Shown: one piece after another, positions 1-57,931 of the stretch | How the letters are laid out: the number at the start of each line of letters is the position of its first letter | How positions within the stretch are numbered: the stretch's first letter is position 1 | Source of the DNA: Saprospiraceae bacterium | Lineage (GTDB): Bacteria > Bacteroidota > Bacteroidia > Chitinophagales > Saprospiraceae | DNA length: 57,931 nucleotides | NCBI GenBank assembly: GCA_024762995.1 | Contig: JANTGI010000005.1 | Span: 1 to 57,931 of the forward strand | Direction of reading: 5' to 3' | Notes under the pieces: model-generated | What the model saw: only the letters and a program-made list of their open reading frames with translations | What the model was told of the DNA's origin: nothing | Databases searched by the model: none | Translations under genes and position numbers: made by a program

Positions 1-87
1 TCCATGGTCATCCCTTTGTCCTCCTTGAGCAACAACTTCGTATTCGAATTTCTCAATAGGCTCTACATCATTTAATTCAATTTTCAT
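1..87 (-). CDS. 5' end of an unrecognised gene (partial)
   Basis: An open frame reads leftward from an ATG at 87 and is still open at the window edge, giving 29 codons. The visible peptide begins MKIELNDVEP and is rich in acidic residues, with no signal peptide or motif. I do not recognise it. The stretch just before the ATG is A-rich (GAAAAAGAAGA on the minus strand), as is common before Bacteroidota starts. It diverges from ssb, with a 546-base gap between the two starts that holds inverted repeats and a phased repeat array. The start is provisional because so little is visible. Confidence 0.4.
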   Translation of the reverse strand, partial: MKIELNDVEPIEKFEYEVVAQGGQRDDHG

Positions 88-209
88 TCTTCTTTTTCTG
101 ATTTAAACCAATTGAAATAGTTTTGAGTTCCTTTTTTTTCTTATTACAGCGAACTATGTTATAGAAACAACTATTCATTATCCCTATTGTGCTTTTTTCT
201 TGGCCATAT

Positions 210-288
210 CCAAAGAATACCGCCCATCAGCGATGGTATTCTTTGGTCATATTCTACTCTGAGATATCTATTTTGGGCAGTAGATATC
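210..288. repeat. Two inverted repeats in the divergent intergenic region
   Basis: A perfect 12-bp inverted repeat, CCAAAGAATACC (210-221) and GGTATTCTTTGG (235-246), has a 13-base loop. A second one, GATATCTA (63rd-70th base of its line, 263-270) and TAGATATC (281-288), has a 10-base spacer. They lie 120-200 bases upstream of the leftward partial gene. Neither is followed by a clean T-run, so operator sites or an RNA structure are as likely as a terminator. Confidence 0.5.
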
Positions 289-496
289 ATAAATTGAGTA
301 TTCAAATTAGCATTTAGTTACACCAAAATTAGTCAACTAAAGCGAAGTTATTAATTATTTTTTTAATCTACAACTTTTCCTTCCCAAAAACCAAAATTTT
401 CAGGAAATTCGCCAACTTTCGCTTTGTTTATCGCTTTATTATAAAAACACATACAAATTTACAATATTTATAAAAGGTTAGTAATCTATTACAAAA

Positions 497-551
497 GCGT
501 TTACAAACGTTTATATACGTTTACATACGTAAGTAAACGTTTATTATACGA
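497..551. promoter_or_regulatory. Helically phased ACGT repeats with a 24-bp near-palindrome upstream of ssb
   Basis: The trinucleotide CGT recurs at 498, 508, 518, 528 and 538, an exact 10-base register, mostly inside ACGTTTA-like units. Positions 517-540 form ACGTTTAC-N8-GTAAACGT, a dyad whose two halves differ at one base pair of the inner segment. Its centre lies about 57 bases before the predicted start of transcription of ssb. Spacing by one helical turn is what cooperative binding of a dimeric regulator on one DNA face would need. The regulator is unknown. Confidence 0.6.
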
Positions 552-571
552 ATAAATCCGGGCAGTCCCCC

Positions 572-579
572 CACCTTTG
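572..579 (+). promoter_or_regulatory. Predicted -7 box of ssb
   Basis: CACCTTTG matches the Bacteroidota -7 consensus TAnnTTTG at seven of eight positions. It lies 55 bases before the ssb start and downstream of the phased ACGT array. Confidence 0.5.
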
Positions 580-633
580 CACCAATCGTTGGTTCGGCAA
601 TCGAATCACAATCTTTAACTTTCAAAATTTTGA

Positions 634-1011
634 ATGATGAACAACTTACGCAATCATGTACTTCTCATTGGTAATTTAGGTGCAGACGTAGAATTGACTA
701 AATTTGAAACCGGCAACCACAAAGCACGAGTAAGCCTGGCAACAAGCGAAAGCTACAAAAAAAATGACGAATGGGTCAAAGAAACCCAATGGCACAGACT
801 CGTTGCTTGGGGTAAGAATGCGGAGCGACTAGCAGCTTCCGCCAAAAAAGGCAGCGAAGTAGCCATACAAGGAAAGCTCAAGTACAGAACATTTGAAGAC
901 AAAAATGGTCAAACCCGCGAAGTGACTGAAATAGTCATCAATGAATTTATGGTCACCGGTGGTCGTAAAGTAAAGGAAGATGTCCAAGAAGAAGAAACCA
1001 GGCCCTTCTAA
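634..1011 (+). CDS. ssb: Single-stranded DNA-binding protein, short form
   Basis: The 125-residue product binds single-stranded DNA in replication, repair or recombination. It opens with the SSB OB-fold signature (NHVLLIGNLGADVEL) and continues with the usual strands (TQWHRLVAWGKNAERLA; KGSEVAIQGKLKYRTFEDKNG). It ends in a very short acidic tail (EEETRPF) that keeps the terminal Pro-Phe used by SSB to recruit partner proteins. At 125 residues it lacks the long disordered linker of most housekeeping SSBs, so it may be a second paralogue rather than the replicative one; that is inference. Two ATGs in tandem (634, 637) could serve as start; I took the first. A phased ACGT array and dyad lie upstream. 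It stands alone, with a MITE-like element following. Confidence 0.9.
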   Translation: MMNNLRNHVLLIGNLGADVELTKFETGNHKARVSLATSESYKKNDEWVKETQWHRLVAWGKNAERLAASAKKGSEVAIQGKLKYRTFEDKNGQTREVTEIVINEFMVTGGRKVKEDVQEEETRPF

Positions 1012-1045
1012 AACTAGAACACTTCCGGAATACATACATAAATTG

Positions 1046-1209
1046 GTAACTGTTTAGGTATCCCTGTTTTTAGGCAGAAAATAGTCATTTTTGCGTATGT
1101 TGCAGCACAATTTTTTGAAGCGTAGCCGGGCTACGTGAGAAAAATTGGGCAAAAACAGGCGCAAAAAGGGCATTTTATGGCAAAAACCTGCGGGTACCTA
1201 AATAGTTAC
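1046..1209. mobile_element. MITE-like element, GTAACT family, copy 1 (full length)
   Basis: A 164-bp non-coding unit. The left end GTAACTGTTTAGGTATCCC matches the inverted right end GTAACTATTTAGGTACCCG at 16 of 19 positions. The element is bracketed by the direct repeat ATAAATTG (1038-1045 and 1210-1217), an apparent 8-bp target duplication. The middle carries a small hairpin (CGTAGCC / GGCTACG around 1120-1135). There is no coding capacity, so it would need a transposase supplied elsewhere. Related copies lie at 18010-18067 and 52501-52584, with one isolated end at 14010-14027. Confidence 0.7.
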
Positions 1210-1326
1210 ATAAATTGTACATTTCGTAGGGTGCATCCTGAAAGAAACCCTAGCGAATTGGTCAGACAAACATGTAAATTGGACAAAATTGGGTTCCATT
1301 GAAAGGGTACTCAATTTTGGTCAAAG

Positions 1327-1367
1327 AAAAAGCGGTCACAATGCTGGGCATTGTGACCGCTTTTTTT
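1327..1367. terminator. Strong bidirectional terminator
   Basis: The arm AAAAAGCGGTCACAATGC, loop TGG and complementary arm give an 18-bp stem, followed by a run of T on the plus strand and flanked by A on the left. It can end ssb transcripts rightward and also lies beyond the stop of the leftward adhesin gene. Confidence 0.85.
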
Positions 1368-1519
1368 GACTTAAATTTGATTGGACGGACTTTGAAGTTG
1401 GTTCTCATGATCAAGGCAAAAATCGGACTTTAGCAGACAAATTCATAATCCTTTGGCCCCTGCCTGCAGCCGGCAAACTTAATGTTTTACCAACACCACA
1501 AAGTCAAGAATGAGCAACC

Positions 1520-1583
1520 CCGTTATACCGTTACACCGCTGTACCGTTACTCCGTTAAACCGATACTCCGCTGTACCGAAACT
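1520..1583. repeat. Octamer tandem repeat (8 units of about CCGTTAYW)
   Basis: Eight consecutive 8-base units begin at 1520, 1528, 1536, 1544, 1552, 1560, 1568 and 1576. Every unit starts CCG: CCGTTATA, CCGTTACA, CCGCTGTA, CCGTTACT, CCGTTAAA, CCGATACT, CCGCTGTA, CCGAAACT. The array ends eight bases beyond the stop codon of the large adhesin gene. A period of eight is not codon-sized, in keeping with non-coding DNA. Confidence 0.8.
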
Positions 1584-1591
1584 TTAGTAAC

Positions 1592-4500
1592 TTACCTCAA
1601 TAAAGTAACATTCCCCTTAATCACCTCCTTGTTGCCATTCGGTGCTATCAACTCAATCAGATACGGATACACATCAGATGGCATATCTTTATCTTTAAAC
1701 GTACCATCCCAACCTTTGAAGCCACTAGTCCCTTCATAAACCAGTTGCCCCCAACGGTTAAAAATTTGCATTTTGGCAAATTCATAGCCTTCTAAAATAG
1801 CCGGCCGGAAAGTTTCATTAATACCATCACCATTTGGAGTAAAAGCATTGGGTATTTCATAAGTAACCGGAAGCACCACAATAGATATTGTCGCCGGATA
1901 TTCACAACCATCCGGTGTAATCAAAGTCGCCACAAAATCATCAACCGGTCCGTCTGTTGATTTAATAACTAAATCTGCTCTAGTTCCTGCAATCTCCTCG
2001 CCATTTCTAGCCCATTTAAAAGTAGGGTTTGATAATGTCGGATCAACATTCGCATGTAACTTAATCAACTCACCGGCAAATACCGTATCCTTTTCTGCTG
2101 TCAAAGTAACCGTATAATCTTGATAAACAACAACGTTCTTAGAAATAGCCAACACACAGCCATCTCCAAACGTGTACGTCACGGAATAGGTCGTAGCCAC
2201 ACTCGGCTCCACGTCAATACTAGGACTATTGACATTACCGGGCATCCATACAAAATCTCCGTTTCCATTGGTCACAGCCGTCAAGGTGATGGGATAACCG
2301 GGACAAACACCATCAGGGCCATCGATAGCCAATTCATCTTTTGCGACATTGACCGTAATCATCTGCGTATTTTCGCAAGAGCCGTTTGATGTAACAACGG
2401 TATAGGTGGTTGTTTGAGTTGGCGTTACAGTAGGTTGGGCATCGGTCACGGTTCCAAAACTCGAATCATCAGCGGTCCACGTATAGGAAAAAGCCGAATT
2501 CGGACTCTCATTTAAAGTAATAGATTCACCCATGCACAAATTATTATCTGCCGGAAACTGTACACTTGGCTGATCAATAACCATGATAGTCGCACTCTCC
2601 GAAGAAGGACAGTTGGCATCCTTAATGGAGACACTATATGTTGTCGTACCCATCGGGGTAGCCACAGGATTCTCGCATTCGCTACAGGAAAGCCCCTCCG
2701 CCGGAGTCCATATAAAATTGGAGCCTTGCGGAGAAGAAGCCACTAACTGAACCGGGTCGCCCGCACAAATAGTGTCTTTGTCCTGCGTAACAGTAATATC
2801 GGCAGGATGGTCAACATTTAAGGTTATACTAGATGAATCAAGACAAGCCCCAACCTGAGTCGTCCGCGTATAAGTTATCGTATCTTTCGTAATAACCACT
2901 AAATTAAACTTATTGGGGTCAGATATAATACTTGTAACAGGTGACCAACTATGAGTAATGCCCAAATATGCCGCCTGATCATAATTTTCTGAAAAGATGG
3001 AAACAGTATCTCCCGGACAGAATGGATCTTTATAAGGTATGCCTTCTAACGCCAAGTCCGGCATCGAGTCAACTTGAATGAAAGTGGAATCATACAAAGT
3101 ACATTGTCCAACAACCAAAGTCGCAACATATAAACCGGATACCGCCGGCTTTGCTGTAACTACCGTATCCGTCAAACCATTTAGGCTTCCATCACTGGAA
3201 GACCACGTGAGCCCCATTCCTGAAGTAGATGTTTGTGCAAACAATAAAGTAGAATCCGGTGCACATAAGAAAATGGTATCCGCCGAATTCATATCAGGCA
3301 AGGTCACCACATTCAATGCTGCCGGAATCGTAGTCACCGATACGGTTTGCTGGGCATTACAATATCCATTCGCACTTGTTGTTGTAAGTGTATAAATCGT
3401 CGTTGGATCTGTAGGCGTGGCGGTGGGAGCAGATATTGTAGCGTCGTCTAAGGTATTGGATGGATTCCAAGAATAGACCGAAGTAGAGACCAACGGAGAC
3501 GCAAGTTGAACACTATGCCCCAAACAGATGGACGTATCCACAATCAAAGTCGGCTCAAACAGCGTATCCACAGTGATTGAAACCGTATCTTTTGCAATAC
3601 AGCCCGCCTCTTCAATTTGGACGACATAATCTGTCGAAAAAGTAGGTGCTGCGGACGGACTTTTAATAGATGGATCACTCAAGCCTATATTGGGACTCCA
3701 AGTATAAGTAGGATTCAGCACCGTCGGAAGCGCATTCAATGTAACGGTATCTCCGACGCAAATCTCCCCATCAGATACAAGCCCCGATACGGAGACATTA
3801 TGTACTTCCAAATACACAGAATCCATATCGGTACAGATTCCCGCACTGCCCGTCACATAGACCCAACCACTCATATTGGGGTCGGCATGCGGATCCGCTA
3901 TATTAGGATCATCCATGATGTTGGCAGGAGTCCAAGAATAGGTCGCCGCTCCGGTAGCACTTAACCGAATACCATCCTGAATACAAACATCTAAAGTATC
4001 TCCTAAGATCGAAGCATGAACATCAATATTATCTTTTAGATCAATTGAAATATCGTCAAAAATGACTTCTCCACAGCCAAAATTATTGGAAAGAGAAATG
4101 ACAATCGTTTCCGTTGGCTCAACAATATTATCATCAATAATAGAAATTGGAAAAGAATATTTTGTTTGAGTAGGAGAAAAAGTAAGGGTCGCAGGTATAT
4201 TCAAGATATAATCCGTACCATTAATGGCCGTCCCCAATACATTAACCGAATAAGTAATTGTATCTGTTACTTCTCCATCTAATTCAATCACCAATATATC
4301 ATCTACCGATGTACAACTTTCAACAAGATAGTCTAGGCCGGATTTAAACTCCACAGCAATCTCCGGAGAACCTGCTTTAATTTCAGAGATAAAAACACCG
4401 GAATCATATGCAGAATCCCCACGATCCGCGATAGCTAATTTAAGCTTGTAATGATTACAAGGGGTGACATTTATTTGAGCTGTTAGACTTTTCTTTATGC

Positions 4501-6037
4501 CCAGCGAATCGGATGTCAACCCATCATATTGAACACTTTCCCCAATGTCATTATTTCGAAAATACGCCCAGTTATCGATATGATTGACGCTATTGATTTG
4601 CACAGGGGTATTGGTATTCGGTAAGACGGCAATATTTTCCTGATTGTTTAATTGGGGGACACCCGTAATCCCCGGCCCGGATACCAAAAAGGCAAAAATA
4701 TCATTAAAAGAACTATTGACAAATTCCTTGTACTCTTCTGAACCAAAGATATATTCAAAGGTCAATTTATCAGAATAGGCATAGACATCTAACTCTACGA
4801 CACAGGCATCTTCCGAAAAATTCCCATCACCAAGCATAAAGGACAACGAATCAAGATCCGCATCACCGGCAGTCGAATTACTTGTACTTGTAAAACCCGA
4901 ATCATTTGGGCCAATAGCATTTAATGCACTACCGGTGGTAAGCAACAAGCCTTTTTTGATACCCAAACCTGTGTTATCACTCGCCGTAAAACTACCATAA
5001 GCTCCATTTTCACAGATAATCGTATCAATGGTTGTGGTCGCATAAGGCGTATTAAGATAGTCTATAATAACACTTGTATCGGCTTGATCATCCACTGCAA
5101 TCACCTCACTCTGCGGGCACACATCCTGAGTCGCCTGCCAAATAGCCTTGAAACCTTCAAATTCAACATCAGAATCAGAAATAAACTGAATCGTGACGCA
5201 GCCGCTTGTGGCATACACTTGGTAGCAGACCCCACCATCATTAGGATTTCCGACCAAATCACTTCCACCTAAATCCGTTAATACAGGGGACAGCGTATCA
5301 GGACCATCATAAATGATTAATTGGTCCTGTCCTCCACCCAACGCTTCATCGGATTCCAGATTATAATATTCTAAGGCAAGAGAAATACATTGATGAAAAT
5401 CTGTCGGACAAATGGTGAATACATGGTTTTCCGAAGGACCATAATCTCCCGTTGGACCACCCGTGTCATACAAAACACCGTAAGATGCATCCGAACCCCC
5501 TTGATCAATAGTTACCTCTGGAGATTTCTCTTGAATACATAGCTTGAAAGTACCGGAGTTAGGTGCTCCCGGTGAGTAATCACCTACTCTTAAAAAATAA
5601 GTTAGCCCGGCAGTCAATCCATCTATCTTAATGGTCGCTGTAGAATCTCCCAAAGAAGCCTCCACGCAATCCATAATAATTAGCTCATCAAACAGGCAAA
5701 ATCCCCGATACAATACCAGTTGCGGCGTGTTGAGCGGTGTTGAGCCACTACCGTCATCCGCACCGGTTACGGTGATTTCATAATCGGTAATGGAGGCATC
5801 CGCTGTAAACTGAAACCACACATCCCTCGGAGAATTAGAACTGGAAAGGCAAGTGGGTAGATTAGTAAAAGTCCCTATGTCTGAAGGAGTTGCGTTGACA
5901 TTTGTAAAAAATTCATTGCCGGGACAATAGGGCGCAGTGCCTAAATCAATAATTCCATTACAATCATCATTGACAGGTGCTTGCGCAAAAAGCGTAATGG
6001 AAAAAAATAAAAGAGTAAAGGTTAAGAGTTTGTTCAT
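1592..6037 (-). CDS. Giant secreted adhesin: choice-of-anchor L, Ig/PKD-like repeats, T9SS type-B sorting domain
   Basis: A 1481-residue surface protein starting at the ATG at 6037. The longer frame adds 16 residues that spoil the signal peptide MNKLLTFTLLFFSITLFAQA. In order there is an N-terminal PPC-like region (about 21-175), a CUB-like domain (about 185-302), a choice-of-anchor L domain (about 320-560, signature FEYIFGSEEYKEFV at 427-440), a Calx-beta-like stretch, and a long series of Cys-containing Ig/PKD-like repeats each with a Trp-x-Pro core. The C-terminal gliding-motility/CHU_C sorting domain is about 1393-1481 (IPNAFTPNGDG, IFNRWGQLVYE, WDGTF). By family knowledge this is exported by the type IX system and works in adhesion or gliding; the ligand is unknown. 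It is a single-gene unit, with an octamer repeat just after its stop. Confidence 0.9.
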   Translation of the reverse strand: MNKLLTFTLLFFSITLFAQAPVNDDCNGIIDLGTAPYCPGNEFFTNVNATPSDIGTFTNLPTCLSSSNSPRDVWFQFTADASITDYEITVTGADDGSGSTPLNTPQLVLYRGFCLFDELIIMDCVEASLGDSTATIKIDGLTAGLTYFLRVGDYSPGAPNSGTFKLCIQEKSPEVTIDQGGSDASYGVLYDTGGPTGDYGPSENHVFTICPTDFHQCISLALEYYNLESDEALGGGQDQLIIYDGPDTLSPVLTDLGGSDLVGNPNDGGVCYQVYATSGCVTIQFISDSDVEFEGFKAIWQATQDVCPQSEVIAVDDQADTSVIIDYLNTPYATTTIDTIICENGAYGSFTASDNTGLGIKKGLLLTTGSALNAIGPNDSGFTSTSNSTAGDADLDSLSFMLGDGNFSEDACVVELDVYAYSDKLTFEYIFGSEEYKEFVNSSFNDIFAFLVSGPGITGVPQLNNQENIAVLPNTNTPVQINSVNHIDNWAYFRNNDIGESVQYDGLTSDSLGIKKSLTAQINVTPCNHYKLKLAIADRGDSAYDSGVFISEIKAGSPEIAVEFKSGLDYLVESCTSVDDILVIELDGEVTDTITYSVNVLGTAINGTDYILNIPATLTFSPTQTKYSFPISIIDDNIVEPTETIVISLSNNFGCGEVIFDDISIDLKDNIDVHASILGDTLDVCIQDGIRLSATGAATYSWTPANIMDDPNIADPHADPNMSGWVYVTGSAGICTDMDSVYLEVHNVSVSGLVSDGEICVGDTVTLNALPTVLNPTYTWSPNIGLSDPSIKSPSAAPTFSTDYVVQIEEAGCIAKDTVSITVDTLFEPTLIVDTSICLGHSVQLASPLVSTSVYSWNPSNTLDDATISAPTATPTDPTTIYTLTTTSANGYCNAQQTVSVTTIPAALNVVTLPDMNSADTIFLCAPDSTLLFAQTSTSGMGLTWSSSDGSLNGLTDTVVTAKPAVSGLYVATLVVGQCTLYDSTFIQVDSMPDLALEGIPYKDPFCPGDTVSIFSENYDQAAYLGITHSWSPVTSIISDPNKFNLVVITKDTITYTRTTQVGACLDSSSITLNVDHPADITVTQDKDTICAGDPVQLVASSPQGSNFIWTPAEGLSCSECENPVATPMGTTTYSVSIKDANCPSSESATIMVIDQPSVQFPADNNLCMGESITLNESPNSAFSYTWTADDSSFGTVTDAQPTVTPTQTTTYTVVTSNGSCENTQMITVNVAKDELAIDGPDGVCPGYPITLTAVTNGNGDFVWMPGNVNSPSIDVEPSVATTYSVTYTFGDGCVLAISKNVVVYQDYTVTLTAEKDTVFAGELIKLHANVDPTLSNPTFKWARNGEEIAGTRADLVIKSTDGPVDDFVATLITPDGCEYPATISIVVLPVTYEIPNAFTPNGDGINETFRPAILEGYEFAKMQIFNRWGQLVYEGTSGFKGWDGTFKDKDMPSDVYPYLIELIAPNGNKEVIKGNVTLLR

Positions 6038-6491
6038 CAGTCTTTTTTTGGATGAGCAGCAAAAAATGCAATAAAAAATGGTCACTATTCAGATCGCCCC
6101 GTTTTAATCAAAAAATAAGCATAAAAAAGGCCTTTCACGACAAAAACCTGCGACTACCTTGACCGCCACAAAAAATGGCGTAAACTATAAAAGCCCTTCT
6201 TTGTACGCCAACCGGCTAGTAATGATTTATTTGAGTTCGTTTTTCCTGCAGAATAGATTAAAAATCCTAGTCAATAGACCGTTTTAAATACTTTTCAGCA
6301 ACAAAAAAAATGGTTTCAAATATTTACCCAACTTCTCTGACAGGGCTTCCTAGTATCAAAAGTACTAATATATTTTTAACTATGGCCCATTAGCCGAATG
6401 AATTTTTATGTTTTGCTTGTAATTTAGCAGAATCTTGTGCTTTTACCGCAATATGAATTATCGGTTGCTACCAAAAATTAGTTAAAACCTG
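6038..6491. other. Intergenic region with a degenerate repeat fragment
   Basis: This AT-rich gap separates the leftward adhesin from rightward prs. Around 6118-6160 it carries a piece resembling the right half of the GTAACT-family element (AAAAACCTGCG preceded by AAAAAAGGC). Otherwise I see no gene, tRNA or clear hairpin. Confidence 0.4.
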
Positions 6492-6499
6492 TACCTTTG
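6492..6499 (+). promoter_or_regulatory. Predicted -7 box of prs
   Basis: TACCTTTG is a perfect match to TAnnTTTG and lies 19 bases before the prs ATG. Confidence 0.65.
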
Positions 6500-6518
6500 C
6501 TCCTAAACTCCTTGGGTT

Positions 6519-7460
6519 ATGCAACCACTCATACATGTTAAGCTATTTTCCGGCAAATCTACCCATTACCTTGCGGAAAACATTGCGGATTACTTCGGCC
6601 AAGATTTGGGTAACCAAAGTCTGAATTTATTTAGTGATGGGGAGATGCAGCCCGTTTTGAATGAGTCCGTTCGTGGTGCCTATGTTTTCTTTATTCAATC
6701 TACTTTTGCGCCAGCGGAAAATCTCTTAGAATTACTATTAATGATCGATGCCGCCAAAAGGGCTTCTGCCGGCTACATTACGGCGGTTATCCCTTACTTT
6801 GGCTATGCCCGGCAAGACCGCAAGGATAAACCTAGAGTCCCAATCTCAGCTAAGTTAATCGCCAACTTAATTCAAGCAGCCGGAGCGAATCGCATCATGA
6901 CAATGGATTTTCATGCCGACCAAATCCAAGGCTTCTTTGACATTCCGGTGGATCACCTAAAGAGTCAGGCAATCTTTCTTCCGTACTTGGCTACGATGGA
7001 CTTATCCAATACGGTTTTTGCTTCACCAGATGCGGGCAGTGTAAAAAGAGCCAGATATTATGCCCGATATTTCCATACGGAGTTGGCTATTTGCGACAAG
7101 CATCGAGAAAAGGCCAACGAGGTCGCCGCAATGCAAGTAATCGGAGAAGTAAAGGGCAAGGATGTTATTATTATTGATGACTTAGTTGATACCGCCGGGA
7201 CTTTAACCAAGGCCGCCCAAGCCTTTTTGGACAAAGGAGCAAAAAGTGTGCAGGCCATGTGTACTCATGCAGTCCTTTCGGGAAATGCCTATGAAATTAT
7301 TGAAAAATCAGCCCTTTCCAAGTTAATTGTCACCGACACCATCCCCAAACGCCAAGACTCCGACAAAATACTGCGATTGTCTTGCGCCAAATTATTCTCC
7401 AAAGCCATTCGAAATACCCATGAGCATCGCTCTATTTCCGCATTATTTAATGGAGAATAA
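6519..7460 (+). CDS. prs: Ribose-phosphate pyrophosphokinase (PRPP synthetase)
   Basis: It makes 5-phosphoribosyl-1-pyrophosphate from ribose 5-phosphate and ATP, feeding purine, pyrimidine, NAD, histidine and tryptophan synthesis in the cytoplasm. At 313 residues it has normal family length. Class I motifs are present: the ATP-binding ARQDRK segment (97-102), the metal/ATP region MDFHADQIQGFF (129-140), DKHR (193-196), and the PRPP loop IIIDDLVDTAGTL (217-229). The start at 6519 follows a perfect -7 box. rplY follows 133 bases later behind its own promoter, a frequent prs-rplY neighbourhood. Confidence 0.97.
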   Translation: MQPLIHVKLFSGKSTHYLAENIADYFGQDLGNQSLNLFSDGEMQPVLNESVRGAYVFFIQSTFAPAENLLELLLMIDAAKRASAGYITAVIPYFGYARQDRKDKPRVPISAKLIANLIQAAGANRIMTMDFHADQIQGFFDIPVDHLKSQAIFLPYLATMDLSNTVFASPDAGSVKRARYYARYFHTELAICDKHREKANEVAAMQVIGEVKGKDVIIIDDLVDTAGTLTKAAQAFLDKGAKSVQAMCTHAVLSGNAYEIIEKSALSKLIVTDTIPKRQDSDKILRLSCAKLFSKAIRNTHEHRSISALFNGE

Positions 7461-7543
7461 ACCAATTTAGCCTTTTTTTTCTGTTTTTTCCTTTATTTAA
7501 AAGAAAAAATAAGTTTTTCCCCCCTTTTTTTTGAATAAAACGG

Positions 7544-7551
7544 TATCTTTG
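7544..7551 (+). promoter_or_regulatory. Predicted -7 box of rplY
   Basis: TATCTTTG matches TAnnTTTG perfectly and lies 42 bases before the rplY ATG, after a T-rich tract that may also end prs transcription. Confidence 0.65.
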
Positions 7552-7593
7552 CATCCCCAAACGAAATTGGGAAAAGGAAAATAATCAAGTTTT

Positions 7594-8211
7594 ATGGATA
7601 CTGTTCAATTAAGTGCTCAAAAGAAAGCGGCTTCAGGAAAGAAAGCGGCAAAAGCAACTAGAGCTGCAGGGTTGATTCCTGCGATTATTTATGGTGGAGG
7701 GCAAGAAACCCAAATAGCAGTGAAGCACAATGATGTCAAATCACTCATTTTTACCAATGACTTTCATATTGCAAACATAACCGTGGATGGAGACACGCAT
7801 CGTTGCTTTGTTAAAGAAGTTCAGATGCATCCGGTTACTGATGAAATCATGCATATTGATTTTATTCGCTTGAGCGATAATGTTCCTGTTAAGATTTCTC
7901 TACCTATCAAATTTACAGGAAATCCGGTTGGGGTAAAAGACGGTGGTTCTTTCTTGCAACAAGTCAGAAAAATCAGAATTAAAGCTTTACCCAAAAATAT
8001 CATCCCTCATTTAACGGTTGATATCTCAAACTTGGGGCTTGGTCAAGCCATTAAAGTAAAAGACTTACAATTAGAAGAAGGTGTGGAAGTACTTGAAGAA
8101 CCGGCCACACCAATCGGACAAGTCATTGTACCTAGAGCGCTTAAGAGCGTAATGGGTGAAGCGGAAGAAGGAGCAGAAGAAGGTGAAAATGCAGAAGCCG
8201 CTGCCGAGTAA
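7594..8211 (+). CDS. rplY: 50S ribosomal protein L25 / general stress protein Ctc
   Basis: This protein binds 5S rRNA in the large ribosomal subunit. Its 205 residues place it in the long Ctc/TL5 form: an N-terminal L25 beta-barrel (about 1-95, with the GLIPAIIYGGG region near residue 27) and a C-terminal Ctc domain (about 100-185), then an acidic Glu/Ala-rich tail. The start fits the -7 box 42 bases upstream, and a strong hairpin terminator follows 38 bases after the stop. It is probably monocistronic. Confidence 0.95.
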   Translation: MDTVQLSAQKKAASGKKAAKATRAAGLIPAIIYGGGQETQIAVKHNDVKSLIFTNDFHIANITVDGDTHRCFVKEVQMHPVTDEIMHIDFIRLSDNVPVKISLPIKFTGNPVGVKDGGSFLQQVRKIRIKALPKNIIPHLTVDISNLGLGQAIKVKDLQLEEGVEVLEEPATPIGQVIVPRALKSVMGEAEEGAEEGENAEAAAE

Positions 8212-8248
8212 ATAGAAAACATTATTGGTATCTACCAATACTAAAAAA

Positions 8249-8277
8249 AGCCAACTTCATAGTTGGCTTTTTTTTTA
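8249..8277 (+). terminator. Rho-independent terminator after rplY
   Basis: AGCCAAC, loop TTCATA, then GTTGGCT is followed by a nine-base T run. Confidence 0.85.
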
Positions 8278-8308
8278 TTCTCACTACAAAAAAGTGCTCC
8301 ATCACTAA

Positions 8309-8342
8309 AAAACCCCTTCCAAACAAATTGGAAAGGGTTTTA
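8309..8342 (-). terminator. Terminator after groEL
   Basis: AAACCCCTTCCAA pairs with TTGGAAAGGGTTT (one mismatch) around a five-base loop. Read on the minus strand, the stem is followed by TTTTTT. It lies about 50 bases beyond the groEL stop. Confidence 0.75.
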
Positions 8343-8389
8343 TTTTAGCATACAGCTGGTGCACGCCTTTTATTTCCGAAAGGAGTCGC

Positions 8390-10060
<1,671 letters not shown>

Positions 10061-10100
10061 TCAGCATGATTATGCCAAATATTTCAGTTTAAGTTTTGGG

Positions 10101-10364
10101 TTAAAGGACAAGAAGTACATCGTCTTCTCGCATGATGATAAAAATCTCGCCATCCAGCTCAAGTTCTTGACCGGCAAATTTGCCGTAAATGACAGTTTCG
10201 CCTACTTTTAACGAAAGTTTTTTGCCGTCTTTACCTGGACCGACAGCGACTATTTCTCCTCTATTGGGTTTTTCTTTGACAGTGTCGGGTATGATAATTC
10301 CTCCTTTAGTGGTTTCTTCAGCTTGATGAGGCTTTACCAAAATTCGATCATTAACTGGCTTCAT
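10101..10364 (-). CDS. groES: Co-chaperonin GroES
   Basis: The 87-residue lid of the GroEL chamber. I start it at the ATG at 10364, which gives the family N-terminus [12 protein letters not shown]; the upstream extension in frame has no family counterpart. The mobile loop (about residues 14-32, [18 protein letters not shown]) and the glycine-containing roof hairpin are present. It heads the groES-groEL operon, with a perfect -7 box about 100 bases upstream. secG, which precedes it, has its own terminator. Confidence 0.97.
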
Positions 10365-10461
10365 AGAAGTTTTGTTTAATTTGATTAAAAAATTGTAGGA
10401 TGTAAGGTATGCAAATCCACCAACAAAACACACAACTGTCAGCAAATCACTGCAACCCCAA

Positions 10462-10495
10462 CAAAAGTAACATCATATCCCGTGCCAAGCCAAAA
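10462..10495 (-). promoter_or_regulatory. Predicted groESL promoter
   Basis: On the minus strand TACTTTTG (10462-10469) is a perfect -7 box. A TTTTGG element at 10490-10495 lies about 20 bases upstream, where the -33 TTTG box is expected. Confidence 0.6.
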
Positions 10496-10656
10496 TCAAT
10501 GACATTATTTCAGCTTTTTTGACAATCCGGGATAAATGACGGTTTTTTAACAGACACTTTGACCGAAAGTTTTTTCTATACTCAAATGAAAATGATTTGA
10601 GAATTATCTAATGGCAAATTTGGCTAACCAATTTTGCCTACGTATAGCAAGTTTAT

Positions 10657-10674
10657 GTGCCGTATCTACGGCAC
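10657..10674. repeat. 18-bp near-perfect palindrome
   Basis: GTGCCGTA-TC-TACGGCAC lies between the groESL promoter and the secG terminator. It has no T-run. It could be an operator or the remnant of a hairpin repeat. Confidence 0.45.
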
Positions 10675-10701
10675 TCGTTGTCCTGGCACAATCTAAATAG
10701 G

Positions 10702-10740
10702 TACAAAAAAAAACCTACTCGAAATGCATCGAGTAGGTCT
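10702..10740 (-). terminator. Terminator after secG
   Basis: ACCTACTCGA, loop, TCGAGTAGGT is a 10-bp stem. Read leftward it is followed by a nine-base T run. It separates the lptE-secG unit from groESL. Confidence 0.85.
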
Positions 10741-10760
10741 AGTTTTTTTATGACCGGAGT

Positions 10761-11033
10761 TTATTGGTTCGGCAACACGATATTGTCTACGGCTCCGGGA
10801 GCGGTTGTGCTAACGGTTAGTGCGGTAATAATACAAAGCACAAAAAGACCGATGGCAAGATACCAAGTCGCTTTTTCAATAAAATCAGCCGATTTAGCTG
10901 CTCCAAAAACTTGGTTGGCGCTATTGCCCCCAAAAGTAGAGTCTATGCCCCCTCCTTTTGGGTTTTGTACCAAAACGGCAATGGTCAAAAGAATGGCATC
11001 TAAGGCAGTCAAAATGGTTAGAAGCGTCGTCAT
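10761..11033 (-). CDS. secG: Protein translocase subunit SecG
   Basis: A 90-residue inner-membrane subunit of the SecYEG channel. Two hydrophobic helices (about 2-21 and 58-78) flank the conserved cytoplasmic loop VQNPKGGGIDSTFGG (22-36), the diagnostic SecG motif. It is the last gene of a leftward group with lptE and a TPR-like gene and is followed by a strong terminator. The same gene order near groESL is recurrent in Bacteroidota. Confidence 0.95.
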   Translation of the reverse strand: MTTLLTILTALDAILLTIAVLVQNPKGGGIDSTFGGNSANQVFGAAKSADFIEKATWYLAIGLFVLCIITALTVSTTAPGAVDNIVLPNQ

Positions 11034-11075
11034 ATCGCTATTTTTTTCTTAATTACGTCCAAATCAGGGCTTTAG

Positions 11076-11738
11076 TTACCCCTTTTTTGTCAATTTATCA
11101 ATTTGGTCTGCAAAGTACGCCTTTTTTTTCGGAAATTTCAAAGAAAGTTTTAAGTAAATATCAATGGCGTGGTCTTTTTTACCTTGTTGAGCCATAATTT
11201 TGGCTAAAGTCTCCGAAATAATCTCCTCATCTTTGGCTACACTCTTGGCGGCAAGTTGGGCCGCCACTTGTTCGGTTTGTTTTTCTTCTTTGGGTTTCTT
11301 TGCTTCCGGCCGGGTAGCCGGCCCTTTTTCCGGCAACGGACTAATCGGGATGATGGGCTCCGTATTTTCTAAAGGCTTGGTTCTAGTTGCATTCCAACTC
11401 GAAAAAGACGTCTTGGGCAGTGGCGGATGCTGATCTTCCGATTTAAGACGAAATTTGGGGGAAATAGGCTTGAGCGTAGTGCGACGAATCACCGACTGCT
11501 CCGATGATGCCGCCGGCAAACCGTTCCTATATATTTGAAACAAATAGGCTCGATCAGGCACATACATGGATGTCGTCTCCAACCAGTCCTTTTCCAAGGG
11601 ATGCCCTTCTTCCTTCGCTTTCAAAAGCGCCATCACACGAAATAAACTACAATACGGATACGTAATCAGCAAAGCCTTCATATCTTCGATATTGGACTGG
11701 GCTAAGGTGTGCGCATTGATTAGATACTGATTGGTCAT
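11076..11738 (-). CDS. Conserved hypothetical protein with C-terminal TPR-like segment
   Basis: A 220-residue protein without signal peptide or membrane segment. The N-terminus (residues 1-75) has helices around YPYCSLFRVMALLKAK that resemble a Bacteroidota-specific family found beside LptE and SecG. Residues about 100-160 are a low-complexity Pro/Glu/Lys linker. Residues about 170-210 (AKIMAQQGKKDHAIDIYLKL) look like one tetratricopeptide repeat. It lies between lptE (33-base gap) and secG (42-base gap), probably in one operon. The context suggests an envelope-biogenesis role, but the function is unknown. Confidence 0.8.
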   Translation of the reverse strand: MTNQYLINAHTLAQSNIEDMKALLITYPYCSLFRVMALLKAKEEGHPLEKDWLETTSMYVPDRAYLFQIYRNGLPAASSEQSVIRRTTLKPISPKFRLKSEDQHPPLPKTSFSSWNATRTKPLENTEPIIPISPLPEKGPATRPEAKKPKEEKQTEQVAAQLAAKSVAKDEEIISETLAKIMAQQGKKDHAIDIYLKLSLKFPKKKAYFADQIDKLTKKG

Positions 11739-11771
11739 TTTCCGTGTATTGGAATTTTCGTATTCGGCAAG

Positions 11772-12266
11772 TTACCACTTTTCGGCGAAAGCCGCATTAA
11801 AAATATCTTCGACCAACTGCTTAGTCAAGGATTCATGGAGTTTTTCTTGGACATCCAGCAGATTTTCATCCGCATTAAACTCTTCTTGTTGCTTGAAGTC
11901 CCTACTCCACCCCACTTGTTCATCCGGCTCGTAGGCATAGGTTATATTTACCGTAAGGTTAAGTTGATTCAAACCGGATTGTTGGTTGGCTTGCGGTGCT
12001 TTGGACTGTACGCGATAGTCTTGGATGCTTCCGCTAAAAACGATGTCTGCATTTTCATCATCCGTATAAGTCAGGCGAGTATTATTTCTAATTTTATTTC
12101 TCAGCCTTTCGGCAAAATCTTCTGCCAATCCCGGTACGACTTGGTTGGCTTTATTTTCGATGTCCAACACCGTAAAAGTCTTGGCTTCTACGGGAACCGA
12201 AATCCCTTTTAGAGAATAGCATCCGTTCAGGACTACAAATGAAAAAAAGATAATGACAAATCGCAT
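11772..12266 (-). CDS. lptE: LptE-family LPS-assembly lipoprotein
   Basis: A 164-residue lipoprotein expected to plug the LptD barrel during lipopolysaccharide delivery to the outer membrane. It begins MRFVIIFFSFVVLNGC, a short signal with lipobox L-N-G-C, so Cys16 would be the acylated residue. The body matches the Bacteroidota LptE-like pattern (YSLKGISVPVEAKTF at the N-terminus, DYRV and a NLTVNITYAY strand). It lies first in the lptE-TPR-secG group; ribH upstream is separated by 94 bases. Confidence 0.85.
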   Translation of the reverse strand: MRFVIIFFSFVVLNGCYSLKGISVPVEAKTFTVLDIENKANQVVPGLAEDFAERLRNKIRNNTRLTYTDDENADIVFSGSIQDYRVQSKAPQANQQSGLNQLNLTVNITYAYEPDEQVGWSRDFKQQEEFNADENLLDVQEKLHESLTKQLVEDIFNAAFAEKW

Positions 12267-12360
12267 AGCAAAAATTATTTGAGTTTTGGCCTACCGCTGA
12301 CATAACGATTTATTCGCCTTCATGTTTTTTGGAAGCTACTGCCTTGCGGAAAATTGGGGG

Positions 12361-12870
12361 CTAATATCCTATTTTACGCTCTTTTTGCGCAAGCGAATTT
12401 TTCAAATCGACCATTCTGATCGCCGTCACCGCTGCTTCTACACCCTTATTGCCATATTTACCGCCGGCTCGATCTAAGGCTTGCTGGTGATTATTGGGAG
12501 TGAGTACACCAAAAATAACAGGGATTCCCGTCTGAACAGACAACATGGTGATGCCATTGGCAACGGCATGGTTGATATACTCGTTGTGGCTGGTCTCTCC
12601 TTTGATGACACATCCGATACAAATAACGGCATCCAGTTTTTTATTATTGATGAGTTGAGCCGCTCCTGCAGTAAGCTCAAAAGTCCCGGGAACTTGGGCG
12701 GTAAGAATAGACGTGGCTCCATGTTTTTCTAAGGTATCCGCACAAGCTTCGTAAAGTGCATGAGTAATATCGGTATGCCATTCGGCAACGACAATCCCAA
12801 ACTTCATCTCTTTAGCTGTCGGAATAGTCGTATCATCGTATTGCGACAAATTTTTTAAGGCACTGGCCAT
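12361..12870 (-). CDS. ribH: 6,7-dimethyl-8-ribityllumazine synthase
   Basis: The penultimate enzyme of riboflavin synthesis. It condenses 5-amino-6-ribitylaminouracil with 3,4-dihydroxybutanone 4-phosphate. It has 169 residues. Family elements are present: VAEWHTDIT near residue 28, VPGTFELTAGAAQL (about 60-73), CIGCVIKGETSHNEYI (about 83-98, with the catalytic His in the SHNEYI segment), and the phosphate-binding C-terminal region. I see no FMN riboswitch upstream. A TPR membrane gene lies upstream on the same strand beyond a palindromic terminator. Confidence 0.96.
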   Translation of the reverse strand: MASALKNLSQYDDTTIPTAKEMKFGIVVAEWHTDITHALYEACADTLEKHGATSILTAQVPGTFELTAGAAQLINNKKLDAVICIGCVIKGETSHNEYINHAVANGITMLSVQTGIPVIFGVLTPNNHQQALDRAGGKYGNKGVEAAVTAIRMVDLKNSLAQKERKIGY

Positions 12871-12958
12871 AATTAAATCATTTTAACCACCCGGAAAGGC
12901 TGGCATTATCAAAGAAAATAGCAACGCTCAAGGGCCCTATGAAATTTGGCAAATAATC

Positions 12959-12992
12959 CAAAAATGGCTCAATTGAATTCAATTGAGCCATT
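12959..12992 (-). terminator. 30-bp perfect palindrome with T-tail, likely terminator
   Basis: The half-site AATGGCTCAATTGAA is followed at once by its exact complement (12963-12992, centre GAATTC). Read leftward it runs into TTTTTGG. It probably ends transcription of the TPR gene at 13136. Confidence 0.65.
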
Positions 12993-13135
12993 CATTGGTT
13001 TTGTTGCTTGGGTTCTATATAAACTGATAACTAAGCCATCAGAATCATTTGGGCTAAAAAACTACTTCCAAAGTATCCACGTGGAGTTGTTATCCAAAAA
13101 ATCATCTAAGTTAGACGATAAAATTCCAAATTAGT

Positions 13136-13804
13136 TTACAAATATTTGTCAATATCTACACCTTCTGCAGAACTAGGATATTTGCTCTTAATTTCTTTAA
13201 AGGCCTTTAACGCTTCTTCTTTCTTACCCATTTTGGTCAACAAGAGCCCCATTTTTTTTAGGTAATAGGGAGTAATTACTTCAAGATTAGAAGCCACCGC
13301 TTTTTTGTAATAGCTCAAAGCACTGTCAAAATCGCCTTTTTCTCCGGCGATATCGCCAAGCATTCCATTTTTGGTGGCTCTCAGCAATTCTTCTGTTGGT
13401 TTAAATGCCTTCAAATAAGAAAGACTTGCGTCTGGATCTCCTAATTTTAGGTAAGAAACCGCAGCATAGTAATTGGCAAGGTTGCCGGCAGGAGTGCCGG
13501 AATATTGCTCTACAATATCCACAAATCCGGGGTAGCCACCGCCGGGATTAGTTAGACCCAACTTAAAAGAATCTCTATCAAACTGGTATTGGGCTTGGAA
13601 CATCTGCTGCACCGCTTCCTTTTGCTTGGGCTCTTGTACCCGATACTTGTAGAAAAAATAACCCCCAACAAGTAGAGCCAATAACCCAATGGCACCGAGC
13701 AACTTATTTCCATTTTTTTCTAGAAAAGTCCGTGCATCACCGGTAGATTCCACTACATCGATAAATACATCATCAAAATCTTCTTGTTTTTTTCTTTTGG
13801 CCAT
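13136..13804 (-). CDS. Membrane-anchored tetratricopeptide protein (YfgM-like)
   Basis: A 222-residue protein with a charged cytoplasmic N-terminus (1-33), one membrane helix (about 34-52, LLGAIGLLALLVGGYFF) and a periplasmic tail made of TPR units (about 90-215; for example GDFDSALSYYKKAVASNL and KKEEALKAFKEIKSKYP). The layout resembles the YfgM/ancillary SecYEG type, whose members assist secretion or envelope stress control. The match is by architecture only. It sits upstream of ribH on the same strand, separated by a palindromic terminator. Confidence 0.8.
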   Translation of the reverse strand: MAKRKKQEDFDDVFIDVVESTGDARTFLEKNGNKLLGAIGLLALLVGGYFFYKYRVQEPKQKEAVQQMFQAQYQFDRDSFKLGLTNPGGGYPGFVDIVEQYSGTPAGNLANYYAAVSYLKLGDPDASLSYLKAFKPTEELLRATKNGMLGDIAGEKGDFDSALSYYKKAVASNLEVITPYYLKKMGLLLTKMGKKEEALKAFKEIKSKYPSSAEGVDIDKYL

Positions 13805-14009
13805 GTCTAGCTTATGTTTAAAATTTGGGCAAAATACTATTTCGTTTAGGATATTACCCCGTTTTGAAGTTAAATAGTGGACCTATTTAAATGGCATTTT
13901 TGACGCAAGATGCGTACCCGAATAAGCCGTCACAAAATGTTAAGTTAAATGTGTCCAAATACTTATGCAGTATGTGCTTACGAGTACTTAAGATTTTAGT
14001 TGTAATGTT

Positions 14010-14027
14010 GTAACTATTTAGGTACTC
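14010..14027. repeat. Isolated end of the GTAACT-family element
   Basis: GTAACTATTTAGGTAC is identical to the inverted right end of the copy at 1046-1209. No partner end is visible nearby, so this is a solo terminus or fragment, 41 bases from tRNA-Arg. Confidence 0.5.
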
Positions 14028-14067
14028 TTAAGCACTCCATAATCCTTAGGGACAAATCCCCAAAAAG

Positions 14068-14139
14068 TAGCCCCACCAGGGATCGAACCTGGATCTTAGG
14101 TTCCGGAAACCTACATACTATCCATTGTACTATGGGGCC
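14068..14139 (-). tRNA. tRNA-Arg (anticodon CCG)
   Basis: A 72-base cloverleaf on the minus strand. The acceptor GGCCCCA pairs with TGGGGCT, the anticodon stem is TAGGT/ACCTA around loop TTCCGGA (anticodon CCG), and the T-loop contains GTTCGATCC. CCA is not encoded. A perfect -7 box lies about 19 bases upstream. Confidence 0.95.
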
Positions 14140-14157
14140 GTCGCACTTTTGCGTCTG

Positions 14158-14165
14158 CAAAGGTA
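14158..14165 (-). promoter_or_regulatory. Predicted -7 box of tRNA-Arg
   Basis: TACCTTTG on the minus strand, 18 bases before the tRNA 5' end. Confidence 0.65.
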
Positions 14166-14310
14166 TGGTTTTTTTTTGATTTTGGGTCAGTAAAGTGAAT
14201 TGGAAATAGGGCTTTTCAGAAACATGCCCCAAATAGTGGATATTTTATCCAAATTCAACAGCCATTCTCATAGACATTCCTATCAACAAATAAATTCATG
14301 GTAGTCTCAC

Positions 14311-15654
14311 CTACCGAAATACCACCTTTTTCTGAAAAGAACTGGATTGGGTAGTCATCTCCAAAAAATAAAATCCTCCGGGCACATCGGTCACATCAAT
14401 TTCTAAGAAATAAATATGGTCATAGCTTTTTTCAAAAGCCGTATGCCCATTTATATCTGTCAATTTGACGTATATAGGCCCATCAATAATCGTAGGATTG
14501 GACACATAAAACTGATTGGCTGCCGGCACAGGAAAGACCTCTATATCATCCAAAACGTGCTCTTCGTCACTCGTCCATTTTACCGTCAAGTCTATCTCAT
14601 CCTGATTCACTACACACGGCTGGGAAAGCAACTGGACATAATTCAAATTATCCGTGAGCGCCAATTTGACATTGGCATAACTATGCATGACATTGGCATA
14701 GACAATTTCAGGAAAATTTTGCTGTAAAGCATCAAAAAACTGCATATAATCATAGTCCCCATCTGCCGTCTCCGGTGTCGGCCCACACAGGGTCAATGCC
14801 ATAGGCTTATTGAAACGCTTTAAATCCAAAAAGTCCCGAAAGTCCTTAATCTCCAAATTATCATTAAATAGCGTAATCCCCACAATATCAACGTATTCTT
14901 CGCCCGGAAAATAGGTGTCTCCCCGTAGCCAAAACGAAGGCCTATTGGTCAATATCTTCGATTGGTTAATAGAGAAAACCCAAAGCAGATTATTCAGTTT
15001 CTTCACATTTGTCAAATAATCATAGGTGAACTGCCACAAATGATGAAAATCTTCAGGCGCACGCAACGAATCCGCCCCCCACCAAAACCAATCGCCATTC
15101 ATATCCGAAAATGGTCGCCATAATACCGTTATATCACGTTCTTGAAATTGTCCCAATACATCGGCTATATCGTCCAATTCTGCCAACCACTTGTCATGAA
15201 GAGTATCTGTCGGATCCATCAATCGCTTAAAATCTCGCTTTTGATCGTCCGCATAATAAGTGCCTGTCCATGGATCCAGGCACTGCCATGACAAGGTGAC
15301 CATCCCGCCATGATCTATATGATCCTTAAACAAATCGCCTAACAAATCCACATCCAGCGGCCCCTCAAGCCCTAGGTCTCCACCGATGATCGCCGGTATA
15401 TGGCCGGTCTCATTCTTCAACTTCACGATATACTCGTCATAATAATCCAAAATTTGGTTTTTGTGACCCAGATTTTGACCGATTAACACACAGTTCTTCG
15501 GACTCTTTTTGTAATTATAGAGATAATCATATTGCCGCAAAGCGGAAGTAGTCGCCAATTTATTGGATGGTGATTGCCCCCAAGCGACAAGACTCAAACT
15601 AAGAAAGCCCGCTAATACGAAGATGCTCCGCTTCATGTATTTATGTAAATCCAT
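14311..15654 (-). CDS. GH26-like secreted protein with T9SS type-A sorting domain; catalytic glutamates missing
   Basis: A 447-residue exported protein (signal peptide to about residue 27; an in-frame ATG at 15636 would give an equally good signal). Residues about 35-345 follow glycoside hydrolase family 26, the beta-mannanase fold: GGMVTLSW (116-123) and the hallmark WRPFSDMNGDWFWWG (179-193). Family members read RPxHE-NG there, with Glu as acid/base. Here His is Ser183 and Glu is Asp184. The nucleophile region (K-P-x-A-L-T-E) reads KPMALTLCG (283-291), with Leu289 in place of Glu. Residues about 371-447 are a type-A secretion tail. It is therefore probably a non-hydrolytic, perhaps glycan-binding, relative. 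No partner gene is adjacent. Confidence 0.85.
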   Translation of the reverse strand: MDLHKYMKRSIFVLAGFLSLSLVAWGQSPSNKLATTSALRQYDYLYNYKKSPKNCVLIGQNLGHKNQILDYYDEYIVKLKNETGHIPAIIGGDLGLEGPLDVDLLGDLFKDHIDHGGMVTLSWQCLDPWTGTYYADDQKRDFKRLMDPTDTLHDKWLAELDDIADVLGQFQERDITVLWRPFSDMNGDWFWWGADSLRAPEDFHHLWQFTYDYLTNVKKLNNLLWVFSINQSKILTNRPSFWLRGDTYFPGEEYVDIVGITLFNDNLEIKDFRDFLDLKRFNKPMALTLCGPTPETADGDYDYMQFFDALQQNFPEIVYANVMHSYANVKLALTDNLNYVQLLSQPCVVNQDEIDLTVKWTSDEEHVLDDIEVFPVPAANQFYVSNPTIIDGPIYVKLTDINGHTAFEKSYDHIYFLEIDVTDVPGGFYFLEMTTQSSSFQKKVVFR

Positions 15655-15822
15655 AAGATTAAAGATTTGTTCTTAACTCAAACTTTGACCACAAAATAAG
15701 GGAAATGCAATTATTAGGGACATAAATAAAAAAGTCATAAATGACTAAGTGCCCCTATTTTTAGAGCAAAAACCGGTGCCATACCCTTACAAAAAGTCCA
15801 AGATACTTTTTTTATCGGAATT

Positions 15823-15830
15823 TAGATTTG
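15823..15830 (+). promoter_or_regulatory. Predicted -7 box upstream of the HELVH gene
   Basis: TAGATTTG matches TAnnTTTG. An ATG (15835) follows after four bases and opens a 60-codon frame. The main gene starts 141 bases downstream at 15971. Confidence 0.5.
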
Positions 15831-15970
15831 TCCCATGTTTAGAGACAAAGACAAAACGAATGACATCTCCCACACCTTGCAAGCGCTTCAAAACTTAAGT
15901 TATTCAAATTTGTTTGTTGCCAAAGATAGACATTTTTTTATAAACCACTCAAAATCCGGAAGAAACACCT

Positions 15971-16690
15971 ATGACCAATTCTGCATTCATTGGGCAGCGG
16001 GTATTAGATGTCTTTAGGTTTCTACCCAAAAGATTGCGTAGGCTCTTTTATCATTTTTGGCTAAAACGATATGGCCACAGGTTGGCCAACCAAATCTCTC
16101 ACCCCGGTCATATCACCATGCTCTGGATAATAGAACTGGGTATTTTAATAATTGAAATCTTTGGTATTGGGGAATCATACGACATCCTTACCACTATTTT
16201 CAAGCGAAGCACCCGCTCCTTGTCTCCCCGTCAGCTAGAAATTGCGACCGGATTTTATGGCGATGCCCCCATTTTACGCAAGGTACGGATAGATGAACAA
16301 GCCAAAATCGGAATGGGTAAAATGGCTACGGCCTATGTTTCTTGCTTCACCATCAACACGGGCGCGCCCATTGAAGACGATGTGCTTATCCACGAACTCG
16401 TCCACATCATCCAATACAAAAAGTATGGGATGCGCTACATGACCCGAGCATTGTATGGACAAAATTGGGGCGGCGGATACAATTATGGCGGAACCGAAGG
16501 GCTCAAAAATTGGCAACAAGCAGATAAAGAATTATACTTTTTTAATCCCGAACAAGAAGCCGAATTTATCACTGATTTGTTTCTGCTTTCGCAAAAAAGA
16601 CCTACGGGGTGGTTTGGGCGAAACCTGCCCCAATCTATACAAACATCCTTAACACCTAGAAAAATTTTGGGCTCTGAGCATTTTGTCTAA
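15971..16690 (+). CDS. Putative membrane-associated zinc peptidase-like protein (HELVH)
   Basis: A 239-residue protein I cannot assign to a named family. It has a basic N-terminus, one hydrophobic segment (about 47-66, HITMLWIIELGILIIEIFGI) and the motif HELVH at 141-145, the HExxH signature of zinc metallopeptidases. Downstream E195-x-x-E198 (NPEQEAEF) could supply the third ligand, as in gluzincin-like folds. The start at 15971 is preceded by GGAAGAA at a suitable distance. A YfiT-like gene follows after 18 bases, suggesting cotranscription. The substrate is unknown, and a non-proteolytic metal-binding role is possible. Confidence 0.75.
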   Translation: MTNSAFIGQRVLDVFRFLPKRLRRLFYHFWLKRYGHRLANQISHPGHITMLWIIELGILIIEIFGIGESYDILTTIFKRSTRSLSPRQLEIATGFYGDAPILRKVRIDEQAKIGMGKMATAYVSCFTINTGAPIEDDVLIHELVHIIQYKKYGMRYMTRALYGQNWGGGYNYGGTEGLKNWQQADKELYFFNPEQEAEFITDLFLLSQKRPTGWFGRNLPQSIQTSLTPRKILGSEHFV

Positions 16691-16708
16691 CTCTTCAAAC
16701 AAAAAGAA

Positions 16709-17245
16709 ATGAATATTGAAAAATTAAAATTCCCCATTGGTGAGTACATTCCCAACATAAGCCCTAATAAATCTGAAATAAAACGGTGGCTTTTAACAAT
16801 AGAGTCATTCCCTTTCGTCCTAAAAAAGCTTTTAGAAGGTGCATCTAATGAACAATTAAACTGGAGATATCGACCCGGTGGATGGACTGTAAAACAAGTT
16901 GTTCATCACTGCGCAGACAGCCACATGAATAGTCTAATTAGGTTTAAACTTGCACTCACCGAGCACAAACCAACTATTCGTCCATATTTGGAAGACAAAT
17001 GGGCTGAATTACCTGATTCCTTGCAAGATGACCTTTCTAGTTCTTTGATGCTTCTAGAAGGTTTGCACCAAAGATGGAGCTTACTTTTGAGCAGTCTTAC
17101 CCCCGAACAGCTTCAATTAGAATTCATCCATCCGGAAAGCGGCCAAATCATCAACTTGGTGGAGAATATTGGTATTTATGCTTGGCATTGTAATCATCAT
17201 CTGGCACATATTAGAAATGGTATTGAATCTAATGGGGCATATTAG
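16709..17245 (+). CDS. YfiT/DinB-like metal-dependent transferase (putative bacillithiol S-transferase)
   Basis: A 178-residue protein of the DinB/YfiT superfamily. The family motif RPGGWTVKQVVHHCADSHMN (55-74) and the C-terminal AWHCNHHLAHI (158-168) place histidines at 67, 160 and 164. This is the three-His metal site arrangement known for YfiT of Bacillus. Family members act as thiol S-transferases with bacillithiol or as metal-dependent hydrolases; some Bacteroidota make bacillithiol, so that role is plausible but unproven here. It follows the HELVH gene by 18 bases. The next 220 bases to ompH hold no feature I recognise. Confidence 0.9.
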   Translation: MNIEKLKFPIGEYIPNISPNKSEIKRWLLTIESFPFVLKKLLEGASNEQLNWRYRPGGWTVKQVVHHCADSHMNSLIRFKLALTEHKPTIRPYLEDKWAELPDSLQDDLSSSLMLLEGLHQRWSLLLSSLTPEQLQLEFIHPESGQIINLVENIGIYAWHCNHHLAHIRNGIESNGAY

Positions 17246-17465
17246 GTTTCATCCAGTAGAGAGAGTAATTCGAATGTTAGATGTGGCAGCGATAGGATGA
17301 ATATAAACATCGATACTTTTTACGGAGTATATGCCAACAGGAATCATGGATACCAATAAAAAGAAGCCCTTCCACCAAAGGCGAAAGAGCTTTCTATCAT
17401 TTAAGGGACACTATCAGAAAAAATGTCCATGTCGGGCAAAATAATTCTGAGATAAGTCCGCCAAT

Positions 17466-17975
17466 TTATTTCAAGGTGGCATATTTTGCTTTAACCGCTT
17501 CTGTCACATCCAAAGCTTCATCCGCAAAAAGTAAAATACCTGTACTTGTATCAAACACATAGTTCAAAGATTTTTCTTTGGCCACAGCTTGAATAGCATC
17601 ATTCACTTTTGTCAGGATGGGGTCTAACAGTTTGTTGCGTTCAGCGTCCAATTCCTTGGCACTAGTCTCTTGAAGTTTCACAATTTTTTCTTGTTCTTTC
17701 TCCAAATTAGCCATTTGAGTTTCGTAGGCTTTCGGGGAGATGGTGCCTTGCTGTTTTTTCTGCTCTAATGCTGTCGCTTTATCTTGCAAACTCTTCACCA
17801 TATTTTGGATGACTTGAGCTTTAGATTTTTGAAGATTCTCCAATGTCGTATTGGCGGTCTTTACCTCTTGCAATTCAGAGACAAAAGCCGCTGAATTCAT
17901 ATAACCAAAATTTTGGGCTTGCAATGCAGACAAACTAAATACAGTAAGCATCAGGGCCAAAAAAGTACTTCTCAT
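17466..17975 (-). CDS. OmpH/Skp-family periplasmic chaperone (copy 1)
   Basis: A 169-residue secreted protein: signal peptide MRSTFLALMLTVFSLSALQA, then an OmpH/Skp body of one long alpha-helical hairpin (about 35-125, rich in Lys/Glu/Gln) and a small C-terminal beta segment (NYVFDTSTGILLFADEALDVT). Skp-like proteins form trimers that hold unfolded outer-membrane proteins in the periplasm. It is paired with a second copy 265 bases upstream. Its own -7 box and a 58-bp hairpin-forming repeat element lie in the leader. The usual bamA neighbour is not in view. Confidence 0.92.
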   Translation of the reverse strand: MRSTFLALMLTVFSLSALQAQNFGYMNSAAFVSELQEVKTANTTLENLQKSKAQVIQNMVKSLQDKATALEQKKQQGTISPKAYETQMANLEKEQEKIVKLQETSAKELDAERNKLLDPILTKVNDAIQAVAKEKSLNYVFDTSTGILLFADEALDVTEAVKAKYATLK

Positions 17976-18009
17976 GTTTTTTTGTTTAATATTTGATTTA
18001 AAAATTCCT

Positions 18010-18067
18010 GTAACTGTCTAGGTATCCCTATTTTTAGGCAGAAACCTGCGGGTATCTAAATGGTTAC
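18010..18067. mobile_element. MITE-like element, GTAACT family, copy 2 (58 bp, internally deleted)
   Basis: It begins GTAACTGTCTAGGTATCCC and ends in the inverted GGTATCTAAATGGTTAC. The two ends are nearly joined through a short centre, so the unit folds as a hairpin. It lies between the -7 box and the ATG of ompH copy 1, hence inside the predicted 5' UTR. I see no target duplication. Confidence 0.6.
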
Positions 18068-18082
18068 AACTTAGGCGCAGCA

Positions 18083-18090
18083 CAAAGGTA
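18083..18090 (-). promoter_or_regulatory. Predicted -7 box of ompH copy 1
   Basis: TACCTTTG on the minus strand. Transcription would start near 18078, giving a leader of about 100 bases that contains the 58-bp repeat element. Confidence 0.6.
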
Positions 18091-18239
18091 CGAAACAATC
18101 CGGAAAAGCCCCCAAAAATCAGGTACGAATGAGTATTTAGCGGACGGAATGATAAATTGTGCTTAAATTGGTTGGTATTTAGACACCCCTGTGATTTAGC
18201 CAAAAAAGGATAATTCATTTTAGGCATGTCCCACATACC

Positions 18240-18752
18240 CTAATTTTTGAGTTTAGCGATGATATCATCGGTTTTATCGTACTTTTCTGCCGCAAAAATA
18301 ACACCTGCGGAGCCGGCCATATCCAAAATAATATCAAACCCGCGTTGATTAGCGTAGTCCTGAATCGCATTATATACCTTGTCTTGTATCGGCTGAATTA
18401 ACTCCGCCCTTTTGACAAACAAAGCGCCTTCCGGCCCAAACTTATCTTTCTGCATTTTTCGGGCGGCTTTTTCGGCGGCCATGATTTCATCTTCTTTTTT
18501 GGTACGCATTTCATCAGACATCAAGACTTGTTCTGCTTGATACTTACTGTACATACCTTTGATTCTGTCATGCTCTTGGTCGATTTCTTGACGCCATTTG
18601 GCGGCCAATTGATCCAATTGTTTTTGGGCTGCGGCATATTCAGGAAGGGCTTCCAAAATTTTGGTTACATCCACTAAAGCCACTCTTTGAGCATTTATGG
18701 AAGTCGTCCCTATCAGGGTAAACATTGCTAGAAAAAGGAAATTCTTTACCAT
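18240..18752 (-). CDS. OmpH/Skp-family periplasmic chaperone (copy 2)
   Basis: A 170-residue OmpH/Skp homologue. The signal peptide (MVKNFLFLAMFTLIGTTSINA) precedes RVALVDVTKILEALPEYAAAQKQLDQLAAKW, the classical OmpH N-terminal strand plus coiled-coil start. A long charged helical hairpin and the C-terminal FDIILDMAGSAGVIFAAEKYDKTDDI segment follow. This copy is closer to the standard OmpH pattern than copy 1 at 17466. The two are likely products of an old duplication and may be cotranscribed, though copy 1 has its own promoter. Confidence 0.92.
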   Translation of the reverse strand: MVKNFLFLAMFTLIGTTSINAQRVALVDVTKILEALPEYAAAQKQLDQLAAKWRQEIDQEHDRIKGMYSKYQAEQVLMSDEMRTKKEDEIMAAEKAARKMQKDKFGPEGALFVKRAELIQPIQDKVYNAIQDYANQRGFDIILDMAGSAGVIFAAEKYDKTDDIIAKLKN

Positions 18753-18969
18753 CTTAAATTTGTTTTGTTGTTAAATCAGTTTAGAAACGACATCTAAAGC
18801 AATTAATTTCACAATCAATTGTTAACAATCTAATCACTTTCGACGTCCGTTTTACCAAATGTATGTCAGAATGAACTGCAATGAAAGTAATCTTTTCTCA
18901 TTTAACCAAAATTTAACGCTAATTAATACTATTTAACGCCGATTCCTGTTCATTTCTACACCTTTTTTC

Positions 18970-18977
18970 TAATTTTG
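18970..18977 (+). promoter_or_regulatory. Predicted -7 box of the PagL-like gene
   Basis: TAATTTTG matches TAnnTTTG perfectly, 54 bases before the ATG at 19031. Confidence 0.55.
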
Positions 18978-19030
18978 TCTCCATTATTTGGAAATTTTAG
19001 TGGTGCAGACATTTTACAATCCTTTCAATT

Positions 19031-20149
19031 ATGACTTCAAAAAAGCTATTTTGGGGGCTTACTTTTTGTTTATTTCCTTTTTTACTGCTTGCGCAAATGC
19101 GAAAAGGTTGGTCGATATCCCCGATGCTTCATACCGGATTCATCACCAAACACACCAAAAAGTTGACCATCGACAATCACGGCATTACGGAAGGCTTGGG
19201 CATCAATTTCCAATACCAGACTTACGGTAAGAAGGATTGGCACGCCAGACAACATTTTCCGCAACCGGGCCTTGAAATTGCTTATTTTAGATTTAATGAT
19301 CATCACCAAATGGGCGATGCCTTTGGATTCTTGCCCAATATCACGTTGCCGATTGCCACCAAAAAGACTTGGCGAATCCGCACCACCATTGGTATGGGCA
19401 TCAGTTGGTTGTCCAAACACTATGACGCCATCAACAATCCCCTCCATAATGCGATTGGCTCCCATCTCAACAACTACACGTCATTTCGTCTGTTGGGCGA
19501 AAAAAATTACGCGCCCCACTGGAAGTTATCAGCCGGCGCCAGCTTTTCCCATTTCTCTAACGGTACTTCCCAACTACCCAACTATGGGCTAAATGTACCC
19601 GCCTTGGTACTTGGCCTGCAATACGCTCCCACGCCCGTTTTGCCCGAAGACTATAGATATCCAACCCAAAAACCCATTTATCGAAAATGGGGCTTTTTAG
19701 CAGAAGCGACTCTTGCCCGTCAAGAATTTATCGCTCTCAATGGACCTAAATATCCCATTTACAACCTAGCCCTTGCGGCAACTTTTAGCGAAAGCTCCAC
19801 AAATACTTCTTTTTTGGGATTCGAGTATGAGTACAACTTTGCCGTATTTAATTTCTACAAATTTTTGGAACAATATGATGAAACCACTACAAAAAATACC
19901 GGAAAACGCTATATGATCTTCGGTGGGCATGATTTTATTTTTGGGCACTTTGGGCTCGGCGCACAAATCGGAGCCTATATCGGTCCTTACAAATACTTGA
20001 TTCACAGACCAATATACAACAAACTTAATGCGAAATACTTCTTTACTCCTTTCGGAAAACAAGGCATCAAACCGTTTATTGCCCTGCACATGAAGGCGCA
20101 TTTAATTGATGCGGAATATATTTCTGCGGGTATTGGTTTGCAGCTTTAG
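19031..20149 (+). CDS. Acyloxyacyl hydrolase (PagL-like lipid A 3-O-deacylase)
   Basis: A 372-residue outer-membrane protein: a signal peptide ending near LLLAQ, then alternating beta strands to a C-terminal ISAGIGLQL, typical of a small barrel. The segment SHFSNGTSQLPNYGLN (about residues 175-190) carries the His-x-Ser-Asn signature of the PagL/acyloxyacyl hydrolase family, where His and Ser are catalytic. Members remove the 3-O-acyl chain from lipid A, changing envelope immunoreactivity and permeability. It is longer than classical PagL (about 170 residues), as Bacteroidota homologues usually are. It stands alone on the plus strand. Confidence 0.8.
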   Translation: MTSKKLFWGLTFCLFPFLLLAQMRKGWSISPMLHTGFITKHTKKLTIDNHGITEGLGINFQYQTYGKKDWHARQHFPQPGLEIAYFRFNDHHQMGDAFGFLPNITLPIATKKTWRIRTTIGMGISWLSKHYDAINNPLHNAIGSHLNNYTSFRLLGEKNYAPHWKLSAGASFSHFSNGTSQLPNYGLNVPALVLGLQYAPTPVLPEDYRYPTQKPIYRKWGFLAEATLARQEFIALNGPKYPIYNLALAATFSESSTNTSFLGFEYEYNFAVFNFYKFLEQYDETTTKNTGKRYMIFGGHDFIFGHFGLGAQIGAYIGPYKYLIHRPIYNKLNAKYFFTPFGKQGIKPFIALHMKAHLIDAEYISAGIGLQL

Positions 20150-20655
20150 CACCCTATTTTATTGCCCTTGATGCGGTAAAAACTTGACAATTACCAAGCA
20201 AAACATAACCACCACTTTCAGAATGATGAATTGCCCTCCAGCCAAAATAATCTCTTATCTGATGGCTCCATGTGATTAATGAATTTGACATACCAACCTT
20301 CCTTTTAGCTGATAATCAATGAACTATGCAAAAACAACTCTAATAATTGGACAAATATCAAATATTTCACAGAATTAATCTATTATTAGTCTTGTCTTTG
20401 GACCTAAATAAGGGCATTTTATTATTTTTTATTCAGCGTCTTGTATAAATTCATGTAATTGTGAAATTAAATTCAACCTATCACCCTTTGCCACTTTCGA
20501 TGGTATTTCGTTTTGTCTTGTTCCTAGCTACTGTGATTGGATTAGCTCATTAAGCGATTTTACCGGTCAACCGACCGGGAGCCTGCACCTAAAAATCGAG
20601 TCTTCTCCAATCTTTTATCCAAACCATACGATTTGTAACCAAAAATGAACTAATA
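20150..20655. other. Intergenic region with a short GC-rich hairpin
   Basis: I see no gene in these 506 bases. The only clear structure is CCGGTC-AACC-GACCGG at 20563-20578, a perfect 6-bp stem about 80 bases before the next ATG. It could be an operator, or an RNA hairpin in the leader of the following gene pair. Confidence 0.4.
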
Positions 20656-21414
20656 ATGACCATTAAAAAATATTTCTCAGTCCTTCTTTTCATGGTTTTT
20701 GGCCTATCAACCGGTTTTGCGCAAGCGGACTCCCTGACATCTAATCCCACGGGGTTGCGTTATGATATAACGGAACGCCCATGGGCCATCATGTTTGACA
20801 TCACACGCACCATTTATAGGGTACCATCGATACAATTATCGGTGAGTTACCGCCCTAATTTTAGATTTGGCTTTGAATCAGAATTCAATTATTATTACCG
20901 AAATATCCAACTCCACGGACTAAATGAAGTAAACGACTTTCTATACGTCCGCATGAACCCCAAGAAACCCAGCCTATTTCTGTCCGGCATCGGTAAAGTC
21001 TTTTTCGGCCACAAAAAAATCACTTATGCCGGTGGACGATTGGCTTATGGCTCCACACACTTTGACCTTTCTCGCCAAGTATGCACTAAGGCGGAGCCAA
21101 CCACTTCCGGAGAGCTTTGTCGGTGTCTTCAGGTCGAAAACCGCTCTCTATCTCTTCGGAAAAGTCAATTTTTATACACGCTTCGACTAGGCGTCAACCT
21201 ACCCGTTACTAAAAGAGTACGACTGGATATTTTTTGTGATTTTACCGGATTTATATATTCGGCACTTCACTACGACGCCTTAAAACATGACTGCCAAAAC
21301 TCTTGGTCTAACTATCAAGACCCCCCTAAAACGGATGGTCTATTCCAAGAATTTACTTACGAAAGCAACAATTTTTTCTTTTCATCCGGCTTAAAACTAG
21401 GTTATGCATTTTAA
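20656..21414 (+). CDS. Putative outer-membrane beta-barrel protein, unrecognised
   Basis: A 252-residue protein with a clear signal peptide (MTIKKYFSVLLFMVFGLSTGFAQA). The rest is rich in aromatic residues and alternating strands (IQLSVSYRPNFRFGFESEFNYYYR near 60-83; FLYTLRLGVNLPVTKRVRLDIFCDF) and ends SSGLKLGYAF, a typical barrel C-terminal strand ending in Phe. Cysteines cluster at about 143-160. No family is recognised. Its last 11 bases overlap the start of the next gene, so the two are translationally coupled and probably work together. Confidence 0.75.
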   Translation: MTIKKYFSVLLFMVFGLSTGFAQADSLTSNPTGLRYDITERPWAIMFDITRTIYRVPSIQLSVSYRPNFRFGFESEFNYYYRNIQLHGLNEVNDFLYVRMNPKKPSLFLSGIGKVFFGHKKITYAGGRLAYGSTHFDLSRQVCTKAEPTTSGELCRCLQVENRSLSLRKSQFLYTLRLGVNLPVTKRVRLDIFCDFTGFIYSALHYDALKHDCQNSWSNYQDPPKTDGLFQEFTYESNNFFFSSGLKLGYAF

Positions 21415-22102
21415 GAACTTTGCCCTTATCACTTTTTTATTACTCACGCTTCTTGGAAGCCAATCTTTTTCCAATTGTAACCCCGCTCCTCCCCCGGATC
21501 CCGGCCTAAACAGGATTCACCTTTCGGTAAAAGACAATGATGGCCAAGATGTACAATATGCCTTGATTGGTCTTTTGGGTTATTCAGAACTCAATGACAG
21601 TCGGTATCGTCCATTCGATGGCTGCCTAATCGACACCTTCTATACCGATATTCAAGGAAATAGGGACATTGACTATCTATCCGACAAATACAATTATTTC
21701 TGGCTTGTGGTCTTACCGGACAACGGCCTGTCTTCCAGCAAAACCTCCATTGACTCCAAAGACAATCAGCAGATTAACATCACCGCTCATTCCACTCAAT
21801 CCGCCCAATATCTCCTTCGTGTCCATGTAAAAAAACAAAATTTTGATTCTATTACTCTTCATGTCAACCATATAATCGACAAGGATATTTTTTGTAAAGA
21901 AAATGGCTTGGACCTAAGTCAGATTCCACTTAGCTTAGACACCTATACCGCCAAAGCCATCATGGATTCTTCCCTAATGAAAGTCATCCCCAATCAATCC
22001 AATAACCTCCTAGTAGATTTTTACAAAAACGGCGAAATGGTACAAGATACTTTAATCCAGCTAGAAGTGGCGGACACCATTGTGAATGTACAGATTAACT
22101 AA
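21404..22102 (+). CDS. Secreted protein of unknown function, coupled to the upstream barrel gene
   Basis: A 232-residue exported protein: hydrophobic signal MHFKNFALITFLLLTLLGSQSFSNC, with a cysteine at residue 25. The preceding Phe-Ser-Asn is a weak lipobox, so lipoprotein status is uncertain. The remainder is Asp/Asn-rich and strand-rich, with an early Pro stretch (PAPPPDPG). It resembles carboxypeptidase-regulatory-like beta sandwiches only vaguely. The frame starts inside the end of the upstream gene (11-base overlap). No terminator follows; the 107-bp repeat zone begins about 70 bases later. Confidence 0.7.
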   Translation: MHFKNFALITFLLLTLLGSQSFSNCNPAPPPDPGLNRIHLSVKDNDGQDVQYALIGLLGYSELNDSRYRPFDGCLIDTFYTDIQGNRDIDYLSDKYNYFWLVVLPDNGLSSSKTSIDSKDNQQINITAHSTQSAQYLLRVHVKKQNFDSITLHVNHIIDKDIFCKENGLDLSQIPLSLDTYTAKAIMDSSLMKVIPNQSNNLLVDFYKNGEMVQDTLIQLEVADTIVNVQIN

Positions 22103-22174
22103 TCTTTGAACTAGGGAGATGGTTTATTTCCCGCAGATTTTAGTTTTGGAGTTTTGGAGTTGAGAAGTTTAGGA

Positions 22175-22250
22175 GTTGACGGCACCAGATTGCTAAGCTC
22201 GGAGCCAGCCTGCCGATTAGGTAGGCTTGCGGAGAGATTGGTAAGCTGGA
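22175..22250 (+). repeat. Left arm of a 76-bp inverted repeat
   Basis: It matches the complement of 22808-22883 at 74 of 76 positions, the only differences being the TT/AG dinucleotide inside GGTAGGCTTGCGG. The two arms enclose 557 bases of tandem repeats. Confidence 0.85.
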
Positions 22251-22289
22251 CTTTACAGGAAAGAAATTGGAAGTTTGGAAGTTGAGAAG

Positions 22290-22770
22290 TTTATTGGGTT
22301 TGAAACTCTTAGTGCCTCTTAGTGAAGCAGCCTTCGTGGCCTTAGTGTTAAAAAGTTTTTCCCGCAGATTCTCGCAGATTTAGACCGCAGACCTGCCTAC
22401 TGACCGAAGGAAGGTAGGTATACGCAGATTTTTTCCCGCAGACCTGCCTACTGTCCGAAGGAAGATAGGTTTTCGCAGATTTGACGTGCTTAGTGTTTCT
22501 TAGTGAAGCAGCCTTCGTGGCCTTAGTGTTAAAAAGGCTTTCCCGCAGACCTGCCTACTGCCCGAATGAAGGTAGGTGTTCGCAGATTTGACGTGCTTAG
22601 TGTCCCTTAGTGAAGCAGCCTTCGTGGTCTTAGTGTTAAAAAGGTTTTCCCGCAGACCTGTCTATTACCCGAAGGAAGGTAGGTGTTCGCAGATTTGACG
22701 TGCTTAGTGTCCCTTAGTGAAGCAGCCTTCGTGGTCTTAGTGTTAAAAAGGTTTTCCCGCTGATTTACGC
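22290..22770. repeat. Tandem repeat block, 107-bp unit
   Basis: The landmark CTTAGTGTTAAAAAG recurs at 22341, 22522, 22629 and 22736. The last two intervals are exactly 107 bases; the first is 181 because it holds an extra partial unit. Each unit contains CCCGCAGACCTG, a GAAGGTAGGT segment, GCAGATTTGACGTG and GTGAAGCAGCCTTCGTGG. It has no spacer sequences, so it is not a CRISPR array, and no conserved reading frame. Confidence 0.85.
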
Positions 22771-22807
22771 TGATTTCTACCGCTGATTTTAGCTTCTTCC
22801 TGAATAG

Positions 22808-22883
22808 TCCAGCTTACCAATCTCTCCGCCTGCCTACCTAATCGGCAGGCTGGCTCCGAGCTTAGCAATCTGGTGCCGTCAAC
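22808..22883 (-). repeat. Right arm of the 76-bp inverted repeat
   Basis: Complement of 22175-22250 with two mismatches. It contains its own internal repeat (AGCTTACCAATCT near the start and AGCTTAGCAATCT near the end). Confidence 0.85.
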
Positions 22884-22910
22884 GTCTAAAATGCGAAGCA
22901 GTAGGCAGGC

Positions 22911-23005
22911 AAACTTCTAAACCAGCAAAGTCCATAGGACAAGAGCCTAAACTCCTAAACTTCTAAACCAGCAAAGTCCAAAGGACAAGCGCCTAAACTC
23001 CTAAA
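22911..23005. repeat. Two 46-bp direct repeats running into the 3' end of a gene
   Basis: AAACTTCTAAACCAGCAAAG at 22911 recurs 46 bases later at 22957, followed each time by GTCCA(T/A)AGGACAAG and a CTAAACTCCTAAAC tail. The second copy overlaps the stop codon of the leftward gene at 23001. Confidence 0.75.
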
Positions 23006-23474
23006 CTCCCAAACTCAACACATCAACCACCGTCTTCGCCGTCACAAAAATAGCTTCACGTCCGATACCCGAAACCACCTGGTCTTCATCATCCATCAAA
23101 GCATCTTCCACAAAAGCCAACAAATCTTCCTGATAATAACCATCAAAAAACGGAGTAATACGCTCTCTAAAATTACCGTTACCGGCAGCCAACATCTGCG
23201 CCCAATTCGCATCATCAGCCGCTTCCAAGTCATCCGGAATCACCTGTGGCGGATGTCCTTGTTTCTTCTTGACCGATTCATACAAAACGGCGACAATAAA
23301 AAACAACAAATCCGTCTCTTCATCCGTCAAAGTCTTCAAATCTGTAGAGTACAACATGGAAATAATTGCCGGTTGTTCGGCCGCTAATTCCTTATAGACA
23401 TTACTCAAATCATTGGGTTTGGCGGCAAAGCGCTCCACCACCTGATCGATTGTTTTTTCTGACACCATTTCCAT
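23001..23474 (-). CDS. Conserved hypothetical protein, acidic
   Basis: A 157-residue soluble, helical, acidic protein with no signal peptide and no motif I recognise (LTDEETDLLFFIVAVLYESVKKK and DDEDQVVSGIGREAIFVTAKTVVDVL are the most ordered parts). It starts in the TAATG overlap with the fucose-synthase stop, so it is translationally coupled to it. The last residues, LSLGV and the stop, are encoded by the end of an adjacent direct repeat, so the C-terminus may have been reset by repeat expansion. Function unknown. Confidence 0.8.
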   Translation of the reverse strand: MEMVSEKTIDQVVERFAAKPNDLSNVYKELAAEQPAIISMLYSTDLKTLTDEETDLLFFIVAVLYESVKKKQGHPPQVIPDDLEAADDANWAQMLAAGNGNFRERITPFFDGYYQEDLLAFVEDALMDDEDQVVSGIGREAIFVTAKTVVDVLSLGV

Positions 23475-24400
23475 TAAAATTGGTCTTTTACTTCGTCATA
23501 AACCATTTGTAATCCCTTATCCAAGTCGATTTTTGCTTCCCAACCCACCTTACGTAACTTACTGACATCCATTAATTTACGGGGAGTACCGTCCGGTTTG
23601 GACGTATCTTGAACTATCTCGCCTTCATATCCGACGACCTTTTTTATTTTTTGCGCAAGCTCATAAATCGACAAGTCCACACCGGTGCCCACATTCAAAA
23701 AACCGGCTTCATTGAAGTTTTCCATCAGAAAATAACACGCATCCGCCAAATCATCTACGTGCATAAATTCCCGCAAGGGACTCCCCGTGCCCCACAAGAC
23801 CACTTCTTGAGCATGATTATTTTTGGCTTCGATAAATTTGCGCATCAAGGCAGGCAAAACATGGGATGTTTTTAGGTCATAATTATCATTGGGGCCATAG
23901 AGATTCGTGGGCATGGCTGAGATAAAATTATCGCCATATTGCGCCCGATAAGCATCACAAAGTTTGATACCGGCGATTTTGGCGATGGCATACGGTTCGT
24001 TGGTTTGCTCCAAAAGCCCGGTCAACAAATACTCTTCCTTCAACGGCTGCGGTGCCAACTTGGGATAGATGCAAGACGACCCCAAAAACAGCAATTTCTT
24101 CACCAGATATGTATGTGCCGCATGTATGATATTGGCTTCAATCATCAAATTATCATACAAAAACTCCGCACGATAGATATTATTGGCCAAAATCCCCCCC
24201 ACTTTGGCGGCAGCGAGAAAAACATAATCCGGTCTTTCTTGCGAGAAAAAAGCATTGACCGCCGCTTGGTTACGCAAATCCAACTCCTTAGAAGTCCGAA
24301 AGACGAAATTAGTAAATCCTTCACTTTTTAGCTTGCGCAAAATAGCGGATCCGACCATACCGCGATGGCCTGCGATGTATATTTTGGCGTTTTTTTCCAT
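23474..24400 (-). CDS. fcl: GDP-L-fucose synthase
   Basis: It converts GDP-4-keto-6-deoxy-D-mannose to GDP-L-fucose (epimerase plus NADPH reductase) for surface polysaccharide. The 308 residues form an extended SDR: nucleotide-binding GHRGMVGSA (11-19), GSSCIYP (107-113, catalytic Ser) and YAIAK (Tyr137, Lys141). The RFMHVDD-type segment is present as REFMHVDDLADA. The usual partner gmd (GDP-mannose dehydratase) is not adjacent; instead the coupled gene downstream encodes an unknown protein. A perfect -7 box lies 17 bases upstream of the ATG. Confidence 0.96.
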   Translation of the reverse strand: MEKNAKIYIAGHRGMVGSAILRKLKSEGFTNFVFRTSKELDLRNQAAVNAFFSQERPDYVFLAAAKVGGILANNIYRAEFLYDNLMIEANIIHAAHTYLVKKLLFLGSSCIYPKLAPQPLKEEYLLTGLLEQTNEPYAIAKIAGIKLCDAYRAQYGDNFISAMPTNLYGPNDNYDLKTSHVLPALMRKFIEAKNNHAQEVVLWGTGSPLREFMHVDDLADACYFLMENFNEAGFLNVGTGVDLSIYELAQKIKKVVGYEGEIVQDTSKPDGTPRKLMDVSKLRKVGWEAKIDLDKGLQMVYDEVKDQF

Positions 24401-24417
24401 TGACTTGTAATTTTCGG

Positions 24418-24425
24418 CAAAGGTA
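24418..24425 (-). promoter_or_regulatory. Predicted -7 box of fcl
   Basis: TACCTTTG on the minus strand, 17 bases before the fcl start. Confidence 0.65.
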
Positions 24426-24517
24426 CGAGAAAAAAAACTGACTTCCTAAGCTTCACAGGAGTAGCTATGATGGATTCAATACACTATCAAAAAGTGCAAT
24501 AAAGTATTAATATTCAC

Positions 24518-24558
24518 GGTATAACCGAAAAATCAGTACAAATTTTTGGGTTATAACC
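24518..24558. promoter_or_regulatory. Paired GGT(T)ATAACC sites upstream of fcl
   Basis: GGTATAACC at 24518-24526 and the perfect palindrome GGTTATAACC at 24549-24558 are about three helical turns apart. Each is followed by an A-run and a T-x-A-x-T-A-C stretch. They lie 95-135 bases upstream of the fcl -7 box, where an activator could bind. Speculative. Confidence 0.35.
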
Positions 24559-24674
24559 AAAAAATTCATACTTTGGGATTACGAAATACCTACGTCAAAT
24601 CCAAAGCCAATTTTTAAATAGCTGAAACCTGAGTCCACACCAAAAATTTCTAAGGGAGATTTAGTGGGTTAAAT

Positions 24675-24709
24675 AAAAAAAGCACCTACTAGCCAACCTA
24701 GTAAGTGCT
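24675..24709 (-). terminator. Terminator after ettA
   Basis: AGCACCTACTAG, loop, CTAGTAAGTGCT is a stem with one mismatch. Read leftward it runs into TTTTTT. Confidence 0.8.
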
Positions 24710-24737
24710 TCTATTTTTGCGAAAGCGACTACCTTCC

Positions 24738-26405
24738 TTAACTCAACATATTCTTAAACCGCTTCCGCTTACCGTCGTCTTCCTTATCTAATCGTTTTTC
24801 TCTAAAGTCGGAGTAGTTGCCTTCAAAAAACTCAGCATTGCCATCTCCGTCAAAATACAAAATATGCGTCGCCAACCGATCAATAAACCATCTATCGTGC
24901 GAAATGACCAAGACACAGCCCGCAAAATTCTCAATACCTTCTTCCAAAGCACGGAGCGTATTGATGTCAATATCGTTGGTCGGCTCATCGAGTAAGATGA
25001 CATTTCCGCCATCTTTCAAGGTCATCGACAAATGCAAACGGTTACGCTCTCCGCCGGACAAAACTGCCGTCTTTTTCTGTTGGTCAGTACCGTTGAAATT
25101 AAAGCGACTCAAGTACGCGCGTGCATTGATAGAATACGTCCCAATTTCCACAAACTCATTGCCTTCGGACACCGTCTCATAAACCGTTTTTTCAGGGTCG
25201 ATGGCAGCGTGGCTCTGGTCAACGTAGGACATTTGGACGGTATCACCAATTTTGATACTACCGGCATCCGGTTTTTCTTCCCCCATCAACATCTTGAATA
25301 AGGTCGTTTTACCCACACCATTTGGCCCGATAATGCCTACCACTGCACTTCTAGGCACGGTAAAAGAAAAATCCTTCAACAAAATTCTATCACCAAATCC
25401 TTTGGTCACATTATCGACTTCAATGACCACATCGCCCAATCTTGGTCCCGGCGGAATATATAATTCCAATTTAGACTCTTTCTGCTTCGCTTCTTCTCCG
25501 GCCATTTTCTCGTAAGCGCTTAGTCGGGCCTTACCCTTGGCTTGACGGGCTTTGGGTGTCATGCGTGCCCATTCGAGTTCTTTTTTAAGGTTCTTTTGGC
25601 GTTTGGACTCTTCTTTTTCTTCTTGCTCCAATCTCTTGGTTTTTTGCTCCAACCAAGACGAATAATTCCCCTTCCAAGGAATCCCTTCACCCCTATCCAA
25701 TTCCAGAATCCAACCCGCCACATTATCCAAGAAATATCTATCGTGTGTCACGGCAATAACCGTCCCCTGAAATTGCTGTAAATATTGCTCCAACCACTGC
25801 ACGGATTCCGCATCCAAGTGGTTTGTCGGTTCATCCAACAATAAAATATCGGGTTTATTCAATAGCAACCTGGCCATCGCCACCCGTCTTTTCTCCCCAC
25901 CTGACAACACGCCGATTTTTTGGTCATAAGGCGGGCAATTCAGGGCATCATGGGCGATATCAATTTTATTATCCAATTCCCAAGCATCCAAGGCATCCAA
26001 TTTATCCATCAGCACACCTTGTTTATCGATCAACTTCATCATCTCATCTTCGTCCATTGGTTCGGCGAGTTTAAGATTGATTTCTTCGTAATCTCTAAGC
26101 ACTTGCATCGTCTCTCCGACTCCTTCTTCCAGAGTTTCACGCACCGTTTTTTCGGGATCCAGCTTGGGTTCTTGCTCTAAAAAACCAATCTTATAGTTGC
26201 CATCAAACTCAATTTTCCCTTGATAATCATCGTCTTGTCCGGCGATAATACGCAACAAAGTAGATTTTCCGGCTCCATTCAGCCCAAGTATGCCAATTTT
26301 AGCTCCGTAATAAAAAGAGAGCCAAATATTTTTTAAAACTTGCTTGTTCGGTGGATGAATCTTCCCCACACCAGACATAGAGAATATGATTTTTTCGTCT
26401 GCCAT
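24738..26405 (-). CDS. ettA: Energy-dependent translational throttle protein EttA (ABC-F)
   Basis: A cytoplasmic ABC-F ATPase that binds the ribosomal E site and gates the first steps of elongation according to energy state. Its 555 residues are standard for EttA. Two ABC domains are complete: Walker A GLNGAGKST and GPNGVGKTT, signatures LSGGEKRRVAMARLL and LSGGERNRLHLSM, Walker B ILLLDEPTNHLD and ILLDEPTNDID. Between them is the charged linker (about 240-310), with the EttA-type WARMTPKARQAKGKAR stretch. No membrane segment is present, which separates it from transporters. It is monocistronic, with its own -7 box and terminator. Confidence 0.97.
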   Translation of the reverse strand: MADEKIIFSMSGVGKIHPPNKQVLKNIWLSFYYGAKIGILGLNGAGKSTLLRIIAGQDDDYQGKIEFDGNYKIGFLEQEPKLDPEKTVRETLEEGVGETMQVLRDYEEINLKLAEPMDEDEMMKLIDKQGVLMDKLDALDAWELDNKIDIAHDALNCPPYDQKIGVLSGGEKRRVAMARLLLNKPDILLLDEPTNHLDAESVQWLEQYLQQFQGTVIAVTHDRYFLDNVAGWILELDRGEGIPWKGNYSSWLEQKTKRLEQEEKEESKRQKNLKKELEWARMTPKARQAKGKARLSAYEKMAGEEAKQKESKLELYIPPGPRLGDVVIEVDNVTKGFGDRILLKDFSFTVPRSAVVGIIGPNGVGKTTLFKMLMGEEKPDAGSIKIGDTVQMSYVDQSHAAIDPEKTVYETVSEGNEFVEIGTYSINARAYLSRFNFNGTDQQKKTAVLSGGERNRLHLSMTLKDGGNVILLDEPTNDIDINTLRALEEGIENFAGCVLVISHDRWFIDRLATHILYFDGDGNAEFFEGNYSDFREKRLDKEDDGKRKRFKNMLS

Positions 26406-26440
26406 TTGCTTTTTTTCTTGATAGTAAAATTTTGAGAGTG

Positions 26441-26448
26441 CAAAGGTA
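26441..26448 (-). promoter_or_regulatory. Predicted -7 box of ettA
   Basis: TACCTTTG on the minus strand, 35 bases before the ettA start. Confidence 0.65.
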
Positions 26449-26672
26449 CGAGAAAAAAAGTACTTACGTAAATTTACTACTAGATTGGCCAGGCAATCGC
26501 TTTATATTTTTTTTCAAAAAAGATTCATCTACAATTCAAGCTATTCCAAGATAAAAGACTTTCAATTTGTACGGTTTACTATTTATAGAAATGGAGCTCG
26601 ATGGTAAGATTATTATTATGAGATAAACCTAGTCCAAAGGCCATCCAAACCCTCCAAGTACTTTTTTTTCCG

Positions 26673-26680
26673 TACTTTTG
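26673..26680 (+). promoter_or_regulatory. Predicted -7 box of the GT4 gene (leaderless arrangement)
   Basis: TACTTTTG is followed by only four bases (CCAA) before the ATG at 26685, so the transcript would begin at or very near the start codon. Confidence 0.6.
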
Positions 26681-26684
26681 CCAA

Positions 26685-27851
26685 ATGAGAATTGCCATCA
26701 ACGCCCGTTTCTTACATCCCGACAAAATGGAAGGCATCGGTCGATATTCCTACGAGACCATACGCCGCATCGTGGACAACCATCCCGAAGATACTTTTCT
26801 ATTGTTGACGGACAATAATGGCGCGCAGGCTTTTACCTTTCCGGACAATGTGACCGTCAAAAAAATCGGTCTTTTGCCCGCAAGGCATCCTTTGTTGTTT
26901 TTGCTTTGGTTTGAATTTTCCGTAAGGAAGGCTTTAAGAAAATTTGGGGCAGATATTTTTTACTCGCCCGATGGATTTATTCCGACCTTAAAGACCGTAC
27001 CTTGTGTGCCGGTCATCCATGACATCGCTTGGAAGCATTTTCCCAAACACGTCAAGTTGAGGGACAGGCTTTATTACCGCTGGATGACCCCTAGATTTTG
27101 CCGAAAGGCCGCCAAAATCATTACGGTCTCCAAATTCTCCAAGCTGGATTTGATGAAATTCTACCATCTGCCGGCTTCCAAAATTATCGTTACCGGAAAT
27201 GCCTGCTCCCCCCAATTTAAGCCCATCGACGAAATCCAACAGATGCAAATTCGTCGGCAATATACTGACCAAAAAGACTATTTTTTCTACGTGGGCGCCT
27301 TGCATCCCCGCAAAAACATCGTGAATCTCATCAAAGCTTTTGACCTTTTTAAGCAGGAAACCGGCTCGAATATGAAGCTGCTCCTTGCCGGCCGGTTGGC
27401 ATGGAAAACCAAGTCTTTTCAAAAAACCACCGCAACCGCTTCCGCAAAAGAAGACATTGTCCAACTCGGTTTTGTACCAAATGAAGATTTGCCTTTGCTG
27501 ATGGGTTCGGCCTTTGCGTTGACGTATGTGTCTCTATTTGAAGGCTTTGGAGTGCCGCTCTTGGAGGCGATGGCTTCGGATGTGCCGGTGATTACGTCCA
27601 CCGTTTCTTCGCTTCCGGAAGTCGCCGGTGATGCGGCCCTTACGGTAAATCCCCACGACCCTAAGGCCATTGCGCAAGCCATGATTACCTTGCGAAATGA
27701 TTTTGATTTGTACAATGACTTGGTCGCTAAAGGTCGGGAACGGGTGAAGAAATTTAATTGGGATGATTATGCGGAGACGGTGTATGAAGTTCTTGCGAAA
27801 AACAATCAGACGCAATTTAAAGGAGAATTACCGGATGAGATTTTAAGGTAG
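26685..27851 (+). CDS. GT4-family glycosyltransferase
   Basis: A 388-residue GT-B fold enzyme of the GT4 (glycosyl transferase group 1) family. It has an N-terminal acceptor domain starting MRIAINARFL and a glycine-rich GIGRYSYETIRRI. The C-terminal donor domain contains YVGALHPRKNI and the family hallmark EGFGVPLLEAMASDVPVI, whose two Glu residues bind the nucleotide-sugar. It likely adds a sugar to a lipid-linked surface glycan or to LPS; donor and acceptor cannot be told. It is a single gene with a probably leaderless mRNA and no clear terminator before the helicase gene. Confidence 0.93.
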   Translation: MRIAINARFLHPDKMEGIGRYSYETIRRIVDNHPEDTFLLLTDNNGAQAFTFPDNVTVKKIGLLPARHPLLFLLWFEFSVRKALRKFGADIFYSPDGFIPTLKTVPCVPVIHDIAWKHFPKHVKLRDRLYYRWMTPRFCRKAAKIITVSKFSKLDLMKFYHLPASKIIVTGNACSPQFKPIDEIQQMQIRRQYTDQKDYFFYVGALHPRKNIVNLIKAFDLFKQETGSNMKLLLAGRLAWKTKSFQKTTATASAKEDIVQLGFVPNEDLPLLMGSAFALTYVSLFEGFGVPLLEAMASDVPVITSTVSSLPEVAGDAALTVNPHDPKAIAQAMITLRNDFDLYNDLVAKGRERVKKFNWDDYAETVYEVLAKNNQTQFKGELPDEILR

Positions 27852-27974
27852 TTGAGTGTGTTGCATGAATTTTTCCCTATGGATGAATATCAGATGATAA
27901 CAATTACTTTACAAAAAACCGGAAATTCCCATAACTTACTGTACTAAACACTTATTTTTCTCCTGTAGATTGTT

Positions 27975-27982
27975 TACTTTTG
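27975..27982 (+). promoter_or_regulatory. Predicted -7 box of the helicase gene
   Basis: TACTTTTG, 19 bases before the ATG at 28002. Confidence 0.6.
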
Positions 27983-28001
27983 AGCAAACTATCATACCAT
28001 T

Positions 28002-30455
28002 ATGCATACCAACAAAGAATTAGACCTAGCTTGGGAATTTGTCCAATATACCAACCGTAATGTCTTCCTTACGGGAAAAGCCGGAACAGGAAAGACTACT
28101 TTCTTACGAAAAATAAAATCCGAATCCCTAAAACGTCTTGTCGTTGTCGCCCCAACCGGTGTAGCCGCTATCAATGCCCGCGGAGTCACTATTCATTCCC
28201 TTTTTCAAATGCCATTTGGGCCTATTTTGCCGGAAGGCAGCGATCCTAATTCCGCAAGGATGCAAAAGAAATTTAATCGCAAAAAGATTGATTTAATTCG
28301 CTCCTTGGATTTGGTCATCATCGACGAAATCAGCATGGTGCGTGCCGATTTATTGGATGGTATCGACCAAGTTTTGCGGCGTTATCGAGCCAATAGCCTA
28401 CCCTTTGGGGGCGTACAATTATTGATGATTGGGGACTTACAGCAACTTTCGCCTGTCGTCAAACAGGAAGAATGGGATTTACTGCGTGCCCACTATCCCA
28501 ACCCCTACTTTTTTAGCAGTATGGCCTACCAAAAAGCCAATCCGGTCAATATCGAACTTAAGCACATCTATCGCCAAGCCGATCAATTATTTATCGACAT
28601 CCTGAATGAAATCCGAAACGGGCAACTCAGCCCGGCTTCCGGTAAAATTCTTAATAAACAATACATCCCGGACTTTGTCCCACCCAAAGGCCAAGGATAC
28701 ATCACGCTCACCACCCATAACAACCGTGCTGACCAAATGAATCAAACGGAACTGGCGAGAATTAAAAATCCTAGTTTCTTCTACACGGCGACCATCGAAG
28801 ATAGTTTTCCGGAACACGCCTATCCGACCGCCGTCAAATTAGAATTAAAAAAAGGAGCGCAGGTCATGTTTATCAAGAATGACAGCAACCCGCTCAAGAG
28901 ATATTTTAATGGAAAAATTGGGACGATTATCGACTTGGACAACGAGGGTTTGACCGTGCGATGTCCAGGTGATTTAGAAGACATTGAAGTCGGTCCGGAG
29001 ATTTGGGAAAACATCAAATACACCATCGACAAAGACACCAAAGAAATTAACTCGGACATCAAAGGCTCTTTTTCGCAGATTCCGTTGCGCTTGGCTTGGG
29101 CGATTACCATTCACAAAAGCCAAGGATTGACCTTCGACCGGGCTGTCATTGATGCGGAATCTTCCTTTGCTCATGGGCAGACCTACGTGGCACTAAGCCG
29201 CTGCAAAACTTTGGAAGGCATTGTGCTCAAAAAACCTATTGGGCTAAATAGCATCATCAATGACGGACGTGTCACCACCTTCACCCAAGATATTGAAGCG
29301 AACTTACCCGATGACCAAGAATTAGACCAATCCAAAAAGGAGTTTGAGTTAAGCCTTATCTACGAACTATTTGATTACCAACCATTTACCTATCCCTTGC
29401 GTCGCTTAATCAGCATCGCAAGTAATAATGAAAAAACCATTACAGGTCATCTCTTTGAGCCTTTATTCAAGCTCCAAGACCAGACCATTAAGCCACTCAT
29501 CACCGCTAATAATAAATTCAAAAACCAACTTCTTCAAATGAGTGAAGGGCTGGCCCAACCTTCCCAAAACAAGCCCATTCAGGAGCGCATCCAAAAGGCG
29601 GTGGCTTATTTCCGAAAGGTCACTGTCGAAGAAATTAGAAAAACATTAGATGATTTATACTACTCGACCGATAACCAAAGCATTAAAAAGGAACTACAAA
29701 AGCATTTTCAAAAATTAGAAGAATTGGTGCAGATGAAGACCACTATTCTTCGAGCCATGAGCAACGGTTTTAGCGTAAGCGACTACCTGAATATCCGAGC
29801 CAGAGCCATCCTTGAGAAGCCTAAAAAAATACAAGAAAAGAAAGAATATGATTTTAAAGGCAAACATACCAGCTTGTTTGCTGCATTGCGCTCCTACCGG
29901 AGTGAAACAGCGATGGAACAAGACCTACTCCCCTACCATATTTTCTCCCAAGCCGCCCTGTATGAGATGATCGAATACCTGCCCACGACCCCCAAACAAC
30001 TCAAAGCCATAAGTGGAATCGGAAAAGCCAAACTGGAAAAATACGGAGAAGACATCCTTGAAATTATCGAAAATTACTGCCATGCCAATGACCTGCCTGT
30101 CTTTGATGACATCGAAGCCCCCATCCTTTTAAAAAGACCACCCAAAAAGCCCGCCCCAAAGAAAGGAGCCACCCAGCAAAAAACTTTTGACCTGTTTAAA
30201 AGCGGAAAATCCATTCAAGAAATTGCTAAAGAACGTGGGCTTGTAACCGGCACCATAGAAGGCCATCTCGCCCGATTTGTTGCTTCAGGTGACCTAAAAA
30301 TCACGGATATTATCCCCCAAGAAAAGTACGATGCCCTAAAAAAAATCATCGAATCCAACAATTCTAAAGAACTAAAAGTATTGAAAAGTGCCGCCGGCAA
30401 CGATTATTCTTGGGCTCAGATACGCATGGTTTTGGCTGAGTTAGAAAAGTCTTAA
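28002..30455 (+). CDS. Pif1-like helicase with HRDC and RecQ-type HTH C-terminal domains
   Basis: An 817-residue superfamily 1B DNA helicase. The motor (about 1-430) has Walker A TGKAGTGKT (24-32), APTGVAAINARG, Walker B LVIIDEISMV, GDLQQLSPV, and the C-terminal TIHKSQGLTFDRAVID and YVALSRCKTLEG of Pif1/RecD-like enzymes. A helical linker follows, then an HRDC-like domain (about 625-690, SGIGKAKLEKYGEDILEII) and a C-terminal winged-helix region of the HTH_40 type (about 715-817, IQEIAKERGLVTGTIEGHLARF), both more usual at the end of RecQ. Such a build fits unwinding of G-quadruplexes or stalled forks; the specific job here is inference. It is monocistronic. Confidence 0.9.
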   Translation: MHTNKELDLAWEFVQYTNRNVFLTGKAGTGKTTFLRKIKSESLKRLVVVAPTGVAAINARGVTIHSLFQMPFGPILPEGSDPNSARMQKKFNRKKIDLIRSLDLVIIDEISMVRADLLDGIDQVLRRYRANSLPFGGVQLLMIGDLQQLSPVVKQEEWDLLRAHYPNPYFFSSMAYQKANPVNIELKHIYRQADQLFIDILNEIRNGQLSPASGKILNKQYIPDFVPPKGQGYITLTTHNNRADQMNQTELARIKNPSFFYTATIEDSFPEHAYPTAVKLELKKGAQVMFIKNDSNPLKRYFNGKIGTIIDLDNEGLTVRCPGDLEDIEVGPEIWENIKYTIDKDTKEINSDIKGSFSQIPLRLAWAITIHKSQGLTFDRAVIDAESSFAHGQTYVALSRCKTLEGIVLKKPIGLNSIINDGRVTTFTQDIEANLPDDQELDQSKKEFELSLIYELFDYQPFTYPLRRLISIASNNEKTITGHLFEPLFKLQDQTIKPLITANNKFKNQLLQMSEGLAQPSQNKPIQERIQKAVAYFRKVTVEEIRKTLDDLYYSTDNQSIKKELQKHFQKLEELVQMKTTILRAMSNGFSVSDYLNIRARAILEKPKKIQEKKEYDFKGKHTSLFAALRSYRSETAMEQDLLPYHIFSQAALYEMIEYLPTTPKQLKAISGIGKAKLEKYGEDILEIIENYCHANDLPVFDDIEAPILLKRPPKKPAPKKGATQQKTFDLFKSGKSIQEIAKERGLVTGTIEGHLARFVASGDLKITDIIPQEKYDALKKIIESNNSKELKVLKSAAGNDYSWAQIRMVLAELEKS

Positions 30456-30484
30456 TATCGGAATCTCAGTATGATACCATCGGA

Positions 30485-31702
30485 CTAAGCAAATGAGCCA
30501 AATCCATCCAAAGACTCCCGTTTTAGCGCTGCCCCCATCAAGTCCGGAAACAAATCCGGTGTACAGGCAAAAACCGGGACATTCAATTGTCGTAAATCCT
30601 GTGCCATATTTTCATCATAAGCGGGAGTTCCTTCATCATCCAACGCCAACAAGGTAATCATATTCACGCCGGATTGGACGATGGATTGGGCCGTGGTGAG
30701 CATCGGAGAATGACCATTTTCACCCAAGCCGCCCCCATCAAACAAATCTGAAATCAAAACCAAAACAGTATCTTCGGGTCTTTCGACCAAATTTTGGGCA
30801 TACTGCAAAGCCGGTCCAATGTCCGTACCCCCACCAATCTGAGTCCCAAATAACAAATCCACCGGATCATCCAGTTTTTCCGTTAAATCCACAATCGACG
30901 TATCAAAGGCAATAACATGTGTCTTAATACTTTTCATGGTCGCTAAGACACAGCCAAAGATGCCTGCATACACGACCGACGAAGCCATAGAGCCGCTTTG
31001 ATCGACCAACAAAATAATGGTTTTTAGCTGTCTTGATTTACGGGGAAAGCCGATGAGTTCTTCGGCGATGATGGTTTTTAACTTAGGCTGGTAGTGTTTT
31101 AGATTAAGCCGAATGGTGGTGCGCAGGTCTATTTCATTGAGTTTTGGGTTTCGTTTACGGCCGGCACGATGGAGGGCACCACGGACGGCTTGGAGCAATT
31201 GATTTTTGAGTTTTTCTTCCAGTCTATCGACCAATTTTCGGACGACCATGGATGCGGTACTCCTAGTTTTTTCGGGGATGACCGATTGAAGAGAGAGTAA
31301 GGTGGCCACCAAGTGAACATCCGGCTCCAATTGCTCCAAAAGCTCTGGTTCCAAAAGCAATTCCTTCAATCCCAACCGCTCAATAGCGTCTTGCTGCATG
31401 ATTCTGACCACTGGTTTGGGAAAATACTTGCGAATGTCTCCAAGCCACCGATTGACATTGGGTGCCGAACTTCCCAAGCCACCATCGCGCCCGGCATCAT
31501 ACAAGGCTTCCAGGACGGCATCCATTTGAGTTTCGGTTTCGTCTAGTGCGATCTCTTGACCTTCTTGACCGGCTTCATCTTCCTCCTGTGCTTGGTCCGC
31601 TTCTGCACCTAAGATTAGTCTCCAGCGTTTCAGCGAGACAATGGCGGCCTTGTCATTTCGGCTACCTGTAGGCCCTACCAAGCGCGTACCCATGGTTTCC
31701 AT
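30485..31702 (-). CDS. VWA-domain protein (CoxE/YehP-like)
   Basis: A 405-residue cytoplasmic protein. The N-terminal half is acidic then helical (1-225). The C-terminal von Willebrand factor A domain (about 226-395) has a complete metal-ion-dependent adhesion site, DQSGSMASS (234-242), and GGGTDIGPAL with the second MIDAS Thr. Proteins of this design usually work with a MoxR-type AAA ATPase and other partners in chaperone or metal-insertion systems, but no such partner is in this window. Its start overlaps the end of the methyltransferase gene by 28 bases, so the two are coupled. An ATG three codons later is also possible. Confidence 0.85.
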   Translation of the reverse strand: METMGTRLVGPTGSRNDKAAIVSLKRWRLILGAEADQAQEEDEAGQEGQEIALDETETQMDAVLEALYDAGRDGGLGSSAPNVNRWLGDIRKYFPKPVVRIMQQDAIERLGLKELLLEPELLEQLEPDVHLVATLLSLQSVIPEKTRSTASMVVRKLVDRLEEKLKNQLLQAVRGALHRAGRKRNPKLNEIDLRTTIRLNLKHYQPKLKTIIAEELIGFPRKSRQLKTIILLVDQSGSMASSVVYAGIFGCVLATMKSIKTHVIAFDTSIVDLTEKLDDPVDLLFGTQIGGGTDIGPALQYAQNLVERPEDTVLVLISDLFDGGGLGENGHSPMLTTAQSIVQSGVNMITLLALDDEGTPAYDENMAQDLRQLNVPVFACTPDLFPDLMGAALKRESLDGFGSFA

Positions 31703-32499
31703 TTTGAAGGTGCTAGAATATGGTGTTCTTTTTCTTTATTCTCCTTTCGGAAAAACAAAATGCCGAAGTAGTACATATCGACAGAGACGGTGACTTGAGC
31801 ATCATTCCGCAAGGTATTCCAAGCCTTAGCCATGCCTTCTGACCAATATATGTCATCAAGGACAATCACCGATTTTTCTGAAAGGAATGGTCGAATCTGC
31901 TCAAAATAAGCCAAAGTCGGTATTTCCTGATGGTTGCCATCCATAAAAATGAAATCAACCTGCCCCAATTTTTGCAAAGCGGGGGTCAAAAGCTCTTCAA
32001 ACCGACCCACCTCCACTTCAATATGCTTCGCATACGGAAAAATGGAAAAATTCCTTTTGGCGACTTGCGCAGAATCCGGATTTCCTTCTAGGGTAATCAA
32101 TTGTGCATCCAAAGCGGCGGCTTGCATATACAAGGCGCTCAAACCAAGCGATGTCCCTATTTCCAAAATATTGGTTGGTTTTAGGAAGTTGAGCAGCCGG
32201 AACATCCACTTTGCCTTCAAGGGAGAAATTAAGGAAGTTCGGGCGACATCTTTAATCTTTCGGGTCGTATTCTTGCCCAAGTCTCGGCTACCGGCACCAA
32301 AATCCACAAATTCCATCTGCGTCTCCACGTGCAGCATTTTTTGCCGCAAGGCTTCCAACTCATCAAAGGCATAATAATGGCGGTCGTCTTCCAAGACCTT
32401 TTGGGTCAGTTCATACAGAAAAGGAGAATGTGTGTTATACACCGTTCTCGCTTTCGCAAAATAAGAAACAAACTGCCTTGCGGCGAAAAAATTGGCCAT
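31675..32499 (-). CDS. Class I SAM-dependent methyltransferase (O-methyltransferase-like)
   Basis: I start this 274-residue protein at the ATG at 32499 (MANFFAARQFV). The open frame extends 23 codons further, but the promoter -7 box lies inside that extension. The Rossmann core has motif I NILEIGTSLGLSALYMA-like (about residues 130-147), an acidic motif II (LITLEGNPDSAQVAKRNF) and VDFIFMDGNHQ, matching the catechol-O-methyltransferase-like family where an Asp-x-x-His region binds metal. The acceptor is unknown. It is transcribed ahead of, and overlaps, the VWA gene. The mRNA is probably leaderless. Confidence 0.88.
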   Translation of the reverse strand: MANFFAARQFVSYFAKARTVYNTHSPFLYELTQKVLEDDRHYYAFDELEALRQKMLHVETQMEFVDFGAGSRDLGKNTTRKIKDVARTSLISPLKAKWMFRLLNFLKPTNILEIGTSLGLSALYMQAAALDAQLITLEGNPDSAQVAKRNFSIFPYAKHIEVEVGRFEELLTPALQKLGQVDFIFMDGNHQEIPTLAYFEQIRPFLSEKSVIVLDDIYWSEGMAKAWNTLRNDAQVTVSVDMYYFGILFFRKENKEKEHHILAPSKWKPWVRAW

Positions 32500-32503
32500 G
32501 GGG

Positions 32504-32511
32504 CAAAGATA
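32504..32511 (-). promoter_or_regulatory. Predicted -7 box of the methyltransferase gene (leaderless arrangement)
   Basis: TATCTTTG on the minus strand, four bases (CCCC) before the ATG at 32499. This is the same spacing as at the GT4 gene. Confidence 0.6.
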
Positions 32512-32568
32512 GTTATTTCTTGGCGAAATGATTCTACCTTCCCCATCGGGTTGTATAATGGATTGCAC

Positions 32569-32940
32569 AAAAACAATATTCAGACTTGGCTAGTGGTCGT
32601 CATAACCTGCTATGCCTCCAAAATCCGCCTTGATTAAGAAAAAATTTGAAGCATATTTTTTAAACAATAACAGCTACTAAATATTTCAAATTTCCCCTTA
32701 CTCTGCGTTGGTTTTTCCAACATAGCTTGCTATGACTTGCAGTTGGTTTATACTTTTATCCCTCCACTACGTTACGGGCTAAAAAGATGTCACTCCTATG
32801 GAGTTTGAATTGACCGAAATCTTGAAAAAGGCAAATATGTTATACACACCCCCACTGGGTTTATACAAGATCATGTTGACAAAGGAAAAGAGCATAAGCC
32901 CTGTTTTTTCCAAAAAAACTTGATTTGTTTCTAAAAAATA
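32569..32940. other. Intergenic region with a small hairpin repeat
   Basis: No gene seen. Around 32704-32750 is CTGCGTTGG, then a CATAGC-TTG-CTATG hairpin within a CCAAC...GTTGG frame. This echoes the core of the element at 52747-52906 (CTGCGTTG followed by GGTAGC-CCT-GCTACC), so a diverged mobile fragment is likely. Confidence 0.4.
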
Positions 32941-32943
32941 CTT

Positions 32944-32951
32944 TACCTTTG
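32944..32951 (+). promoter_or_regulatory. Predicted -7 box of tRNA-Met
   Basis: TACCTTTG, 21 bases before the tRNA, with a TTTG at 32924-32927 as a candidate -33 element. Confidence 0.7.
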
Positions 32952-32972
32952 CATCCGCTTAACAGCGAAATT

Positions 32973-33046
32973 GGCGTGGTAGCTCAGCTGGTTAGAGCGC
33001 AGGATTCATAATCCTGAGGTCGAGTGTTCAAGTCACTCTCACGCTA
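32973..33046 (+). tRNA. tRNA with CAU anticodon (elongator Met; Ile2 not excluded)
   Basis: A 74-base cloverleaf: GGCGTGG acceptor, D-loop AGCTCAGCTGGTTAGAGC, anticodon stem CAGGA/TCCTG around TTCATAA (CAT), and T-arm GAGTG-TTCAAGT-CACTC. CCA is not encoded. A CAU tRNA could be elongator Met or lysidine-modified Ile2; the G-C-rich acceptor and body favour Met. Confidence 0.93.
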
Positions 33047-33054
33047 CAATCGAT

Positions 33055-33091
33055 AAAAGCCTTTAAATTTGACATTTATAGGCTTTTTTTA
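33055..33091 (+). terminator. Terminator after tRNA-Met
   Basis: AAAAGCCT ... AGGCTTTT with an AT-rich inner stem (TTAAAT / ATTTATA), then a T-run. Confidence 0.75.
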
Positions 33092-33176
33092 TTGGTCGCA
33101 CCAAGGTTTGGTGACCCACGAATCCACAAGTAGGTCAGTTTTCAATGACTAGCAACACTCCACCAATATACGATTC

Positions 33177-33215
33177 AAAAAAAAAAGCCTAACACATCGC
33201 TGTGTTAGGCTTTTT
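33177..33215 (-). terminator. Terminator after the DUF2853 gene
   Basis: AAAAAGCCTAACACA, loop TCGC, then the exact complement forms a 15-bp stem. Read leftward it continues into a long T-run. Confidence 0.85.
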
Positions 33216-33234
33216 AAATTTCCAAGAAAGAGAC

Positions 33235-33576
33235 TTATTCGTAAAAGCTTTCTTGCTTCAACTTCTTCACAAGCATGTAGTAAAACATCGCTCTGAATTT
33301 CTTTCTGTTTGAGCTTCCCATTTCAGCACAAACTTCCTTGATAGCTTCGTCTAATTTTGGGCTGTCTTCCAAACCTAGTTTTTTCAACAAAAAGTTAGCT
33401 TTTACTCTGTCTAACTCACTCTTGTCAGAACAAGATACTTTTGAAGCATCTTCTTTATAAATGGATGGACCAAGACCTTTGGTTACTTTTCTAAGTAAAT
33501 CTTCGTCAATCTTCATTTTAATGGTGTTCTTGAATTCACTGGTGTAAATTTCCAGTTTTTCATCAAACTTGCTCAT
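33235..33576 (-). CDS. DUF2853-family protein
   Basis: A 113-residue small cytoplasmic helical protein beginning MSKFDEKLEIYTSEFKN, the usual DUF2853 N-terminus, with the conserved LGPSIYKEDASKVSCSDKSELDRVKANFLLKKLGL segment broken over residues 35-70. Function is unknown in all members I know of. It stands alone between its own -7 box and a strong terminator. Positions are compact, with about 35 bases of 5' UTR, implying efficient expression. Confidence 0.85.
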   Translation of the reverse strand: MSKFDEKLEIYTSEFKNTIKMKIDEDLLRKVTKGLGPSIYKEDASKVSCSDKSELDRVKANFLLKKLGLEDSPKLDEAIKEVCAEMGSSNRKKFRAMFYYMLVKKLKQESFYE

Positions 33577-33615
33577 AGTGCAATTATTTTGTATTTATTA
33601 AAAAAATATCGAAGG

Positions 33616-33623
33616 CAAATATA
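33616..33623 (-). promoter_or_regulatory. Predicted -7 box of the DUF2853 gene
   Basis: TATATTTG on the minus strand, 40 bases before the start codon. Confidence 0.55.
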
Positions 33624-33680
33624 GGACAAATATTGGATACTTTGTCTTTTTTTTAATTATTTGTGACAGAATAGAATAAA

Positions 33681-33715
33681 TAGAAAAATCTGCAATATTA
33701 ACTATTGCAGATTTT
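33681..33715 (-). terminator. Terminator after the T9SS adhesin operon
   Basis: AAAATCTGCAATA, loop, TATTGCAGATTTT is a 13-bp stem. Read leftward it is followed by TTTTTC. It lies about 90 bases beyond the stop of the adhesin gene. Confidence 0.75.
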
Positions 33716-33807
33716 CCGAAAGGAGAAAATATATCCAACCCTTTAGATGTCCTATTTTATGGAGCACTAAAAAGGCCTGTTTTTTGGCTAAAAGCCTGAA
33801 AAACCAA

Positions 33808-36800
33808 TCACTTCAAAACGGTAATATTTCCTTTCTTAAAGTATTTTTCACCGTTGTCACATTTTACACGCAAGTAGAATCCATAGACATCCGGCGCCAC
33901 CGGATCTCCATTAAATGTACCATCCCACCCATAACTTTGGTCACGAGTTTCAAAGACTTGCTGTCCCCATCTATTGTAGATAGATAAGTGTATTTCACTC
34001 AAGTTCAATCCACGAAGATATAACACTTCATTGTCTCCATCTCCATTAGGAGAGAAGGCATTCGGCAGGTAAATATAGGGCTCACCACACTCTGTATTTT
34101 TTACTTCAATGGTTATGGATCTTTCAGCTGTACACCCGTTATCATCAGTCACGGTCACTGTATAAGTCGTTGTTTCTTCTGGCGATGCTTTCGGATTTGC
34201 CGAAAAAATATCATCTAAAGAGCCATCATCAGGGCTCCACAAATAACTGATAAAGCCTTCTGTTGCGGACAATTTGGTGGATTGCGACCTATAAATGGAC
34301 ATTTCACTGGCGGTAACTTCCGCAACCACTTCCACAACATCTACCTGCGCCGTATCTGTAGCGCTACATCCATCTGCATTGGTCACCACAGCCACATAAG
34401 TGCCCGAATGGGTAGGATTAACCACCAACGGGCTTCCGGTCCCAATTAGAGTATTGTCTAAATACCATTGTGTATGGTCATCACTGTGTAAGCCATTAAT
34501 TTCCAAAGCGGCATCTTCTCCCATACATAGGGTAAAATTATTTTGAGCCACTGCCATGGTCACCGGATTCTGGGCGACAACAACCGTATCTATCATTTGG
34601 CAACCGGCTGCATTGGTGGATAAGGCATAATAAGTACCCGGCAATACCATTAAAGACGAAGAATTACTAATGGATGTCGTCAGAGCCGGATCATCATACC
34701 AATTAATAGAATCACCGGTATGAACCGCACTAATGGGGACTTGAGTTTGATTGTCACATACCGTCGTATCACCGGTTGCCTGAACGGTAACCGGAGCGAC
34801 TACAACTTTCACCATTTTTGTAACCATACAAGAATCCGGAGCATTCACATTCACAATATCTACGGTATAGGTGGTTGTGGTACTTGGATTAGCTAATGGA
34901 TTGACGCTTGTCGGATCATCCAAGCCGATGGCCGGAGACCAAGTATATTGATAATCCGTATTCCCACTAGGATTCAAACTCACTCCTTCCTGACCACATA
35001 TCAACAGAGAATCGGGTATATGTACGTTGATAGAATCCATGGGTATTTGTTTTTCCAGCGAAAGCAAACAACCATCCGGAAATTCAATGGTCAATCTGGC
35101 CATAAAATCTGAATTATTGACAAGGCCGGCAGGAATCGTGGGATTTTGGGTCTTATACTCTGTCGGAAACTCCCACGTCCATTCTGATATAGGGTGCGGA
35201 GCGGTTGATAAATCTTTAAAAGTGATGCTATCCACACAACCCACAAAGCTAAAATCGAAATCAACCTTCGCTTCCTGCCCTACTTCTACATTATAAGGGA
35301 TTGGATTTGCGCAAGTGGTATCATCCGGGATTAATAAGACTTCATAATTACCCATACCCAAAGAATCAAAATCAAAACTAGCGTTAGAATCCGAACTCAT
35401 TGTACCATCCGGAAACTGCCAAGAATAATTGGCCGCATTTGGGTTTGTATTCTCAAAATCGACCTTAAACCCTTCACACTGACGATAAGAAAGCAAGCTT
35501 TGGTCTATGACCAAGGCAGCGGGATCACTGACACCTAAATCGACTGTTTGGGTAACTACACAGCCCGAAGCATTCGTCATCTCCACTTGTAGGGTATGAT
35601 TGCCGGCCAAATTAGTATTGAGCACCGGATTAGGGGTATTAGCCCCTGATTGAATAAGACTAGCCGGAGTCCAAGAATAATCAATGGCACTACCGTTATT
35701 ATTTTGGATGGCAATTTGAAGGCTATCCCCCATACAGGCAGACTGCGCCCCCGGAACCGCGACATCTATCACATCAAAATCGACCGGTTTTGTCACAGAA
35801 GACGTACAACCATTACCATATTCAATCGTCAAAGTGACTTCGTTTGGATTGGTAACAAACTGAGCGGTTTCCTGCTGCTGGTTGCCGGAAAAACTCCAAT
35901 TATAAGCGGTAACATCCGGACTGTTCGGATACCCCGAAAATTGAATACTTAACTCATTATTGGTACATCCTAATAGTGCAAAATCAAAGTCCGCCACCAT
36001 AGAGTTTTGATTAATATTTGCCGTATAAGTAGCCGTACAACCACCCGCATCCGTAGCCGTCACGGAATACGTGCCGGGCGCCAAACCACTTAAATCTTCC
36101 GTATGCGGATCAACAAATCCTGCAGGGCCAGTCCAATTATAAGTAACCGGCCCGACTACTGTGGTCGGCATCAAGTCAATACTTCCTCCATTTCCATTAC
36201 AATCAGCATCCACGACATTCGCATTTAACTCAAATCCCGGGGAAACCGTCACCCAATTATCATGTGGACAATGATTTGCATTCATCACACACAAATACAT
36301 TGTACCGGGCTCCGTAAATGTATAGAATGAATCAGTAGAGACAAGTTGTCCGTTATTAATCCACATAAACATATAAGGCTCCACGCCACCGGTAGCGATA
36401 GCTGTTGCCGTTGCCGGAACGCCACAAGTTGGGTCTTTGATAATTGTTACATCCGTTGCAGGTGGATCCACAATGGTCCCCGAAGCGGATGCAGTGCATC
36501 CCGTACCATCAATGACCGTTACAGAATAATCTCCTGCACTTAAGCCGGAAACATACACATCCGACGAACCTGTACTCCATAAAAAAGTATAAGGTTGGTG
36601 CCCACCTGTGGCACTTACGACCCCAACTCCATCATTGTAACCATTACAAGTAATATCACTCAACTCTAAGTTTACGCCCAACGGATTATTGACTGAACCG
36701 GCAGCGTTAGACTGGCAACCAAAAACATCTGTGACCGTCACAGACAAACTTGATGTATTGGGATTCTGAATAATCTGAGTAGATTCTCCCGTATTCCAAG

Positions 36801-37209
36801 CATAAGAATAGCCGGGCGTACCCCCTACCGTATAGGCAGCATAGGTATCAGAAGTACAAGGATCACCAACCAATTGGACATTGGTCACAATGGGATCCGG
36901 CTGTTGCAAAGTAAAAGACTCTGTTGCAGTCAATCCGTTTGCATCTGTCACTGTTACAGAATAATCCCCACCGGTCAAACTCCAAGCGGTATGCCCACCT
37001 GCCGTTGCCACACTCCACTGATACACGTAAGGCTCTTGCCCCCCGGTGGCCGTAGCGGTGGCACCACCATTGGTGTAGCCATTACAAGTTGGTTTTTGTA
37101 AGTCAAGACTAATCTGAATTTGGGCAGATAATTTTACTCCCGTTAAAACTAGGGCCAAGCTAAAGCCTAAGCTCCATAACTTTTGGGTAAATGATGTAAA
37201 ATTGTTCAT
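33808..37209 (-). CDS. SprB-like adhesin with Ig-like repeats and T9SS type-B sorting domain
   Basis: A 1133-residue secreted protein: signal peptide to about residue 30 (ending KLSAQ), then three SprB-type repeats (CNGYTNGGATATATGGQEPY and close variants, about 38-270). Further PKD/Ig-like modules follow, many with a conserved Cys and W-x-P. The C-terminal type-B sorting domain spans about 1045-1133 (YLPNAFSPNGDGDNE, IYNRWGQQVFE, WDGTFNG). SprB repeats occur in mobile gliding adhesins. It is the last gene of a three-gene operon with ompA/PD40 and porP (gaps 20 and 24 bases), the typical pairing of type-B cargo with PorP-like anchors. Confidence 0.9.
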   Translation of the reverse strand: MNNFTSFTQKLWSLGFSLALVLTGVKLSAQIQISLDLQKPTCNGYTNGGATATATGGQEPYVYQWSVATAGGHTAWSLTGGDYSVTVTDANGLTATESFTLQQPDPIVTNVQLVGDPCTSDTYAAYTVGGTPGYSYAWNTGESTQIIQNPNTSSLSVTVTDVFGCQSNAAGSVNNPLGVNLELSDITCNGYNDGVGVVSATGGHQPYTFLWSTGSSDVYVSGLSAGDYSVTVIDGTGCTASASGTIVDPPATDVTIIKDPTCGVPATATAIATGGVEPYMFMWINNGQLVSTDSFYTFTEPGTMYLCVMNANHCPHDNWVTVSPGFELNANVVDADCNGNGGSIDLMPTTVVGPVTYNWTGPAGFVDPHTEDLSGLAPGTYSVTATDAGGCTATYTANINQNSMVADFDFALLGCTNNELSIQFSGYPNSPDVTAYNWSFSGNQQQETAQFVTNPNEVTLTIEYGNGCTSSVTKPVDFDVIDVAVPGAQSACMGDSLQIAIQNNNGSAIDYSWTPASLIQSGANTPNPVLNTNLAGNHTLQVEMTNASGCVVTQTVDLGVSDPAALVIDQSLLSYRQCEGFKVDFENTNPNAANYSWQFPDGTMSSDSNASFDFDSLGMGNYEVLLIPDDTTCANPIPYNVEVGQEAKVDFDFSFVGCVDSITFKDLSTAPHPISEWTWEFPTEYKTQNPTIPAGLVNNSDFMARLTIEFPDGCLLSLEKQIPMDSINVHIPDSLLICGQEGVSLNPSGNTDYQYTWSPAIGLDDPTSVNPLANPSTTTTYTVDIVNVNAPDSCMVTKMVKVVVAPVTVQATGDTTVCDNQTQVPISAVHTGDSINWYDDPALTTSISNSSSLMVLPGTYYALSTNAAGCQMIDTVVVAQNPVTMAVAQNNFTLCMGEDAALEINGLHSDDHTQWYLDNTLIGTGSPLVVNPTHSGTYVAVVTNADGCSATDTAQVDVVEVVAEVTASEMSIYRSQSTKLSATEGFISYLWSPDDGSLDDIFSANPKASPEETTTYTVTVTDDNGCTAERSITIEVKNTECGEPYIYLPNAFSPNGDGDNEVLYLRGLNLSEIHLSIYNRWGQQVFETRDQSYGWDGTFNGDPVAPDVYGFYLRVKCDNGEKYFKKGNITVLK

Positions 37210-37229
37210 AGTACTCTGTTTATTTGTTC

Positions 37230-39647
37230 TTAAAGTGTCTTGTTAGGGGAGGACTTTAACTGTAATATTTCAACCCTTCTTTCCCGAGCTGCTTTAGGAT
37301 TATATACAGACGCTTGTCTGTTTTTCGGTGAATCACTCACATCCGGAGCAGCCTTTGATTCGCCGTAAGGCTTAATGACTACTTGTATTCTTCCACTTTC
37401 AAAATAAGGTCTCAAGTATCCATTATCTTGCTCTTTCAAAAACTTCTCTACATTATCTATTCTTCGTTTTGTCAAACTCACATTATATTCTTCTGTGGCC
37501 AAAGGGCTGGCAAACCCCTTGATGATGATTTTTACATCTCTATTTCTAGCCATATATTTTTTTAGCCTTTCGGCAAAACGCTTCAAACTCTCATATCCTC
37601 TAGTCACTTCTTGCTCAAAAAACCTTTTAACTTCATCCTTAGCGGCTTGTTGTTTGGCTGGCTCAAAGCCTTTGGAATATTCTCTCATATACAAAGACTT
37701 TAACTCCATATATCTTCTATAGGAAGTCTCATAGCTCGAAGTAGCAAATTCACTAGTGGTCCTTGGGTTGGGTTCGTCATTATGAAAATAAACAGGTAAG
37801 GTAGCATAAATACCTTCATTCTTTTCCAGATACAGATTTTTGGTTATTTTTTTACTTTCAAAAGGAAGGTTTTTGGTGGTAAAGCGTACCGTATCCGTAG
37901 AAAAACCTTCTCGATAACCAATCAGCATGTAATCCTTACCAAAATCAATGGCAAAAGGAAATTCATTACTGGCATCATTCACGTGTTGTTCTTGACGATT
38001 ATTGCTTAAATCAATCAATCGTACACCCGCTTTGGGGAGTGGTGTCTGTGTTATTTTGTCAAAGGTCAAGGCCAGCAACTCTAATTTGGGCTCCAACAAC
38101 AAATCTTTCTCTATAACTTCTGAGTTTTGGGCCTTTATGGTAGAGACCAAGACGGTATCGCCTATATAACCATCGCGCAAACCAATGACTTGATACTCTT
38201 TGCCAAGCTCTAACGGAAAGAAGTATCTACTTCCGTCATGCTGAATGCTCGCCGTATCCACAGTCCCATCCGTTAAATTCATTAATCGGACTTGAACTCC
38301 GCTTAATAACGCCCGGTTGAGCTTGTTTAAAGTATTGACAATCAAGCGAATATTAACCGGAATGTCCAACTCATAAATATCATTACAACACGTGCCGGTT
38401 TCATCATCTATCAGAGTAGAACTAGGGCGATTGGAAGCCAACCAAGCCTTACGTCCATCCTTAGAAAGGACATAATAGGTATCGTTATAACTGGAATTAG
38501 TTGGTTTTTTCAGATTCTCCGCTTCTCCCCAACCGGTCCCTTTTTTCTCGACTTTAAAGATATCAAATAAGCCATATCCGGGTAGTCCATTAGAGCTAAA
38601 GTAAAGGGTTTTTGTGTTTGAATCATAAAAAGGCGTGACTTCTTCATGTGCGGTATTCGCCTGTTTCAGATTTTCCGGCTCACCAAAACTATTTTCGCCT
38701 GTCATTGGGGCTCTCCAGATATCCATACTTCCTATGCCGCCAGGGCGATTAGAAGCAAAATATAAAAAAGCTTGTCCATCTTCCGTCGCAATGGAAGGGT
38801 GAGTTACATTCGCATTTGGTGTATTAATGGTGTCGGACAATTTTTGGGCCTGTCCCCAACTTCCATCCGATTGCTTTTCAGAAAAATAAATCTGACAATG
38901 AATCTGTCCGACTTTATCATAATCACAAATAGTAAAATAACCGACTGAATGATCTTCATTAAAATTCATATTCCCGACATGCTTATCGGGAGCTAAGTTA
39001 AAGGGAGCATCCAGTTTTACACCGTCTTCCCCATCTTTAGCGACCATTATTTTATTAAAGTAACGCTTAGGCTTAGCTCGGTCTTTTTCATACAAAAATC
39101 GCAATGAGGTATAATACACCTTATCCCCGTCTCTAGCATACCCAAAGTCAGAAGAAGACGAATTAATTCTATCTCCCAAATTAGTTACCTTTATTTCTTC
39201 TTCAAATAAAGGATTCGCTTTAGCCCAATCGTTATGTTCTAGATATAATTCGGCAATATGATATAAGGTATCGGCACTGGTGCGATGCTCCATCCACTGT
39301 TTATAATGCGCTTCTGCTTCATCATATTTACCTTGACTATTTTCGGAGTAACCCAACCAAAACAAGGCGTTTGATTGATAGGTAGAATCCAAAGGAATCG
39401 CCAATTCATAGTATTTTTCCGCAATGGCAAAAGCCGTAAATTTTCTAGCGGCATCAGCGGCCCCCAAAATATAGGAGAGCTTGGTACTATCCATTTCGAC
39501 GGCTTTCTGATAATTTCGCATTGCCCCAAAGTAATCATTCTTCTCAAGGTACTTTTCAGCGGTCTTGGCGTAAGAGCGTTTGGTCTGCCCAAAAGCCAAG
39601 GCAGGAAGGAGGAGCAAGAATAAAAGACTTGTAATCGATTGTTTCAT
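37230..39647 (-). CDS. OmpA-family protein with TPR and PD40 propeller (PorE-like)
   Basis: An 805-residue periplasmic/outer-membrane protein. Signal peptide MKQSITSLLFLLLLPALAFGQ; TPR units (about 25-150, YLEKNDYFGAMRNYQKAVEMD); a WD40-like PD40 propeller (about 190-430, FASNRPGGIGSMDIW and FSSNGLPGYGLFDIF blades). Two carboxypeptidase-regulatory-like segments (about 430-610) precede a C-terminal OmpA domain (about 690-795, IIIKGFASPLATEEYNVSLTKRRI) for peptidoglycan contact. This layout is that of T9SS-associated PorE/OmpA proteins. It lies between porP and the SprB-like adhesin in one operon, suggesting it anchors or controls that adhesin's secretion complex. Confidence 0.9.
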   Translation of the reverse strand: MKQSITSLLFLLLLPALAFGQTKRSYAKTAEKYLEKNDYFGAMRNYQKAVEMDSTKLSYILGAADAARKFTAFAIAEKYYELAIPLDSTYQSNALFWLGYSENSQGKYDEAEAHYKQWMEHRTSADTLYHIAELYLEHNDWAKANPLFEEEIKVTNLGDRINSSSSDFGYARDGDKVYYTSLRFLYEKDRAKPKRYFNKIMVAKDGEDGVKLDAPFNLAPDKHVGNMNFNEDHSVGYFTICDYDKVGQIHCQIYFSEKQSDGSWGQAQKLSDTINTPNANVTHPSIATEDGQAFLYFASNRPGGIGSMDIWRAPMTGENSFGEPENLKQANTAHEEVTPFYDSNTKTLYFSSNGLPGYGLFDIFKVEKKGTGWGEAENLKKPTNSSYNDTYYVLSKDGRKAWLASNRPSSTLIDDETGTCCNDIYELDIPVNIRLIVNTLNKLNRALLSGVQVRLMNLTDGTVDTASIQHDGSRYFFPLELGKEYQVIGLRDGYIGDTVLVSTIKAQNSEVIEKDLLLEPKLELLALTFDKITQTPLPKAGVRLIDLSNNRQEQHVNDASNEFPFAIDFGKDYMLIGYREGFSTDTVRFTTKNLPFESKKITKNLYLEKNEGIYATLPVYFHNDEPNPRTTSEFATSSYETSYRRYMELKSLYMREYSKGFEPAKQQAAKDEVKRFFEQEVTRGYESLKRFAERLKKYMARNRDVKIIIKGFASPLATEEYNVSLTKRRIDNVEKFLKEQDNGYLRPYFESGRIQVVIKPYGESKAAPDVSDSPKNRQASVYNPKAARERRVEILQLKSSPNKTL

Positions 39648-39671
39648 CTCAATTTTTGTTTGCGCAAAAGG

Positions 39672-40688
39672 TTAGAGGTAAGGTGGGCAAATTTTACTTT
39701 CAACCGGCTCCGGTTTTTTCACAACATAAATCACGGTAAATTCGGGGCCACCGTTACTTGTTGATGCATTAGTAAAAGCAGAGACATTGGCATCATAGCT
39801 CAATCCAAACTGCCACTGGTTATACATCACATAAAACGTCGGAATAAGGGCATCACCCAGCCTTGCGGCAAAACCCGGCTCCAAAACTAGATGGTTTCCC
39901 GGTTTGTCACTCAGATGTATTCTAGTAGAACCGGACAAAACCGTCTCTTCGTGCGGATATTGCATCTGCTGATTCACAGCTAAGACCAGGTCGAAGTTTT
40001 TAGACACCTGAGCAGCTCCATGTGCATACAAAGAGACTCGACCATATAAATCTACATTTTGTAAATCTTCAAAACTAGAATTCGGCTTATTCAGATTAAA
40101 ATAAGCCCCACCAAAGTTCAATCTGGTACGATTAGATTTAGAGAGATTATAATTTAAGCCGGCTGTAAAATTGGGGAAAAATTTATTCGTTTGTGAAAAA
40201 TTCTCATTATTGCTGAAGCTCGGATTGTATTTTACACCATCCCATTTGCCATCAAATCTTAAATCGTCCATTTTGAAGGCACGTTGAGTCAACCCGGCCA
40301 TCACCCCAAAGGTCAGATACTGATTTTCAAACAATCGGCGGGTATAACTCCCCACTAAACTGACTCTCGTAGAACTCAAACGAGAATCACCTGCTTGGTC
40401 ATGATACAGATGTACCCCACCACCAAAAAATCCATTGGGATTATATCCATCACCAAATTTCATGTCAAAGGCACCGGAAATCACCTTATAGGAGACCGGT
40501 ACGGAAGTCCATTGACTTCGATAAGCTCCCGCATACCGCATCTGACCATCTATCAGCCCGACTAAAGCCGGATTCAGATTCATCTGAGCATTATAATATT
40601 GGGAGAAATGAATATCCTGACCGTTTATTTGCGGTAAAACAAATAAAAAGGACAAAATTAATGTCGAAAGGAAAGTAGTTTTTCTCAC
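39672..40688 (-). CDS. PorP/SprF-family type IX secretion membrane protein
   Basis: A 338-residue outer-membrane barrel. After a signal peptide (to QINGQ) it opens with the family hallmark DIHFSQYYNAQMNLNPALVG (about 24-43) and continues with paired beta strands to the end. PorP/SprF proteins hold type-B T9SS cargo at the cell surface and are usually encoded beside their cargo, as here. It is the first gene of the operon, with a -7 box (40833-40840) giving a leader of about 140 bases. Confidence 0.93.
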   Translation of the reverse strand: MRKTTFLSTLILSFLFVLPQINGQDIHFSQYYNAQMNLNPALVGLIDGQMRYAGAYRSQWTSVPVSYKVISGAFDMKFGDGYNPNGFFGGGVHLYHDQAGDSRLSSTRVSLVGSYTRRLFENQYLTFGVMAGLTQRAFKMDDLRFDGKWDGVKYNPSFSNNENFSQTNKFFPNFTAGLNYNLSKSNRTRLNFGGAYFNLNKPNSSFEDLQNVDLYGRVSLYAHGAAQVSKNFDLVLAVNQQMQYPHEETVLSGSTRIHLSDKPGNHLVLEPGFAARLGDALIPTFYVMYNQWQFGLSYDANVSAFTNASTSNGGPEFTVIYVVKKPEPVESKICPPYL

Positions 40689-41524
40689 GATACAAATAGT
40701 ATTTGGTGTTAAAAAATCAATTTAGGACGATTATTACTATTGGGGTATCGGCAATGCGTGGTAGAGTGTAATGCAGGTATGTTTTCAAATTCGTTCATTA
40801 TCATCGGTGAAAGGGAAACCTATATAACAGCACAAAGGTAGCTCTTTTTTTTTGATTTCGCAATTTTTCATGTCACGTTTTGGGTTTTCTGAGACTTGCT
40901 TTGCTTTTTATTTTATTACTTCCGTCACAACAAACTATTTCATCTTTAAACCACCCAATCACTTGCCCAAAACCACAAAATTTGCCATAATAGTCAAAAA
41001 ACAAAAAAAAAACGCTTTTTTTGACCACATAACTAACCTCTTACAAATGTAAAAAATATCAAATATTATATTATTTATTATATATATATGTCAAAATTAA
41101 CTCCAATCGACTAACCCAAATGCTATTTAGTGGCAATTTTGACTCTATTTTTTCACTGAAAATATGTCACAAATTTGGAGAGTAAATTTAGGTATTAATA
41201 ATTAGCTAAACGTGGTAAAACCGATATTTCACCTAAGCTAATTACAAGATTCACTATAATAGGTTGATGTGGTTTGCAAGATTAAGTATTAAGCAAATTG
41301 AGTAATAATCCCCGTAAAATGCGCAATCGCAGTAGGAGCCCTATCGGTGCTATCAAAACGGGCCGAGACGGTATTGAAGCATGATAATAACGGAGCAAAA
41401 CAGGCCTGCGCAGACTGGCAAGTGCATAAAAAAGGCATTTTAAACCATCAAGTACCAAATTAGCGACTCCCCAATCCACCTAGACTATCCTCCCAAAAGC
41501 AGGAAATAAATAGGACAGACTTTG
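40689..41524. other. Long AT-rich intergenic region with a degenerate repeat element
   Basis: In these 836 bases I find the porP -7 box near 40833, an AT-only tract around 41060-41092, and at 41305-41460 a stretch sharing blocks with the interior of the MITE at 1046 (TTGAAGC, GCAAAACAGGC, AAAAAAGGCATTTTA, GTACC, in the same order). No gene is supported. Confidence 0.4.
40833..40840 (-). promoter_or_regulatory. Predicted -7 box of the porP-ompA-adhesin operon
   Basis: TACCTTTG on the minus strand, 145 bases before the porP start. Confidence 0.6.
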
Positions 41525-43861
41525 CTATCCAACCAAACCCTCCATACTCTCTTCTAATTGCCTAGCCTCTTTCAAAAAGGTTTCTACGTCCATTTCTCTA
41601 AAGAATAACATTCCGTGACTGGCTCGTAAACGGGGACTCTCATTTTGATAAAAGAAGTCCTTTCCAAGGAGCAAATATAATGTCTCCATCTGCTCCACCC
41701 ATATTTTTTGCGCAAGCTTACTAAACTTGCCATCATACATGTAACTGGGAAAAGAAGCTTCGACTTGCGTCAAATAGCAATGCTCAAAGGAGGCATCTAA
41801 GGTCGCCATCCCGTTTAGAGAGACCGGTACCATCACATCGGCTTCAGAAGGTCTAAAGCGGTACCACACATTGCGATAGCCCCAAATCCTAAACCCGGAC
41901 AAATCTTCTTCTTTTGACCACTGACGAACCGCCGCCGCAATAGCCTGCAATACCTTATAGTGCGTATCCGGCCCACTGCCTTCCGGATCAAGAGCCAAAC
42001 TCAACACCGTCGGCTTTATCTCCCGCAACTGCTCTAATATCGGCAAAACATCACGATTTTTCTCCGGCTGCTCCGTAAAAATATCCCCCGTGTAAAACCC
42101 TAATCTCAAGTGATGTACATCCCGCACCCGAATACCAAAATGTGCCCAAACCAATTCTTCTTCAAACTCCCGAATCATCCCTTTCAGTTTCTGGATGTCC
42201 GCCGGATTTTTTTGACCATCGTAGCTATTCCGCAATACCGACAATATCCCATTAATCTTAAAGAATAATTCTTCTTCATTATGAACATCGTAGATGGACA
42301 AAATGGCACGCACTACCCGATGTGACAATCCCCGATCTTGCTCAAATTGGTCTTCAGCAGCTACCGCAGACAAAAAATGATAGACATCCTTGTCCCATTT
42401 ATATTTATAGCCGGAAGAGAAGAAATCCGGGAACTTGACCATCTGAATCAACCCCTTTTCTAATAACCGCTTGGTCTCCATAAGGGTTTTTATCACAAAC
42501 TTATTCGTCACGGCCGTAAAACCCGAAGTCATTACCGAAAACTGCGCCGTATTAGATTCATCCCGCAACAACCGGTGTACATGCGGCAACAGGCCCAGCA
42601 TCACATCATCATGATGGGGCCCCGTATGATAATACCGCTGATTGGATTCAGGCTGCATGCCTTTGCCTATCTTCTCGACAATGGATTTTTGGACTTCTTT
42701 GACCGTAGTTTCAGAAAGATGGGGTATCAGTCGGCAGTAAGAATCATTTTTGAGATCATCCAAGGTCAATCGGCTACCAAATTTATCGAGTTTTTGACAT
42801 AATTGAATCACCGAGCGCTCCGTCTTTTCTTGTGTCCACCCTCCTTCTTGATAATATCGCTTTACCTCGTCCTCCAGCATGGATGCCGCTCCTTCTGTGA
42901 TATAAAAACGAGCCATTTTGAGTTGCTGTAGTACCGTTGCCGGCAAAATATTAGTGGGTTCCGATTCTAAAGACTGCTTAACAATCTGTGCTTTCGCTTC
43001 TCCGGCGGCAAAGATTATGGCCGTGGTGTTCGGATTGTAGGTAATGGTCCCCAGTCCAATAGTAATAACCAAACGGTTTTTGGAAACCTCAATCCCACCC
43101 AAATCCCCTGCTGCCACCGCTTGGGTCTCAAAATTAGTCTCTGTCAATCGAGTAGTCGAAAAATGATCCGACCCTCTTGTATTAAAGGCGATGTGCCCAT
43201 CGGGCCCAATACCTCCCAAAAAGAAGCCAATTCCTCCCAAACCTCTTATTTTTTGCTCATAATCAGCACACCACTTATCTATACGAAAAATGGCTTCTTG
43301 CTGCCTAGCCTCCAAACGGTTTGCCGGAGACCGATAACGCAAAGATAAATCTACCTTCAAATCAGGAAATAGCTCGTCCAGATGCCCTGATTCCCCATCG
43401 GGGCCAAGCGAAATCTGATTGGCGTCTATGAGGAAGGCATTGGCCGGATTAAGACCAAATCCCTTGATATAAAACTCCTGCACATAATGATAAAAACTAT
43501 TTTTTTGAGCCGAATCAATCGGAAAAAACTCATCAATTTGTACAAATTTCAAATCTCCAAGGAAAGGTTTTTTCTTCAGAGTCAACCCATTTTGCGCAAG
43601 CAAGTCTTGGACGCTCTCCTCTTCAAAATGGTCTATAATGTACTTCGTCCACTTAATAAAATACTCCGGAGTCTTTCCCGTCGGCAAACTTATCACCCCA
43701 CTAGGATTCGCCTCCACCCATTCTAAAAACCGAAGAGCCGACAAAAAGCCTAATTTGGGAAAGTTATCAACAATCAAATACGGCAACTTGGTGGACATTT
43801 CTTTTAATTGGGGAGACTTCTCCAAAAACCGTTGCTCTACAAGGGTCAAATTGCTTTTCAT
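41525..43861 (-). CDS. Fusion of a glucosamine-6-phosphate deaminase-like domain and a PIG-L/LmbE-like deacetylase domain
   Basis: A 778-residue cytoplasmic protein. Residues about 30-335 follow NagB: SLPTGKTPEYF (58-68), QIDEFFPID (108-116, proton-relay Asp) and GPDGHIAFN (219-227, Asp221 and His223). The next residue of the catalytic set, Glu in NagB (NEP), is Thr228 (NTRGSD), so the deaminase activity is doubtful or altered. Residues about 405-650 look like PIG-L/LmbE: GPHHDDVMLG (414-423) is the zinc motif PHxDD. Fused NagB-PIG-L proteins are known in Bacteroidota, typically near 660 residues; this one is longer. It likely acts on an amino-sugar or related phosphate. The -7 box TACCTTTA lies 26 bases upstream. 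Confidence 0.85.
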   Translation of the reverse strand: MKSNLTLVEQRFLEKSPQLKEMSTKLPYLIVDNFPKLGFLSALRFLEWVEANPSGVISLPTGKTPEYFIKWTKYIIDHFEEESVQDLLAQNGLTLKKKPFLGDLKFVQIDEFFPIDSAQKNSFYHYVQEFYIKGFGLNPANAFLIDANQISLGPDGESGHLDELFPDLKVDLSLRYRSPANRLEARQQEAIFRIDKWCADYEQKIRGLGGIGFFLGGIGPDGHIAFNTRGSDHFSTTRLTETNFETQAVAAGDLGGIEVSKNRLVITIGLGTITYNPNTTAIIFAAGEAKAQIVKQSLESEPTNILPATVLQQLKMARFYITEGAASMLEDEVKRYYQEGGWTQEKTERSVIQLCQKLDKFGSRLTLDDLKNDSYCRLIPHLSETTVKEVQKSIVEKIGKGMQPESNQRYYHTGPHHDDVMLGLLPHVHRLLRDESNTAQFSVMTSGFTAVTNKFVIKTLMETKRLLEKGLIQMVKFPDFFSSGYKYKWDKDVYHFLSAVAAEDQFEQDRGLSHRVVRAILSIYDVHNEEELFFKINGILSVLRNSYDGQKNPADIQKLKGMIREFEEELVWAHFGIRVRDVHHLRLGFYTGDIFTEQPEKNRDVLPILEQLREIKPTVLSLALDPEGSGPDTHYKVLQAIAAAVRQWSKEEDLSGFRIWGYRNVWYRFRPSEADVMVPVSLNGMATLDASFEHCYLTQVEASFPSYMYDGKFSKLAQKIWVEQMETLYLLLGKDFFYQNESPRLRASHGMLFFREMDVETFLKEARQLEESMEGLVG

Positions 43862-43886
43862 CTTTCAATTGTTTTTAAGGTTGGGC

Positions 43887-43894
43887 TAAAGGTA
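43887..43894 (-). promoter_or_regulatory. Predicted -7 box of the NagB/PIG-L gene
   Basis: TACCTTTA on the minus strand, one mismatch from TAnnTTTG, 26 bases before the start. Confidence 0.45.
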
Positions 43895-43999
43895 GCCCTT
43901 TTTCCGGCTAGAAAACAAGGATATCCACTCGAATTAATCTTTTTTCCTAAAAAAGTGTTTGTTGGATAAGGTCCTGCACAAAAATAAGACATATTAAAC

Positions 44000-44821
44000 A
44001 TGCTCTCCTCCAAACGCTATTTCCCAAAACACACTTATACGCCTGTACAAAATCTACAGGTTCATTTTTTGGGGAACTTACTTGGCAGAATAATCACGGT
44101 CGATATTTATCAACCCCAAAGCAGGAAAAAAAAGCCATGGATGCCCATTATCCTGTTTAACGATGGGCAAGACCTAAAAAAGATGGATATCAAGTCCATC
44201 TGGCGAAAGCTTATGAGAACGCATAATATCAAACCATGCGTTATTGTCGGCATTCATAGCAATGCAAATAGAAATCAAGAATTAGGCACTACGCAGTTTT
44301 TGGAATCCAACGGTCATGGCAAGGATTCTGAAGCCTATCAAGATTTTATTATCACCCAATTGATACCTTATCTCAAAGCTCAATGGGGGTCAGAATCTCC
44401 GATTTGGATGGCCGGCTTTTCGTTGGGGGGACTTAGTGCCTTGGATATTGGGCTCAACCAACCGGATTATTTTGCCGGCATCGGTGTTTTTAGTGGGGCT
44501 TTGTGGTGGCGTGATGCCCCCTTCTCTCCAAAAAATCCAAACGCTCATTTAATTATTCCCAAAAAAATTATGGCACTCCCTAGTCCGCCCCAACTAAAAT
44601 TCTGGTTTCAGACCGGCACCTTGGATGAAACCAATGACCGGGATAACAATGGGGTGATTGATGTGATAGATGATACTCTCCGGACCATCCATAAATTAAG
44701 CAAGATAAATGTACCCCAAAAAAACATCGCTTACCTCGAAGTGGTAGGCGGGAAACACGATTACCAAACATGGGCAAAAGCGATGAAAAATTTCTTGATT
44801 TTTTGTTGCGGTCAAGACTAA
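44000..44821 (+). CDS. Putative esterase, alpha/beta hydrolase fold (esterase D-like)
   Basis: A 273-residue protein with no signal peptide, of the PF00756-type esterase family. The nucleophile elbow GFSLGGLSALDIG (about 139-151) places Ser at the centre of G-x-S-x-G. An acidic residue region (TGTLDETNDRDNNG) and a C-terminal GGKHDYQTW supply Asp and His of the triad. Similar enzymes hydrolyse ferulate, enterobactin-like or S-formylglutathione esters; the substrate cannot be told. It is a single plus-strand gene divergent from the NagB/PIG-L gene, sharing a 138-base intergenic region. Confidence 0.85.
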   Translation: MLSSKRYFPKHTYTPVQNLQVHFLGNLLGRIITVDIYQPQSRKKKPWMPIILFNDGQDLKKMDIKSIWRKLMRTHNIKPCVIVGIHSNANRNQELGTTQFLESNGHGKDSEAYQDFIITQLIPYLKAQWGSESPIWMAGFSLGGLSALDIGLNQPDYFAGIGVFSGALWWRDAPFSPKNPNAHLIIPKKIMALPSPPQLKFWFQTGTLDETNDRDNNGVIDVIDDTLRTIHKLSKINVPQKNIAYLEVVGGKHDYQTWAKAMKNFLIFCCGQD

Positions 44822-44920
44822 ACCCTTCTCATAAGCAAAAATTCACTTCTTCCGATTAGCTCTAAACCACCAATAGGACAGACATCTAAAACCATCGGCC
44901 AGATATATCCATCTCACCTG

Positions 44921-46099
44921 CTATTCCATGGCCGCCAGCAATATCTTACACACTTTCCGAATCTCCCCTTTGGCAATAATCAATGGTGGAGCAATCCGAA
45001 AACTCTTTTCGTCAAATAAAAACCAGTCGGTAATTACCCCATTTTGAATACATTTGTCCACGACATCGAACATTTTCTCTGAAGACCTCATCTCCACCGC
45101 CATCATAAGACCTTTCCCACGAATTTCTACGATTTCAGGATGTACCAGCAGTTTCCTGAAAAGGGCGCCTTTTTCTTCTACTTGTTCTAACAACTTTCCT
45201 TTTAACAAAGTCTTGATTGTCGCCAGCCCGGCCGCCGCACTCACCGGATGCCCCCCAAAAGTCGTGATATGACCCAGAATCGGATTTTGCGCAAGCACCT
45301 TCATTATCTTTTTAGACGCAATAAAAGCACCGATGGGCATGCCGCCCCCCATCCCTTTGGCCGTCAATAAAATATCCGGTGTCACCCCAAATCCTTGAAA
45401 GGCGAAGAAATGTCCCGTCCGTCCATAGCCGGTCTGTATCTCATCAAAAACCAACAAAGCACCCACTTCCTTACACCGTTTTCTCAGGGCGCGTAAATAG
45501 GATTTTGTCGGCACAATAATGCCCCCTTCTCCTTGAATGGGCTCTATAATCACACAAGCCGTACTTTCCGTAATCAACTCTAAATCAGTGATTTGTCCGT
45601 AGTTTATGTGCTTTATTCCCGGCAATAACGGATAATAGCCATGGTTAAAGACAGGAGGATTCATCAGACTCGCCGCCCCCTGTGTGCTCCCATGATATGC
45701 GTTCTTGGCTGCGATAATTTCGTATCGTCCCGTATATTTCTTGGCCAGCTTCATCGCCCCTTCTACGGCTTCACTCCCCGAATTTACGAAGTAAACCGAA
45801 TTCAGTTTTTTCGGCAACGCTTCGGTAATGGCTTTCGCCAATTGCACCTGCGGAGCAAGGACATACTCCCCATAGACCATCGCATGCAAATATTGATCGG
45901 CTTGCTTCTTTACTGCTTGGACAACTTTGGGATGGTTGTGTCCCAAGGCACTCACCCCTATTCCCGAGATAAGATCGACGTAAGCCTGCCCCTTACGGGA
46001 AAAAAGATAGATTCCTTTTCCTTTGACAATATCTAATGCCAAGGGCATCGGACTCGTTTGGGCAACATGCGATAAAAATAGTTGTCTTAAATGGGTCAT
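44921..46099 (-). CDS. Class III PLP-dependent aminotransferase (aspartate/ornithine aminotransferase family)
   Basis: A 392-residue class III aminotransferase. PLP-binding elements: NSGSEAVEGAMKLAKKYTGR (106-125), YHGSTQGA (135-142), EPIQGEGG (186-193), VFDEIQTGYGRTG (217-229), and the Schiff-base lysine in LTAKGMGGGMP (Lys248). This build covers acetylornithine, ornithine and 4-aminobutyrate aminotransferases. No arginine or GABA genes lie nearby, so I leave the substrate open. It is transcribed leftward 46 bases after the nitroreductase gene and may be in one operon with it. Confidence 0.93.
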   Translation of the reverse strand: MTHLRQLFLSHVAQTSPMPLALDIVKGKGIYLFSRKGQAYVDLISGIGVSALGHNHPKVVQAVKKQADQYLHAMVYGEYVLAPQVQLAKAITEALPKKLNSVYFVNSGSEAVEGAMKLAKKYTGRYEIIAAKNAYHGSTQGAASLMNPPVFNHGYYPLLPGIKHINYGQITDLELITESTACVIIEPIQGEGGIIVPTKSYLRALRKRCKEVGALLVFDEIQTGYGRTGHFFAFQGFGVTPDILLTAKGMGGGMPIGAFIASKKIMKVLAQNPILGHITTFGGHPVSAAAGLATIKTLLKGKLLEQVEEKGALFRKLLVHPEIVEIRGKGLMMAVEMRSSEKMFDVVDKCIQNGVITDWFLFDEKSFRIAPPLIIAKGEIRKVCKILLAAME

Positions 46100-46145
46100 A
46101 ACTCGTGCTCTTTTAGGCTGTTAATTAACTGTTTTACGTGAATAG

Positions 46146-46916
46146 CTAAACTTCAAAGAAAACATCTTTCACCGGCAAGCGGAATCTAGGGCCATAAACG
46201 CCACCATCCGCTCGTTTGCCGCAGGAGATGACCATATTAATCTTTGCTCCTTTCGGCAAATCCAACAACTTCCTAATACGTCTAGAATCCATCCCCTCCA
46301 TGGGACAAGAATCATAACCTTCGGCCCCTAAAGCATACATCAATGTCACCGCCCCCAGACCTACACTTTTGTGACTCATAGTCAGGACTTGACCGGCTCT
46401 GACTTCCCGAAACATCGGCCGGCGTAGCCCCACAAAAAAGGAAAAAATCATTTTAAAAAAACCAAAGATACCCAAAAAATCAAAATACAATGTAGGTATC
46501 GTCTTTGTAAAATAAGTGCTGGCTCGAATCGGCTTGTCGTCAGGTTCTTCCCAAGCTACCTTGCGGGCAAAGTCTAAATTAGCGTCACAGCGCTGTTTCC
46601 AATAGTCATGACGGGTCACCACGACAATCAAATTTGGAGCTGTCTTTGCCGCCGGCTGGCTCATGCAAGCTTTCACAAGGGCCTCTTTTTTAGCCGGGCT
46701 CTTGACATGATAATACTCCCACAATTGCAGATTACTGCTACTTGGTGCCAATATCGCTGCTTCTATACATCGCTTGATAACCTCATCCGGTACTTGTTCC
46801 GGCAGATACCGCCGGATAGAACGCCGACGCTCTAATATTGCTCTAAATGTTTTATCCATTTCCTTCATTTGTTGGTCTCTGTATGGCTCATCCATATTGG
46901 GGCAAAAAATAATCAT
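46146..46916 (-). CDS. Nitroreductase-family flavoprotein
   Basis: A 256-residue FMN-dependent oxidoreductase. The N-terminal RRRSIRRYLPEQVPDEVIKRCIEAAILAPSSSNLQ segment (in two parts, about 30-63) is the nitroreductase FMN-phosphate signature, and the C-terminal part has GLGAVTLMYALGAEGYDSCPMEGMD with the Cys-Pro-x-x-Gly turn. The true start is uncertain: ATGs at 46895, 46868 and 46859 would give shorter forms, the last (MDKTFRAILERRRS) being the most family-like. Physiological substrate unknown. Confidence 0.88.
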   Translation of the reverse strand: MIIFCPNMDEPYRDQQMKEMDKTFRAILERRRSIRRYLPEQVPDEVIKRCIEAAILAPSSSNLQLWEYYHVKSPAKKEALVKACMSQPAAKTAPNLIVVVTRHDYWKQRCDANLDFARKVAWEEPDDKPIRASTYFTKTIPTLYFDFLGIFGFFKMIFSFFVGLRRPMFREVRAGQVLTMSHKSVGLGAVTLMYALGAEGYDSCPMEGMDSRRIRKLLDLPKGAKINMVISCGKRADGGVYGPRFRLPVKDVFFEV

Positions 46917-46930
46917 TTTTGCTTAAATAA

Positions 46931-46947
46931 GTGGACATATTTAAATG
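46931..46947. repeat. Short repeat GTGGACATATTTAAATG shared with 13877-13893
   Basis: It is identical at 16 of 17 bases to GTGGACCTATTTAAATG at 13877-13893. Both lie shortly upstream of leftward genes (14 and 72 bases). A weaker match, AATAGTGGATATTTTATCC, starts at 14234. It could be a binding site or a repeat remnant. Confidence 0.35.
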
Positions 46948-47010
46948 TTTTTTCGGCTTATCCGCCTATGTCAACAGACAGCCGAATTATGCGAGACCAA
47001 GCGAAAACGC

Positions 47011-47745
47011 TTATTCATAAGCGACACCATTGAGAGATAAGCCGTTAGACGGGACACTTAAGCTTTGGGGCAATCTTGTCTTTGTTTCGAGCGCATATCT
47101 TACCTCCTCCATTGAGATTTTGCCGTAACCTACATTCAGGCACATCCCTACAATCAATCGCACCATGCCACGCAAAAAACGATCGGCAGAAATATGGAAA
47201 ATCATCTCCCTTTTTTCCGGAAGGAATACCCATTCCGCTTGGGTCAAGTGACAAATCGTTGTCTGATTATTCCCGCCAGTCTTACAAAAGGAGAAAAAGT
47301 CATCATAGTCTAATAACAGCTTAGCCGCCTTTTGCATTTTGGCGGTATCTAACTCATCAAACTTTGCGATAGTCGTAATCCACTCTTGCCGAAAAGGATC
47401 CTTATCGCCCTTAATCCGATAAATATAACTTCGTTGCCGAGCATCAAAACGAGCATGGAGATTATCTGCCACGATTTCAGCAGATTTTATTGAAATGTCT
47501 TTCGACAAAATCCGATTGAGCTTATAGGGCAGGTGCTCCAGCGTTTTTTCGGTATCAAAATGGGCATAATACTCTTCTGCATGTACTCCGGCATCGGTAC
47601 GTCCACAACCAACAATTGAAATGGGCCGGTTAAATAACTTTGACAGCGCTAACTCAATTGTTTCCTGAACAGTAGTTGCATTGGGCTGAATCTGCCATCC
47701 CGAAAAACGGGTTCCATTGTAAGCTAGACGAAGCAAATAGCGCAT
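47011..47745 (-). CDS. truA: tRNA pseudouridine synthase A
   Basis: It converts uridines 38-40 of tRNA anticodon stems to pseudouridine. The 244 residues are normal for TruA. Motifs: the N-terminal RLAYNGTRFSGWQ (6-18), the catalytic loop GCGRTDAGVHA (46-56) with nucleophile Asp51, YIYRI, and the C-terminal FLRGMVRLIVGM. It is transcribed leftward as a single gene, with 105 bases between it and clpX. Confidence 0.96.
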   Translation of the reverse strand: MRYLLRLAYNGTRFSGWQIQPNATTVQETIELALSKLFNRPISIVGCGRTDAGVHAEEYYAHFDTEKTLEHLPYKLNRILSKDISIKSAEIVADNLHARFDARQRSYIYRIKGDKDPFRQEWITTIAKFDELDTAKMQKAAKLLLDYDDFFSFCKTGGNNQTTICHLTQAEWVFLPEKREMIFHISADRFLRGMVRLIVGMCLNVGYGKISMEEVRYALETKTRLPQSLSVPSNGLSLNGVAYE

Positions 47746-47850
47746 ACAAATGTTTTAGCGAAAGGTCAACAAGGAGAAAGGCGATGAGCATTTCACCGTA
47801 TGAGTAAACTCATAAGCGTATGTGCCCAATTATCACCACAGGGAAAAAAC

Positions 47851-49086
47851 TTATGCTGCCAAGAGTTTTTCCAATTTGGACTTCTTCAGTTTTTCTTCTG
47901 TGTAAGCTTTGTCGATTGTAAACTCTTTTACACTTTTCTCTGATGGCAACTCATACATGGCATCCATCAAAACGGCTTCGCATATCGACCGTAGTCCACG
48001 CGCGCCCAATTTATAATGTAAAGCTTTTTCGGCAATTAGCTCCAAAGCTCCATCCGTGAAATGAAGCTTAATGCCCTCTAACTCAAACAATTTTTTATAC
48101 TGCTTGACTATTGAATTTTTAGGCTCCACCAAGATGGTTTTCAAGCTCTCTACATCCAAGGGATTCAAATGAGCGATGACGGGCAACCGTCCTATCAATT
48201 CGGGTATAAGTCCAAACTTCCGAATATCTTCATGTGTCACATACTGCAACAAATCATCTTCTTTGATTTCAGCATCTCTAGTAGAATTGTATCCGATGAC
48301 CTGCGTATTAATTCGACGACCAATAATCTTTTCGATGCCATTAAAGGCGCCACCCGCAATGAACAAGATATTACTGGTATCAACTTGAAGCATTTTTTGT
48401 TCCGGGTGCTTACGCCCACCATAAGGCGGGACACTCACCACTGTACCTTCCAATAGCTTAAGCAAGGCTTGTTGTACTCCTTCCCCCGAAACATCTCTGG
48501 TAATAGAAGGATTATCGCTTTTCCGAGCAATCTTATCAATTTCATCGATGTAAATGATTCCTCTTTCCGCTGCTTCTATATCAAAATCACAGGCTTGCAG
48601 CAAGCGACTCAATATACTCTCGACATCCTCTCCTACATACCCCGCTTCGGTCAACACAGTGGCATCCACAATGGTATAAGGCACATTCAACAAACGAGAT
48701 ATTGTCTTGGCAATCAAGGTCTTACCTGTCCCAGTCGGCCCTGCAAACAAGATATTGGACTTTTCCAGTTCGATATCTGTCAGGTCCGGATGGTTCAGTC
48801 TTTTGTAGTGATTATAGACGGCCACAGCAATGACCTTTTTGGCCTGATCTTGACCAATAATATATTGATCTAAGAAATCGACAATTTCTTTGGGCTTTTG
48901 GATGGTTAGTCCCGCTGATTTTTTGGTTAGCTTGGATGGTGGCTTGATATTCAGCTCTAAGCTCACAATATCCATGGCACTTTGTGTGCATTGCTCACAG
49001 ATAAAACCATCTAACCCTGTGACAAGAATCTGCACTTCATTAGCATCTCTTCCACAAAAAGAACAATATTCTACCGACTTACTCAT
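47851..49086 (-). CDS. clpX: ATP-dependent Clp protease ATP-binding subunit ClpX
   Basis: The AAA+ unfoldase that feeds substrates to ClpP. It has 411 residues. The N-terminal zinc-binding domain uses Cys8, Cys11, Cys30 and Cys33. The AAA+ core follows with Walker A GPTGTGKT, Walker [11 protein letters not shown], pore loop GYVGEDVE and sensor/arginine elements near [11 protein letters not shown], plus the IGF-type ClpP-contact region. It lies 41 bases after clpP in the tig-clpP-clpX order on the minus strand. Confidence 0.99.
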
Positions 49087-49127
49087 AAAGATTTACATTG
49101 AAATAGCTACACAAGTAGCCAAAAAAA

Positions 49128-49811
49128 CTAGGCTTTACGTGCTAAAACCTCATCCACTAAGCCATACGCTTTCGCTTCTTCGGCTTTCATCCAGTTGTCA
49201 CGGTCACAATCCTTCTCAATTTTCTTATATGTCTGCCCGGTATGATTACTTAGGATATTGTACAATTCTTTTTGCATCTGCTTAATCAAATGATAAGAAA
49301 TCTCCATATCAGAAACCTGGCCTTGCATGCCTCCCAAAGGTTGATGAATCATCACCCGACTGTGGGGCAATGCCGTTCTTTTGCCTTCTGCTCCTGCTGC
49401 CAACAATACGGCACCCATACTAGCCGCTAATCCGGTACAAATGGTTCCTACATCAGGGGATACATATTGCATCGTATCATAGATACCCAAACCATCAATT
49501 ACAGAACCACCGGGGCTATTGATGTACATCAAAATATCACGCTTAGCATCCGTTGACTCCAAAAATAAAAGTTGAGCCTGAATGACATTAGCGACATAAT
49601 CACTTACCGGGACTCCCATAAAAATAATTCTATCCATCATCATTCTAGAGAACACGTCCAAACCGACGATATTCATTTTTCTTTCTTCGATGACATTAGG
49701 GGTAAAACCTTGGATATTGGGCGCCGTAGTCCGGGCATATTTTTCAAGGTGCATACTATTCATCCCTAGATGTTTAGTTGCATACTTTAAAAATTCATTT
49801 TTATGAAACAT
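49128..49811 (-). CDS. clpP: ATP-dependent Clp protease proteolytic subunit ClpP
   Basis: The serine protease chamber of ClpXP. Of 227 residues, about 15 more at the N-terminus than E. coli ClpP. The catalytic triad is Ser131 (GLAASMGAVLLAAG), His156 (RVMIHQPLGG) and Asp205 (DCDRDNWM). The N-terminal loop IEERKMNIVGLDVFSRMMMDRIIFMG is typical of family members that read x-E-R. Followed by clpX after 41 bases. Upstream tig lies 218 bases away, so clpP may also have its own promoter. Confidence 0.98.
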   Translation of the reverse strand: MFHKNEFLKYATKHLGMNSMHLEKYARTTAPNIQGFTPNVIEERKMNIVGLDVFSRMMMDRIIFMGVPVSDYVANVIQAQLLFLESTDAKRDILMYINSPGGSVIDGLGIYDTMQYVSPDVGTICTGLAASMGAVLLAAGAEGKRTALPHSRVMIHQPLGGMQGQVSDMEISYHLIKQMQKELYNILSNHTGQTYKKIEKDCDRDNWMKAEEAKAYGLVDEVLARKA

Positions 49812-50029
49812 TACGCTGTATTTTCTGTGCCTATTTTACAATAGGGGGTTAAAAAAGTCTATTCGGCCTTTTGGCAAAACACATACTTAACGAAAAAAAC
49901 TCGTCATCATGTGATTCTTTAAAAAGAAGTTCACATTATTTTTGCCTTATAGCAGACAAAAAAGTATGATAGTTAAATGAAAAAAACGGACAAATGTTGC
50001 ACAAATTGCCCTTAAAAACCACTCTTTGA

Positions 50030-51397
50030 CTACTCAAAAGTTTCTTTTATTTTTTCATTAAACTCGGTATCAGACACACTCAAGTCATTGGTTTTCAATG
50101 ATGGTCTAACGGTCTCAAATAATCCAGTATCCAGCAACCCATTGAAAGTACTTTCTACTTTACTTTTATCTTTTTGCATCGTTTCCTCAGCAACATTCAT
50201 GATGATTTCATGATGTGGATCGATGCCATATTGCCGCCCAATGCTATGGGCAATGGCATGCTTTATTTCATGTTCTGTGGGCGCAGCAACTTCATATTTA
50301 TCCACCAAATTGGTCCGGATGGTTGACCAAATTAAATCTTTTTCGATTAAAGGCAAATCCTTATCGATGGCTTCTTCCTCTATACCATCGTTGGTAGCCA
50401 TAATCATTTTCTTGATAAATTCGGAAGGCAATTTGACTTGGTTATTATCCAACAGATAATTTTTCCAATTCATCATAAGGATTTGGTTGGCTTCATTGGT
50501 AAACTTACCTTCAAAGAACTCTACCAATTTTTCTAGTGCTTTTTCTTCAGAATCTACGACACCTGGACCAAAAAGGCTATCAAAAAAATCCTGATTGGCC
50601 TCTGCCGGTACTTTTTTAGTTGCCGAAATGATCTCCGCGTTTAATTTTTGCGGAAGCTCTCCTTCAAAATCATCCGCCAAACCCAAAAATGTGGAAGCAA
50701 TATATTTTTCATCTTTTACCGAAAGGTCCTCAAAAGGAGCCCAATCAAAAGAATCACCGACTTTAGCTTTCGCCAATGTTTTAATGAGCTTATCATTGTC
50801 TATTTCCGCCACTCTCAATGTCGCTTCATGAGATATACCGCCTTCCTTAGGTGTATCACCATCTAATTCCGTCAATTTAATGGTCAAGGTAGCAGATTCA
50901 TCAAATTCAGCATCAGCAGCTTCATCGGTTCCCATGCTCAATTGCGCCTGCTCCAGTTCTTTTTGGGCAATTTCTTGCAGATTGTTTACCTTATAGTAAT
51001 CAAAAGTATGGTCTATTGGCTCTTGGATGTCAAAGTCCGGCACAACGGCCAAGTCAAAAGCGAATTGAATATCTTCGTTCTGATCCATTTTAATTTCCGG
51101 GGGCTCAAAGTCATCCGCCGCTATTGGACTACCGATATAATTAAATTTATCTTCATCAATCTTGTCAAAAAGTGCCTTGGAAGTCATTTTTTCGATCATC
51201 TCAAGATAGATTTGATTACCTACCATTTTTTTCACGAAAGTTAATGGGGCCGCTCCCTTTCGGAAACCCTTCCATTGGGCATTTTTGCGATATTCTTTGA
51301 GCTTTTTGGTAAATTCTTTTTGCACATCGTCCTTTTCCAAAGTAATGGAAATACGATATACATTGTCTTCTAGGTTGGTTTTCTCTACTTTTGACAT
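50030..51397 (-). CDS. tig: Trigger factor
   Basis: A ribosome-bound chaperone that receives nascent chains. The 455-residue protein has the N-terminal ribosome-binding domain, with signature GFRKGAAPL (about 44-52) near the exit-tunnel contact. The middle domain (about 150-245) is weakly similar to the FKBP-type isomerase of other trigger factors and may be catalytically poor. The C-terminal helical arms (about 250-455) form the substrate cradle. A CATCTTTG box ends two bases before the ATG, so the mRNA may have almost no leader. It is followed by clpP and clpX, a widespread order. Confidence 0.95.
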   Translation of the reverse strand: MSKVEKTNLEDNVYRISITLEKDDVQKEFTKKLKEYRKNAQWKGFRKGAAPLTFVKKMVGNQIYLEMIEKMTSKALFDKIDEDKFNYIGSPIAADDFEPPEIKMDQNEDIQFAFDLAVVPDFDIQEPIDHTFDYYKVNNLQEIAQKELEQAQLSMGTDEAADAEFDESATLTIKLTELDGDTPKEGGISHEATLRVAEIDNDKLIKTLAKAKVGDSFDWAPFEDLSVKDEKYIASTFLGLADDFEGELPQKLNAEIISATKKVPAEANQDFFDSLFGPGVVDSEEKALEKLVEFFEGKFTNEANQILMMNWKNYLLDNNQVKLPSEFIKKMIMATNDGIEEEAIDKDLPLIEKDLIWSTIRTNLVDKYEVAAPTEHEIKHAIAHSIGRQYGIDPHHEIIMNVAEETMQKDKSKVESTFNGLLDTGLFETVRPSLKTNDLSVSDTEFNEKIKETFE

Positions 51398-51480
51398 GCA
51401 AAGATGGTTTTGTTAAAAACGAAATCAACGAGTGATTTAATTCGATAAAAGCAATTATTCAGTATCGGGCTATGGGGCTA

Positions 51481-51508
51481 AAAAAAAAAGGGGCTAAAGC
51501 CCCTTTTT
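51481..51508 (-). terminator. Terminator after tRNA-Leu
   Basis: AAAAAGGGGC-TAAA-GCCCCTTTTT is a stem with matching A and T runs. Read leftward it continues into a long T-tract. Confidence 0.85.
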
Positions 51509-51510
51509 CG

Positions 51511-51595
51511 TGGTGCGGGTAAAGGGAGTCGAACCCCCACGCCTTGCGGCACTAGATCCTAAGTCTAGCGTGTCTACCAATTCCACCATACCCGC
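51511..51595 (-). tRNA. tRNA-Leu (anticodon UAG), CCA encoded
   Basis: A long-variable-arm tRNA on the minus strand. Acceptor GCGGGTA/TACCCGC; anticodon stem CTAGA/TCTAG around loop CTTAGGA (anticodon TAG); variable arm TGCCGCAAGGCG; T-loop GTTCGACTC. The 3' CCA is encoded, unlike in the Arg and Met tRNAs here. Without CCA the gene is 51514-51595. Confidence 0.95.
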
Positions 51596-51670
51596 AATTC
51601 CCCTTGTTTTAGTAAAGGAATATACCTCTGTTAAATGAGTATCCAACCAAGTCCTATTCCTAAGGGATGG

Positions 51671-51678
51671 CAAAGATA
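51671..51678 (-). promoter_or_regulatory. Predicted -7 box of tRNA-Leu
   Basis: TATCTTTG on the minus strand, about 75 bases before the tRNA 5' end, directly after a bidirectional terminator. Confidence 0.55.
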
Positions 51679-51690
51679 TGACCTTTCCAA

Positions 51691-51730
51691 GAAAGATGGC
51701 AAAAAAAAACAATTTTTTTTGCCATCTTTC
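51691..51730. terminator. Bidirectional terminator, perfect 18-bp inverted repeat
   Basis: GAAAGATGGCAAAAAAAA, centre ACAA, then the exact complement. It ends the LOG-family gene (stop at 51776) and abuts the tRNA-Leu promoter. Confidence 0.8.
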
Positions 51731-51775
51731 TAAGGATAGGCTACTAAATCGTACCAAGACAAGATATTCTCCAAA

Positions 51776-52486
51776 TTAATCGTCAGAGAGATCGTAGTTT
51801 GGAGAGATTTCATTCGTTGAATTGTCATAAAACTCATTAATGATGCGAATTACCTCATCAACTTCGTCTGTAATATTTAGCAAATCCAAGTCTTCGGGAT
51901 TAATATTTCCGGCACCCAGCATCGTGGTCTTTATCCATTCCTTCATCCCATTCCAGTAAGAAGAGCCCATCAGAATCACGGGGACTTTACTAATTTTTCG
52001 AGTCTGAATTAGGGTAATGACTTCAAATAACTCATCCAAAGTCCCAAATCCACCCGGCAAGACGACAAAGGCCTGCGCATATTTCACAAACATGACCTTA
52101 CGGACAAAAAAGAACCTAAAGTCAAGACTCATATTATTCCCGATATAGGGATTATCATGTTGCTCAAAAGGCAAGGCAATATTTAGCCCGACTGAGGTTC
52201 CTCCACGTTGATAGGCTCCTTTATTACCTGCTTCCATTATTCCCGGCCCGCCACCGGTAATAATTCCATAGCCTTCATCTACTAATCGTCCGGCTACTTC
52301 AACGGCCATTTCATAATACTTTGTGCCGGGCTTTGTTCTAGCGGAGCCAAACACAGAAACACAAGGCTCAATATTGTTCAAAATATCAAAGCTATTTACA
52401 AACTCAGATATGACCTTAAACATGGTCCAAGAATTCTCACCTTTTACATTTGGTGACCATCTTTTTATCTTCTTTTTTTCCATCAT
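51776..52486 (-). CDS. LOG-family protein (TIGR00730-type Rossmann fold)
   Basis: A 236-residue cytoplasmic protein of the LOG family, which includes cytokinin riboside 5'-monophosphate phosphoribohydrolases. The nucleotide-binding signatures are present: GGGPGIMEAGNKGA (about 78-91), VRKVMFVKYAQAFVVLPGGFGTLDE (about 125-149) with the hallmark PGGxGTxxE. In bacteria without plant hosts, members probably hydrolyse nucleotide 5'-monophosphates. A C-terminal acidic tail (EFYDNSTNEISPNYDLSDD) extends past the core. Two ATGs in tandem (52486, 52483) are possible starts. It is monocistronic. Confidence 0.93.
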   Translation of the reverse strand: MMEKKKIKRWSPNVKGENSWTMFKVISEFVNSFDILNNIEPCVSVFGSARTKPGTKYYEMAVEVAGRLVDEGYGIITGGGPGIMEAGNKGAYQRGGTSVGLNIALPFEQHDNPYIGNNMSLDFRFFFVRKVMFVKYAQAFVVLPGGFGTLDELFEVITLIQTRKISKVPVILMGSSYWNGMKEWIKTTMLGAGNINPEDLDLLNITDEVDEVIRIINEFYDNSTNEISPNYDLSDD

Positions 52487-52500
52487 ACTTAAATTTTACA

Positions 52501-52584
52501 GTAACTCTTTAGCTTCCCCTGAAATAGGCAAAAAATAGCCATCTGACTTCAAAACCAGGTGGGGAGAAATATCTCAATAGTTAC
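52501..52584. mobile_element. MITE-like element, GTAACT family, copy 3 (84 bp, degenerate)
   Basis: It begins GTAACTCTTTAGCTTCCCC and ends CAATAGTTAC, with AATAGGCA and AAAAATAGCCAT in register with copy 1. The flanks AAATTTTACA and ATAATTTACA resemble each other at eight of ten bases, possibly a decayed target duplication. Confidence 0.5.
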
Positions 52585-52596
52585 ATAATTTACAAA

Positions 52597-52625
52597 AACA
52601 AAGCCTACCTAAGAAGGTAGGCCTT
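52597..52625 (-). terminator. Terminator after the sigma-54 activator gene
   Basis: GCCTACCT-AAGA-AGGTAGGC is followed leftward by TTTGTTTTTG. Confidence 0.7.
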
Positions 52626-52746
52626 TAATTTTGACGCAAGGTAGATTTTTTTTCACATAATTCCAAAAAATAATGTTATTGTTAATTGGTTCGGTAGTTA
52701 GGTAGTTTACCCAAACAGGCACGACATTTTAACAAAAAAATCTATA

Positions 52747-52906
52747 AGGAACACGCCCAAAATAAATGTACTTTTTATGTGGCTTCTTTTGTGATTATTC
52801 TGCGTTGCTCATCACTCTGGTAGCCCTGCTACCATCGCTCTTCCCGCCTTGTCTAATCCCAAAATAATCTCACTTAATTAAGTACATTTATTCTGATTGT
52901 GTTCCT
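52747..52906. mobile_element. Second MITE-like element, AGGAACAC family
   Basis: A 160-bp non-coding unit with inverted ends AGGAACACGCCCAAAATAAA and AGGAACACAATCAGAATAAA, both followed by TGTACTT. That gives about 24 matches over 29 bases. Its centre holds CTGCGTTG and the hairpin GGTAGC-CCT-GCTACC. No clear target duplication. It ends 14 bases before the stop of the sigma-54 activator gene. Confidence 0.6.
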
Positions 52907-52920
52907 ACGAACCTCTGCAA

Positions 52921-54096
52921 TTATCTATTTGTCACTTGTTTTTGGACATCCATTTTAGAAATAACATTGCCACGAGTCATAATAATTAGCCTTTCCACGG
53001 CATTTCGAAGTTGCCTAATATTACCTGACCAATCATTGGCTTGCATCTCACTGATTGCATCGTCTGATATAGTCTTTTTGGGCAACCCTTGTACCGTATG
53101 GAAACTATTCAGAAAATGATCAACGAGCAATGGAATATCCTCCCGACGGTCATTTAATGGCGGTACATAAATCAAAATAACCGAAAGACGATGATATAAA
53201 TCTTCCCTAAAATTACCCTTTTCAATTTCTTTTTTCAAATCCTTATTGGTGGCCGCAATCACTCGTACATCTACGTTAATATCCTTTTCGCCGCCTACCC
53301 TAGTAATTTTATTCTCCTCCAAGGCGCGTAATACCTTGGCTTGGGCACTCAAGCTCATATCGCCTATTTCGTCGAGAAATATGGTCCCATTATGGGCTTG
53401 CTCAAACTTACCAATCCGCTTTTTAACGGCAGAAGTAAAAGAGCCTTTTTCATGCCCAAACAACTCACTCTCTATCAATTCGGCAGGGATGGCCGCACAA
53501 TTGACTTCCACAATCGGACTTTCCCTTCTTGGACTTTTCTCATGAATCCATCTAGCCACCAATTCCTTACCGGAACCATTGGGTCCCGTGACCAAAACTC
53601 TAGTCCTTGGCATGGGAGCGACTAATTCAATATCGCCTTTTACACGAGAGATGGCTTCAGACGTACCGATAATTTCTTGTATCTTACCGGCATGTCTAAT
53701 TTTCTGGCGAAGACTTTTGGTTTCGGTCACTAAAGTAGATCGATTAATGGCATTTTTAATCGTAATCTGTAGCTTATTCATATCCAAAGGCTTCTCAATA
53801 AAATCGAAAGCACCTTTTTTGACAGCCTCCACTGCCTCTTGGATATTACCATGACCTGATATCATAATGACTGAAACTTCCGGAGCGATGCTTCTAATTC
53901 TATCTAAGGTATCAAAACCGTCCATCTTTGGCATCTTGACATCCAGCAACACTACATCGTAGGCGCTTTTTTTAAGCATCGACATACATTCCAGCCCATC
54001 TACTGCTTCTTCAATCTTATAATTCTCATACTCCAATAGTTCTCTCAATGAACTACGAATTGGAGCTTCATCATCTACAAGTAGAATTTTGTGCAT
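52921..54096 (-). CDS. NtrC-type response regulator with sigma-54 AAA+ domain, no DNA-binding domain
   Basis: I start it at 54096 (MHKILLVDDEAPIRSS), giving 391 residues; the longer frame adds eleven non-family residues. Receiver domain 1-118 with phospho-acceptor Asp52 (LLDVKMPKMDG). AAA+ domain about 142-375: Walker A GPNGSGKE (171-178), Walker B GTIFLDEIGDMS (237-248), R-finger region REDLYHRLS. The sigma-54 contact loop GAFTGA reads GSFTSA (218-223). The protein stops after VQKQVTNR with no Fis-type helix-turn-helix, about 60 residues short of NtrC. It may act from solution or have left sigma-54 activation. The kinase is not in view. Confidence 0.88.
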   Translation of the reverse strand: MHKILLVDDEAPIRSSLRELLEYENYKIEEAVDGLECMSMLKKSAYDVVLLDVKMPKMDGFDTLDRIRSIAPEVSVIMISGHGNIQEAVEAVKKGAFDFIEKPLDMNKLQITIKNAINRSTLVTETKSLRQKIRHAGKIQEIIGTSEAISRVKGDIELVAPMPRTRVLVTGPNGSGKELVARWIHEKSPRRESPIVEVNCAAIPAELIESELFGHEKGSFTSAVKKRIGKFEQAHNGTIFLDEIGDMSLSAQAKVLRALEENKITRVGGEKDINVDVRVIAATNKDLKKEIEKGNFREDLYHRLSVILIYVPPLNDRREDIPLLVDHFLNSFHTVQGLPKKTISDDAISEMQANDWSGNIRQLRNAVERLIIMTRGNVISKMDVQKQVTNR

Positions 54097-54536
54097 TCGT
54101 TTTGTGTTTAGTGTGAAGGATATGTCCAATACAACAAATATTACGCCAATTCATTATACTTGTTGCGTGCCGGCAAAATTATGTGATTTTTAACTTATAT
54201 ACAAGATTTACATATATATAATTGCCAAAACATCAATATTTATTTAATTTTTAGGTGTTCCATAAAAATAACTGCCCCATACGATATCTCGAATACTACT
54301 CAAATTTCGGTCTCCGGCATCGGATAGGTGAGCCCCCCCAAACAGGAGTTTGGGAAAGATAAAGGGGCCACGTTTTACATAATATGACTTCCTTGCTCTG
54401 AATTCAAATCTTTTATGACCAAGCGAATCAAGCTTAGCCGTGCCATTATGGGAGATACAGCCAAAAGTCAACAAATAGGGGTTGTACGATTTGCGTGATG
54501 AAAGCAAGGGATAGAAAGGCTACAAAATCGGCGGGA
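54097..54536. other. Intergenic region
   Basis: These 440 bases are AT-rich near the sigma-54 gene. A CCCAAAC-AGGA-GTTTGGG hairpin lies at 54337-54354 without a T-run. An 87-codon leftward frame (54244-54507) covers the hairpin; its product shows no family features, and I do not support it as a gene. Confidence 0.4.
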
Positions 54537-56489
54537 TTAACTACCTAGCCCCGCAATATTTTTTAGAATCAACTCTAAATCCATCCAGACGGAATAATTC
54601 TTAGCATACAGAAAGTTTAACCGTTTCATGGTAGCCATATCCAATTCTACCGGTCTATTGGTAACAAAAGGAGGCAAAACTCCCTTTGAAATATCCGGAT
54701 AATTCATCATCGAATCAGTCGCAAAATAACCCACCCATGTCCTCTTACCTGAGATTACAGACCATATATTTTTTAGGAACCCTATCTTTTCACGAACTAA
54801 CCAAATCATTACAGGACTCAGCAATAAAAAAATAAACGCCAGCCCAATATCCATCAATCTTTTATTTCGTTTATTGGTGTTGGTCGCAATATTAAACTTT
54901 ACTTCCTCAATGTATAGCTCCCCTTGGCTATTTTTGGAGTTGCTACCGATAATACTCATGCTATCTTCCGGCAAAATCTTATAATGAATCTCTTGCCCTA
55001 ACCTACCCATCCAATGGATTATTTTAGAAGAGGGTACATCTTTAGAGCAAAAAACAATCTCTTCCACCTTATAAATCCTAGCGACCTTATCTAAGTCTTC
55101 AATTCCCGAAAGGTAAGTATCAGAATCAAAATCTGTCGTAGGAGCAACAATGCCAATGTAATTTTTCTCATTACCGGTACGGAGCATCAAATGATGCGCT
55201 CGTTCTGCTTCCATAAAGGAACCCACAAAAATTAATTTTTCAGGTTGACGCTTACCTACCGCAAAGTGGCGAAATTGAAAAAAATGGATGACCATTCGGC
55301 TCACAAAAGCAAAAAGCATCACACCCAAAGTACTTAGCAAAATAATCGCTCTGGAAGTTCTATATTCTAAATCTAAAAATCCATAAATAGCTGCTATACC
55401 TAAACTCCCAAATAATATCCCCCGAAACAGCCTTCTCAAATTAAAAGGCTCATCGTATCCCCCATTAAAAAAAATAGATAGCAACCAAAGTACCACATAC
55501 AATGGGGCATTTACCTTCATAAAACTCAATGGGTAGTAATCAGGGTCATGAAAATAATAACTCGCCCAAAAATTTCGTGCTAAAAAAATCGCCCAATAGA
55601 ATAAAAGGGCATCCAATGCCGGAAAGAATATTCGTTTGGCTGTATTCTTGGCCAAAGTGATACCTGCCTTTAGGTATATGGCAATATTCAAAAGAAAAAT
55701 AAAGAATCTGGCCTTTCTGCCGGCAAAATGCTTTTTAGCAAAAATAATCATGGCCTTATAAAAAACACGAACATATTTAATACTATCTCGCTTCGTACTT
55801 TCCCCTTTGTAATGTATGATTCGAGTTTCCGCCAGGTAATAATTTTTGTAACCGCCTTGCTGAATACGGTAGGACAAATCAATGTCTTCGCCATACATAA
55901 AGTAGGATTCATCCAAAAATCCAACCTTATCCAAAACTTCCTTTCGCATCATCATAAATGCCCCGGCCAACACATCCACTTCTTGGTTCTCATCTTTACT
56001 TAAATGCCCAAGATAGTAGCGATTGAAGTATTTAGATGTTGGGAAGAAGGAAGAAATACCAGAAAGTTTATAAAAAGAAGCGGAAGGAGACGGAAACCCC
56101 CTTTTAGATTCCGGCAAAAACTGACCACTCCCATCTATCATTTTTACGCCAAGCCCTCCACAATCGGGTGTTTTATCCATAAAATCAATACACTGACGCA
56201 AGGTACCTTCTTCTAGGACTGTATCCGGATTTAGCAATAGGATGTATCTCCCTTTAGCCTTTGCCATGGCTTGATTATTGGCTTTCGCAAAACCTACATT
56301 CTCGGTATTTGCTTCTAGAATAACATCCGGAAAATTCTTCCTAACCATTTCGCAAGACCCATCTCCGGAATTATTATCAACGACAAAAATCTCCCCATCA
56401 ATCCCATCCAGTGCCTTCTCCACAGACAATAATGCCTGTTTTAGGAAGTATTTCACCTTATAGTTTACGATAATAATGGAGATGTCCAT
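54537..56489 (-). CDS. GT2 glycosyltransferase fused to a membrane region and a degenerate sugar-transferase domain
   Basis: A 650-residue inner-membrane protein. Residues 1-245 are a GT2 (rhamnosyltransferase-like) enzyme: IIIVNYK, VVDNNSGDGS (36-45), LLLNPDTV (84-91), and ESYFMYGEDIDLSYR acceptor region. Several membrane helices follow (about 265-400). A Rossmann-like segment (about 415-530, EKLIFVGSFMEAERAH) is like that of polyprenyl glycosyl-1-phosphate transferases. Residues 538-650 recall such transferases at both ends (NKRLMDIGLAFIFLLLSPV; LNFLYAKNYSVWMDLELILK), but the catalytic middle is shortened to about 20 residues. It probably works as a GT2 enzyme with a vestigial partner domain. 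It lies three bases after recR. Confidence 0.88.
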   Translation of the reverse strand: MDISIIIVNYKVKYFLKQALLSVEKALDGIDGEIFVVDNNSGDGSCEMVRKNFPDVILEANTENVGFAKANNQAMAKAKGRYILLLNPDTVLEEGTLRQCIDFMDKTPDCGGLGVKMIDGSGQFLPESKRGFPSPSASFYKLSGISSFFPTSKYFNRYYLGHLSKDENQEVDVLAGAFMMMRKEVLDKVGFLDESYFMYGEDIDLSYRIQQGGYKNYYLAETRIIHYKGESTKRDSIKYVRVFYKAMIIFAKKHFAGRKARFFIFLLNIAIYLKAGITLAKNTAKRIFFPALDALLFYWAIFLARNFWASYYFHDPDYYPLSFMKVNAPLYVVLWLLSIFFNGGYDEPFNLRRLFRGILFGSLGIAAIYGFLDLEYRTSRAIILLSTLGVMLFAFVSRMVIHFFQFRHFAVGKRQPEKLIFVGSFMEAERAHHLMLRTGNEKNYIGIVAPTTDFDSDTYLSGIEDLDKVARIYKVEEIVFCSKDVPSSKIIHWMGRLGQEIHYKILPEDSMSIIGSNSKNSQGELYIEEVKFNIATNTNKRNKRLMDIGLAFIFLLLSPVMIWLVREKIGFLKNIWSVISGKRTWVGYFATDSMMNYPDISKGVLPPFVTNRPVELDMATMKRLNFLYAKNYSVWMDLELILKNIAGLGS

Positions 56490-56492
56490 ATA

Positions 56493-57107
56493 CTATTCCT
56501 TATCAATATTATAGGGTAACCGTGCCAAAATAGACCTCCCAAGCGTCACTTCATCCGTGTACTCCAATTCGCCCCCAAAAGATACCCCCCGGGAAATTGT
56601 TGAAACCGAAATTCCAAGCGGAGCAATAATCTGGGACAAATAATAGATAGTAGTTTCTCCTTCTATCGTTGGACTGATGGCCATGAGGACTTCCTTGATC
56701 CCATCTTCTTGAAGTCTGGATTTTAGGGTTTCGATATTCAAATCTTCTGGGCCAATACCTTCAATGGGAGAAATAATCCCTCCCAATACATGGTAAACAC
56801 CACGGAATTGCCCGGTTTCTTCAATAGCCATGACATCCCTGACAGACTCCACAATACATAAAAAACTTTGGTCCCTTTTGGCGGAAGCACAAACAGGGCA
56901 GATTTCATCATCTGCGATGCTATGGCATTTTTTACAATACTTAATATTTTTTACTAGGTTTTCTATTGTTTGCACAAAATCAATGGCTTCTTCTTGGGGT
57001 CTAGACAAAAAGTGTAAAACCAGTCTGGTGGCCGACCTTTTGCCGATTCCGGGAAGACTAGTCAAAGATGCTACCGCATCATCAAAGAGTTTAGATTTAT
57101 TGGCCAT
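56493..57107 (-). CDS. recR: Recombination mediator protein RecR
   Basis: It helps RecO/RecF load RecA on gapped DNA. The 204 residues include the helix-hairpin-helix LTSLPGIGKRSATRL (15-29), the C4 zinc finger Cys58, Cys61, Cys70, Cys73, and the Toprim domain (about 83-180, LCIVESVRDVMAIE and GGIISPIEGIGPEDL). Family length is normal. It is followed by the GT2 fusion gene after three bases, so both are likely one transcript despite unrelated roles. Confidence 0.98.
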   Translation of the reverse strand: MANKSKLFDDAVASLTSLPGIGKRSATRLVLHFLSRPQEEAIDFVQTIENLVKNIKYCKKCHSIADDEICPVCASAKRDQSFLCIVESVRDVMAIEETGQFRGVYHVLGGIISPIEGIGPEDLNIETLKSRLQEDGIKEVLMAISPTIEGETTIYYLSQIIAPLGISVSTISRGVSFGGELEYTDEVTLGRSILARLPYNIDKE

Positions 57108-57318
57108 TATCCAATTTTAAAAAATTCTGCTCGTGTCCTACAAACATAAGGAAGAAAAGAGTAATAAACAAAAAAGGTGGCTGATAAGACTTCTTTACTC
57201 CGCTTTCGTCGGTTAGAATCCCCCGTGGTTATTGGGTCACGAAGAACCTGTATGCTTACCGCCATAGCCTACGCCGCGCCAGGCAGGCCGAAATTCAAAT
57301 CACCATGCCCTCATAAAA

Positions 57319-57352
57319 CAAGAGCAGCTAGTAAAACCAGCTGCTCTTGTTT
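57319..57352 (-). terminator. Terminator after the OmpA-family gene
   Basis: CAAGAGCAGCT, loop, AGCTGCTCTTG is an 11-bp stem. Read leftward it runs into an A/T-rich stretch beginning TTTTATG. Confidence 0.75.
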
Positions 57353-57385
57353 TTGATAAAGAAATAAAATCTCTACAATCGGGAA

Positions 57386-57931
57386 TTAATATCCACCAAC
57401 ATTACCAGAGAATTTAGGACCTTTTCCTGCGTTAGGACCATCAGGGCGTCCCATTTCAGTTTCAACAGTAGCGACCTTAAACTCGACGCGTCTGTTTACA
57501 AAGCTACGTCCTTCTGTAGGCACCAAGGTAGAACCTTCACCACCATAATTTAAGATTAATCGGCTTCTGTCAATTCCATGCACATTTACTAAGTGCTGGA
57601 TGGCAGCCATCGCACGATTATAAGAGAGCACATTATTATAGTCGTCTCTTGCTGTCTTATCCGTAAAACCGGTAACAACAATCTTAATCTTAGGATTATT
57701 CTTCATGACAGTAGCCACTTGATATAGCTTTTCATACTCTTGCTTTCTGATGTCGTAGTGATTCAAGTTAAAGTGAATCATAGGCAAGAACCAATCTGTA
57801 AGGGTACCACCACCATCGAAAGTACTCTTAAAGTCTGCTAACTTCGCATCCACAATCTTATTCACATCTCCTTCAGTTATTTTTGGCTCTGGTGGAATCA
57901 TCGCTACACCATCCTTACTAATCTTGTATCC
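57386..57931 (-). CDS. OmpA-family protein, C-terminal part (5' end outside window)
   Basis: The frame is open to the window edge (182 codons visible; residues GYKISKDGVA precede the first in-window ATG at 57901). The visible part has an OmpA/MotB peptidoglycan-binding domain: IHFNLNHYDIRKQEYEKL, IVVTGFTDKTARDDYNNVLSYNRA, and NYGGEGSTLV ... NRRVEFKV. A Gly-rich tail follows (GKGPKFSGNVGGY). It would anchor the outer membrane to the cell wall; the missing N-terminal part is probably the barrel or a repeat region. A strong terminator follows. Confidence 0.9.
   Translation of the reverse strand, partial: GYKISKDGVAMIPPEPKITEGDVNKIVDAKLADFKSTFDGGGTLTDWFLPMIHFNLNHYDIRKQEYEKLYQVATVMKNNPKIKIVVTGFTDKTARDDYNNVLSYNRAMAAIQHLVNVHGIDRSRLILNYGGEGSTLVPTEGRSFVNRRVEFKVATVETEMGRPDGPNAGKGPKFSGNVGGY

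Follow-up and report, generated by a model that had tools for sequence, protein, structure and literature searches.

What is left for a GH26 protein to do once both of its catalytic glutamates have been replaced? The question is raised by a gene of a Saprospiraceae bacterium, situated in a stretch of 57,931 nucleotides that was analysed as a whole and is referred to below as the window.

The gene and its predicted fold

The gene, referred to as pseudo-GH26, is read on the minus strand, from 15654 down to 14311, and its frame is open throughout. Its features are presented in Table 1. The protein belongs to the GH26 family, matching PF02156 with an E-value of 1.1e-42 and 147 bits, against a cut-off of 20.2. 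Its type IX secretion system (T9SS) tail passes both available cut-offs, with 30.2 bits against 27 for the Pfam model and 27.6 against 23 for TIGR04183, in accordance with the sorting tail named in the initial annotation of this DNA. The motifs and numbering given there (S183, D184, L289, Q124, SWQ and WFWWG) also agree with the sequence: in the 447-residue protein, SWQ occupies residues 122-124, PFSDMNG 181-187, WFWWG 189-193 and ALTLCG 286-291. The putative signal peptide, read by eye, consists of a hydrophobic start followed by AWGQ; all four orthologues, the window's copy included, have Q27, the residue just past the probable cleavage point. The nearest named record is an uncultured Saprospiraceae MAG (CAMZKG010000042.1), 79% identical. 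In a plasmid search 22 records matched, and among the five matches listed none covers more than 80% of the query and all are below 60% identity.

Table 1. Coordinates in the window of the pseudo-GH26 gene, its domains and replaced residues, and its divergent neighbour.
Feature	Position	Strand	Remarks
Pseudo-GH26 gene, predicted T9SS cargo	14311..15654	-	Single open frame, 447 aa; Pfam, NCBIfam, AlphaFold
Signal peptide region, residues 1-26	15577..15654	-	Start at Met1 or Met7; read by eye
GH26 (beta/alpha)8 barrel domain, residues 40-330	14665..15537	-	Pfam PF02156, 1.1e-42
Q124, replacing -1 subsite His (SWH)	15283..15285	-	Q, Q, Q, H across the four orthologues
S183-D184, replacing His-Glu (acid/base site)	15103..15108	-	D184 in 4/4; 183 is S, S, S, P
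T261 and F263, replacing +1 Asp and nucleophile-bonding Tyr	14866..14874	-	Both in 4/4
L289, replacing nucleophile Glu	14788..14790	-	L, L, L, I across the four orthologues
M323, replacing -1 subsite Trp	14686..14688	-	4/4
T9SS type A C-terminal sorting domain, residues 373-445	14320..14538	-	Pfam and TIGR04183
Divergent neighbour, 239 aa, HELVH motif	15971..16690	+	Beside pseudo-GH26 in 4/4 genomes

An AlphaFold model computed from 78 aligned rows presents a pLDDT of 90.9 and a pTM of 0.88, with low confidence (61) in the block 231-240, where some of the clade-specific residues discussed below are located. VIA-align matches it to four solved structures, namely Klebsiella KMAN (7eet) and Bacillus subtilis Man26 (2whk, 2qha and 3cbw), with Z scores from 39.6 (2whk) to 40.3 (7eet) and an rmsd of 1.9-2.1 over 309-317 residues at 26-28% identity. 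Both proteins are mannanases with both glutamates, and the alignments span the barrel only. The fold is the same, and at a Z of about 40 the model predicts an intact GH26 (beta/alpha)8 barrel. VIA-align also returns GH164, GH5 and GH39 barrels at Z 17-18, a likeness taken as the common clan fold.

Replacement of the active site

In the alignment to 3cbw and 2whk, D184 and L289 lie opposite the two catalytic glutamates of Bacillus subtilis Man26. Where an active GH26 has its acid/base glutamate, all four orthologues have Asp184, and at the nucleophile position, at the end of strand 7, all four have Leu or Ile. The accessible part of PMC6556568 describes ten cleft residues that, together with the two glutamates, are highly conserved in the GH26 mannanase branches (A and B). 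In BoMan26B numbering, these include His136, His200, Tyr263 and Trp314 at subsite -1 and Asp261 at +1; in the family columns, Q124, S183, F263, M323 and T261 stand in their place. The remaining BoMan26B residues, D101 (-2), R197 (-1), G204 and W206 (+1) and F207 (-1) in the same source, have identical counterparts in D93, R180, G187, W189 and F190. Of the twelve hallmark positions in the cleft, five are thus kept and seven have changed, namely the two Glu, the two His, the Tyr and the Trp of subsite -1, and the Asp of subsite +1; the roles were mapped by motifs and family columns rather than by coordinate superposition. The losses at 261 (Asp to Thr), 263 (Tyr to Phe) and 323 (Trp to Met) add to those noticed initially. 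Among the kept residues, D93, R180, G187 and W189 are retained in all four orthologues, and F190 is Tyr in the copies of genomes G131 and G203.

According to the accessible text of PMC6381184, the conserved Tyr hydrogen-bonds the nucleophile, and two Trp stabilise sugars at -1 and +1, the subsites being swapped relative to PMC6556568. The acid/base mutant E165Q of YpenMan26A, described in the same text, keeps about 1/360 of the rate, so a change at the acid/base position alone is no proof of inactivity. Given that the nucleophile is lost together with other cleft residues, however, hydrolysis becomes very unlikely, and on these residues hydrolase activity is very likely absent. The initial annotation had named acidic residues in both catalytic positions as an observation that would count against it: position 184 is indeed acidic, but at 289 each of the four orthologues carries Leu or Ile.

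The replaced residues are otherwise nearly universal. Among 171 aligned rows from outside the clade formed by the four orthologues, Glu occupies position 184 in 168/168 and position 289 in 166/166 of the rows with a residue there (gaps in three and five rows, respectively), against 0/4 in the clade, which upholds the loss of both catalytic glutamates initially claimed. Gaps aside, Trp323 is found in 162/163 of these rows, Tyr263 in 164/167, Asp261 in 160/167, His183 in 159/168 and His124 in 153/164. The rows derive from 151 loci picked by likeness to the query protein or to the four orthologues, with identical stretches removed; part of them was found with patterns including MNGDWFWW, which adjoins the acid/base site, so the set leans towards this motif. 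In a survey with the Pfam profile (E 1e-15) of 395 Bacteroidota genomes, 68 genomes matched, the source genome (G000) among them, and yielded 110 loci and 118 distinct sequences: Glu184 is present in 115/115 and Glu289 in 114/114 of those with a residue there (gaps in three and four). This survey applies to GH26s at or above that threshold, weaker matches, dead ones included, falling outside its reach, and it overlaps the 171 rows because both drew on one set of phylum genomes. It omits pseudo-GH26 itself and G316, while G170, G820, G584 (75001), G954, G399 and G362 (C4) had been taken earlier.

Descent, selection and probable export

The gene is present in four of the five genomes of the genus, the fifth being 79% complete, and the three other orthologues are 79, 56 and 46% identical to the window's copy. 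All four share Asp184, Leu or Ile at 289, Thr261, Phe263 and Met323. Searches of 396 genomes of the order and 395 of the phylum (overlapping sets; E 1e-20), with up to 30 matches per search taken up as loci, found no clade member beyond the genus among the matches listed; the best matches outside the genus (G114, G005, G003 and G298) retain both glutamates, and the other GH26-like genes of the source genome (L002 and L003) are remote, with both glutamates aligned.

A tree was computed from 54 hand-chosen rows of the 176 aligned, with the seven trait columns excluded. The four orthologues form a single clade in it with a support of 100/100. Their sister group comprises L009 (G038), L012 (G149) and L131 (G298), with a joint node supported at 99/90, and the next sister group consists of the ordinary GH26s L008, L010, L011 and L013. 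A single loss of both glutamates at the stem of the genus would be the simplest account of this topology. His124 must have been lost later or elsewhere, because the copy of G203 still carries His at this position.

Unlike the clade, the three sister proteins retain both glutamates, Asp261, Tyr263 and Trp323, while lacking His at 124 and 183 (RPLME; SMLP or GMLP). L009 presents an architecture similar to that of pseudo-GH26, namely GH26 followed by a T9SS tail match, which at 26.1 bits is just under the cut-off of 27. The loss of both active-site His with Glu kept was observed at L009:1492-2784 (+), at L012:1510-2490 (-) and in a 362-aa minus-strand frame of L131; judging from these residues, the activity of this group is possibly altered. 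In-frame stops (TAA; TAG) are marked around the matches of the relatives L012 and L014.

None of the four copies in the genus has an internal stop codon. In all six orthologue pairs, pS is saturated, at 0.76-0.93, against a pN of 0.14-0.36. Since pS exceeds the Jukes-Cantor limit in all six, omega is not estimable for the gene. Between the window's genome and G026, pN is 0.138, and the values of five neighbouring genes, 0.029-0.205, lie on either side of it. These values indicate, at the codon level, that the gene is under purifying selection. Sharing by four genomes, descent in one clade, a pN far below pS and the near-universal presence of the glutamates elsewhere together argue for an old, selected pseudoenzyme. 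The initial view that this is not a decaying pseudogene is thus supported by a four-genome clade, open frames and low pN.

A T9SS tail match is listed for all four orthologues at E-values up to 0.01, two of them scoring under the Pfam cut-off of 27 (L006 with 22.1 and L007 with 24.6 bits). The source genome has the corresponding machinery, including SprA (TIGR04189, 2308.7 bits) and a PorP/SprF protein at 39672-40688, and at least 150 T9SS tail matches (E up to 0.001, with 150 of 201 candidates scored), pseudo-GH26 included; hence, it would be one T9SS cargo of many. Export by Sec and T9SS with holding at the surface is likely. Elsewhere in the window, at 33808-40688, an SprB-repeat protein with a T9SS type B tail (1133 aa), an OmpA protein and the PorP/SprF protein are consecutive, the OmpA protein being CHU_0125/PorE-like, 805 aa long and below both cut-offs.

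The surroundings were characterised by a Pfam scan of 39 of the 40 window ORFs of at least 150 aa, the one left out (26988-27464) being antisense to a glycosyltransferase. No second glycoside hydrolase, SusC or SusD was found among these 39. Close to the gene are cpn60/cpn10, LptE, lumazine synthase, a TPR protein, DinB and two OmpH-like proteins, and farther off in the window are two glycosyltransferases and one esterase. The divergent HELVH neighbour has no Pfam and no NCBIfam match. It was considered as a functional partner and rejected, being widespread in the family without pseudo-GH26. Given that 52 of the 100 family genomes searched contain a match to it (E 1e-10) and that it was not found in G003, G005 and G038, where close GH26 relatives are present, its adjacency is probably plain genus gene order.

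Candidate functions of the remaining barrel

With moderate confidence, we consider the protein to be a T9SS-exported GH26 pseudoenzyme whose intact barrel acts as a non-catalytic ligand binder, the ligand being most likely a saccharide and not necessarily mannan. Export would proceed by Sec and then through the type IX secretion system, with release of the protein or its retention on the outside of the cell; there the barrel would serve as a ligand-binding domain via the former cleft. Judging from the residues kept and newly fixed there, ligand binding in the former cleft is likely.

The closest known case is GH26B of Segatella copri (PUL 7), in which, according to the accessible part of PMC12704710, both catalytic residues are changed in two MAGs and in 62 further isolate genomes and MAGs. 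The same part reports that the beta-mannoside substrates tried were not degraded and that the protein did not bind glucomannan, xyloglucan, galactomannan, mannan or mannooligosaccharides, the authors speculating that it is a binding protein (PMC12704710). Compared by description, it resembles pseudo-GH26 in that both catalytic residues are changed and the change is kept across genomes, and it is predicted to face outward, as pseudo-GH26 is probably surface-held. Unlike pseudo-GH26, it lies in a glucomannan PUL, and its predicted attachment is an outer-membrane lipid anchor or similar, a T9SS tail being unmentioned in the accessible text. Because this protein is published, a GH26 without both glutamates is already known as a kind; among the open-licence PMC papers listed, none was found to describe the present clade or any T9SS-tailed GH26 lacking the catalytic glutamates.

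Alternatively, the barrel may be kept as a stable structural or protein-binding surface module, with no ligand role for the cleft. This is unlikely in our estimation, though it is the most probable of the alternatives. It is in line with the non-binding of S. copri GH26B to the mannan, mannooligosaccharide and xyloglucan tried (PMC12704710, accessible part), with the failure to find a second glycosidase or SusC/D gene in the window, and with a conservation of the former active face that is not clearly above that of the rest of the barrel. Residues invariant in the clade account for 55/114 of the face and 73/195 of the rest (p 0.07), or 47/104 against 73/195 with catalytic columns excluded (p 0.22). 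A narrower face, one of three definitions tried, yields 29/53 against 99/256 (p 0.03). Conservation is no lower in the loops at the far end of the barrel (24/46), and in the active sister group L008/L010/L011/L013 the values are 50/114 and 82/195. Face conservation was dropped as proof of binding, since one definition in three falls below 0.05 and the far-end loops match the face in conservation. Against the structural alternative, three residues of the mannanase cleft, W189 (+1), R180 (-1) and D93 (-2), are kept in all four orthologues, and clade-specific invariant aromatics (Y134, W242 and Y326) lie on the face. These are among the 22 barrel residues that are invariant in the clade yet found in less than 5% of the other rows, twelve of which (L96, E97, Y134, A135, R140, D184, Q231, I234, W242, F263, M323 and Y326) are on the face, which itself comprises 114 of 309 residues (p 0.06).

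A lectin binding mannan at the surface would be a special case of the ligand binder preferred here, and is not counted beside it; we regard this version as rather improbable. GH26 ancestry and the part of the +1 and -2 environment that is kept agree with it, as does a GH130 match in the source genome (L303, G000:C191), in a 461-aa frame that also bears a T9SS tail match; against a cut-off of 26, its best stretch scores 22.7 bits, or 45.2 with its neighbours in the frame. The GH130 family includes mannoside enzymes. However, the -1 site is without Tyr, Trp and His183 in all four orthologues, the ORFs scanned in the window revealed no polysaccharide locus, and S. copri GH26B failed to bind any of the mannans tested, according to the accessible part of PMC12704710. 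For these reasons the mannan ligand proposed initially is not supported, and mannan is one candidate among many, not a favoured one.

Still less probable is an enzyme with changed chemistry and some other substrate, in which D184 would be the acid/base, paired with a new nucleophile or with water. All four orthologues keep the acid at 184 next to a variable 183 (S, S, S, P), a further acid, E97 in the second loop, is among the clade-specific invariant residues, and YpenMan26A E165Q retained about 1/360 of its rate (PMC6381184, accessible text). On the other hand, the nucleophile position is Leu or Ile, the nucleophile-bonding Tyr, the -1 Trp and the +1 Asp are gone, as is the -1 His in three of four, and S. 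copri GH26B degraded none of the beta-mannosides tried (PMC12704710, accessible part). A decaying pseudogene or an assembly or sequencing error, which the loss of otherwise invariant residues might bring to mind, is scarcely credible and was rejected, as four genomes share the substitutions in open frames, with pN far below the saturated pS and, towards G026, inside the range of the neighbours.

A more specific form of the preferred ligand binder can be proposed tentatively, though taken as a whole we think it doubtful: a GH26 barrel may have been converted once, at the base of the genus, into a recognition protein displayed through T9SS and standing apart from polysaccharide loci, its pocket rebuilt and made more hydrophobic (Asp to Thr, Tyr to Phe, Glu to Leu and Trp to Met) for a non-mannan ligand.

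Automatic annotation calls for caution in this family, as a profile match by itself would imply a mannanase. Dead glycosidases kept by selection indicate that a glycan-cutting barrel is open to reuse, and for GH26 the S. copri protein, as described in the accessible part of its report, is the one such case among the open-licence PMC papers found. A second clade, T9SS-tailed and with four aligned members, provides a comparison set in which the residues kept and those newly fixed may hint at ligands.
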